A DNA stretch of 35,290 bases from a virus: positions 1 to 35,290 of the IMG/VR virus record IMGVR_UViG_3300025110_000052, one strand, 5' to 3'. A program made the position numbers and the translations under genes. The notes under the pieces were generated by a model that saw nothing but the letters and a program-made list of their open reading frames with translations, did no database searches and had not been told where the DNA came from. Below, one piece after another: positions 1-35,290 of this stretch. Positions within the stretch are counted from its first letter, which is position 1. Each line of letters begins with the position of its first letter.

Positions 1-396
1 AGGTACAGAATTTGTATCGTCGGCGTGATCTCCATCGTCTTCCTCTATCCCTGCCTGTAATCCAAGAATTGCTAATAAAGAATATCTTCGGCAATACGAA
101 ACCGCGCCTCCCCAATCATGCAAAGGATTACGCCCTTGATTAATGGGCATCAAGATTTCTGAATTGATAGATTCGCCGCTTACATGATTTAAGTGAGTTA
201 TTAAAACTTGTTGGTTTGAATCAGTAAATCTAAAAGTCTGATGAACTGATAAGCCATTTTTAACAAGCTTTGGATTAACAACGCTAAGTATTCCAGCTAG
301 ATCTGCAAATTGCCCATATTGAGCTTTTGCCTCTTTGTGGATAGTTCCAACATCTTTTAAAAACTGCCCGTGAGCTTTTGTTAATTCGCCTGACAT
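1..396 (-). CDS. erf: ERF-family single-strand annealing protein (C-terminus cut by window edge)
   Basis: I translated this from the minus strand; 132 codons are present and the gene continues past base 1. ERF proteins anneal complementary single strands and serve as phage recombinases. The match rests on the conserved stretch near residues 94-121, where GGAVSYCRRYSLLAILGL is followed by an acidic EEDDGD tail; this is the typical ERF core ending. The start at 396 is supported by AGGAGG eight bases upstream and by a TAATG overlap with the preceding small ORF, implying translational coupling. It is probably transcribed from the operator-bearing promoter at 623-651 and works with the PD-(D/E)XK nuclease and RusA encoded on the other strand. 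Family assignment is by eye; the missing C-terminus cannot be judged. Confidence 0.85.
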   Translation of the reverse strand, partial: MSGELTKAHGQFLKDVGTIHKEAKAQYGQFADLAGILSVVNPKLVKNGLSVHQTFRFTDSNQQVLITHLNHVSGESINSEILMPINQGRNPLHDWGGAVSYCRRYSLLAILGLQAGIEEDDGDHADDTNSVP

Positions 397-509
397 TAAG
401 TAGGCCTCCTAATAACTGTTGAAGCTTGCTGTAGTCCTTGATGCCAGCTTTTGAGCTGGACTTTTTGTTCACCAGTAAGAGCCTGTAGATTCACTTTGTT
501 TATATTCAT
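396..509 (-). CDS. Small hypothetical protein upstream of ERF
   Basis: This 37-residue ORF starts MNINKVNLQALTGEQK and ends in TAATG, sharing one base with the ERF start. The reading frame is open further upstream, to about base 615, and the upstream residues (SQIESIQESTASILEAALEAVD) look protein-like and amphipathic, so the true start may be the TTG at 536 or another non-ATG codon. No clear Shine-Dalgarno precedes either choice. The protein would be hydrophilic and helical. Function unknown; position suggests co-expression with the recombinase. Confidence 0.5.
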   Translation of the reverse strand: MNINKVNLQALTGEQKVQLKSWHQGLQQASTVIRRPT

Positions 510-622
510 GTCTACTGCTTCTAAGGCAGCTTCCAATATAGACGCTGTGGATTCTTGTATTGATTCTATTTGTGAAAAGGAAGCATCGTTAGAAATGAGA
601 ATGATTATCGAAGTTCCTACTA

Positions 623-651
623 TTTATAACGAGCAGGGGTCTACCCGTCAA
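623..651 (-). promoter_or_regulatory. Leftward promoter with GGGTAGACCC operator
   Basis: On the minus strand TTGACG (651-646) and TATAAA (628-623) are 17 bases apart, close to sigma-70 consensus. The near-palindrome GGGTCTACCC (637-646) overlaps the -35 edge and fills the spacer. It points toward the small ORF and ERF. A companion element TACGCTTAAGTAT lies at 677-689. The site sits just downstream of the repressor gene's 3' end, so the repressor probably controls recombination functions from here. Confidence 0.75.
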
Positions 652-713
652 GTATGAATAGCGTTCAAATATTACATACGCTTAAGTATGTGCCACGAAA
701 TACATTCGTTAGG

Positions 714-1475
714 TTAAAGGGGCTGCAACTCTTTGTATTTGATCTTGTCCCCTTTTGTCCAAATATCGATAGGACAAGGTAACTGTTTTTTCATAACTTT
801 CTCAAAACATTCATTGATTTCACAGGACACGGGTTTTTGTGTTCCGTTGTTGGTTGCTTTTTTTATGTCATCTAACGACCATTCAGCCCAACCAGATAAA
901 ACCTTTTTTAAGTGAGATAATTTTGTTTTGTTTAACTTCTTAGATAGTTCAGGCTCAAACATTTTCCAACCTTTATCAGGGTCAACCATTTTTTCAATAC
1001 AAAATTCGCTATATATATGACGTTCAAATTTTCCAATGTTAAGGGCCATTTCTTCCGTTAATTCAATTTGTTCTCCAACATACGAATCGTGCAAACCTTG
1101 TAAGCCTGTAAATATTCCAAAGAAATCATATGCATCGGCTGGCTCACCGTCTTCGTTTAAGTATGGGGTCGCGTTGATAAATTTTTCTCTGACTTCCTGA
1201 CTAAAGTTTTTCTGCGTAGGAGGAATTAATTTTTTATTACCAAAGGTTTGATTTAAACGCTCTAACTGTTTAAAGGTGCGCGGCTTAAGAACTAAAACGC
1301 CCTGTTCAATATGTGAAACCTGACTGTTATAAAGGTCAATTCCAAGGATTTGACAAATGACGTGTATGTTCTGCTGACTAAGGGTATTTGCTTCTCTGCC
1401 TCTACGAAAGAATAAAGCAAAATTCTCTATACCTCTTTGATCTTCTTCGTCTTTTTGTGGTCTATGCGTAGGCAC
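714..1475 (-). CDS. Putative phage repressor with N-terminal HTH (Cro/CI-like)
   Basis: This 253-residue protein has a region around residues 18-80 (LFFRRGREANTLSQQ, then SQVSHIEQGVLVLKPRTFKQLERL) that looks like a five-helix HTH-XRE fold: recognition-helix-like NSQVSHIEQG followed by a hydrophobic helix. The remainder is acidic and helical and matches no family I know; there is no visible LexA-type Ser-Lys peptidase signature. The start is GTG at 1475; there is no early ATG. The gene lies alone on its strand, divergent from the early operon and with an operator-bearing promoter upstream and another downstream. That arrangement fits an autoregulated lysogeny repressor. The HTH call is moderate; the repressor role is inferred from context. 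Confidence 0.65.
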   Translation of the reverse strand: MPTHRPQKDEEDQRGIENFALFFRRGREANTLSQQNIHVICQILGIDLYNSQVSHIEQGVLVLKPRTFKQLERLNQTFGNKKLIPPTQKNFSQEVREKFINATPYLNEDGEPADAYDFFGIFTGLQGLHDSYVGEQIELTEEMALNIGKFERHIYSEFCIEKMVDPDKGWKMFEPELSKKLNKTKLSHLKKVLSGWAEWSLDDIKKATNNGTQKPVSCEINECFEKVMKKQLPCPIDIWTKGDKIKYKELQPL

Positions 1476-1503
1476 AACGAATAATTAAGCGAACTTACGC
1501 ATA

Positions 1504-1532
1504 AATATATAAGGGGTCAACCCTAAACGCAA
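1504..1532 (-). promoter_or_regulatory. Repressor-gene promoter with GGGTTGACCC operator
   Basis: Reading leftward, a weak -35 TTGCGT (1532-1527) is followed after 17 bases by TATATT (1509-1504). The operator (plus strand GGGTCAACCC, 1514-1523) lies inside the spacer. The companion motif TACGCATAAATAT is at 1496-1508 and overlaps the -10. This placement suggests autoregulation of the 714-1475 gene. Confidence 0.65.
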
Positions 1533-1837
1533 GGGGTTAATTGCTTAGGTATAAAAGCTATATATCTAGTCACTGACATTAGTTCTACTTATCAAAAATA
1601 TTAGTTTAATGCTTAATTCGCCTACGTAGATAATAATTAAAACGCGAGAAATATTGGCTTACCTTGGATCTTCCTTTTTCGCAAGCCCCTGCATGATTCT
1701 TTGTTTTGTATAAATTAATTTGAATTAACAGGGGGTAATGTGTATTGGTTTTTTACTGCGATATTAATCAATTCAATTGTTACGGTTACGTTACATTAAT
1801 GAAAAAACTTACTTAGCTAACGTATTGACAGGCGGGA
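1533..1837. other. Intergenic control region between repressor and early operon
   Basis: No ORF is convincing here. At 1533-1552 there is a half-operator-like GGGGTTAATT followed by GCTTAGGTATA, an 11-mer that recurs at 7930-7940 upstream of the 7971 gene. CCCCTG at 1687 and CAGGGG at 1728 could pair over a 36-base loop. Around 1777-1796 GTTACGGTTACGTTAC is a short tandem repeat. TACTTAGCTAACGTA (1810-1824), with central palindrome TTAGCTAA, directly abuts TTGACA at 1825-1830, a likely -35 for the early operon. No good -10 is seen at 17 bases; TATGTA at 1850 is the best candidate. Confidence 0.4.
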
Positions 1838-2545
1838 ATGATGAGGCAATATGTATACGTAGTAACACCCACGGAACACAACTCGATGCCCAATGAAAGC
1901 AATGAGGAATCAAAAGACGGACGTATAAGAGTCACGCTTCATCCCTCAATCGTTAAAAATATCAAGCAAAAATTACCAGAACATCAACGAGACAGGCCGT
2001 TTTCCTTCGTTGTTGATGACCTATTAGCAGAACGACTAAAAACAGATGTTGACAGTAGCCTTACACTTAGCGGACCACCGGGCCGCTATTCATATTCTTC
2101 TAATTCAAGTTCTTTTGAAGAGTTAGAAAGTCTGAAAGGAAGAGAAACTTTTCTTACACCTGTTTCTGAAAACTTCATTTGTCACGATCCTGAAAAGCAC
2201 AAAGCATTTTTAAAAGAAACAAAAAAAACAGCAGCAAAAGATTCGCCAGCTTTTCAAATTTGGTGGGAAACCTATAACGCAGCTCCAAATAAAAGTTCTA
2301 ATCAGTCAAAATCGAAAGCAAGAACCGCATGGAAAGAGGCAGTAAAAAATCAAACACCTGAAAAATTAATAGAAGCCGCTAAGAGGGCCGTAAAAGATCA
2401 AGCGCGAAAGATAGGGGCTGATCAATGGGTTGCACCCTTTCCTGACGCTCATAGATGGCTTAGAGACGAATGCTATACAGTTTTCCTTGAGGGTATTAAG
2501 CCTACGCAGGAAGAAAGGATTATTCCGGGGGTAACGGCGTTATGA
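1838..2545 (+). CDS. Putative replication initiation protein (RHH-like N-terminus, DnaT-like C-terminus)
   Basis: The product is 235 residues. Residues about 28-70 (RIRVTLHPSIVKNIKQKL ... FVVDDLLAERL) look like a ribbon-helix-helix DNA-binding segment. The C-terminal half (FQIWWETYNAAP ... KARTAWKEAVKNQTPEKLIEA ... WVAPFPDAHRWLRDECY) follows the pattern of phage replication proteins, an F-W-x-x-Y, a K-AR-AWK helix, then a proline-aromatic 'P-P-x-x-W-L' ending, as in DnaT-like helicase-loading proteins. The annotated ATG-ATG start has AGGCGG close upstream, but a TTGACA at 1825 raises the possibility that translation really begins at the ATG at 1886. First gene of the early operon; ATGA overlap with the next gene. 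Confidence 0.55.
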   Translation: MMRQYVYVVTPTEHNSMPNESNEESKDGRIRVTLHPSIVKNIKQKLPEHQRDRPFSFVVDDLLAERLKTDVDSSLTLSGPPGRYSYSSNSSSFEELESLKGRETFLTPVSENFICHDPEKHKAFLKETKKTAAKDSPAFQIWWETYNAAPNKSSNQSKSKARTAWKEAVKNQTPEKLIEAAKRAVKDQARKIGADQWVAPFPDAHRWLRDECYTVFLEGIKPTQEERIIPGVTAL

Positions 2546-2886
2546 ATTATTCAAAGCTTTATGACCCTTCAAAGGCTGGAAATTATGTTTGGGCTATGAC
2601 TGCCAAAAACGCAAAATTTGGCGATCAATCGACATATCAACTAACACTCGAACCATCCCCGAAAATGTGGGAAGAAAGAGGATATGTACTTGCCGCTCCA
2701 TATCAAACCGGAATGTATAGACAAGAGGATGGGGTGTATATGACCTACTGTCCCCCTGTCGAAGGAGTTAGGCCCGGAAAATATATCCCTGTCTTATCTA
2801 AAGAACAAATTAACGAGGCAAAAAAGAACTACGAAAGAGACAAGACTTACACCAAGTATGGAACAACTTACGCGGCGTCTATATGA
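2542..2886 (+). CDS. Hypothetical early protein
   Basis: The protein has 114 residues, is rich in Tyr and Lys, and has no membrane segment or recognised motif. It begins MNYSKLYDPSKAGNYVWAM and contains a YMTYCPPVEGVRPGKYIPV segment that suggests a compact beta-rich fold. It overlaps both neighbours by ATGA (2542-2545 and 2883-2886), so it is a translationally coupled member of the early operon between the initiator-like protein and the nuclease. I do not recognise a function. Confidence 0.7.
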   Translation: MNYSKLYDPSKAGNYVWAMTAKNAKFGDQSTYQLTLEPSPKMWEERGYVLAAPYQTGMYRQEDGVYMTYCPPVEGVRPGKYIPVLSKEQINEAKKNYERDKTYTKYGTTYAASI

Positions 2887-3155
2887 AAAGATCTTTAGTA
2901 AGAGTTGCAACACCAGAGGCAGCGCAAAAAATCTTATTTCGATTACTTAAAGACGGCAAAATCACCGTTGAAGATATTGACAAAGAGTCACCAAGTTCGG
3001 CCCTTTTAAGAGAAACAGCAGCCAAATATTCACCAGAAATAGAACTAAAACCTCACGTTAATTTATTACGCCATGATGTCATCGTTCAATCCAACGGCAT
3101 ACAAAAATCTAAGGGAATCAAAAAGGTTGCCGCCAGATCCAAACCTGATTTTTAG
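2883..3155 (+). CDS. Hypothetical early protein overlapping the nuclease gene
   Basis: This 90-residue basic protein starts MKRSLVRVATPEAAQKILF and has an amphipathic N-terminal half (ILFRLLKDGKITVEDID). It begins in an ATGA overlap with the upstream gene and its last 83 bases overlap the nuclease frame in another phase. The tail (QSKGIKKVAARSKPDF region) is low-complexity and may be partly imposed by the overlap. Function unknown. Confidence 0.6.
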   Translation: MKRSLVRVATPEAAQKILFRLLKDGKITVEDIDKESPSSALLRETAAKYSPEIELKPHVNLLRHDVIVQSNGIQKSKGIKKVAARSKPDF

Positions 3156-3777
3156 AGAAAGTGATCATAAATATTTTGACAAGATCAGCAAACGGATTTT
3201 TCCGCTTTCCGTTACTGAGGTCATTAATCCTAGAAGAAATAATTTCGTTAATAAGAATATGGAGGACGGGGCCAAAAGAGGGACGCACGTTCACGCTTGT
3301 TTAGAACGGTTTCTTAATACAGGTCACGCAGGAACACAAAGCCCCTATGAAGAATGGATTAGTAAATTAGTTGAATATAGGTATTGGTCAAAGGTTATCC
3401 CGATTGCTGTAGAACTGGAATTATGCGACAGAAAGCATTGGATCGCCGGAAAGCTTGACGCGCTTGTTGTACATAAAGAGACAAATAAAATTATCTTGGT
3501 TGACCTAAAAACAAGGAAAGCGAAGAAAGACGAAAAAACGGGAAAGGTAACTTTTAGCAAAGAGTCATCAACAAAATTGCATAAGCAATTCGGGGGATAT
3601 TTAGACCTGCTTTATCAAAACTATAAGCATTTATGGGTTGATGAATGTATGGTTATTTATTCGCATCAATACGGCGTAGATACAGATACTTTTAGCGATC
3701 TAGAGGAATACCGAGGTTTATATCAAAGCGCTAGATCAATCTATTTCCACCAACAAAACAAAATCTACGGTTTCTAA
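3073..3777 (+). CDS. PD-(D/E)XK (RecB/Cas4-like) exonuclease
   Basis: This 234-residue protein carries the order of motifs expected for a RecB-type nuclease: GTHVH at residues 70-74, VELEL at 113-117, GKLDALV with D129, VDLKT with D144 and K146, and QFGGYLDLL with Q172 and Y176. The D129 / D144-x-K146 / Q-xxx-Y set is the metal-binding and catalytic signature. It would resect double-stranded ends to feed the ERF annealing protein. The start overlaps the previous gene by 83 bases; no later Met is compatible with the fold, so either M1 or M2 is right. One base separates it from the next gene. Confidence 0.8.
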   Translation: MMSSFNPTAYKNLRESKRLPPDPNLIFRESDHKYFDKISKRIFPLSVTEVINPRRNNFVNKNMEDGAKRGTHVHACLERFLNTGHAGTQSPYEEWISKLVEYRYWSKVIPIAVELELCDRKHWIAGKLDALVVHKETNKIILVDLKTRKAKKDEKTGKVTFSKESSTKLHKQFGGYLDLLYQNYKHLWVDECMVIYSHQYGVDTDTFSDLEEYRGLYQSARSIYFHQQNKIYGF

Positions 3778-3778
3778 A

Positions 3779-4102
3779 ATGAGCTATTACAACACTATTG
3801 AAGAAGTAGGCTCCGCGCTTACTGAATCGAATAAGAAAACAAGGAAACAAGAGGATCTTATTTTTGCTCTATTTCAAAAGAGGAATGAACCACTAAGTCC
3901 GTCAATGGTATTAAGTCAGTCAGGTTTGAATTGTCCGATTACTTCGATCAGGCGGGCAATAACTGATTTAACTAATTCAGGCCGTATTGTTAAAACGGAA
4001 CGTCAGGTAAAGGGTATGTATGGCAAGGCAGAACATTTATGGGAGCTGCCTGATCTAAAGGAACCAAAACAAGTATCCTTATTTACTACGCCTAAGTATT
4101 GA
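3779..4102 (+). CDS. Winged-helix DNA-binding protein
   Basis: The 107-residue product reads as a winged helix: helices at KTRKQEDLIFALFQKR and SPSMVLSQSGL, recognition helix ITSIRRAITDLTNSGRI, then a wing with VKTERQVKGMYGKAEHLWEL. That layout is typical of small phage wHTH proteins. It may be an early regulator or an accessory replication protein. It starts one base after the nuclease stop and its stop overlaps the -35 of the promoter at 4099. Fold confident by pattern; role unknown. Confidence 0.65.
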   Translation: MSYYNTIEEVGSALTESNKKTRKQEDLIFALFQKRNEPLSPSMVLSQSGLNCPITSIRRAITDLTNSGRIVKTERQVKGMYGKAEHLWELPDLKEPKQVSLFTTPKY

Positions 4103-4127
4103 CAAAGGGTTGACCCATTGGCACTAT
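4099..4127 (+). promoter_or_regulatory. Internal rightward promoter with GGGTTGACCC operator
   Basis: TTGACA (4099-4104) is a perfect -35; 17 bases later CACTAT (4122-4127) is a weak -10. The operator GGGTTGACCC (4107-4116) lies in the spacer and TACGCCTAAGTAT (4087-4099) runs into the -35. Predicted transcription would start near 4134, which rules out a start at 4110 or 4135 for the next gene and favours 4149. Confidence 0.65.
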
Positions 4128-4148
4128 CAAATTAATGAAACAAAAACA

Positions 4149-4343
4149 ATGTACGAACTTACAAAAGCCATCTTCCTTTTGGCGATCTCTGCGCCTATTT
4201 TGTACGGGGTTAATTCTCTTACCAATAGCGTTAGTTCTTATCCTGATCCGTCGGTCTTTGCTGTTGATACAGTTACTATTTCTACGCAGGCCTATGGTAA
4301 AGAAGCCTATAAGGACTATCAGGTTAGAAGCTATGGAAACTGA
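4149..4343 (+). CDS. Small signal-peptide or membrane-anchored protein
   Basis: From the ATG at 4149 this is 64 residues: MYELTKAIFLLAISAPILY forms one hydrophobic segment and the remainder is polar (SSYPDPSVFAVDTVTIS...). A longer TTG start at 4110 is possible but would lie inside the promoter. The overlapping frame from 4135 reads through the same bases and is Leu/Arg-rich, which looks like an out-of-frame translation of this gene. Function unknown; could be a small inner-membrane or exported peptide. Confidence 0.5.
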   Translation: MYELTKAIFLLAISAPILYGVNSLTNSVSSYPDPSVFAVDTVTISTQAYGKEAYKDYQVRSYGN

Positions 4344-4524
4344 GGATTACAACGACGAGCAAAAAAAAACTCAAGAGTGGTTAAAGAATTTCGATGATCC
4401 TTTGATGTTAAGCAACGCCAGATATATCGCTGAATACAATTACCACCTTCCAAACGAGCAAAACAACGAAGAAAACAACCTAACCCAATACCCTGACGTT
4501 GATTACGATGATGCAATTCAGTAG
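4333..4524 (+). CDS. Small acidic hypothetical protein
   Basis: Starting at METEDYNDEQKKTQEWLK this gives 63 very acidic, Asn-rich residues ending YPDVDYDDAIQ. It begins 11 bases before the stop of the preceding gene and overlaps the next one, in keeping with the coupled operon. The frame is open upstream to 4135, but those residues are basic/Leu-rich and unlike this composition, so I place the start at 4333. Function unknown. Confidence 0.5.
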   Translation: METEDYNDEQKKTQEWLKNFDDPLMLSNARYIAEYNYHLPNEQNNEENNLTQYPDVDYDDAIQ

Positions 4525-4861
4525 CGAAGTATTAAACAGCCCTGATCTTATCCTTGCTGAACTAGCAAAGATTAAAAGAGAAATCAGAACACTTACAGCC
4601 GCCGAGTCTGTTCTTAAGGATGAACTGGAAGAACATCGGAAGGATGGAAGGATCAAAGGTATTTTCGAGAGTTTTGGAGTTATTGCGACAAGGGTAAGGC
4701 GTGAAGGTAAGTGGAATTATTCTGAGCGCTTACAAAGATTAGAAGTTGAAATGACAGAAGAACTAGACGATCAAAAAAAGACAGAAAGGGAAGACGGGCC
4801 CGCAAGACGAAACGACCCAACTTTTCATTGGACAATTCGGAATAAATCAAAAGATGAATAG
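4508..4861 (+). CDS. Coiled-coil phage protein, unknown function
   Basis: The product is about 117 residues from the ATG at 4508 (a second ATG follows at 4511; a TTG at 4499 is also in frame). A long charged helix (ILAELAKIKREIRTLTAAES ... LKDELEEHRKDG) is followed by a beta-like VIATRVRREGKWNYSERLQRL and a second helix. This order resembles small phage early proteins that pair a coiled coil with a short 'aromatic-Y-S' segment, though I cannot name the family. Its last codons overlap the 4854 mini-gene by ATGAATAG. Confidence 0.6.
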   Translation: MMQFSSEVLNSPDLILAELAKIKREIRTLTAAESVLKDELEEHRKDGRIKGIFESFGVIATRVRREGKWNYSERLQRLEVEMTEELDDQKKTEREDGPARRNDPTFHWTIRNKSKDE

Positions 4862-4946
4862 ACAAGAAAAAATCGAAGCCGCTGAAAGGCGAATTATTGA
4901 ACTAAAAACACTTATTAAACATTGGAGGAAAAATGAAAATAATTAG
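4854..4946 (+). CDS. Mini-protein of 30 residues
   Basis: The ORF encodes MNRQEKIEAAERRIIELKTL followed by IKHWRKNENN, a single basic amphipathic helix. It starts inside the end of the previous gene (ATGAATAG) and ends inside the rusA start region; the rusA ribosome site GGAGG (4923-4927) lies within it. It may be a real peptide or a translation bridge between the two genes. Confidence 0.45.
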   Translation: MNRQEKIEAAERRIIELKTLIKHWRKNENN

Positions 4947-5358
4947 TGTTGATGTTGTTGGGGTTCCTGTCGCTCAGGGATCAATCAAAAGAACGCCTTT
5001 TGGAGTCGCTTATAGCAACGATAAAGAATTGAAATCTTGGCGACAAGATGTGATGACCTATTTGTTATCAGCTCGACCTGATGATTGGGAAATTGATTGC
5101 GCTTTTGCTGTTAGTTGTGAATTTCGTTTTATGCGACCTAAAGCGCATTTCGGGAAAAAAGGATTAAGGCCTAGCGCTCCTAGATATAAAACGACTAAAA
5201 GTGATACGGATAAATTAATAAGGTCAATAGGTGATTCGATACAACAATCAGGATTAGTTAGGGATGATTCACAGATTATTAAATGGGCAGCAAGTAAAAG
5301 ATATTGCGACACAGGTGAAAGTCCGGGTGCATCTATCACGCTAAGTAGTCAACCATGA
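4933..5358 (+). CDS. rusA: RusA-family Holliday junction resolvase
   Basis: RusA cuts four-way DNA junctions as a dimer. The 141 residues show the family order: V-x-G-x-P-x-x-QGS near residues 9-17, L-x-x-WR at 33-37, then TTKSDTDKL with D91 and D93, IGDSI with D101 and GLVRDDSQI with D111/D112. The D-x-D pair and the later DD correspond to the catalytic aspartates of E. coli RusA. Length matches the family (about 120-140). A strong GGAGG precedes ATG 4933, and an ATGA overlap couples it to the methyltransferase. It likely resolves replication/recombination intermediates before packaging. Confidence 0.9.
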   Translation: MKIISVDVVGVPVAQGSIKRTPFGVAYSNDKELKSWRQDVMTYLLSARPDDWEIDCAFAVSCEFRFMRPKAHFGKKGLRPSAPRYKTTKSDTDKLIRSIGDSIQQSGLVRDDSQIIKWAASKRYCDTGESPGASITLSSQP

Positions 5359-6125
5359 CGCTTAGACTTATCGACACCTTTAGCGGTATTGGCGGTTTTA
5401 GTTTCTCGGCGGAAAAATTAGTTGGAGGATTTAAAACAGTTGCATTTGTCGAGTGTGAACCATTTTGTCAAAAGGTATTAAAAAAGCATTGGCCCCATGT
5501 CGAACAATTCCATGACATCAGAACCTACAACCCCGAACCATATTCAGCAGACGTTATTTGTGGGGGATTTCCTTGCCAATCAATCTCAAATGCGGGCAAG
5601 CGCGAAGGGATCACAAAGACTTCACAATCTGGTTTGTGGTACGAACTCTATAGAATCATTTGCTTATTACAGCCGCGATACGTCGTCTTGGAAAACGTGT
5701 CAGCAATCCTTTCTAGAGGACTTGGAATCGTTCTCGGAAACTTGGCCGAGGCAGGGTATAACTGTGAATGGTGTTGCATACCAGCGACGTTTATTAAAGG
5801 AGCCTGTCACCAGAGAGATCGCTGGTGGCTTATTGCCTACAATCAAAGCGAGCGAACCGGGGAGTACAAGTCACGGTTACGGGGACAGTTTAAAGGAAGG
5901 GATTTGCAAACAAATAGGGATACCAACCAAGAAATATCCACTACTACCAACACCAAGGGCAGCGAAGGGAATGGAAATGAGACTATCGAAAAATATGGCA
6001 AAGCTAGAACACAAGAAATATTTAGAGACAGAAATGGCGGCAAGAATACATACACATGGCGAAACACACCTCACGAACTCAAAGGAGATTGGAGAGAATG
6101 GAGTATTAAACCCGTCATTTTGTAG
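5355..6125 (+). CDS. C5 cytosine DNA methyltransferase, missing its C-terminal motif by a frameshift
   Basis: C5 methyltransferases transfer a methyl group from SAM to cytosine. Visible motifs: I FSGIGG (residues 9-14), IV GGFPCQS with catalytic C74, VI ENV (113-115), VIII QRDRWW (153-158). Motifs IX-X are absent: the frame ends at TAG after WSIKPVIL. In the +1 frame directly beyond come NGVPSGLDR and KALGNSIVPQVA, the expected final motifs, ending at 6261. Removing one T from TTTT at 6118-6121 restores a single 301-residue enzyme. So this is a recent frameshift, a sequencing error in a homopolymer, or a recoding site. ATGA overlap with rusA. It would protect phage DNA from host restriction. 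Confidence 0.85.
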   Translation: MTLRLIDTFSGIGGFSFSAEKLVGGFKTVAFVECEPFCQKVLKKHWPHVEQFHDIRTYNPEPYSADVICGGFPCQSISNAGKREGITKTSQSGLWYELYRIICLLQPRYVVLENVSAILSRGLGIVLGNLAEAGYNCEWCCIPATFIKGACHQRDRWWLIAYNQSERTGEYKSRLRGQFKGRDLQTNRDTNQEISTTTNTKGSEGNGNETIEKYGKARTQEIFRDRNGGKNTYTWRNTPHELKGDWREWSIKPVIL

Positions 6126-6261
6126 AACTTCTAATGGGGTTCCCTCTGGGCTGGACAGAACTAAAAGATTGAAGGCATTAGGAAATAGCATTGTGCCTCA
6201 AGTTGCAGCGATACCACTACAAAGGGTTTTAGATTTAGAAAAACTTACTGTTTCTACTTAG
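5497..6261 (+). CDS. Overlapping +1-frame ORF: possible overprinted protein, carrying the methyltransferase C-terminus
   Basis: This frame is open for 254 codons across the methyltransferase. Its last 46 codons clearly encode methyltransferase motifs IX-X. Its earlier part contains strings I recall from separate phage and metagenomic proteins: RDTSSWKTCQQSFLEDLE, ETWPRQGITVNGVAYQR, GGLLPT and LLPTPRAAKG, ending in VLNPSF. One base further along, the third frame reads FVELLMGFPLGWTELKD then stop, which is the usual ending of those proteins. The same single T deletion that repairs the methyltransferase also joins LNPS to FVELLMGFP. It may be a genuine overprinted gene or merely the shadow that this enzyme family always throws. 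Confidence 0.4.
   Translation: MSNNSMTSEPTTPNHIQQTLFVGDFLANQSQMRASAKGSQRLHNLVCGTNSIESFAYYSRDTSSWKTCQQSFLEDLESFSETWPRQGITVNGVAYQRRLLKEPVTREIAGGLLPTIKASEPGSTSHGYGDSLKEGICKQIGIPTKKYPLLPTPRAAKGMEMRLSKNMAKLEHKKYLETEMAARIHTHGETHLTNSKEIGENGVLNPSFCRTSNGVPSGLDRTKRLKALGNSIVPQVAAIPLQRVLDLEKLTVST
6118..6121 (+). other. Frame-breaking TTTT run in the methyltransferase gene
   Basis: The sequence GTC ATT TTG TAG stops the methyltransferase frame. With three T's instead of four it would read V-I-C-R-T-S-N-G-V-P-S-G-L-D-R, the normal approach to motif X. The same change joins both overlapping proteins to their expected endings. Confidence 0.75.
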
Positions 6262-6267
6262 ACATAA

Positions 6268-6296
6268 TTGACAAGGGTCTACCCCTGATATATATT
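6268..6296 (+). promoter_or_regulatory. Strong sigma-70-like promoter with GGGTCTACCC operator in the spacer
   Basis: TTGACA (6268-6273), 17-base spacer, TATATT (6291-6296): the best promoter in the window. The operator GGGTCTACCC occupies 6275-6284, exactly where a bound repressor would block RNA polymerase. The companion motif (CTACTTAGACATA) lies at 6254-6266. It drives the 59-residue gene at 6334. Confidence 0.85.
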
Positions 6297-6333
6297 AAAG
6301 AAGTCGAGAGACACCCAATTGCAAAAGTTTTAA

Positions 6334-6513
6334 ATGACTTCTTCTTCACTTTCTCAAATGCCATATCATCCTCTACTTAAAGAGGCGAAGCAAATGAGAG
6401 AAAGCTTAAACGAGACTCAAGGATTACAAGCCAAGTTAAACCGCCAAGAAAAAGCAACTACATTTTTGTTTTACGCCTTTGCGATTTCTCTTTCAGCCGC
6501 CTTTATCTTTTAA
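6334..6513 (+). CDS. Small single-span membrane protein (59 residues)
   Basis: This ORF is short but bracketed by a near-consensus promoter and a terminator. The N-terminal two thirds are polar (MTSSSLSQMPYHPLLKEAKQ ... LNRQEKA) and the C-terminus is one hydrophobic segment, TTFLFYAFAISLSAAFIF, ending at the stop. This is the layout of a tail-anchored membrane peptide. It could act on the host envelope or be a small holin-like or exclusion protein; the sequence does not decide. Predicted leader is about 30 bases with no clear Shine-Dalgarno. Confidence 0.65.
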   Translation: MTSSSLSQMPYHPLLKEAKQMRESLNETQGLQAKLNRQEKATTFLFYAFAISLSAAFIF

Positions 6514-6521
6514 TTACCGCG

Positions 6522-6544
6522 CCCCCTTTCTCTAGGGGGTTTTT
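6522..6544 (+). terminator. Rho-independent terminator
   Basis: CCCCCT (6522-6527) pairs with AGGGGG (6534-6539) around a six-base loop, followed by TTTTT (6540-6544). It closes the single-gene unit 6268-6513. Confidence 0.8.
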
Positions 6545-6564
6545 ATTTCTTCGCTTTTATATCA

Positions 6565-6759
6565 ATGATTACTATGAAAAAACTAAGTCAAGAAACAAGA
6601 AACAAGATCTTCAAAAGATGTAAAATTTCAATATTTTTAGGTGATGCTTCTGTTGGCTATGACTATTTGAAACTTGATGATGAAAGTCTTTTAAACAGCT
6701 ACGGATGGCTTCTCGAAAATTGGGATGAAAGCCTTGATTCGATCCCTGTTGACGATTAA
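6565..6759 (+). CDS. Small acidic hypothetical protein
   Basis: The product is 64 residues (or 61 from the ATG at 6574): a basic N-terminus (MKKLSQETRNKIFKRCK) and an acidic C-terminus (SLLNSYGWLLENWDESLDSI). No membrane segment. It has no obvious promoter of its own beyond read-through of the terminator at 6522. Function unknown; size and charge are those of phage early inhibitors, but that is only a guess. Confidence 0.55.
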   Translation: MITMKKLSQETRNKIFKRCKISIFLGDASVGYDYLKLDDESLLNSYGWLLENWDESLDSIPVDD

Positions 6760-6766
6760 TCCCAAC

Positions 6767-6838
6767 GTCGGGGAGCCTGCAATAAAACACCCGTGAGGGA
6801 AATACAAGGCACGTAATTGGCGTGATCCATCCCCCGAC
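6767..6838 (+). ncRNA. Candidate structured RNA: three-way junction of tRNA size
   Basis: A perfect 7-bp stem, GTCGGGG (6767-6773) with CCCCGAC (6832-6838), encloses 58 bases. Inside, GCCT (6775-6778) pairs with AGGC (6807-6810) and is capped by CCC-GTGA-GGG (6790-6799); next to it CACG (6810-6813) pairs with CGTG (6821-6824). No U-run follows, so it is not a simple terminator. Overall length is 72 bases, but there is no T-loop (TTCRANY) and no proper anticodon arm. It lies between two small genes, upstream of the promoter at 6868. It could be a riboswitch, ribozyme or RNA-end stabiliser. Confidence 0.5.
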
Positions 6839-6867
6839 ATTTCAATTGTTAATTAATTGTTACTATG

Positions 6868-6897
6868 TAGACGTAGGGGTCAACCCCAGTATATAAT
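6868..6897 (+). promoter_or_regulatory. Promoter with GGGTCAACCC operator
   Basis: A consensus -10 TATAAT (6892-6897) sits 18 bases after TAGACG (6868-6873). The operator GGGTCAACCC (6877-6886) fills the spacer and extends to GGGGTCAACCCC. The companion element CTATGTAGACGTA (6863-6875) overlaps the -35, and the 16-mer TACTATGTAGACGTAG here differs by one base from one upstream of the small terminase gene. Confidence 0.8.
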
Positions 6898-6927
6898 TAG
6901 AACATACACAAAGAGGAGACTCTTCCA

Positions 6928-7089
6928 ATGAAAATTCAACTACAAGCTTTAGAAAACGGTTTCGGTGTTGTAGATGGCGGCAAAACTTCTCAGCAATTAA
7001 ACGGTTATCGCTTTACTGTTGTTCGTTTTGAAGACAACGCCGTTTACCACTTCGCAACTACTAAGCAAATTAAAGAACTTTGGAAATAA
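6928..7089 (+). CDS. 53-residue hypothetical protein
   Basis: The ORF begins MKIQLQALENGFGVVDGGKT and ends TTKQIKELWK. It has a strong ribosome site (AGAGGAG, 6912-6918), a consensus -10 and operator upstream, and a terminator six bases after the stop, so it is a complete, independently controlled transcription unit despite its size. The composition (alternating hydrophobic residues, YRFTVVRFEDNAVYHF) suggests a small beta-rich fold. Being under the putative repressor's operator, it is a candidate host-takeover peptide. Confidence 0.75.
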   Translation: MKIQLQALENGFGVVDGGKTSQQLNGYRFTVVRFEDNAVYHFATTKQIKELWK

Positions 7090-7094
7090 CACCT

Positions 7095-7116
7095 GAGCCG
7101 AAAGGCTCTTTTTTTT
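7095..7116 (+). terminator. Rho-independent terminator
   Basis: GAGCC (7095-7099), GAAA tetraloop, GGCTC (7104-7108), then eight T's (7109-7116). It ends the 6868-7089 unit. Confidence 0.92.
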
Positions 7117-7130
7117 GTCTGTTAATATTG

Positions 7131-7184
7131 TGGGCCAGCCAACCTTTCTCACTGGTGATGGGGAACACTCCAAACGCTGACCCA
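7131..7184 (+). ncRNA. Second candidate structured RNA
   Basis: TGGGCCAGC (7131-7139) pairs with GCTGACCCA (7176-7184) with one C-A mismatch. Inside are TGGGGAACACTCCA (7159-7172), a 5-bp hairpin with one G-T pair, and a small TCACTGGTGA hairpin (7149-7158). The element lies after a terminator and before a TTGACA at 7204, without a convincing ORF. Strand is not certain. Weaker than the 6767 element. Confidence 0.3.
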
Positions 7185-7231
7185 AACTAAAAATATCTCT
7201 ATATTGACAATACGCAAGCATAGTAAGTCTA

Positions 7232-7426
7232 ATGCGTCGCTTTTTAGATTGGTTAAGTTCAGGCTTCGTTTATCGCAGTCCTACGGATCGTGTAGAGGCA
7301 TGGCGGCGTAATGCGATGTATATGTCTAGTCGTCAGCTAAGGGACTTATCAGGTATATCCGCGCACTATTCAAAGGCAGTAATAATAAGTAGATATATCA
7401 ATGATGAAATGTCACATCTTAAGTAG
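7232..7426 (+). CDS. Small basic hypothetical protein
   Basis: The frame gives 64 residues, MRRFLDWLSSGFVYRS ... MSSRQLRDLSGISAHYSKAV ... INDEMSHLK. The SSRQLRDLSGISAHYSKA part resembles a small helix-turn-helix. Upstream, TTGACA (7204-7209) and TCTAAT (7228-7233, 18-base spacing) would place transcription start after 7232, in which case translation would begin at an internal ATG (7316) and the protein would be about 36 residues. No operator is present here. Confidence 0.5.
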   Translation: MRRFLDWLSSGFVYRSPTDRVEAWRRNAMYMSSRQLRDLSGISAHYSKAVIISRYINDEMSHLK

Positions 7427-7486
7427 AATAAATTTGTTGTTTACCCCCTTCGCAAGTATTAGCATTTTGGTTATTGGATAGCTATT

Positions 7487-7523
7487 AAACCCTTGGAGTT
7501 GTAGAGGACGCTAGGGGTTTTTT
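7487..7523 (+). terminator. Probable rho-independent terminator
   Basis: AAACCCT (7487-7493) pairs with AGGGGTTT (7513-7520, one bulge) over a loop of about 19 bases, followed by further T's to 7523. It ends the plus-strand small-gene run and could also serve the converging gene at 7529. Confidence 0.5.
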
Positions 7524-7528
7524 AGTGT

Positions 7529-7711
7529 CTACCTATTACGCCAATTCTTATTTCTTTGTGTCCCTTCAAGCGCTGCGATCTTCTGTTCTAGCAACGCTAC
7601 CCGCTTAAACAATGCCCTTACGTCCTTATCTTTCCTGTTAACAATAATGCTAAGGGTGAATAAGAAAATAGAGACTACGGCACCAATACAGGCGGCTATT
7701 ACTTCATTCAT
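7529..7711 (-). CDS. Small membrane protein with C-terminal coiled coil
   Basis: This 60-residue protein has one N-terminal membrane span (VIAACIGAVVSIFLFTLSIIV), then a charged helix with heptad character (DVRALFKRVALLEQKIAALEG) and a basic tail. Such a layout occurs in small phage holin/antiholin or spanin-like proteins, but no specific family is evident. It starts within an ATGA overlap with the gene upstream (7708-7711), so the two are co-translated. Confidence 0.6.
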   Translation of the reverse strand: MNEVIAACIGAVVSIFLFTLSIIVNRKDKDVRALFKRVALLEQKIAALEGTQRNKNWRNR

Positions 7712-7914
7712 TGGTTTCCTAGTAAGTTATTCCATTTTTCAGCAATTTCTTTTTCCTTATTGACTCTGTTTCTTATTTGTATCTCTACGCCTAAACCTGT
7801 AAACGTATTTGCGTGAGGATGTGACGGATTATTATGTCGTCCGTCTAAAAAATATAATTTCTCCATTAATTCAGTACGGGCTGCGTTCTCCCAGATAGAC
7901 AAGGGTTGACTCAT
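7708..7914 (-). CDS. Small hypothetical protein (cyanophage-like)
   Basis: From the ATG at 7914 the product is 68 residues: MSQPLSIWENAARTELMEKL, then YFLDGRHNNPSHPHANTFTG and a charged helix. A TTG at 7926 would add four residues. The 'LxxLFxLDGR-x-x-x-HP-x-H-x-x-x-TGL' pattern is one I associate with short proteins in marine cyanophages; function unknown. It is coupled to the membrane protein downstream by ATGA and is divergent from the 7971 gene. Confidence 0.6.
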   Translation of the reverse strand: MSQPLSIWENAARTELMEKLYFLDGRHNNPSHPHANTFTGLGVEIQIRNRVNKEKEIAEKWNNLLGNQ

Positions 7915-7939
7915 TACTACAAACAATTAGCTTAGGTAT
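7896..7939. promoter_or_regulatory. Degenerate operator and divergent promoter region
   Basis: TAGACAAGGGTTGACTCATT (7896-7915) closely matches the operator-bearing segment at 4101-4119, with one operator base changed (GGGTTGACTC at 7903-7912). TTAGCTTAGGTAT (7927-7939) is a degenerate copy of the companion motif, and its core GCTTAGGTATA matches 1543-1553. Part of the site lies in the start of the minus-strand gene. It probably serves the plus-strand gene at 7971, but a good -10 is not clear. Confidence 0.4.
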
Positions 7940-7970
7940 ATTACTATTACTGCGTAGCAAGTAAACGCTG

Positions 7971-8420
7971 ATGGCTGAACAACCAACAAAAACACCAGAG
8001 GAAACAAAAAAGAATCCTCTACAAAAGTTAAAAGAGGGGTTAGATGATAAAGAAGAACAAGCCGTCGTTATTACAACCCTAATAAAAATTGTCGTCTTAG
8101 GCTGGTCAGGAGCCATCCTCACATTAAATTACGTTTCCATCCCCGGAATACCTCAACAGAAAATAGATCCAACGTTCATAGCTTCAGTATTCACAGGAGT
8201 TCTCGCAAGTTTTAATATTACTACTGCGTCAAAAAAAGGTGATGGAACTTATAAAGCAGAAGAGGAAAAAAGAAAAGCAGAAGCCGCTAACGGTTCAGTA
8301 ACAACAATGAGATTTGAAACAGGGGTTAAAATTATTCCTATTCAACCAAGACAAGAACGTCTTGCCACTGACGAAATCACCCAACGTCCTATAGACCCAG
8401 AAACAGGCAAATTGACATGA
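7971..8420 (+). CDS. Two-span membrane protein, possible holin
   Basis: The 149-residue protein has a charged Lys/Glu-rich N-terminus of about 35 residues and two hydrophobic segments (residues about 38-58, VITTLIKIVVLGWSGAILTL, and about 67-88, FIASVFTGVLASFNITT). A long hydrophilic tail rich in Lys, Glu and Pro follows. Two spans plus charged ends is a class-II holin-like topology, and it heads a run of exported proteins, but no lysin gene is adjacent, so lysis is only one option. ATGA overlap at 8417 links it to the next gene. Confidence 0.55.
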   Translation: MAEQPTKTPEETKKNPLQKLKEGLDDKEEQAVVITTLIKIVVLGWSGAILTLNYVSIPGIPQQKIDPTFIASVFTGVLASFNITTASKKGDGTYKAEEEKRKAEAANGSVTTMRFETGVKIIPIQPRQERLATDEITQRPIDPETGKLT

Positions 8421-8917
8421 AACGACTACTAATCCCCTTTCTCCTTTTGGCTGCTAGTCCTGCAAATGCGAACTTTATTCATCGCATAACTACATCAGGT
8501 CAAACAAGCCTTGATAATGCCTTTTCAACTTCTGTGCGTGGGCCTAGTACTTACAGCGCATCAGGTACAAATATTCAAGTCTCTAGCGCTAATGGTTCAA
8601 CCTTCGGAGGGCTAAACGTTCAATCTGGTACTGCCGCGGCTGGTCATAAACTCGGAACTTACGCCGTACACACTGAGGGTTCAGCATGGTCTTTTGCTGA
8701 ATCGTTCCAGTTAGGCGACGCCATACCAAGTGCAACAACGGTTTCTAGCGGTACAGTTGGATCGCTGCCAGCATGGACAACGACTACGACGGGAGCTGGA
8801 GGCCATACACCGGGATCAATCACATTAACGTCTGAACATTTAGTTACAGGAACAGGCGGCGGGCCGGGTAGTGATGTTGTCTTGCAGACTGTATCTGAAT
8901 TAAGTGTCCTTAAATAA
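8417..8917 (+). CDS. Secreted Ser/Thr/Gly-rich protein, cyanophage type
   Basis: A clear Sec signal peptide (MKRLLIPFLLLAASPANA, cut before NF) is followed by FIHRITTSGQTSLD and a Ser/Thr/Gly-rich beta-type domain to residue 166. I recall this arrangement, including the 'AWSFAESFQLGDAIPSAT' block and the 'VSELSV' ending, in hypothetical proteins of marine cyanophages. It would be exported to the periplasm or cell surface; a structural role in the virion is also possible. Coupled to both neighbours by overlaps. Confidence 0.7.
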   Translation: MKRLLIPFLLLAASPANANFIHRITTSGQTSLDNAFSTSVRGPSTYSASGTNIQVSSANGSTFGGLNVQSGTAAAGHKLGTYAVHTEGSAWSFAESFQLGDAIPSATTVSSGTVGSLPAWTTTTTGAGGHTPGSITLTSEHLVTGTGGGPGSDVVLQTVSELSVLK

Positions 8918-9341
8918 GCTTTTACTTCTATTTCTGCTGTTAGGTGTTAAGGCAAATGCAAATGTTGTGACGCCTTCGTTCTCTTCAGGTACTTTAAATT
9001 CTAGGCAAGAGGTTAAATCTGTAGTAGTAGAAAATATCGTATCGGTTGATTATACAAGTGGGTACCAATACACCGTTTCAGGGACAGGGATAGAGCCTAT
9101 AAATGGTGACATGATTAGCCCTAAAGCAACTTTGTTAAATGCTCAAACAGTAGACGGGGTTACTTTTCAATGGACAGGCGTAGACGCATCAACAAAACCT
9201 GACTGGAAACTAACAACACCGGGGGGATCTTTTAATTTTTCCGAAAGCCTACTTGCTCCATCATTATCGAATGTCACCAACATCAATAGAACAACTACTA
9301 CTGAAAGCATCGTTGAAAGTGTAAGTGTTTTTCTACAATGA
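8904..9341 (+). CDS. Secreted hypothetical protein, cyanophage type
   Basis: GTG start at 8904, inside the end of the previous gene. Signal peptide MSLNKLLLLFLLLGVKANA, then VVTPSFSSGTLNSRQEVKS and a Ser/Thr-rich body with SFNFSESLLAPSLSNVTNIN and a VESVSVFLQ end. The order resembles the neighbouring secreted protein's cyanophage relatives. All three exported proteins overlap head to tail and are surely made together. Function unknown. Confidence 0.7.
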   Translation: MSLNKLLLLFLLLGVKANANVVTPSFSSGTLNSRQEVKSVVVENIVSVDYTSGYQYTVSGTGIEPINGDMISPKATLLNAQTVDGVTFQWTGVDASTKPDWKLTTPGGSFNFSESLLAPSLSNVTNINRTTTTESIVESVSVFLQ

Positions 9342-10015
9342 AAAAATATTATTTAATACTCTTACTTTTAACCTTTAATTGTAAACAAGTTAATGCTAAC
9401 TCTACTGTTGTCGCCTCTCCTTCCAGCTCTAGTCAAGGGTCAGTAGTTAACCAAGGTATTCAAGTCCAGACAGGCTCTTTTATGTATCAAGAATTAGGCG
9501 ACGGGATTAGATGCAGCGGTACAACGCTAACCGTTAACCCCTTTGTCGCAAATGTGAATAGTTGGAAAGATCCATATGAACCTTATTACATGGAAAATAT
9601 TTATGACGATTCAACTGATGGCGATGGAAATTTACTTAACCCCGGATCTGTCCTCTTTCAAAAACCCGTACGAACGGGACAACCCAAAAATAATTTATCT
9701 AGGAATTTTGGTATAACTGCGACTATTGCAATGCCATTAGATAGGGAAGCCGTTAAACGATGCAAACAAGCAATGCAAAAAAGAGTTGAATTTTTAGATA
9801 TGGCAGTCAAAGCAAAAAAATTAGATTATTCACTTAGTAGGCTTAAGCATTGCGCGGCTCAGAAAAAACTTGGCTATGTATTCGCAGAGGATAGCCCTAG
9901 CTTTGTTGTCTGCTCTGACGTCTTGCTTACTACGCCTAGCGGGGTATTAATTGAACACAAGCACTCTATCGATCACGTTGAGCCTTCCGACGTTCAGAAA
10001 CAGAAAGGGTCTTAG
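9338..10015 (+). CDS. Secreted or lipid-anchored hypothetical protein, cyanophage type
   Basis: Signal sequence MKKYYLILLLLTFNCKQVNA contains a Cys but no good lipobox, so a signal-peptidase I cut after NANA-like VNA is likelier. The mature 205 residues include SVVNQGIQVQTGSFMYQ, a RNFGITATIAMPLDR strand, a helix with KRCKQAMQKRVEFLDMAV and a Cys-rich C-terminal part (KHCAAQ, FVVCSDV). I recall this sequence order from cyanophage proteins of unknown function. Its 3' end overlaps the converging gene at 9966 by 50 bases. Confidence 0.7.
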   Translation: MKKYYLILLLLTFNCKQVNANSTVVASPSSSSQGSVVNQGIQVQTGSFMYQELGDGIRCSGTTLTVNPFVANVNSWKDPYEPYYMENIYDDSTDGDGNLLNPGSVLFQKPVRTGQPKNNLSRNFGITATIAMPLDREAVKRCKQAMQKRVEFLDMAVKAKKLDYSLSRLKHCAAQKKLGYVFAEDSPSFVVCSDVLLTTPSGVLIEHKHSIDHVEPSDVQKQKGS

Positions 10016-10769
10016 GTTTTTTACCACGTATAGCTAATAACTTCTTTGTTATTTTTTTACTAAATGATTTAACTTGTCCTTTGATTTTGCCCTGTAAGAA
10101 CTTTGCTAACGGTTGCCCAAAAGCCGTGACCATTACAACGGAAGTAGTAGCAATTAACGCCGTTGAAGCCAAAGTCGTAGGGGGCGGCACGTATGAATTA
10201 ATAACATCAAATAACGCTCTATCTTGATAAATAGTTTCACATAATTCACCGTTCTTTTCATAGCGTAAAACAACTTTATTCCCTAGCTTTGACGGTGCGC
10301 CGGGCGGGGGTGATCCGGGTCGTGGACAAGGTAATTCAAGTTTTGCTTGTTGATCTAAATTAAGATTTGATAGATCAGTATTAAAATCACTATCGCCGAA
10401 ATCTTCCCCGCTTTCTTCTTTTTTTTTCTCTTTTTTCTTTTGATTATTTGTTTCTGGAATATTACTTATTTGTGGGGTTAATATTGGTTTTTCTTCGACT
10501 TGTTCTTCTTGACCTGAAAGATCATCAACACTAAACGTAGGCATTTCAAAAACAGGCCCGTCGCAAATCAAAATATTGCCCTTTGGATCTTTATCAATTA
10601 AGCCTTTATTTCTAACCGTCCTAGTCCGAACGCAACCAGGCATACGAATTGCGGGGAATCCTTCAAACCGTATTTGATTAGTTAATGCTGGAATTATTGG
10701 GTTGCTTATCGTTTCATCAACTGACCAAGTAGGAACTTCTCTTACTTTTATTTCACGAATTTCTGTCAC
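9966..10769 (-). CDS. Membrane-anchored Pro/acidic protein, cyanophage type
   Basis: The protein has 267 residues: an N-terminal region with MPGCVRTRTVRNKGLIDKDP and LICDGPVFEMPTFSVDDL, an acidic/Lys linker (NNQKKKEKKKEESGEDFGD), a short Cys-containing strand pair (LRYEKNGELCETIY), a membrane segment around TLASTALIATTSVVMVTAFG, and a very basic C-terminus. This resembles cyanophage hypothetical proteins with a CV-x-R ... CDG N-terminus and C-terminal span. Last gene of the operon started at 11725; convergent with 9338-10015. Confidence 0.65.
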   Translation of the reverse strand: MTEIREIKVREVPTWSVDETISNPIIPALTNQIRFEGFPAIRMPGCVRTRTVRNKGLIDKDPKGNILICDGPVFEMPTFSVDDLSGQEEQVEEKPILTPQISNIPETNNQKKKEKKKEESGEDFGDSDFNTDLSNLNLDQQAKLELPCPRPGSPPPGAPSKLGNKVVLRYEKNGELCETIYQDRALFDVINSYVPPPTTLASTALIATTSVVMVTAFGQPLAKFLQGKIKGQVKSFSKKITKKLLAIRGKKPKTLSVSERRKAQRDR

Positions 10770-10772
10770 TAA

Positions 10773-11297
10773 TTAACAATCAACAAAATCGCCGCCTATA
10801 TCTTTCCCAATCTGTGAAGCTTTCCTTTGTGCTACTGAATTAGCTAACCAACCCACTACAGGCAAACCAGAAAGGAAACCAGATGCAGGAGTAGACGAAA
10901 TTAACGCGCCGCCAACTATCTCCCCTTGTGATTCAGCGCTGCCTTTATCTTTGATGCACTGCAAATAAGCAGATGTTAGTTTTGCATTATCTACAGGGTG
11001 ATGGGCAATATATTCTTTTCTTGTGTAGTCAGTCTTACCGTTCCATTTTGATTTTTCACTACTAAATAAAACCGTCTTAGGTTGGTGCATGTTATGGGTG
11101 ATCGTTAAATCTAATTTCTCCCCGTCTTTGCTATATCGCATTTGTGATGCGCTGTTTTCTGTCGTGGCCAATCGGGCTAAATCGAACGGGGCTGAACCTC
11201 CTGACTTTGATAGCAGAGTTAACGAGAAAAAATTGCTACCGATTAAACCAGCCGATAGCAGAATCGTTAGATATGGAAATTCAGAACGGTAGGACAT
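10773..11297 (-). CDS. Membrane/exported hypothetical protein
   Basis: The start is placed at ATG 11297 (MSYRSEFPYLTILLSAGLIG), because it overlaps the stop region of the upstream gene in the usual coupled fashion; the longer frame to 11348 adds 17 basic residues that overlap another gene. Residues 9-29 form a membrane span or signal anchor. The rest is soluble, with a Gly-rich hydrophobic C-terminal part (SGFLSGLPVVGWLANSVAQ) that may be a second membrane-associated helix. 174 residues; function unknown. Belongs to the cyanophage-like cassette. Confidence 0.6.
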   Translation of the reverse strand: MSYRSEFPYLTILLSAGLIGSNFFSLTLLSKSGGSAPFDLARLATTENSASQMRYSKDGEKLDLTITHNMHQPKTVLFSSEKSKWNGKTDYTRKEYIAHHPVDNAKLTSAYLQCIKDKGSAESQGEIVGGALISSTPASGFLSGLPVVGWLANSVAQRKASQIGKDIGGDFVDC

Positions 11298-11475
11298 TAC
11301 CTGTTGCCTTTGGCAATGGTGGTTTAATACTGCTTTGTATATTCTCAATCACTTGATCTTGAATCGTAAAAAGCATATCGTTCACAAACTTTGTTCGTTG
11401 TGAGAAAACGAAAGCCCCGCCACCAATGAGACCAATTAAGACCCCAGTGTTTACGAATGTAAGTATTCTGATCAT
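11281..11475 (-). CDS. Small single-span membrane protein
   Basis: 64 residues: MIRILTFVNTGVLIGLIGGG is a hydrophobic N-terminal anchor, then RTKFVNDMLFTIQDQVIENI, a helix, and a short KPPLPKATGNVLPF tail. The 'MR-LTF-N-GVL' start and 'P-TTG' end recall small cyanophage proteins. ATGA overlap with the upstream coiled-coil gene at 11472-11475, and its end overlaps the next gene. Confidence 0.65.
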   Translation of the reverse strand: MIRILTFVNTGVLIGLIGGGAFVFSQRTKFVNDMLFTIQDQVIENIQSSIKPPLPKATGNVLPF

Positions 11476-11675
11476 TCTTTTACAATCCCTGCCTGCGAAT
11501 CAACCTCATCTAATATTTCTTTTTGTATTTGGCTAAGTCTTTCGTTTGTTGGCTTTAACTTTTCCTCTGCTTCTTTTGTTATTGCTTTAATTTGTGCATC
11601 TGCTTCTTTTACAATCTCATTTGCTTGTTTTGTTAAAGTGTCTTTCTCTTGTGCTAATTGATTTAAGTCAGCCAT
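11472..11675 (-). CDS. Small coiled-coil protein
   Basis: 67 residues that are almost entirely one charged helix (LNQLAQEKDTLTKQANEIVK ... LSQIQKEILDEVDSQAGIVKE) with a proline break near KLKPTNE. It is the first gene of the leftward operon behind the promoter at 11698-11725, translation-coupled to the membrane protein. It could pair with that protein as a soluble partner. Function unknown. Confidence 0.65.
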   Translation of the reverse strand: MADLNQLAQEKDTLTKQANEIVKEADAQIKAITKEAEEKLKPTNERLSQIQKEILDEVDSQAGIVKE

Positions 11676-11697
11676 TGAATTGTATTAACTACGTCTA

Positions 11698-11725
11698 AGT
11701 ATAAGGTCTACCCCCAATATGTCAA
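11698..11725 (-). promoter_or_regulatory. Leftward promoter with near-consensus operator
   Basis: TTGACA (11725-11720), 16-base spacer, TATACT (11703-11698). The plus-strand operator AGGTCTACCC (11704-11713, one mismatch at its edge) fills the spacer. The companion TACGTCTAAGTAT (11690-11702) overlaps the -10. It drives the operon 11675 to 9966. Confidence 0.75.
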
Positions 11726-11765
11726 AGCAGCAATTCTATCCCTGACCTGTTCGGCCAGCACTAAG

Positions 11766-14330
11766 CTACGAGTGGGCATAATAAATGTATTTATAAGTTG
11801 ACCCCCCATTAGTTTCCGCACTTTGACCTGACTTTACAACAAACCCTGTTGCAGTCGTATTTACATAATCTGTATTTGCTGCTGATTCTGCGGCACTTGA
11901 GTTTAGCTTTAATAATTTATCATTTCCTGAAGACCCTAAACTTCTAAGAGTGTCAAAAACACACCAGTTTTGTGCATGAGTAGTTGATTTAATAATTATA
12001 AATCTAGGGGTAAATCCTGTGGTAAGGGTAACATCACTAGAACTGCCATCAAATTCTCCAACCTTGCTGATGCCGTCAACGCTGGCGAAGAGCATGGCTA
12101 TCTGATCATAATTATTAGTACCATTTACCCAACTAGAATCACCTACCGTAAAGTGTGTTGAAGTTGGAGCCGTATCATTAAATTTATTAATAGCATTAGC
12201 TTCCGCATCAGTACCATTTAATTTCAATGCATAATCCCAAGGGTCAGTTCCACCATTTAAACCTTTATGACCTACTACCCAACTGTTTCCACTAGTACTT
12301 CTTTGCTTTAGCCAAATCATCTCAGGGGTTTTTGAGAGGCTATGCGGCACTTGGCGACCTGCAACTCCGTCCGATTTATAACACACCACATCAAAACCAG
12401 CGTGGCGTTTCCACATCCATGCTTGATAGCTTGCGTCCCATGCCGATATTTCACCCCAACCCAGATTACTGTCAAATTGCATTGCACTCCAAGCAGCTTC
12501 GCCGTTACTAAGGTTTGTATCTAAATATTTTCCTTGAATTGATCTTGTTCCTAATGACCAGTTGTTACTTACAGTTTTATGTCTAGCGAAAGCCATATCT
12601 ACAATAAAATTACTATCAAACGCTGGAATAGTAGAGCTAGAGGCACCCGTATCCATAGCGAATAGCTCAGTAGCCGTTCTAGGTTTGCCACAATATCCAT
12701 CTGGTCTTCTGATAGCCATCCAGATAAAAGTCTCACCATCTTTATTTAACTCGTCACGATTAGTTTTAATTTTAAAGCCTGTAGATGTTAAATCTATTCT
12801 TTCTGCCGCACTGGGTTCCGCATTGCTTAAATTTGGATACAACCATTTGTCATCACCATCACTAACAATACCTCTCATACTGTCAAACATATGCCAATGT
12901 TCATTAGCAAAACTAGAAGCTTTCACCATAAGGAAAGAAGGCTCCCAACCTAAATTAATGACTGGACCTAACCCAGAAGATCCATTGCCTACATACGATC
13001 CCGTAGATATTACATTTTGGTCCTCATTCTCTCCGAACACATAACCAGCAGGGTCATCGAATGGTGAATCACTACTTGCTGTTGGATTACCGACAGCCGT
13101 AATCGTTCCAGGAGCAACAGTTGAACCAGTTGTAGATGAGTTATTGCAACATAAAAGCTTGGTATTCGTTATGTTTGTTAATGGCTCAGTGGGTGGCTTA
13201 AATGATGATGTATAAACTGCTGTTCCTTTTACCACTCTTACATTTGATATTCCACCTTTCCACTCGAAAGTGTCATTAGAATAAGCCCCTATGGTAGCTT
13301 CTTGAGTTGGAACATTAAGAGTATCACTAAAAGAATTAGTTTCTATACCATTAATAAATATTTTGGTTGTTCCTGAACTTCTAGCAATTGCGTAATGTGT
13401 CCATTGACCTACTGCTGGTACTCCAGAGTATATAGACGAACCTACAGCAGGGTTATATACTTCCCACTTGCCAGAAATAATTTTAAAAGAAGGATTATTC
13501 ATCCCAAAGCTTAACCAAACTCTAGTATTTAAATCTTCTGGTTTAAGCCAAGCTTCAACCGTATAATCTCCTGTTCCAAACTGAAAATCACTCGTACTAC
13601 CAACAGACAAAAAATCACTCGACCCGTCAAACTCAACAGACCTTGCCTCGCTGGCGTTGCTTTCACCTCCTGCAAAAATATAAGCTATATATTCATCACC
13701 AATTGTAGGTGCAAAACCATTAGATTTAAATCCAATATCTGTAGAAGTTGGCCCATCTGGCCCCCAAGTACCTGCAAAAGTTCCGACTGCATCAGTTTTG
13801 CTTAATTGTAAGTACTTATCTTCTCCTAACGAACGATGATATACCAACCAATCTTGAGCAGAGTCTATATTTTTAAGTAAAATTAAACCTGGAATACAGC
13901 CAAGTTGATGAGCTACTCTTTGATTAGTTGTATTTGTCGTAGTAAATTTAACAATATCCAAGAAACCAGGTGTCTTTTTCCAAGTCCAACCGACATTGGT
14001 TTCATTACTACCGTTTGTAATACCAGAATTACCTACTTTAAATCCACCTACAAATCTTGAATTTACATAATCTTCATTTGTATCTTGATCATCGTTTGTA
14101 TTGCTATATAGAACTTTATTATTACCTCTAGCTGAATCTACAAGTATATGATTTGCAGTATGATTTCTACCTTTTATCCATACTAAATCTGGTTCAAAGT
14201 CTGATCCAGTTATATTTTGACCGCTAGAATTACCATCTCCCTCATAGACATGAGTGTAAAAACAATCGTCAATGTAAACAGAGGATTTTTTTGCACCTGC
14301 ACCTAAAAGCATTTGTTGAATAGGACTCAT
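11766..14330 (-). CDS. Tail fibre/adhesin with LamG-like domain and repeated modules
   Basis: 854 residues. The N-terminus (MSPIQQMLLGAGAKKSSVYI) is short and probably attaches to the virion. At least five copies of a module follow, of type 'P-x-hydrophobic-hydrophobic-x-K ... W-x-h-x-x-x-R ... D-K-x-L-x-L ... T-G-F': for example PDLVWIKGRNHT, PGLILLKNIDSA, PSFLMVKASSFA, PEMIWLKQRSTS and PRFIIIKSTTHA. Between the second and third lies a concanavalin/LamG-type domain (about residues 230-395: SVEFDGSSDFLSV ... YTVEAWLKPED ... WTHYAIARSSGTTKIFING). LamG domains bind sugars, so host-surface binding is likely. GGAG lies ahead of the start. Confidence 0.75.
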   Translation of the reverse strand: MSPIQQMLLGAGAKKSSVYIDDCFYTHVYEGDGNSSGQNITGSDFEPDLVWIKGRNHTANHILVDSARGNNKVLYSNTNDDQDTNEDYVNSRFVGGFKVGNSGITNGSNETNVGWTWKKTPGFLDIVKFTTTNTTNQRVAHQLGCIPGLILLKNIDSAQDWLVYHRSLGEDKYLQLSKTDAVGTFAGTWGPDGPTSTDIGFKSNGFAPTIGDEYIAYIFAGGESNASEARSVEFDGSSDFLSVGSTSDFQFGTGDYTVEAWLKPEDLNTRVWLSFGMNNPSFKIISGKWEVYNPAVGSSIYSGVPAVGQWTHYAIARSSGTTKIFINGIETNSFSDTLNVPTQEATIGAYSNDTFEWKGGISNVRVVKGTAVYTSSFKPPTEPLTNITNTKLLCCNNSSTTGSTVAPGTITAVGNPTASSDSPFDDPAGYVFGENEDQNVISTGSYVGNGSSGLGPVINLGWEPSFLMVKASSFANEHWHMFDSMRGIVSDGDDKWLYPNLSNAEPSAAERIDLTSTGFKIKTNRDELNKDGETFIWMAIRRPDGYCGKPRTATELFAMDTGASSSTIPAFDSNFIVDMAFARHKTVSNNWSLGTRSIQGKYLDTNLSNGEAAWSAMQFDSNLGWGEISAWDASYQAWMWKRHAGFDVVCYKSDGVAGRQVPHSLSKTPEMIWLKQRSTSGNSWVVGHKGLNGGTDPWDYALKLNGTDAEANAINKFNDTAPTSTHFTVGDSSWVNGTNNYDQIAMLFASVDGISKVGEFDGSSSDVTLTTGFTPRFIIIKSTTHAQNWCVFDTLRSLGSSGNDKLLKLNSSAAESAANTDYVNTTATGFVVKSGQSAETNGGSTYKYIYYAHS

Positions 14331-14371
14331 AATTAATCTCCGTGTTGTGTGTTAGTTAGTAGTAGGTACAT

Positions 14372-17300
14372 TTATGAAACCGTCATTTTAGAAGATTGAA
14401 TGTATGCTGTCGTTCCATTCAAGAACCATATTGTGGCCATGGCTCTAGCTCCAAGAGCTATTGTGCTTCCCTTTATGTCTACACCATCAGCACCATTATA
14501 TAAAGCAGTTCCTAAAGCACTTGCATTTATGTTTTGATCGTTAGAACTTTCATTTAAAAGAGTAACAGTATTACCTTTGACAAAGGTTGAGTTAGGTATG
14601 ACCCAACCACCGCTTGTGTTATGAATAACCTTTCCACCGTCAGTGTCAACCAAAGTATAAGCTGAAGTTTTTGCATCACCAGGAATATTCCTTAAATCGC
14701 CTTTGCTGTCTGATACCTTTCCAGCAAACGTGGCATTGCCTGAACTATTAACTTCAAGCGTATTTGTACCAGAGGAAGATCTAAATTTAATACCACTAGT
14801 TCCACCTTGGATATATAAAAAATTAGAATTATGTTGTATTTTTCCTGCTGCTTCTCCTGACCATGTGCCATTAGCTATACGAATATCACCATTTGCAGGA
14901 ATTGTAAGTGCTCCTGAAACATTACCTGTGACGTTTCCAGTTAAAGGGCCGCTAAACGCAGTTGCCGCAATCGTTCCTGTAAAAGCATTTGCGCTCTTAC
15001 TCCATACAACGTTTGAACTAGCACCCGTGAATGTTGCGTCGCCATTAACAACTAAGCCTGTAAGAGTACCAACAGAAGTTAAAGAACTAGTAACGACATT
15101 AGAAGCGAGAGTTGTACCCGTTAGGTTTGCCGCTGCGTCGTCTGTTGCGTCTGTTTCCCATGTAAGTGTTGCGACCTGACCGCTAACCGTTGACTTAAGA
15201 ACTTTTCCAGTTGCCCCAACGCTTGTAGGTAGTTCAATAGTGTAACTAGTTCCGACGGTTGTTCCTGCCTGAATCGCTACATATTCACCGCCTGCCGCGT
15301 CGCCTAGTCTTAAATCTGCCTGCGCTGAAAGAGTTAAATTCCCGCTAGTTGTTATTGCTTGCGTACCGAAATCAGGCGATATTTTTGACCCTGCGATTGC
15401 TGCATCACTAGCTACGTTTCCATTAGTAACCGTGATAGCTGTAGGTAATGCCCCTGTTGCCAGCTTGCTAAGTGCTATTGCTGCGCTACTACTAATTTTT
15501 GCGTTTGTTATTGCAGAGGCCGCAATTGTTAATACGCCTGCATTAGATAACGTTGCATCTCCGCTAACTGCCTGAACTGTTGCAACATTGCTTCCATTAC
15601 CAACAAGGATTGAACCACTAGCAAGAGCCGCTAGTTTGCTATATGCCAGAGCTGCGTTTGTAGCAACATCAGCATTAACAATCGACGCACCGCCAGAAAC
15701 TAAAACTGTTCCACTTTGATCAGGAAAATTGATTGTTTTATCTGCTGTGGTCGGATCTACAACACCAATTGTCGTTTCAAATGAATCCGCCGTCGCGCCT
15801 TCGTAGACCAAACTTCCAGTATTGCTTATTAATATTTCGCCGCTGACGGTTCCACCTGTTTTGCTTAGTTTTTCTGTTTCGATCTCTTGAACTACGTCTT
15901 GCAGATTTGTTGAGCTAAGGCCGCCAAATGGGGTGAAGGCAATATTCGCCGCAACTTGCGAAGCTACCGTCTGCGATAAATCAATTTCTACCCATGAGCT
16001 ACTTGAAGTATTGGTAACACCTAAAATGTAATCGGGTGGTTTTAATTGACCTGTAATTCCTGTAATTCCCGATGGTGTACCTTGAACCGATACGACGACG
16101 TATAAAGAATCAGTAGTCGCGCTGGCTGTTGGTAAATTTGAACCAACAACTAAACCCGCCGCTGCCCCTGCGCTTGTGACACTATCAACCTTTGAAGTAC
16201 TAGCGTTATAGGTGCCGCCCGGAATAAGAGCGCCCTTACTAAGACTCGAAATTGCCTGCCAAGCCGTACCATCATGCACGAAGCAATCCTCCGTGGTCGT
16301 GTCAAAAAGTAGCTGACCTTGGAAGGCTGGCGAAGGGTAAGACCCAACTTGAGCAATGGATTGAAAGACCACCGTACTTGCATCACCAAGTTTTGCAGCC
16401 GTTACAGATTTCGTACCTAAACGCGCAGTTGCGACCGTTCCACTTGTTAATAATGCAGCGCTGTGATTCGGTAAATCTGAATCCGTGATTTGGCTGCCGC
16501 TACTAACTGCGCCGGATGCCGTAACAACTACTTTTGTGTAAGTTCCGGGTGTTGCCGTGTTATCTACGCTAATTACTCCACTACTAACCGCGAGGCCTGT
16601 TCCTACTTGCAGCGCCCCTTTTGCCGATGAACTTCCGTCTGGTAAATCAGCCGCCGTAATTGTTCGATAGGCACTAACTAAACCTTTTGCCGTCACTGCG
16701 ACGAGGTTATAAGCGCTGCTAGCTGTTACATCATTATCGATTTCAATAACACCCGTATCCATCCTTAAGCCTTCGCCATTTACCTTGATCGCTCCTAATG
16801 CTGAACTTGTCGCCGTTGGCAAATCCGCGCCTGTAATTGCTCTAAGTGAAACCGCACCCGCCGCACCTGATGGGCCTGCCAAGAACTGAGCCGCCGCACT
16901 TGAATCATCTATTGATGCGCTTAATGCCCTTGTACTTCCTGACGTAGCAACCGCAATATTAACAATAGAAGTTGTATCACCTGTAATTGAATTTATAGAG
17001 GCCGCTGCTTTTAATGATTGCCACGCGCTACCGTCCCAAATACTCGCCGCATATCCGTCATTACTATTCGCAGCAATCTGTCCTGTAAATCCACCTGATC
17101 CGGGTAAGGATGTAACTAGTTGGGCGCTTGAATTATTATCTAACTTCGCTGCCGTAATGGCATCATTGGCGACCTTTGCCGTTGAAATTCCTAAATCTGC
17201 GACGGCTGTTCCGGCTATCGACCCTGCTGTTACGGAAACCTTTGCTATTGGTATTGCGTTACTACCTAATAAACCAAAACTATTAGCACTAAATAAGTTT

Positions 17301-17413
17301 GCAATCGTCAGGCTTTTCGTTTCAGAGGCCGACCCGTCAACTACCGCAATTTTATCTGCCGTCGCAAGATTATCTCCTAACGCGGGCAGTTGCGAGATTT
17401 TTAAATCAGCCAT
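14372..17413 (-). CDS. Long tail fibre protein
   Basis: 1013 residues, Ala/Ser/Thr/Gly-rich with few charges. It opens MADLKISQLPALGDNLATAD, a start commonly seen in phage fibres that attach to the tail through their N-terminus. Fibre-like repeats follow: ALGAIKVNGEGLRMDTGVIE and AKGALQVGTGLAVSSGVISV are two copies of a module, each ending in 'TITAADLPD'/'QITDSDLP'. Later parts contain 'NVTGNVSGALTIPANGDIRI'-type beta-helical stretches and a C-terminal 'KVIHNTSGGWVIPNSTFVKG' block. It ends before the 11766 adhesin, so the two probably form the receptor-binding apparatus. No chaperone domain is evident. Confidence 0.75.
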   Translation of the reverse strand: MADLKISQLPALGDNLATADKIAVVDGSASETKSLTIANLFSANSFGLLGSNAIPIAKVSVTAGSIAGTAVADLGISTAKVANDAITAAKLDNNSSAQLVTSLPGSGGFTGQIAANSNDGYAASIWDGSAWQSLKAAASINSITGDTTSIVNIAVATSGSTRALSASIDDSSAAAQFLAGPSGAAGAVSLRAITGADLPTATSSALGAIKVNGEGLRMDTGVIEIDNDVTASSAYNLVAVTAKGLVSAYRTITAADLPDGSSSAKGALQVGTGLAVSSGVISVDNTATPGTYTKVVVTASGAVSSGSQITDSDLPNHSAALLTSGTVATARLGTKSVTAAKLGDASTVVFQSIAQVGSYPSPAFQGQLLFDTTTEDCFVHDGTAWQAISSLSKGALIPGGTYNASTSKVDSVTSAGAAAGLVVGSNLPTASATTDSLYVVVSVQGTPSGITGITGQLKPPDYILGVTNTSSSSWVEIDLSQTVASQVAANIAFTPFGGLSSTNLQDVVQEIETEKLSKTGGTVSGEILISNTGSLVYEGATADSFETTIGVVDPTTADKTINFPDQSGTVLVSGGASIVNADVATNAALAYSKLAALASGSILVGNGSNVATVQAVSGDATLSNAGVLTIAASAITNAKISSSAAIALSKLATGALPTAITVTNGNVASDAAIAGSKISPDFGTQAITTSGNLTLSAQADLRLGDAAGGEYVAIQAGTTVGTSYTIELPTSVGATGKVLKSTVSGQVATLTWETDATDDAAANLTGTTLASNVVTSSLTSVGTLTGLVVNGDATFTGASSNVVWSKSANAFTGTIAATAFSGPLTGNVTGNVSGALTIPANGDIRIANGTWSGEAAGKIQHNSNFLYIQGGTSGIKFRSSSGTNTLEVNSSGNATFAGKVSDSKGDLRNIPGDAKTSAYTLVDTDGGKVIHNTSGGWVIPNSTFVKGNTVTLLNESSNDQNINASALGTALYNGADGVDIKGSTIALGARAMATIWFLNGTTAYIQSSKMTVS

Positions 17414-17422
17414 CTTACGCCG

Positions 17423-18313
17423 TTAATCTGTTTCTTGTAATAGTTTAGCCGTTGTATCCTGTTCTAATAGAATGTCGTCGCTATCTTCTTGAAGGATCTT
17501 ATTAGCTGCGTCGCTATTAATCTTAAGGTCGACTCCTCCAGTAGTGACAAAGTTTATAGTCATGTCTACGGGTTGACCCACATTGAAGCTTACAGCCGAT
17601 TGGGTTACTACCGCGTTTATTTCATACCAAAGCTCGTCATCTAAATTTGAACTTATACCACTAGGGTTATATCCGCTTGTCTTTAAATACAATTGCGCCC
17701 CAAATTCTGACCCGATTTTTGTTCTAGTAACTAATTCCAACAAGTAGTGAGGCGGGTCAAAATTGCCTGAGCCTTCAGAATCTTCATAATCCCAAGCGCA
17801 AGTAATACGGCCATTTCCAGAAATTAACGAGGAATAACGTTCTCTGTGATACTCAGATAAAGCAGTTACATCAACCGATTCAACATCTGTATTTATTTCG
17901 TATGAACTTACTTGACCCAACATTCTATAAATAGCATTTTGAACCGAAATTTTTACAGGTAAATCAGAGCTAATAGAAGTCAAAGTTAAAGCGTTAGAAC
18001 TTAAACCATTAACAGCATTAGCAAAGGAGGAAAAAAGTCTTATCCCTCCTAAATCGTCTTTATGTATAAAAGCCGTAAAACTTGATTGTCTAGTGTTATC
18101 TGGCCATGAAGCCGCTGCAATAAACAAAAGATCTGTTCCGTTTGTTGTTGAAATTTCTACTTGATCGCCTGTAATTAATTCGTCAGCCTCATCAAAACTA
18201 AATCGCTTCTTTGACGTATTGACATCATCCGTATTAATAGTTGCAAATAAATCACCCTGCGCCGTTTTGCGCTGAAGCATGACTTTTCCAAAACCGCCTA
18301 AATAGATACTCAT
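17423..18313 (-). CDS. Tail-associated structural protein, possibly tube-like
   Basis: 296 residues, beta-rich. It begins MSIYLGGFGKVMLQRKTAQG and has a middle VESVDVTALSEYHRERYSSL segment that resembles tail-tube proteins ('VDVT...G...W'), ending with KLLQETD after a short acidic repeat (ILQEDSDDILLEQDTT). It shares its stop/start base with the 18313 gene. A copy of the GGGTTGACCC operator string falls inside it (17570-17579), probably by chance because it encodes GQPVDM. Likely a baseplate/tip or fibre-connecting component. Confidence 0.5.
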   Translation of the reverse strand: MSIYLGGFGKVMLQRKTAQGDLFATINTDDVNTSKKRFSFDEADELITGDQVEISTTNGTDLLFIAAASWPDNTRQSSFTAFIHKDDLGGIRLFSSFANAVNGLSSNALTLTSISSDLPVKISVQNAIYRMLGQVSSYEINTDVESVDVTALSEYHRERYSSLISGNGRITCAWDYEDSEGSGNFDPPHYLLELVTRTKIGSEFGAQLYLKTSGYNPSGISSNLDDELWYEINAVVTQSAVSFNVGQPVDMTINFVTTGGVDLKINSDAANKILQEDSDDILLEQDTTAKLLQETD

Positions 18314-18744
18314 TAGATTGTTGCTGTAGTTAGTTCGCCTGTTGCTTGAAAACTTATCTGCGCTTTTGCTATTTCTCCCGGTGATGCTGAAATATTTGCC
18401 CCTGTTATAAACGCCGTCATTGTTACATCTTTATTTGTTGAACCATCAGTAAATCTAAGAGTTAAAGTTTTGCTGTCGCTATCAGATAACCCTGAATTTC
18501 CAGTCTTAACAAGCATTCTTAAAAATTCTGACCCGTCGTTTGTTCCGTCGTCTTGCTTATAATAAATTATTTCCGCGCTACCCGTAAACGTTTGAAGTCC
18601 CGGCGTAAATGTTCTTACAGAATCCCCTAAACTTGTTGTTTCTAATAATCCCGCGCTTGCATTAAGTGAAAAAGAAGTTGTCTTACCAACCTCATCAGTT
18701 CCTAATAAAAATTTTGCATCACGGCCTGTAAATGGTTTAGCCAT
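18313..18744 (-). CDS. Tail-tube-like protein
   Basis: 143 residues: MAKPFTGRDAKFLLGTDEVG, then SFSLNASAGLLETTSLGDSV and TGSAEIIYYKQDDGTNDGSE, with an SPGEIAKAQISFQATGEL end. This is the strand order of the phage tail-tube (TTP) fold. It lies outside the usual tube position (26816-27751), between the tip proteins and fibres, so it may be a tube-like tip or decoration protein. A lone companion motif sits upstream (18754-18767). Confidence 0.55.
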   Translation of the reverse strand: MAKPFTGRDAKFLLGTDEVGKTTSFSLNASAGLLETTSLGDSVRTFTPGLQTFTGSAEIIYYKQDDGTNDGSEFLRMLVKTGNSGLSDSDSKTLTLRFTDGSTNKDVTMTAFITGANISASPGEIAKAQISFQATGELTTATI

Positions 18745-18753
18745 TCCCTTTTA

Positions 18754-18767
18754 CTACGTTTACATAG
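18754..18767 (-). promoter_or_regulatory. Companion motif CTATGTAAACGTAG upstream of tube-like gene
   Basis: In the 27-base gap ahead of the 18744 start, the minus strand reads CTATGTAAACGTAG. This matches the elements upstream of the 6928 gene (CTATGTAGACGTAG) and of the small terminase (CTATGTAGTCGTAG). No GGGTCWACCC site is present. It may mark a late promoter or activator site. Confidence 0.4.
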
Positions 18768-18771
18768 CAGT

Positions 18772-19146
18772 CTATAGGACACCGATTAAATCAACAGTAA
18801 CGGAACTAATTCCTTTCTTAATTTGAACAATAGATGGGGCCGCTGCGTATCTCCATTTATTAGGCGCAGGTGCGTCAATCGTTCCTGTTGCGCCGTCCCA
18901 ACCTGATTTTGCTTGACTAGGTAGATCAAAGGTTGAGTAGCTACCAAAGCGATCATCAAAGTGGGTATTAAATTCCTCTGCCTGACTATCGGTTATATTT
19001 TCATATCTCAATTGTAGTTTCATTCCTGTTCTCTTATTGCCGTATAAAATCCGGCGTTCTGCGCCTGACTGATTAGTAAATGTTTTTACAGGATATGAAC
19101 CGGGGTCAAATTGACGACGATTAGGGGAAAGTGTAGGAAAAGCCAT
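18772..19146 (-). CDS. Minor tail protein, lambda gpM-like
   Basis: 124 residues beginning MAFPTLSPNRRQFDPGSYPV. The middle has LQLRYENITDSQAEEFNTHF and a 'GSYSTFDLP' segment; the C-terminus ends VTVDLIGVL. The size, the 'L-x-Y-x-N-I-x-D-x-x-A' helix and the position next to the J-like gene fit the small beta-barrel minor tail proteins at the tape-measure/tip end (gpM-like). It overlaps nothing and abuts the J-like gene by zero bases. Family assignment is by pattern and order. Confidence 0.55.
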   Translation of the reverse strand: MAFPTLSPNRRQFDPGSYPVKTFTNQSGAERRILYGNKRTGMKLQLRYENITDSQAEEFNTHFDDRFGSYSTFDLPSQAKSGWDGATGTIDAPAPNKWRYAAAPSIVQIKKGISSVTVDLIGVL

Positions 19147-22100
19147 TTAAGAATCAAAAGTAAACTTAGAATCGTCAGTTATATCTATAGCTAGTTTAGA
19201 CCGACTATTATCATCACAAGGAAACTCGCTGGCAACGATAGACACCGTATTGTCTTGATCAAGTGTTAACTGTTCTACTAAATATATGTTTTGACTAATA
19301 ACCGTTGATTCAATCGTAAATATCGTATTAAAGAAAGTTGCATCGCTTGTCGTCATATTGGTTACTTGCATTGATCCACTTACTACGTCATCTGAGGCTG
19401 GCGAATAATAAAGAACATTGTAGAAACCATCAATTAATGTTTGAGCGCTTGTTATCTCACCTGTCGTTGATACTGCGCCATTATTTGCCGCACTGTATGG
19501 GCTTGCCTCTGTTTTTACTTTTATATAATCCCCTGCGGCCAAATCCAAACCAAACGCCGCTGTTTTAAATGCGATTGTATGGGTTACATGTTTACGCAAG
19601 GCAAGGAAATATTTACCAACTAAACGAGCGTGATTTGTTTGCGTGACGTATTTGGTAAGGTCGAAGGATTCAACGCTTTCTGTTTCAGGGCTAGTTTTAT
19701 ATTTAACCGTAGTAACAACTTCTTTTGGTAATTGATTTTTTTTAGTTTCCCTATAACGCAATACAGCTTTAAACGACTCTCTTTCTTCCGCGCCTAAATA
19801 ATTTAATTCAAATGAATCCTCAATAATATTTCCGCTAGTAAATAGTTGTTTAACAGTAACCGCCCCTGTTGATATATCCCCGCCGGGTGTAACAGGTAAC
19901 GCAGGTTTTAAAGAAAGTTGCCCATCAGATAGAACGAAACTACATAAGAAGTTGGGCGCGTTTTCTGCAATGTATTGCCGAATATTTACAGGTTGATCAA
20001 TTGCGCCGTCAAAGAATAAAGAGTTTTGTCTAAGGAACTTTGATGTATTTGCTAAATCAGTTGTATTAATTAGATCATCAGTTGAACCGAGGATCGTTCC
20101 AGCTCCCGCCGTCGTATCCGTTAATAAGTAATAAACAAGATCAGTAAATAAATTACTTGCGCCATTCCCTGTATCGTCAGGGTGATTTAATTTAACTTTG
20201 ATTCCTTCAGATAACCAAACGCGCACCTGATCTAAAGCCGTAAAACGCCTTGATGCTTTTAGAGCTAAACCAGCCGTTGCCATGTTTTTGTATGTTGGAA
20301 CAGTTGGATTGCTTACACTTTCATTTACATAAACGATTGAATGTTCAGGTTCATTTTGATTTGATTTTTCGATTAAATTTCCATAAAAACTTATATCAGA
20401 TATTTGCGTTAAATTTTCAAATTCTCTATCGGCTGAATATACACCGCCTGAACTTGTTGAACCGATACCCATTACTTTAAATTTTGCGCCTAAATCGTCA
20501 TAGTTTGTCCAACCTCCACCGCCTCCAGATTCAGTAATAAAAAATTCTTCTCCTACTTCCCAATTCGTCGCGGTGTTTGAATTAGCTAAAACCTCGGCTG
20601 TAAAGTTTTTATATCCTTTTTCCATATCAACGAAAGAACTATAATCAGCCGCTAACCATTCAGAATCCGAATCATCCATTACCGTCGCGGTTAATTTAAC
20701 TTGTATATCTTTCGGGTTTGAAATTGTCTTAGTTACTTCTCTTACTGTTCCGGCTGAATATTGTTCTGCATTACCAAAAACTTCGTAATACCATCCTTGA
20801 ATAATCTTTTTAGCTTGATCTCCTGTTTCAATTCCTGTAACCGTCAAACTTATTCCTGAACTTGTTAAACCACCTGAAACACCCGGAACCATTTTAAAAG
20901 GGTTGCTTCCTGTAATTGTTCTTGATACTGAAATTGTGCTACCTAACGCCCATCCTCCCGCGCTGCTATCTATTACTTGATAATCATCAATAGTCCAAGA
21001 GCTATTAACAGAACTAGCCGCGTAATGCGTTACTTTCTCTTGTCTTGTAACGCCCCAATAAGTAAAACCATTACCGGGCTGTTGGCTGCCGTCAGGATAT
21101 GGGCCATTTCTATCAACCGTATATCTATAATTACCAATTTCAAAAACAACTAATTCAGGACTGCTTTGGTAGATCGTGTAGTAATTGCCTGCGCCTGTTG
21201 AACCTACATTTGGGTTAGTTGGTTGCGATGAATCCCATTCTTTCCAATAGAACGACCAACCGCTGATATTTCCAAACTTATGTTCAGTAACAAAGTAAGG
21301 GTTAAATATTCCACCATGCGCCGCCGATCCGTCCCTTACATCAAAGTTTGTTTCTGGGTTTTTCCAGCCAGAGGGCAATTCAATTCTTCTAGCGTGATAA
21401 CGAATCTTGACCCACTCACTACCGGGCAATGTTTCCTGAACTGTTAAATATTTTGTACCGCCGATTGGTGTTCCAGAACTATCAGCATTACCGAAAGCCT
21501 CGAAACAGAAACTATCTCTCATGCCATCGGGTGAACCTGTAGGCGAACTAAATAACCCTTGATAAAACAGGCTTGTAATTCTTGTTTCTTCTATATGTTC
21601 CGGCTGATAACTTTGAATCTGAACAGATGATGGATAACTACGGACAATGATTGAAGGGTTAGAACTTGGCTTATTTGTTAATTCGTCGTTTCTTAAAATA
21701 TCAGCTACGGTTAATTTTTCGCCTTTTAAAGTAATAACAAAACCACCAGGAACAGTACCCGATATTTGATCTTTTGATGAACTTAACCTTACGACTCTTG
21801 TTGTTGGTAATAGCTTAGTTATAAAGCTTGCAGTTCTAGGGACAAACTTAAATTCATAAGCTTTTAACGCAGGGTGAGTAAATCGAATCGAATTATATTG
21901 TTCTGTTGGGTTACTACCAATTACGCAAAATAAACTCCCAAAAGTGCTATCAGTACCGTTAACTAAATTCCAAACAGAGGTATCAACTTCACGAAAATAA
22001 ATTGAAAAGACCGACGCACGTTTTAAAAAGGTTGTTATTGTTCCGTTTGTTAATTGAACCTTATCGCCATCAAATGTTTTTAATTGGTCAGGGGTTGGGA

Positions 22101-23685
22101 TGCTTTGGAAATTACAAAGACCTGTTAAGCGTTGAAAGACCTTAGAACGCAATCCAATTTCTGTTACATCGCAAGGGCGTTGATTCCTAACAATTCCTGT
22201 TGATGATCTTGCTAACGGGTAGAAATCAGTATTCGGTATATATCCATCATCTGTAGGATCAGGGCCGTCAATATCTGCTATGTAAAAACTACGCCCTAAT
22301 AAATCAGCATTAACTAAACCTACCTTTGTACCAAAAGTTGAAGTATCTGTTTCTATACATTCAAGCTCAATAACTTGATCGTTTCCTGTTGGTTTCCATT
22401 GCGTTAAAGATCTTGTTTTAACTTTAAAAGTTGTTTTTCCAATCTGGAATATTTCGCCTAATTGCAACGCATCATCAGCGCTAATTCTTCTTTGATCTAG
22501 TTCTGAATTAATATCATCGACCGTTACGTTATCGCCATAAACCTCATCAATAGAACCTGATTTAATTGTGAAATCAATTGTCTGACCTTTAGCAATATCG
22601 ACCTCTGAAAATCTTGTGCCGTTCTCTGGAAGTGTTGTCGTGTTAACTCTAGTAATTCCCATTCGGCTCGAATAGTTCCGGCCTATCCCTTCCATACCTA
22701 ATTCCTTTGCATCTTCAAATAGAACTGTTCCTCCTTTATCTCCTGCAATTTTTACCCTTTCTTTTACTAATGTATTTTGTGGATCATCATCTGTAGGTAT
22801 TGAAATAACGCGCCAATTAACTCTGTAAGGCGTTCCATTAACGATAGGAGAATAAACCCCAAACTCTGCATTGTTGGTAAGGCTACGGGCAGAACAAAAC
22901 GCCTCATCGGTCAAGCTATCGCGGGTAGGACAAGCAAAGACATCATTATTATTTTCAGGATCACCCGACGATTCATTCCCCCTCGTTCCATATTGCAAAT
23001 CAGAAGCTTTTATTCTTGAGTTATTATTGACGCTTTGACCTTTCCAATAAAAAGCAAAAGTATCTTCAAAAATTGCATCTAACGCACCTGAACCAATAAA
23101 AATTCCCTCAAGTTCTGGTCTTATTAGTTCACCTTTTCCAGCCTCACCAACGGCAAACATTAATTTTACGCCTTGTTGTAATCCATGCGAAAACATACGT
23201 GACCAAACAAGAGGGGGCGCTACTAACATCCCGCCTGTTGTTCCCGTGTACTTACCAAAAATAATGGGGATAGCTTGTGCGAAGGTTGCTAACTCTGCCT
23301 GACTTTCAAAACCTCTAGTCGGTAGAAATCTTGTTCCGCCTGTTATCGAGTCTAAAGTCCTCTGATCTATTGCTTGCGGTTTCTTTGGCTTTGGAGCCAA
23401 TAACATTGATATACCAGTTAAAACAAGACTGACGGCAAGGTTGATTAAAAAAACTGTTTCAGCCGCCTTAGCATTGATTTCAGGAATTAATTCATAACCG
23501 GCGGGTCTTGTCTTTGCTCTTTTAATTCCCTCTAATACTAATTTTCTATATTCATTTTCAGTACATCCAATAGTTTCTATAAGTTGTTTCTCGAACGGAA
23601 GTAATACGACTTTCTTAAGGCTTGCGCCAAACACCAATTCACCATTTTTTGATGTGGGTTGCAATACAAGATTCCTTTCTGCCAT
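19147..23685 (-). CDS. Tail tip attachment/central hub protein, lambda gpJ-like
   Basis: 1512 residues, the largest gene. A hydrophobic stretch near residues 74-92 (ETVFLINLAVSLVLTGISML) followed by LAPKPKKP, then QAIPIIFGKYTGTTGGML is the start typical of J-like tip proteins ('P-I-x-Y-G' hub segment). The rest is beta-rich with multiple hub and FN3/Ig-like stretches; the C-terminal part has YLGAEERESFKAVLRYRETK and LVGKYFLALRKHVTHTIAFK, like gp27/J hub domains. It forms the tail tip that contacts the host. Its start overlaps the NlpC-like gene by 109 bases. Confidence 0.8.
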   Translation of the reverse strand: MAERNLVLQPTSKNGELVFGASLKKVVLLPFEKQLIETIGCTENEYRKLVLEGIKRAKTRPAGYELIPEINAKAAETVFLINLAVSLVLTGISMLLAPKPKKPQAIDQRTLDSITGGTRFLPTRGFESQAELATFAQAIPIIFGKYTGTTGGMLVAPPLVWSRMFSHGLQQGVKLMFAVGEAGKGELIRPELEGIFIGSGALDAIFEDTFAFYWKGQSVNNNSRIKASDLQYGTRGNESSGDPENNNDVFACPTRDSLTDEAFCSARSLTNNAEFGVYSPIVNGTPYRVNWRVISIPTDDDPQNTLVKERVKIAGDKGGTVLFEDAKELGMEGIGRNYSSRMGITRVNTTTLPENGTRFSEVDIAKGQTIDFTIKSGSIDEVYGDNVTVDDINSELDQRRISADDALQLGEIFQIGKTTFKVKTRSLTQWKPTGNDQVIELECIETDTSTFGTKVGLVNADLLGRSFYIADIDGPDPTDDGYIPNTDFYPLARSSTGIVRNQRPCDVTEIGLRSKVFQRLTGLCNFQSIPTPDQLKTFDGDKVQLTNGTITTFLKRASVFSIYFREVDTSVWNLVNGTDSTFGSLFCVIGSNPTEQYNSIRFTHPALKAYEFKFVPRTASFITKLLPTTRVVRLSSSKDQISGTVPGGFVITLKGEKLTVADILRNDELTNKPSSNPSIIVRSYPSSVQIQSYQPEHIEETRITSLFYQGLFSSPTGSPDGMRDSFCFEAFGNADSSGTPIGGTKYLTVQETLPGSEWVKIRYHARRIELPSGWKNPETNFDVRDGSAAHGGIFNPYFVTEHKFGNISGWSFYWKEWDSSQPTNPNVGSTGAGNYYTIYQSSPELVVFEIGNYRYTVDRNGPYPDGSQQPGNGFTYWGVTRQEKVTHYAASSVNSSWTIDDYQVIDSSAGGWALGSTISVSRTITGSNPFKMVPGVSGGLTSSGISLTVTGIETGDQAKKIIQGWYYEVFGNAEQYSAGTVREVTKTISNPKDIQVKLTATVMDDSDSEWLAADYSSFVDMEKGYKNFTAEVLANSNTATNWEVGEEFFITESGGGGGWTNYDDLGAKFKVMGIGSTSSGGVYSADREFENLTQISDISFYGNLIEKSNQNEPEHSIVYVNESVSNPTVPTYKNMATAGLALKASRRFTALDQVRVWLSEGIKVKLNHPDDTGNGASNLFTDLVYYLLTDTTAGAGTILGSTDDLINTTDLANTSKFLRQNSLFFDGAIDQPVNIRQYIAENAPNFLCSFVLSDGQLSLKPALPVTPGGDISTGAVTVKQLFTSGNIIEDSFELNYLGAEERESFKAVLRYRETKKNQLPKEVVTTVKYKTSPETESVESFDLTKYVTQTNHARLVGKYFLALRKHVTHTIAFKTAAFGLDLAAGDYIKVKTEASPYSAANNGAVSTTGEITSAQTLIDGFYNVLYYSPASDDVVSGSMQVTNMTTSDATFFNTIFTIESTVISQNIYLVEQLTLDQDNTVSIVASEFPCDDNSRSKLAIDITDDSKFTFDS

Positions 23686-23975
23686 GACACCGCGAAATTA
23701 AACCCCGTTTTATCAGGGATAAGAATTATGTCTCCATCATACGCAGGCCTATCAATTCTTACCCCCCATGAATAAAGATCACGAAAGATTTTAAATTTTG
23801 ACTCTTCATACCAAGACGTATCAAAAGGGGGTGTCTCAATATCTAATCGCTTTAAAACGACATAACAAAGATTAATGCAATCAATTTCCCCATTTGTTCC
23901 ATCAGCTCCGCGTTTATAACGTAAGCCAATCAAATCACTGCAATCTGACACCGCTACTTGTTGGTAAATCTCCAA
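23577..23975 (-). CDS. NlpC/P60-like tail assembly protein, lambda gpK-like
   Basis: 132 residues with CSDLIGLRYKRGADGTNGEI then DCINLCYVV, where C33 takes the place of the catalytic Cys of NlpC/P60 peptidases, and GDIILIPD at about 81-88. The catalytic His normally found in 'H-V-G-I-Y' appears replaced: the segment reads GFNFAVSWQKGILYCNPH, so the enzyme may be inactive or use the later His. Context (between L-like and J-like genes) supports the gpK role, peptidoglycan contact at the tail tip. It overlaps the L-like gene by 41 bases and the J-like gene by 109. Confidence 0.7.
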   Translation of the reverse strand: MEIYQQVAVSDCSDLIGLRYKRGADGTNGEIDCINLCYVVLKRLDIETPPFDTSWYEESKFKIFRDLYSWGVRIDRPAYDGDIILIPDKTGFNFAVSWQKGILYCNPHQKMVNWCLAQALRKSYYFRSRNNL

Positions 23976-24390
23976 CTAACGATTTATCTAACCGTCTTTG
24001 AGGTATATCGCTCCCCACAGAATCAAGAATAGTCCCAACAGATAAAGTAACACTAATTTCGTTCCATTGACCGCCCATAATTCGACCATGATAAGTGTGC
24101 ATAGGATTAAAAGAAGTGTTATCGGTAGGGTCTAAAATCATTACTTTTATATTGCATAACCATTTATTTTTTATAGCTTCATCAGCCCAATTTCTAGTTA
24201 ATGAGTTATTAGGAAAAACAATTGAACACTCTGTACCGTCGCCATTTCTATTAACACTTACTCCAGAGAATCCAAACGGTGCAAACGTGTAATCGTTTCC
24301 AGAATATGTAATAGTTTCGTTAATAAAAAAGTTTTGAAACTTATATTGTGTCCCATTTAATAATAAAAAATTACCAACTGCTATTTCCAT
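23935..24390 (-). CDS. Minor tail protein, lambda gpL-like
   Basis: 151 residues: MEIAVGNFLLLNGTQYKFQN, NETITYSGNDYTFAPFGFSG, then SIVFPNNSLTRNWADEAIKN and MHTYHGRIMGGQWNEISVTL. The pattern 'W-x-x-x-A-x-x-x-x-W' followed by a strand pair with 'G-R-I' is like the gpL/DUF1833-type tail proteins that sit between tape measure and tip. It starts two bases from the tape measure stop. The C-terminal QRRLDKSLVGDLPTS helps place it: many L-like proteins end with 'R-R-L-x-x-x-C'. Confidence 0.65.
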   Translation of the reverse strand: MEIAVGNFLLLNGTQYKFQNFFINETITYSGNDYTFAPFGFSGVSVNRNGDGTECSIVFPNNSLTRNWADEAIKNKWLCNIKVMILDPTDNTSFNPMHTYHGRIMGGQWNEISVTLSVGTILDSVGSDIPQRRLDKSLVGDLPTSSGVRLQ

Positions 24391-24392
24391 AA

Positions 24393-26117
24393 TTAAACCC
24401 CAATTCTTTTACGTGTATTAGGACTTGTTTGAAGCCTGCGTAAAGTCATTTGTTCACCTTTTCTAGCGCCTTGTTCTGTCGCTGATCTAATACCCTGTTC
24501 AAACTGTTGGGAGGTTACATAATCAACGGCGTTAATACGTTGAACATCAAAACGAACATCTATCGCGCCAGCTCCTACAAGATTACCGCTTTCATCTTCA
24601 GAACCACCTACGCCATCAATAACACTTTGCCCCCTTGCTCCTTTGGCGTAACGCCGCATTGCCTGATCCATTTGATCGGCTCTAATGACATATTCGGAAC
24701 CCGCCTCACCTATAAGGGCGTTTGTAGGTTTATTAACAAAACCACCTGTAGCAAAAGGGCTTGCCATTGGGTTGTCAAAATCTAAAGCATTTAAACCCGA
24801 ACCTTGAACCGACCCTCTAACTGTTTGAGTGCCTCCCCCAAATCCCCCACTTAAAGAACTTGTTAATGCACTTTTAAACGCACTAAATAACGGTTGTGTA
24901 ATTCCTTGTCTTATCGTTATCCGTGCCAAATCCGCAATGATACTTTGAACTAATGATTTAAATTGAAGTTTTCCAGTTGTAACGAAATTAACAAGCGCAT
25001 CTTCTAAACCTTTAAAAGCACTAACAAGAGAATCACCAACTAAGGAACCAATATCGTTTAAACCTTTTCCAAATTCATCTAATTTTTTCATCATTGATTT
25101 TCCAAACGTAGTTTCTAATAATGATTTTGCTTTCTTTGTTTCTTGATTAATTCCCCAAATAGTCATTTTTAAAGTATCGCCTGATTTCTCTGCGTCTTTA
25201 TCATTTCCACTAGGGAACAAACTACCAATTTTATTTAATTTATCTAATGGGCCTGTACTTAATTTGTATAAAGTATCAAAAAAGAATTTAAAACCCGGCG
25301 CGTTAATAATTTTAGTTAAAGTTTTTGTCGTATCAGTTAAACCATTAACAAGCGCTAATATTCGTTCCATATTGTCAGCGATTGCCGCAATTTTTAATTC
25401 TTCAATTGCAATATTTAAATTTCTAAATTGTTGTTCTGGCCCTTTCATCGCTTCCGCTAATTTGTCAGCCCCTTCAGTTCGCAGTCGTTCCAGAGCTGGC
25501 AAAATAAATTCTGTTGTTACTTTTCCTTCTTTTGCTAAATCTTTTATTTCTCCTACCGTTACATTCATCTCTTTGGCGATTGCCTGAATAACAGCAGGCG
25601 TTTGTTCAAATACGCTCCTTAATTCATCACCTCTTAAGGCTCCAGTACCTAACGCCTGACTTAATTGCAAGAAAGCATTTGAGGCCTCAGTCGCGCTTGA
25701 ACCGCTTAATTTTGCAGCGGTGTTAAAGCCTTCATAGACAGATCTAATTGTTTCTAATGAAATACCTAATGGACGTAACCTTGCATAAACCTGTGCAAAT
25801 TCTCTATTAGCTTGCGTTTGACTTAATCCAAATTTCTTAGATGCTGCTGTTGCCGCTTCAGTAACAGAGGCTAAATTATCAAACCCCTGCGATAACAACA
25901 TCAAACGCCTTTCTGATTCGGCACGTTGAACAGTGACATTTAAAGCATCTTGAACAATCCTTAACGATGCGTAGGCTTTTGCTAATCCATCAACCGTTAG
26001 TTTTACATTCTTAACCCGACCCGCTAAACCTTGCATGGAGTTACCCATGCGTTTGATACCTTGTTGCCCTAACGTCTTAACCGCTAGGAGCATATTAAAT
26101 TTTGCGCCTTGTGCCAT
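24393..26117 (-). CDS. Tail tape measure protein
   Basis: 574 residues, mostly helical. The tape measure domain covers about residues 60-240 (MLLSQGFDNLASVTEAATAA ... GALRGDELRSVFEQTPAVIQ, then IKDLAKEGKVTTEFILPALE), followed by hydrophobic helices and a C-terminal GEAGSEYVIRADQMDQAM region with Gly-rich linkers. At the usual rise of about 0.15 nm per residue this predicts a tail of roughly 85 nm. The ATG follows the stop of the GT extension directly (TAAATG), matching the lambda G-T-H order. Confidence 0.9.
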   Translation of the reverse strand: MAQGAKFNMLLAVKTLGQQGIKRMGNSMQGLAGRVKNVKLTVDGLAKAYASLRIVQDALNVTVQRAESERRLMLLSQGFDNLASVTEAATAASKKFGLSQTQANREFAQVYARLRPLGISLETIRSVYEGFNTAAKLSGSSATEASNAFLQLSQALGTGALRGDELRSVFEQTPAVIQAIAKEMNVTVGEIKDLAKEGKVTTEFILPALERLRTEGADKLAEAMKGPEQQFRNLNIAIEELKIAAIADNMERILALVNGLTDTTKTLTKIINAPGFKFFFDTLYKLSTGPLDKLNKIGSLFPSGNDKDAEKSGDTLKMTIWGINQETKKAKSLLETTFGKSMMKKLDEFGKGLNDIGSLVGDSLVSAFKGLEDALVNFVTTGKLQFKSLVQSIIADLARITIRQGITQPLFSAFKSALTSSLSGGFGGGTQTVRGSVQGSGLNALDFDNPMASPFATGGFVNKPTNALIGEAGSEYVIRADQMDQAMRRYAKGARGQSVIDGVGGSEDESGNLVGAGAIDVRFDVQRINAVDYVTSQQFEQGIRSATEQGARKGEQMTLRRLQTSPNTRKRIGV

Positions 26118-26776
26118 TTATTTATTACCTCTGTTTAATAGTTCAATAGCAGTTGCTTCCATGATTTGAAGATCCTCGAAAGTTTCTTTGCTATACGCAT
26201 ACATATTAACTAAGGCTAACACCGATGAGTAATCAAAACCTGTAACTCCACCAACTGAAGTACGCCATTGAGTTTGACACCTAAGAAATAATTCAACCGC
26301 AGGCCAATTTTCAGGCCAAACAGCAAAGTCTTTTTCTTTCTTTTTTTCAGGTATTTTTAAACCTAATATTGCCGCGTCTTTCTCTCGTTCATCTTTTACG
26401 CCGCCTTTCCCCCAATACTCAACGGCGCTAATTAGTTTTTTCTTTTTGCCCCCGCAATACTTTCAAAAAATGATTGTGCTATGGCTGTTGCAACCATTGG
26501 TACGTCAAGTAATTTCTTTAAATTTGACTTATTAAAATCAACGGGGTTCCCTTCATCGTCGTCGATAGAATCCCAACCTATTAAGACCTCAGAAACCAAT
26601 TCAATATCAGTAATTTTATTTTTATCTATTTGATCCCCCATTTCAATGATCCTAGTTTGAGTGATTCTTTTAAATTCACCGTTAAAAGTCTGAACAGAAT
26701 GTTTTCCGTTTCCTGTTGGTGTTTTAACTTTTACAGGCCATTTATAAGACTCGTTTTGATCTAAAACAAATGCCAT
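26118..26776 (-). CDS. Tail assembly chaperone GT, made by -1 frameshift
   Basis: After the 114-residue G-like protein, a -1 slip at A AAA AAC (26441-26435) lets ribosomes pass the TAA at 26434-26432 and continue in a frame with no usable start codon. The extension of about 105 residues reads LISAVEYWGKGGVKDEREKD ... AVWPENWPAVELFLRCQTQW ... GFDYSSVLALVN ... EDLQIMEATAIELLNRGNK, which matches the DUF1799/T-like pattern (WPENW, Q-x-Q-W, GLDY, D-L-x-x-M-E). GT chaperones keep the tape measure soluble and recruit tail tube. The predicted fusion is about 219 residues. Confidence 0.88.
26432..26776 (-). CDS. Tail assembly chaperone G (unshifted product)
   Basis: 114 residues, MAFVLDQNESYKWPVKVKTP, with KHSVQTFNGEFKRITQTRII, LVSEVLIGWDSIDDDEG and a C-terminal MVATAIAQSFFESIAGAKRKN. 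The 'F-x-x-x-F-x-x-L/I ... V-L-x-G-W ... L-L-x-x-P' order is that of small G-like chaperones. The poly-A end of the gene is the frameshift site. The promoter at 26795-26824 sits just ahead of its start. Confidence 0.85.
   Translation of the reverse strand: MAFVLDQNESYKWPVKVKTPTGNGKHSVQTFNGEFKRITQTRIIEMGDQIDKNKITDIELVSEVLIGWDSIDDDEGNPVDFNKSNLKKLLDVPMVATAIAQSFFESIAGAKRKN
26435..26441 (-). promoter_or_regulatory. Programmed -1 ribosomal frameshift slippery site A AAA AAC
   Basis: In the G frame the codons are AGA AAA AAC TAA, so the heptamer A AAA AAC lies exactly in X XXY YYZ register next to the stop codon. Slipping by -1 continues into the T-like frame. Preceding AAAAAG could assist. No clear stimulatory stem is visible right downstream. 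Confidence 0.88.
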
Positions 26777-26794
26777 TAATTAATACTTAGACGT

Positions 26795-26824
26795 ATTAAC
26801 AGGGTAGACCCTCTATTAAGTCAA
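26795..26824 (-). promoter_or_regulatory. Leftward promoter with GGGTCTACCC operator, before the G/GT gene
   Basis: TTGACT (26824-26819) and GTTAAT (26800-26795) are 18 bases apart, weak but readable. The operator (plus strand GGGTAGACCC, 26802-26811) fills the spacer, and TACGTCTAAGTAT (minus strand, 26795-26783) directly follows. The -35 overlaps the end of the tail tube gene. It lets the repressor act on tail genes inside the structural block. Confidence 0.6.
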
Positions 26825-27751
26825 TGCAAGAGATATTTCGTTATTGCCTGCTGATGTTGGTGTTGCAACATAGGGTAAGGAAAGCATTTGTATGCCGTTT
26901 TCCTCTGTATAAGCAGGCGACGCGATGTCAATTTGTCCAGCGGTAAAGGTAACTTTATTACCAGCGGTTTGACCATGCTGGAACGTTAAATTGCCTGTTG
27001 CTGTACCTGTTGCAGTTGTAAAGAAGTTTTTAGCAGATAGGGCAGGCGCTTCAATTACTGCCTCACCCGCTGGCTTTCTATCTGTAACTAAGATTTCTTT
27101 TGTACCACCTACAAACTCGTTATAAATTGTTTCGTTGTTTTGGTCGTAACTAAATGATTGCAAACTTGCCGAATAAGAGAATATTTGTAGCGCTGTTGTA
27201 TTTCCATTTTTGAAAATTACAGGATCGGCTTGATTAGCATAAGTACAAGTAGGTAACGCGGTATCTGTTGGGTCGTTATAAATTCCTGTAAATGTAAAGC
27301 TTATAACTGGGATCTCTCCAACACTTGCATTTAACGAAAAGGAACCTCTAGCACCTGTAATTTTATGTCTAATGCCATCAATGCCAACGTAGAAAGTACA
27401 AGAATCAAACGAGCTACTTACTGGCGCATAGGTAACAGATGTAGAGCTAACAATTGTCTGAGACATCGCGCAAGCTTTCATAGCTGGCCCCCATGCTGGC
27501 GCAGTTCCGGCGGCTCCAGATGCAGCTAATTCGACCTCGAAAGTTAGACTGACACGCTGTTGCGCCAATAGTTGAGGATAATTACCGAGATAGCCGCGAA
27601 TAGTCTCACGCTCTACAACATCAGCCTCTAAAGGCGTAATTTCTAGGTTGCGTACTTCTATCGCATTTGCCGAACCTGTAGGCGTTGGATCGGTTGCATA
27701 ACTTGACTCAAGCTTGCAAAGAATCGTTCTTAATCTCGTTAGCTTTGGCAT
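26816..27751 (-). CDS. Major tail tube protein
   Basis: 311 residues, beta-rich: MPKLTRLRTILCKLESSYAT, then IEVRNLEITPLEADVVERET and IRGYLGNYPQLLAQQRVSLT, the classic tube-protein N-terminus with 'R-x-x-x-x-x-G' and a long beta-hairpin. Later GARGSFSLNASVGEIPVISF and TFTGIYN are the second half of the tube fold, with an Ig-like-length C-terminal extension. Position between the terminator protein (27799) and the chaperone (26776) is the expected one for the major tail protein. Confidence 0.85.
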   Translation of the reverse strand: MPKLTRLRTILCKLESSYATDPTPTGSANAIEVRNLEITPLEADVVERETIRGYLGNYPQLLAQQRVSLTFEVELAASGAAGTAPAWGPAMKACAMSQTIVSSTSVTYAPVSSSFDSCTFYVGIDGIRHKITGARGSFSLNASVGEIPVISFTFTGIYNDPTDTALPTCTYANQADPVIFKNGNTTALQIFSYSASLQSFSYDQNNETIYNEFVGGTKEILVTDRKPAGEAVIEAPALSAKNFFTTATGTATGNLTFQHGQTAGNKVTFTAGQIDIASPAYTEENGIQMLSLPYVATPTSAGNNEISLALT

Positions 27752-27772
27752 CGCTCAATCAATCTGAATCTA

Positions 27773-27784
27773 TATGCTTACATA
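27773..27784 (-). promoter_or_regulatory. Companion-motif-like element upstream of the tail tube gene
   Basis: The plus strand reads TATGCTTACATA here, one base off the TACGYTTACATA form seen at 18754 and 35205. It lies 22 bases ahead of the tail tube start, with TATTAT just before it on the minus strand as a possible -10. Confidence 0.3.
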
Positions 27785-27798
27785 ATAGTCTGATATGC

Positions 27799-28224
27799 CT
27801 ACGCAGTAACAGAATTAACGCTAGTTCTATATCTAATTAGGAAATCCATCCCTATTACTCCCGCCGCTTGATCAGCATCTACCATTTCAAAACTTACGCT
27901 CTGAGGTTGAACATCAATACAGGTACTATTTAACGTTAAGTCAGCCGTCATCTTTGAATGAACTGATTCAACAATAGGGTCAGCTACCTCGTCAGGAACA
28001 TCACCGCGAACAATAATTGAGATTCTTACCGTTAAAGACCAATCAAGTTTAGGTAAAGATAGATTCTGTTCACAAGTATCACTAACAGGTTCAATCACTA
28101 ACGCGGGTGATTCGTTACGCGCCAAAGGCACGACCCGGCTCCTGTAAATCCTCGCTCCGACGTTGGTGGTATTAGCCAAACTTGTTTTTATTTGATCTAA
28201 AATATTTTCTCTTTTTGTCGTCAT
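27799..28224 (-). CDS. Tail terminator-like protein (gpU-like)
   Basis: 141 residues: MTTKRENILDQIKTSLANTT, then VGARIYRSRVVPLARNESPA and LVIEPVSDTCEQN, followed by alternating strands (DWSLTVRISIIVRG). The 'I-x-x-x-I ... V-Y-R-S-R-x-x-P-L-x-x-x-x-x-P-A-l' opening and the C-terminal AGVIGMDFLIRYRT are as in tail-completion/terminator proteins that cap the tube. One-base overlap with the connector protein (28224) shows they are co-translated. Confidence 0.75.
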   Translation of the reverse strand: MTTKRENILDQIKTSLANTTNVGARIYRSRVVPLARNESPALVIEPVSDTCEQNLSLPKLDWSLTVRISIIVRGDVPDEVADPIVESVHSKMTADLTLNSTCIDVQPQSVSFEMVDADQAAGVIGMDFLIRYRTSVNSVTA

Positions 28225-28505
28225 TAGTTTTTAGATAAGGAAATTTGACAAGTTAAACCGTCTAAATCTCTTTCGTTTGTTCTACAGGTATAAGCAGTAC
28301 CCGCAACCGTCACGGTATCCCCTGCTTTGATTGCGGAATAAGAAGAGCTTTTGCAATGCAAAACGTAATCCGTACTAATTATTTGATCGCCTGCAATGAT
28401 TGTTGTTGGTTCATCTAATATCCCCTTTCCCGTAACACCTCCAGCAACAACAGTTACCGCAAGATCAGAAAATATTGCATCTAGTGAATCAGTTGCTATC
28501 GCCAT
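28224..28505 (-). CDS. Head-tail connector/stopper-like protein (gpFII-like)
   Basis: 93 residues starting MAIATDSLDAIFSDLAVTVV, with TGKGILDEPTTIIAGDQIIS and IKAGDTVTVAGTAYTCRTN. This 'D-x-h-F-x-D-h ... G-I-x-D ... G-D-x-h-x-h-x-G-x-x-Y-x-V' order is the small beta-barrel of head-completion proteins such as lambda gpFII. Its start is nested in the end of the 28698 gene by 17 bases. It would close the connector before tail attachment. Confidence 0.7.
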   Translation of the reverse strand: MAIATDSLDAIFSDLAVTVVAGGVTGKGILDEPTTIIAGDQIISTDYVLHCKSSSYSAIKAGDTVTVAGTAYTCRTNERDLDGLTCQISLSKN

Positions 28506-28698
28506 TTAAAGTTTTGGTTGTAATTACTTTTGGCTTTTTTGGTGTTGCTTTTGGTGTAGTTGCAGGTGCGTTAACTGCCTCTGTCGCTCTACCAAATTTA
28601 ATTAATTGTTTTGCCGCATCATCACTTACCTCGTAAGTTTGACCGTTTTCTAAATGTTGCCCATCTGCTGAACAGGTCTTAGAAATTAAAACTTTCAT
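28489..28698 (-). CDS. Small Lys/Pro-rich head protein, unknown function
   Basis: 69 residues: an N-terminal strand-helix unit (MKVLISKTCSADGQHLENGQ, YEVSDDAAKQLIKFGRATE) and a low-complexity Ala/Thr/Pro/Lys tail (APATTPKATPKKPKVITTK). The N-terminal pattern resembles the 'GxxYEVSDxxAxxLIxxGxAxx' domain seen in short phage proteins next to capsid genes. Its start codon lies immediately behind the U-run of the terminator at 28699-28727, so its leader may come from read-through. Confidence 0.6.
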   Translation of the reverse strand: MKVLISKTCSADGQHLENGQTYEVSDDAAKQLIKFGRATEAVNAPATTPKATPKKPKVITTKTLNGDSN

Positions 28699-28727
28699 AA
28701 AAAAAAGAGGGGGTGGTTGCCCACCCC
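28699..28727 (-). terminator. Rho-independent terminator after the major capsid gene
   Basis: Minus strand: GGGGTGG (28727-28721), GCAA loop, CCACCCC (28716-28710), then CTC and eight U (28706-28699). It lies 15 bases past the capsid stop. A strong hairpin here would reduce transcription of the connector and tail genes relative to capsid, setting the dose of the most abundant virion protein. Confidence 0.85.
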
Positions 28728-28741
28728 GTAACGGTTATAAA

Positions 28742-30697
28742 TTAAACAGTTATATCGGCTATGGTGCCAAATGAAACTGGGTTTCTTACTGCTACATCAA
28801 GCGTCATAATCCCACGGATTGAAGTTAATGCCTTGCTGAAGTCGTCTTGATCTTCACCGACAGTAATTTCTAAACCTCCTCCCCAAAAACCAGTAATACA
28901 CTGCGAGAAGTCACCATAAACAAGCGCGTTACAAACTCCAGAGGATGAACCTTTAGTTAAGTTTGAAGGTACTTGATTAGAAGAAAGAACACCCCAACCG
29001 TTAAGAGTTGCAGGTGTGCCGCCTCTACCAATTGCCTGTAAGTCTTGGTTGTAAAGGTATTCACCGCCAGACGTTTTCAATTTTTTGAGCGCCCCGACTA
29101 CCTTCGCGTTTGTAATGTACTTAACGGTTCCTGTATTTACAGCGCCGTTGTCTTCCATTACAGCAGTTTCAAGATCAACAACTTTGTCCATTGTGATCGC
29201 GCCGCCATTAGTTCCAATTGCGACAGAATTTATTGAGCTTGTATTCATAATTCCGGTTGGCTGTCCTGAACTGCCAGAGCCGTTAAGAATTGCAAGATCC
29301 ATCGCTAGCTGTAGACCATCGCGAAGATCATCTCTAATTAGCTGTTCAATACCGGGTGTTCCTTGTAAAAGTACCTGTCGAGAGTGCTTCTGGATTGCCG
29401 CTAAATTTTTTGGCGACATTTGGATTTGATCAAACGTACTGTTTGAAAAAGTAATCGCCGTAGTTTCAGAACTTAACCAGTAAGTACTGCCAACGCCACT
29501 TTGACGCGGAATTGCCACGTCACCGACTAATCCATTTATGGTTCTTACGCCTGCGGAAAGCATAACGCTCTGATTTCTTAAGGCTTGAATAAAATCACCT
29601 GCCAAAAGGTCAGTTGCAACTAGGTTGCCCCCTACATTCGCAGTTCCCGCGACGTATGTTGCACGTTCAGAAAGTGCAGTAAACGGAACGAAAAAGCTTT
29701 TCTCGGTTGAGCGCTTATGTCCTTTAAGTTCTACATCACGTGATAACTCGCGAACGTAACCAGCTTCACGGCTAGACCAATCACCAGTCAAAAGAGAACG
29801 GATACCAGCACTGATTTCATAATCGCACTGTTCTTTTTCGTTTAGCTCTACAGGGGCAACAGTTTCAACAGGCTTTGCATTAATACGCTCTAATGCAATC
29901 TTTCTAGTTTCTTCGATTGAAGTTCCCTCGGTAATAAGTGTTTCTTTTAACTCATCGCCTAGTTGATGCCTTTCGCATACAACAGAAATTTCTCTAATAC
30001 GGTTACGTTCATCAGAGGCCGCCTTTTTGGAAGCCTCAGAACGCACCACTTCAAGATCGGGTGTCGTTGTCATCTGAGTTTTAGAATCAGGTTTACTTTG
30101 TGGTGCGTCGGTTGACGCAACGGCGTTATTACGCTGTGTTTCCATATTACTAGATTCTTGCTGTGTAGACATAGTAACGTCAGTTTTTTCAACTTCTTTT
30201 GCTCTCCCTATTCCGATTTCTGGGTCAGCAGCGATGACCGCAATACTTATTTCCGCTGGCTGCCACGCACGAACGAGATAACTATCTTTATCGTCATCTA
30301 GCCTTTCGACATCATTCACAGAATACCCGACTGATACCCCGCGCAGTATCCCATTGCGGACATCGTTAAAAACTTCAGAAGGAAAAGGGTTATCGCTGAA
30401 ACGCACACGGGCATAACCGCGCTCATTTTTTAGCCACGCTTTTTCTACTACGCCTATGGGTTTATTGGGATCATGGTTGAAAAGCAAGGGAGCTGCATCG
30501 TTCAAACGTGAAAAATCAATTGCGCCCTCACGGTGATCTAAAATTTCATTTCCTAGCGCACCTCTATTTACTGGGTTCGTACTTGAGAAGCTAAATTCGA
30601 TTGTGCGATCTTCCTTAATGTCAAATTCGACGGGTTGGGATCGATGTTGTATTTGATTTTCTAAATCACGTTTCTTTTCCATTGGTGTCGGTATCAT
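28742..30697 (-). CDS. HK97-type prohead protease fused to major capsid protein
   Basis: 651 residues. Residues 1-165 are a U35-type prohead protease: HRSQPVEFDIKEDRTIEFSF, EILDHREGAIDFSR, LLFNHDPNKPIG with H75, and RNGILRGVSVGYSV with S122 as the His/Ser catalytic pair. A charged linker/scaffold region (165-290) has DERNRIREISVVCERHQLGD, typical of the delta domain. From about 290 comes the HK97 capsid fold (IQALRNQSVMLSAGVRTING, VAIPRQSG, ... LAMDLAILNGSGSSGQPTGI). Protease and capsid are normally two genes; here they are one ORF. M6 (30682) is an alternative start. Overlaps the portal by 32 bases. Confidence 0.92.
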   Translation of the reverse strand: MIPTPMEKKRDLENQIQHRSQPVEFDIKEDRTIEFSFSSTNPVNRGALGNEILDHREGAIDFSRLNDAAPLLFNHDPNKPIGVVEKAWLKNERGYARVRFSDNPFPSEVFNDVRNGILRGVSVGYSVNDVERLDDDKDSYLVRAWQPAEISIAVIAADPEIGIGRAKEVEKTDVTMSTQQESSNMETQRNNAVASTDAPQSKPDSKTQMTTTPDLEVVRSEASKKAASDERNRIREISVVCERHQLGDELKETLITEGTSIEETRKIALERINAKPVETVAPVELNEKEQCDYEISAGIRSLLTGDWSSREAGYVRELSRDVELKGHKRSTEKSFFVPFTALSERATYVAGTANVGGNLVATDLLAGDFIQALRNQSVMLSAGVRTINGLVGDVAIPRQSGVGSTYWLSSETTAITFSNSTFDQIQMSPKNLAAIQKHSRQVLLQGTPGIEQLIRDDLRDGLQLAMDLAILNGSGSSGQPTGIMNTSSINSVAIGTNGGAITMDKVVDLETAVMEDNGAVNTGTVKYITNAKVVGALKKLKTSGGEYLYNQDLQAIGRGGTPATLNGWGVLSSNQVPSNLTKGSSSGVCNALVYGDFSQCITGFWGGGLEITVGEDQDDFSKALTSIRGIMTLDVAVRNPVSFGTIADITV

Positions 30698-32204
30698 TGC
30701 TTTCTATATTAGTACCTGTTTGCTGTTTAGACGTATCAGGTATTGTTGTGTCAAAAAACAGGCCAAGTTGCTCCTGTTGTTCAACCTCGTTTTTACGAGC
30801 TGGTAGAAATTCCTCAATATCGCCTGAACCCATTTCGGATATAACTTGTGCCTGAGTTTTAAAGCCTGCTTTAACTGCCTCTTTTGCCGCTGCAATTTCT
30901 TTTTGCGGGTCAACGTATGCCCATCCTCTAAATAACCAACGAATACGGCGATACTTATCAGGATCTAACTCGTACCCACTTAGATCTAAGTTCCCACTTA
31001 GCACCGCAAGATCTAACCATAAATCGAACAAAGGTTGTAAGAATCTTTCCTCTAAATACTTTTGAATCATCTTGTAATGATCCCTATCTTCTAACAGGCT
31101 TAACCGTGATGAGCTGTAATTAGTTTGTGAAAAGTCTTTTGATACTGATTCATAACTAACCCCACATCCACTAGCCAAAGATCTAAGAATTATTCGATTA
31201 AATGGTTCAAATTCGCCGTTCGGTGCGTCTAGGTTTGGAATATTAACGCTTTCGTTACTGTTTAGATATTTAAAAGTACCCGGCTCGAAGTCTGTTACGC
31301 GCTCATTTTCAAATACGTCATCACCAACTAAACCATCATCAGAATTTGTGGATATAAAACCCATTAACGCCGAGCTGGCACGACTGCGAATTAATTGACT
31401 GTGTTGATAGCCATCTAATTGATGCATTGCCTCTAATGCAGGCGCAAGCATCGAAACGCCCCTTGTCTGCGACGGCCTGTCAGTAATTAACAGATGAATA
31501 ATTTCATCCGCATTTATTAGCATGTGTTGTTTTGTATTAACAGGGATAGGGAAAGGGGTATCGCCGGGATGTTTTTTGAAAAAACTATATCTAACAGGTC
31601 TATTAAATACATCTCTTTCTATTCCCATACGCCAAGTATTGTTTTTATTTTTTGTACCGCCGTTAAAATCATTATCCAATTGTTCTGGTTCTAATAATTC
31701 AAGCCCTAGAGGTATAGTCGAACGCCCAAAAGGTTTCTTTATTAACCTTACGAAAATTTCACCCGCCTCAAATAATTGTTTTGCAATAATTAGTTCTATA
31801 TCAGCAAAACAATCACGCCCATTAGCCGAAACTGAATCATATCTTCCCCACTGTTTCCACTTCATTTCTATTGCATCATTAATTTTTTTATCTAACTTTC
31901 CCCCGCGTTTCATACGGGTTTGACATTGAATACGCGTACCTTGCCCTATTACATTTAATGCAAAACTTCTTTGACCCTGACGCAAATAGGGGTTATCCCT
32001 GCAACCTTGCCTAGCTCTTGCTAAAAGTTTGCTATTGCTACCTTTAATTTCACTATCGGCGCTTGTTGATGCTGCCATCCAACCGAGGTTGTATCGGGTT
32101 GAATTTGCCCCCTGATAATTACGCCTTTTTTTTGGCATGGTCGTAACCTTTGCCTCTGGTTCAGATTTAAAAACGCCAGATAAAGCTTGATCAAAAAATC
32201 CCAT
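30666..32204 (-). CDS. Portal protein (lambda gpB family)
   Basis: 512 residues. The portal ring is the DNA gate of the head. Lambda-family signature: SKLLARARQGCRDNPYLRQG (helix with 'RAR-DL-RNNP-A'), then FALNVIGQGTRIQCQTRM, and a C-terminal LFDLWLDLAVLSGNLDLSGY with RIRWLFRGWAYVDPQKEIAA ('W-x-G-x-x-x-x-D-P-x-K-E') followed by 'A...AI...GL-T-...' type helices. Length is within the family range. It starts two bases after the gpW-like gene's stop and its last 32 bases encode the first residues of the capsid fusion as well. Confidence 0.92.
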   Translation of the reverse strand: MGFFDQALSGVFKSEPEAKVTTMPKKRRNYQGANSTRYNLGWMAASTSADSEIKGSNSKLLARARQGCRDNPYLRQGQRSFALNVIGQGTRIQCQTRMKRGGKLDKKINDAIEMKWKQWGRYDSVSANGRDCFADIELIIAKQLFEAGEIFVRLIKKPFGRSTIPLGLELLEPEQLDNDFNGGTKNKNNTWRMGIERDVFNRPVRYSFFKKHPGDTPFPIPVNTKQHMLINADEIIHLLITDRPSQTRGVSMLAPALEAMHQLDGYQHSQLIRSRASSALMGFISTNSDDGLVGDDVFENERVTDFEPGTFKYLNSNESVNIPNLDAPNGEFEPFNRIILRSLASGCGVSYESVSKDFSQTNYSSSRLSLLEDRDHYKMIQKYLEERFLQPLFDLWLDLAVLSGNLDLSGYELDPDKYRRIRWLFRGWAYVDPQKEIAAAKEAVKAGFKTQAQVISEMGSGDIEEFLPARKNEVEQQEQLGLFFDTTIPDTSKQQTGTNIESNDTDTNGKET

Positions 32205-32206
32205 TG

Positions 32207-32788
32207 TTAAGCACCAAAGCGAACGAATACCCTTTTACCGCTACCTAATCCCTGCTTTATTTTCTCCGCGTCGTTCTCTCTAAATATTTCTTGATTAATC
32301 CGATTTAATTCAATATGTAGTTTTTCAATATCCACCCTTTTGTATGTACGCCCACCAACTGAATATTCTTGTGCGCCATCACTAAATTTTCTTAACGCGG
32401 CTTTAATGTTATCTCTATCAATTTCGTTTTGTGTTCTGTTATCTAGTGCGGCGGGTGTGCCTGTATAAACAAGAGATTCTTTAACTTTAAATTCACCAGT
32501 TGCTAGTTGATAACTTTCTGATCCTTTACTTACTACAGCCGCCCAGATCCAATTTCCTTTATCAAAATTTGTGGTAACAGAACTTGCAATTGTAAAACGC
32601 CAACCTGAACTGTAGGCACTACCTACAACCGTTGCGCCTTCAGAAGCCGTATTAGTTCTTAAGTAGTAAGTAAGTGTCCAATCAGGAGAAGTTGCACTTT
32701 CATCAAAACCAACCGTTGCTGACCCGTCCTCCCATGTAACAGTAGTAGCAGCCGTTATAATTGCTGGAAAAGAAGAAACCCACGTCAT
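32207..32788 (-). CDS. gpW-like head-tail joining protein with N-terminal Ig-like domain
   Basis: 193 residues. The C-terminal part (LDNRTQNEIDRDNIKAALRK ... QEYSVGGRTYKRVDIEKLHI ... LNRINQEIFREND) follows the gpW-type pattern: a helix, then 'v-G-g-R-t-y-x-r-x-d-l-x-x-L' and a helix. The first 105 residues (MTWVSSFPAIITAATTVTWE ... WTLTYYLRTN) form a beta-sandwich-like segment not usual for gpW. It lies between terminase and portal, as gpW does in lambda. gpW stabilises packaged DNA at the portal; the added domain may be surface-exposed. Confidence 0.7.
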   Translation of the reverse strand: MTWVSSFPAIITAATTVTWEDGSATVGFDESATSPDWTLTYYLRTNTASEGATVVGSAYSSGWRFTIASSVTTNFDKGNWIWAAVVSKGSESYQLATGEFKVKESLVYTGTPAALDNRTQNEIDRDNIKAALRKFSDGAQEYSVGGRTYKRVDIEKLHIELNRINQEIFRENDAEKIKQGLGSGKRVFVRFGA

Positions 32789-32794
32789 TGAACA

Positions 32795-34675
32795 TCACCA
32801 AGAATTAACATAGTTTCTCTGTGCAGACGTATTAATTTTAGCGTCTTTTACGTTGTTTTTATCTGATTTAACCGATTTTAAGAGTCTATTAGTAAATATT
32901 TCGTAGATTTTACCGCGAGGAAAGCGTTGATATAAATGATTCAATGCAGCAAAAGCATACACGGCGCAATCAAGAGCTTCAACGTTTTGATTTTTCTTTT
33001 GAACGTATTCCGTACCTCTCCCGTTTTTCTTCAATACTCTTCTTTCACCTGTGAACTGTTTAAACCATGCCTCTTCTGTCTGCGCGTGGAAATGAAGCTT
33101 ATTATTGAATTTTAAACGAGCAAATAAAACATCTTTGATTGTGTCACTACCAACCATATAAACAACAACACCCTTTTTTATTGCCCTGCCCCTGTAATTA
33201 AGATCAACCCGTGAACCGCGCCCGATTGCTGGTTTCCCTGACTGGCTACTACCTTTAATACCAATAACACCTAGCCCTTGACGTTGACGGCAATAGTTAT
33301 AAACGGCCTGCGTTGCTAATCCACCTGTATCTATGGCGCAACATTCAGCTTTTAACTTGCCGCCGTTTGGATGTTCATATTCATTTGTCAGCAATATATC
33401 TAACCCTTCCCATACCGTCCCTTGATTTGGGTCGCCATAAATAACGTCATGCTGAATTAAATACATATGTTCCTCTGGCGCTATCCCCCACGTACTAACT
33501 TCAATCCGTTCATCTTTTGTCCCTCCGCCCCCCTGAATATCAACCCCCATTACAAGAAACAAAACATCCTCTGGGATAGTTCCGGGCAAATATTTTTCAC
33601 ACCGTTTTAACAGTGCCTCGGCTGATAATTGGGATTGATAGCTTTCGTCAAATGTTTCAGCTAAACGAGTATTAACAAAGGTCTTAAATAAAGGCGCGTC
33701 ATCTTTTGATCTTAGAAATTCTTCAACTAATTCAGGCCAATTTAACCAACCCGCGGGTGAATAAAGACTTGACATTTGAAAACCTGCTGTCTTTCTTGTC
33801 ATCGGCTTTTCTGCCCTCCATTCCCCTTCTCTGAGCATTGATGTTTTATGTGTCTCATCAAATCTTTCTCCACAATGTACGCACTCGTATTTAGCCGTCG
33901 AAGCATCGCGGTTTTCCCATTTCATTTGACCCCAAACAAGCGTTTGATATTTTCCACAACAAGGTGCTTTAACCCAAAATTTACGCATATCTGACGCCCT
34001 AAGTTCATTTTCAACCCTGCTGAAATCTTTTGTTGTTGGTGTACTTGTCATTAGTATTTTGCGACGGCTAAAAGTCGAAGTACGCTTAATAGCTAATTCG
34101 CATGGGTCACCTTCACTAACCCCCCCAGAGGTTGCGACATCTATAGGGTATGAATCAATTTCATCAAGAAATAAATATCTAACTGGGGCACTACGTAGCC
34201 CGGCGGGCGAGTTACTTCCTGTCAAAAGTAATATCCCATTTGCAAACTCTTTTATAAACATTGAATTGCTCGCGTCCCTAGATCTTTGCGGGGCAATCTT
34301 GGCTTTTATAACTGGCGTTTCTTCAAAGGCAGGCTCTAACCTTTGACGGCTCATTCTCTTAACCATATCCAACGAGGCAGCAACACAAAGGATGGGGGCC
34401 GGACAATGATCAATCGTATAAAGAAGGAAGTTAATACCCATTTCCGTTTTTCCAAGTTGGCTTCCAAACATCAAGACAACTCTTTCAACATCGGTATTAG
34501 TCACCGACAAACAATCCATTGGCTCTTTCAAATAAGGTGTTCTACTTGTTCGCCACGGCCCCGGTTCGCTACTTCCCTTACTGCTTAACCTTCGATGTTT
34601 ATCACTCCATTCGCTAACCGTCATCGGTTTGGGTGGAATAATGCCCTCTATAAATCCTTTCTGAAATGGGTTCAT
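32795..34675 (-). CDS. Terminase large subunit (GpA family)
   Basis: 626 residues from ATG 34675, which shares ATGA with the small-subunit stop and has AGAGG upstream; the longer frame to 34702 adds nine residues. GpA is the ATP-driven packaging motor and endonuclease. Seen: opening FQKGFIEGIIPPKPMTVSEW, Walker A GSQLGKTE (about 71-78), Walker B LFLDEID (168-174), zinc-ribbon Cys pairs CCG and CVHCG (about 239-269), and nuclease-type VMGVDIQGGG (about 380) with EALDCAVYAFAA near the C-terminus. GpA relatives use cos or headful packaging with a small subunit of Nu1 type. Confidence 0.93.
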   Translation of the reverse strand: MNPFQKGFIEGIIPPKPMTVSEWSDKHRRLSSKGSSEPGPWRTSRTPYLKEPMDCLSVTNTDVERVVLMFGSQLGKTEMGINFLLYTIDHCPAPILCVAASLDMVKRMSRQRLEPAFEETPVIKAKIAPQRSRDASNSMFIKEFANGILLLTGSNSPAGLRSAPVRYLFLDEIDSYPIDVATSGGVSEGDPCELAIKRTSTFSRRKILMTSTPTTKDFSRVENELRASDMRKFWVKAPCCGKYQTLVWGQMKWENRDASTAKYECVHCGERFDETHKTSMLREGEWRAEKPMTRKTAGFQMSSLYSPAGWLNWPELVEEFLRSKDDAPLFKTFVNTRLAETFDESYQSQLSAEALLKRCEKYLPGTIPEDVLFLVMGVDIQGGGGTKDERIEVSTWGIAPEEHMYLIQHDVIYGDPNQGTVWEGLDILLTNEYEHPNGGKLKAECCAIDTGGLATQAVYNYCRQRQGLGVIGIKGSSQSGKPAIGRGSRVDLNYRGRAIKKGVVVYMVGSDTIKDVLFARLKFNNKLHFHAQTEEAWFKQFTGERRVLKKNGRGTEYVQKKNQNVEALDCAVYAFAALNHLYQRFPRGKIYEIFTNRLLKSVKSDKNNVKDAKINTSAQRNYVNSW

Positions 34676-35184
34676 GCTGCCTCTACAAATCTTTCTAAAC
34701 AACTATGAATTTCTTGACGCATAACAGAATCAATTGCTGACGCATCAGTTTCACTAGCAAATAAATTACTAACCCGATCAGGTAGCGTTAAAAATGCCTC
34801 ACGAATACCAACCGCCATTTCAAAACTTTTTTTCTCAACTTCCTTTGCACTTATCAATTCTTTCTTTTGTTGCTCAACCTGTATCCTTGCTAGTTCTGCT
34901 GTATAGAACTCTTTCTTCGCACGTGAAATATTGAAATCTGGGATCTCATCGGCTGCCATTCCATCAACTTGTTTCTTTAATTCTTTTTTTGTCTGCGCCG
35001 TTATCGGTCTAGGAGCTGGAACACTATTTTGATCCCATAATCTCACCGCATCATCTTTGTTAAGTAACTCCCGCCCGTTCACCTTAACAATTGCATCCTT
35101 TAATATTCCCGTTTGCCTTCTCTGCGAAACCGCTGATCTACTAACGCCTTTCAGCTTTGCTAAGTCTGCAAAAGTAATGAACAT
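34672..35184 (-). CDS. Terminase small subunit (Nu1-like)
   Basis: 170 residues. The N-terminal winged-helix (FITFADLAKLKGVSRSAVSQ, then RRQTGILKDAIVKVNGREL) fits a DNA-recognition domain, and the C-terminal helices (KKEFYTAELARIQVEQQKKE ... FEMAVGIREAFLTLPDRVSN) are the Nu1/DUF1441-like multimerisation part. It recognises the packaging site and hands DNA to the large subunit. ATGA coupling to the next gene. Upstream (35205-35238) are a companion motif and a hairpin. Confidence 0.85.
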   Translation of the reverse strand: MFITFADLAKLKGVSRSAVSQRRQTGILKDAIVKVNGRELLNKDDAVRLWDQNSVPAPRPITAQTKKELKKQVDGMAADEIPDFNISRAKKEFYTAELARIQVEQQKKELISAKEVEKKSFEMAVGIREAFLTLPDRVSNLFASETDASAIDSVMRQEIHSCLERFVEAA

Positions 35185-35204
35185 TTAGCCTATTTGTTAA
35201 GTCC

Positions 35205-35238
35205 CTACGACTACATAGTAAACCAACTTGCGAAGTTG
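35205..35238 (-). promoter_or_regulatory. Control region upstream of small terminase gene
   Basis: Minus strand TACTATGTAGTCGTAG (35220-35205) matches the 6861-6876 element at 15 of 16 bases. Next to it, CAACTT-GCG-AAGTTG (35224-35238) is a perfect 6-bp hairpin without a U-run. No convincing -10 is seen. It may be a late promoter/activator site or part of the packaging site. Confidence 0.45.
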
Positions 35239-35290
35239 TTAAGGTCGTCAAAAAATCTACGCTAAAAAAATATCGAGCCTTTGGATGACC

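Follow-up and report, generated by a model that had tools for sequence, protein, structure and literature searches.

A divergent sRNA-Xcc1-like RNA in the genome of a likely marine cyanophage and its putative pairing with the leaders of short phage genes

What is the compact 72-nt element found at positions 6767 to 6838, plus strand, of a virus record of 35,290 bases, and on what could it act? The whole record, called here the window, was analyzed; the RNA, the promoter-like sites, the leaders and the two ORFs behind these leaders all lie on its plus strand. It likely belongs to a marine picocyanobacterial phage, because its terminase is nearest to those of the Synechococcus siphoviruses S-CBS3 and S-CBS1 (about 42% identity). 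These two, the nearest cultured phages by terminase, contain neither the RNA nor the leaders described below, and no DNA-level relatives were found among cultured phages. An ORF at 6565-6759 stops 7 nt before the element, which in turn lies upstream of a promoter-like site of the ORF at 6928-7089. Neither a dedicated promoter nor a terminator for the RNA is visible in the window and, as an earlier reading made from the sequence only had remarked, no U-run follows position 6838. Two other features of the region were recorded. A C5 cytosine methyltransferase gene (5355-6261) is apparently split over two frames, with a Pfam match in 5355-6125 and a motif-X-like GNSIVPQ in the overlapping frame 5497-6261. 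On the other side, a conserved non-coding block, TTAATATTGTGGGCCAGC..GGTGATGGGGAACACTCC..GACCCA, lies 3' of the cassette genes, at 7122-7185 in the window and also in five other contigs (L002, L003, L005, L006 and L007).

Fold, conservation and homology of the RNA

Folding of the element gave a three-way junction of 72 nt in total, closed by a perfect 7-bp stem, P1 (GTCGGGG, 6767-6773, with CCCCGAC, 6832-6838), and holding two inner helices, just as the sequence-only reading had described it. The P2 arm (6776-6809) has a base CCU/AGG (6776-6778 with 6807-6809), a core AAUAAAACA/GAAAUA and an apical hairpin CCC-GUGA-GGG (6790-6799). P3 (6810-6824) is the hairpin CACG-UAAUUGG-CGUG, whose loop UAAUUGG (6814-6820) is the proposed antisense, or kissing, loop. 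The folding energy (-22.5 kcal/mol, z -1.8, with 11 of 200 shuffles equally good) is by itself only modestly unusual. The element goes beyond chance because it is conserved, in a covariance match and in kept pairing, and not because of its energy; on this comparative ground it was confirmed as a real, conserved RNA. Its size, its 7-bp closing stem and the 7-nt loop on one arm recall tRNA-like elements, but it has no cloverleaf, T-arm or anticodon arm and ARAGORN reported 0 genes, so that a tRNA identity was ruled out, in agreement with the first description. Nothing positive was found for an RNA decoy, which that description had allowed, or for a tRNA mimic.

At gathering thresholds no known Rfam family was identified in the window, but a relaxed search of the RNA with its surroundings, 701 bases in all, aligned it end to end with sRNA-Xcc1 (RF02221) at 35.9 bits (E 1.6e-4), 17 bits under the gathering cut-off of 53 bits; the nearest relative, in contig L017, scored 44.9 bits. 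A pattern search of IMG/VR based on the core yielded more than 100 relatives. From 22 members in proteobacterial phages, all outside the cyanophage group and with no cyanophage sequence among them, the covariance model R2 was built; it was used instead of a first model, made from an automatic alignment, that missed P1. In the R2 alignment, which has four helices, 97.3% of the cells are paired, doubly changed cells number 87 versus 27 after shuffling, and slid controls collapse. R2 matched exactly 6767-6838 over model positions 1 to 77 of 77, with 39.4 bits and an E-value of 2.9e-7 in the window (35 kb) or 1.2e-6 over 140 kb, and an independent model therefore gave exactly the same ends as those first noticed for the compact structured RNA. 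The same model matched eight cyanophage or freshwater sources at full length. The P1-P2-P3 layout and the AAUA..ACCC-GNRA-GGG..AAUA core of sRNA-Xcc1 are likewise present in the window RNA, the core at 6781-6804. Judged by these comparisons, the window RNA is a homologue of sRNA-Xcc1 that stands outside the formal family cut-off; compared with sRNA-Xcc1 it has shorter junctions, and its P2 arm varies among its relatives. A Chitinophaga genome contig with the subgroup pattern was rejected as one chance match, the other parts of the RNA being absent from it.

Across related contigs the stems keep pairing when their bases change. Pair 2 of P1 is U-A in 18 of 25 sequences, a compensated C-G in 6 and C.A in one, which leaves a single sequence when uncompensated P1 changes are looked for. 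The uncompensated stem changes that the sequence-only reading had named as its refutation thus did not occur, that one sequence apart. Shared ancestry inside one phage group inflates the counts of this analysis. One P2 pair occurs as A-U, C-G, G-C or U.G, a C-G pair of P3 becomes G.U, and the apical P2 hairpin goes from CCC-GUGA-GGG to CCCGCUGCAACGGG and longer. Marine contigs with the short form and those with a longer P2 have P1 and P3 in common; in the RNAs of L137-L158 the length of the P2 arm runs from about 35 to about 150 nt, an extra helix being optional, and P1 and P3 are fixed. The short-form relatives were found without use of the P3 loop, and this loop is identical in all the close marine relatives recovered in that way. 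Its invariance in the long-P2 homologues is partly imposed by the search pattern, which included the loop.

Complementarity between the P3 loop and mRNA leaders

The gene next downstream of the window RNA has no classic complement. In the marine contigs, however, sequences complementary to the loop were sought, and several leaders proved to carry CCAAUUAC immediately after a small hairpin. A search upstream of ORFs for GNRA hairpins gave a consistent leader made of a promoter, a few bases, the hairpin, (N)CCAAU and the start codon. The hairpin loop is mostly GAGA and the stems vary (GUC/GAC, GCC/GGC, GGGA/UCCC, AAGAG/CUCUU, AGCG/CGCU and ACCG/CGGU). The 5-mer most often present after GNRA hairpins that precede ORFs is CCAAT, in 20 of 84 deduplicated leaders against about 1.3 expected from base frequency. 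The window contains exactly two sites with a GAGA hairpin and CCAAT, one on each side of the RNA, a number that none of 300 shuffles reached (mean 0.013).

Leader 1 (6303-6322) lies behind a sigma-70-like promoter, TTGACA-17-TATATT (6268-6296, 11 of 12 consensus bases), and consists of a GTC-GAGA-GAC hairpin (6303-6312) and then CCAATTGC (6315-6322). It precedes a 59-aa ORF (6334-6513) whose product has a hydrophobic C-terminus. Pairing of GUAAUUGG in the RNA (6813-6820) with CCAAUUGC in this leader (6315-6322) extends over 8 bp, one of them a wobble, and homologous leaders in L005 and L142 carry CCAATTAC. Leader 2 (6911-6929) is an AAGAG-GAGA-CTCTT hairpin followed by CCAAT, which overlaps the ATG (6928-6930) of a 53-aa ORF (6928-7089); a promoter-like TAGACG-18-TATAAT (6868-6897) is placed upstream. 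In homologous leaders both strands of this stem change together (AGCG/CGCT, AACCG/CGGTT, ACCG/CGGT). The pairing of leader 2 with the loop amounts to only 5 bp, part of the start codon included. Neither ORF has a Pfam or PHROG match, and no antirepressor target was recognized in the window among the flanking ORFs. The earlier description of the element as standing between two independent small genes is literally true as to position, but the RNA is linked to the small genes on both sides by their complementary leaders. The spacers between -35 and -10 of the two promoter-like sites contain similar palindromes, AGGGTCTACCCCT in the first and GGGGTCAACCCC (6876-6887) in the second, which suggests a common repressor acting on both.

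In a general duplex score leader 2 reached -7.5 kcal/mol, worse than the mean of -10.7 kcal/mol, and in a plain duplex ranking of all window starts the 6334 leader came 13th of 243 and leader 2 was not singled out. The signal is carried by the leader motif and not by raw duplex energy. Loop and leader also change together. In L017 the loop is UGUGG and a leader GGGG-GAGA-CCCC-A-CCACACC precedes an ORF (UGUGG/CCACA), and in the freshwater contigs L129-L135 the loop is GCAGU and the leader of a 61-aa ORF reads GGGGA-GAGA-UCCCC-ACUGC (GCAGU/ACUGC), a site that was predicted from the loop before being looked for. When its contig was shuffled 400 times, each of these own-loop sites was reached 3 times, and foreign sites, those of the other lineages, are absent from each lineage. 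The leader sequence alone, used as a search pattern, retrieved 17 distinct contigs, all 17 of which carry the RNA. Counting against leader pairing, seven marine contigs (L138, L145, L148, L151, L152, L154 and L157) have another leader, CCGUG-GAGA-CACGG-CCUAUUAA-AUG and variants, in front of relatives of these short genes; it has no CCAAU box, yet the RNA is present in these contigs. On the whole, a pairing of the RNA with the leaders of short genes has good support from the sequences.

Concerning the wider family, the P3 loop of 91 distinct sRNA-Xcc1-like RNAs was compared with the region downstream, and the mean score was 17.5 versus 13.6 for swapped partners (z 15.7); the junction behind P3 gave a weaker signal (z 9). 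In 77 of the 91 the complementary site is located 0 to 12 nt before the ATG, on the Shine-Dalgarno region and thus at the ribosome binding site of the next gene, whereas the window RNA has its 5 bp at the downstream start codon and its 8 bp, with the wobble, in the upstream 6334 leader. The proteins encoded downstream (n=60, overlaps included) comprise Bro-N (14), P22_AR_C (13), KilA-N (13), Rha (7), P22_AR_N (6), ORF6N (6) and AntA (5), so that the genes behind the proteobacterial-phage relatives are often of antirepressor type. At L011, L030, L041 and about 90 further loci of proteobacterial phages the loop is complementary to the Shine-Dalgarno region of the gene that follows, in many cases an antirepressor gene, and such complementarity may explain the function of the entire Rfam family.

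Proposed mode of action and competing explanations

We propose, with a probability of roughly three in four, that the 72-nt element acts in trans as an antisense RNA on the sRNA-Xcc1 scaffold, whose loop pairs with CCAAU(UR) leaders and represses short genes. The structure, the homology and the loop-leader complementarity with its co-variation are observed. P1 would close the RNA, the P2 arm with its AAUA..ACCC-GNRA-GGG..AAUA core would shape it and P3 would present the 7-nt loop. Once expressed and processed, as we presume it to be, the RNA would kiss in vivo, and in trans, the CCAAU(UR) box that comes directly after the GAGA-tetraloop hairpin with which several short mRNAs begin, its targets in the window being the leaders of 6334-6513 and 6928-7089. 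The pairing would cover the translation start region and would in this way repress the short genes, for which a function is likewise presumed. The RNA could then be a second layer of control, probably beneath a repressor acting on the promoter palindromes.

The RNA might instead work in cis alone: as a structure in the 3'-UTR it would stabilise the upstream gene's mRNA, and the match between loop and leader would be incidental or ancestral. Such a role would fit the GC-rich closing stem, the failure to find a promoter of its own and the position of the RNA in marine phages, where it usually starts 3 to 8 nt past a stop codon; its frequent start a few bases past a stop makes processing from a longer transcript probable. 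However, stabilisation predicts neither a fixed loop nor loop-leader co-variation in three lineages, and in the freshwater relatives and in L164 the RNA comes after an intrinsic terminator and not after a gene, and we consider this explanation improbable. To a like degree we doubt that the pairing, although real, is activating, with the RNA opening the leader hairpin or protecting the 5' end of the mRNA. The GAGA hairpin does lie at the extreme 5' end, and that of leader 2 holds an SD-like GGAG, but the hairpin does not include the pairing box, which in leader 2 shares bases with the start codon, and the loops of the wider family lie over the Shine-Dalgarno itself, in the manner of known repressing antisense RNAs; repression is the likely outcome. 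It is quite unlikely that loop and CCAAU box are both protein sites rather than mutual partners: the fixed GAGA loop that the leader hairpins have in common suggests a binder, yet in L017 and in the freshwater phages box and loop change as complements, with GAGA kept as the hairpin loop. The least probable of all is a riboswitch that senses a ligand or a ribozyme that cleaves itself, the sequence-only suggestions that a compact three-way junction with an invariant core would favor. Rfam gave no match to a riboswitch or ribozyme family even when thresholds were relaxed, the window shows no expression platform and has an independent promoter-like site between the RNA and the next gene, and the RNA is most informative in its loop, which co-varies with mRNA leaders.

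Relation to known phage RNAs

The C4 RNA of phages P1 and P7 and the sar RNA of P22 silence antirepressors by pairing with the mRNA start region (PMC12197685). The window RNA resembles them as a small phage RNA predicted to pair near the start of phage mRNAs, but it has another fold and gave no Rfam covariance match to C4 antisense RNA (RF01695). Antirepressor targets like those of C4 and sar are also seen in the proteobacterial relatives, whereas the putative targets in the window are unannotated short ORFs. A parallel difference separates it from sRNA-Xcc1, whose target would be the Shine-Dalgarno of the single next gene and not a box behind a GAGA hairpin common to several short genes. Type I toxin-antitoxin systems also place an antisense RNA beside a short gene, and the 6334-6513 product has the hydrophobic end already mentioned, but the window RNA and its target do not lie on opposite strands, and it would have several unrelated targets. 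The microRNA-size RNA 24B_1 of Stx phages was considered as an sRNA-Xcc1 member and rejected. Its locus is L159:121-283 (KU238069), between lom and a gene for a 'host toxic membrane protein'. That locus is antisense to a region matching sok (RF01794, E 1.6e-6), upstream of the small toxic membrane protein gene, and 24B_1 may derive, as a fragment, from a Sok-like antisense RNA.

sRNA-Xcc1 was detected by Northern as a discrete transcript of about 88 nt (PMC2996969). It has also been considered a virulence or vesicle sRNA, for which host or plant targets were predicted (PMC12189769, PMC12444791); in those of the papers naming it that were consulted, no antisense mechanism of the kind proposed here was found. 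Somewhat less firmly than for the window RNA itself, we favor the view that sRNA-Xcc1 is a widespread, re-targetable phage antisense scaffold that one loop change would re-aim. In proteobacterial phages it would act one-to-one on the ribosome binding site of an antirepressor, and in cyanophages one-to-many on a shared hairpin-plus-box leader, where it would control, after transcription, a regulon of short genes that change fast. To sRNA-Xcc1, which carries annotations in many bacteria and phages, the complementarity would give a direct function, the control of phage antirepressors or, in cyanophages, of short genes. It would also provide an instance of an antisense RNA regulon, and one of co-evolution between loop and target, in marine cyanobacterial viruses.
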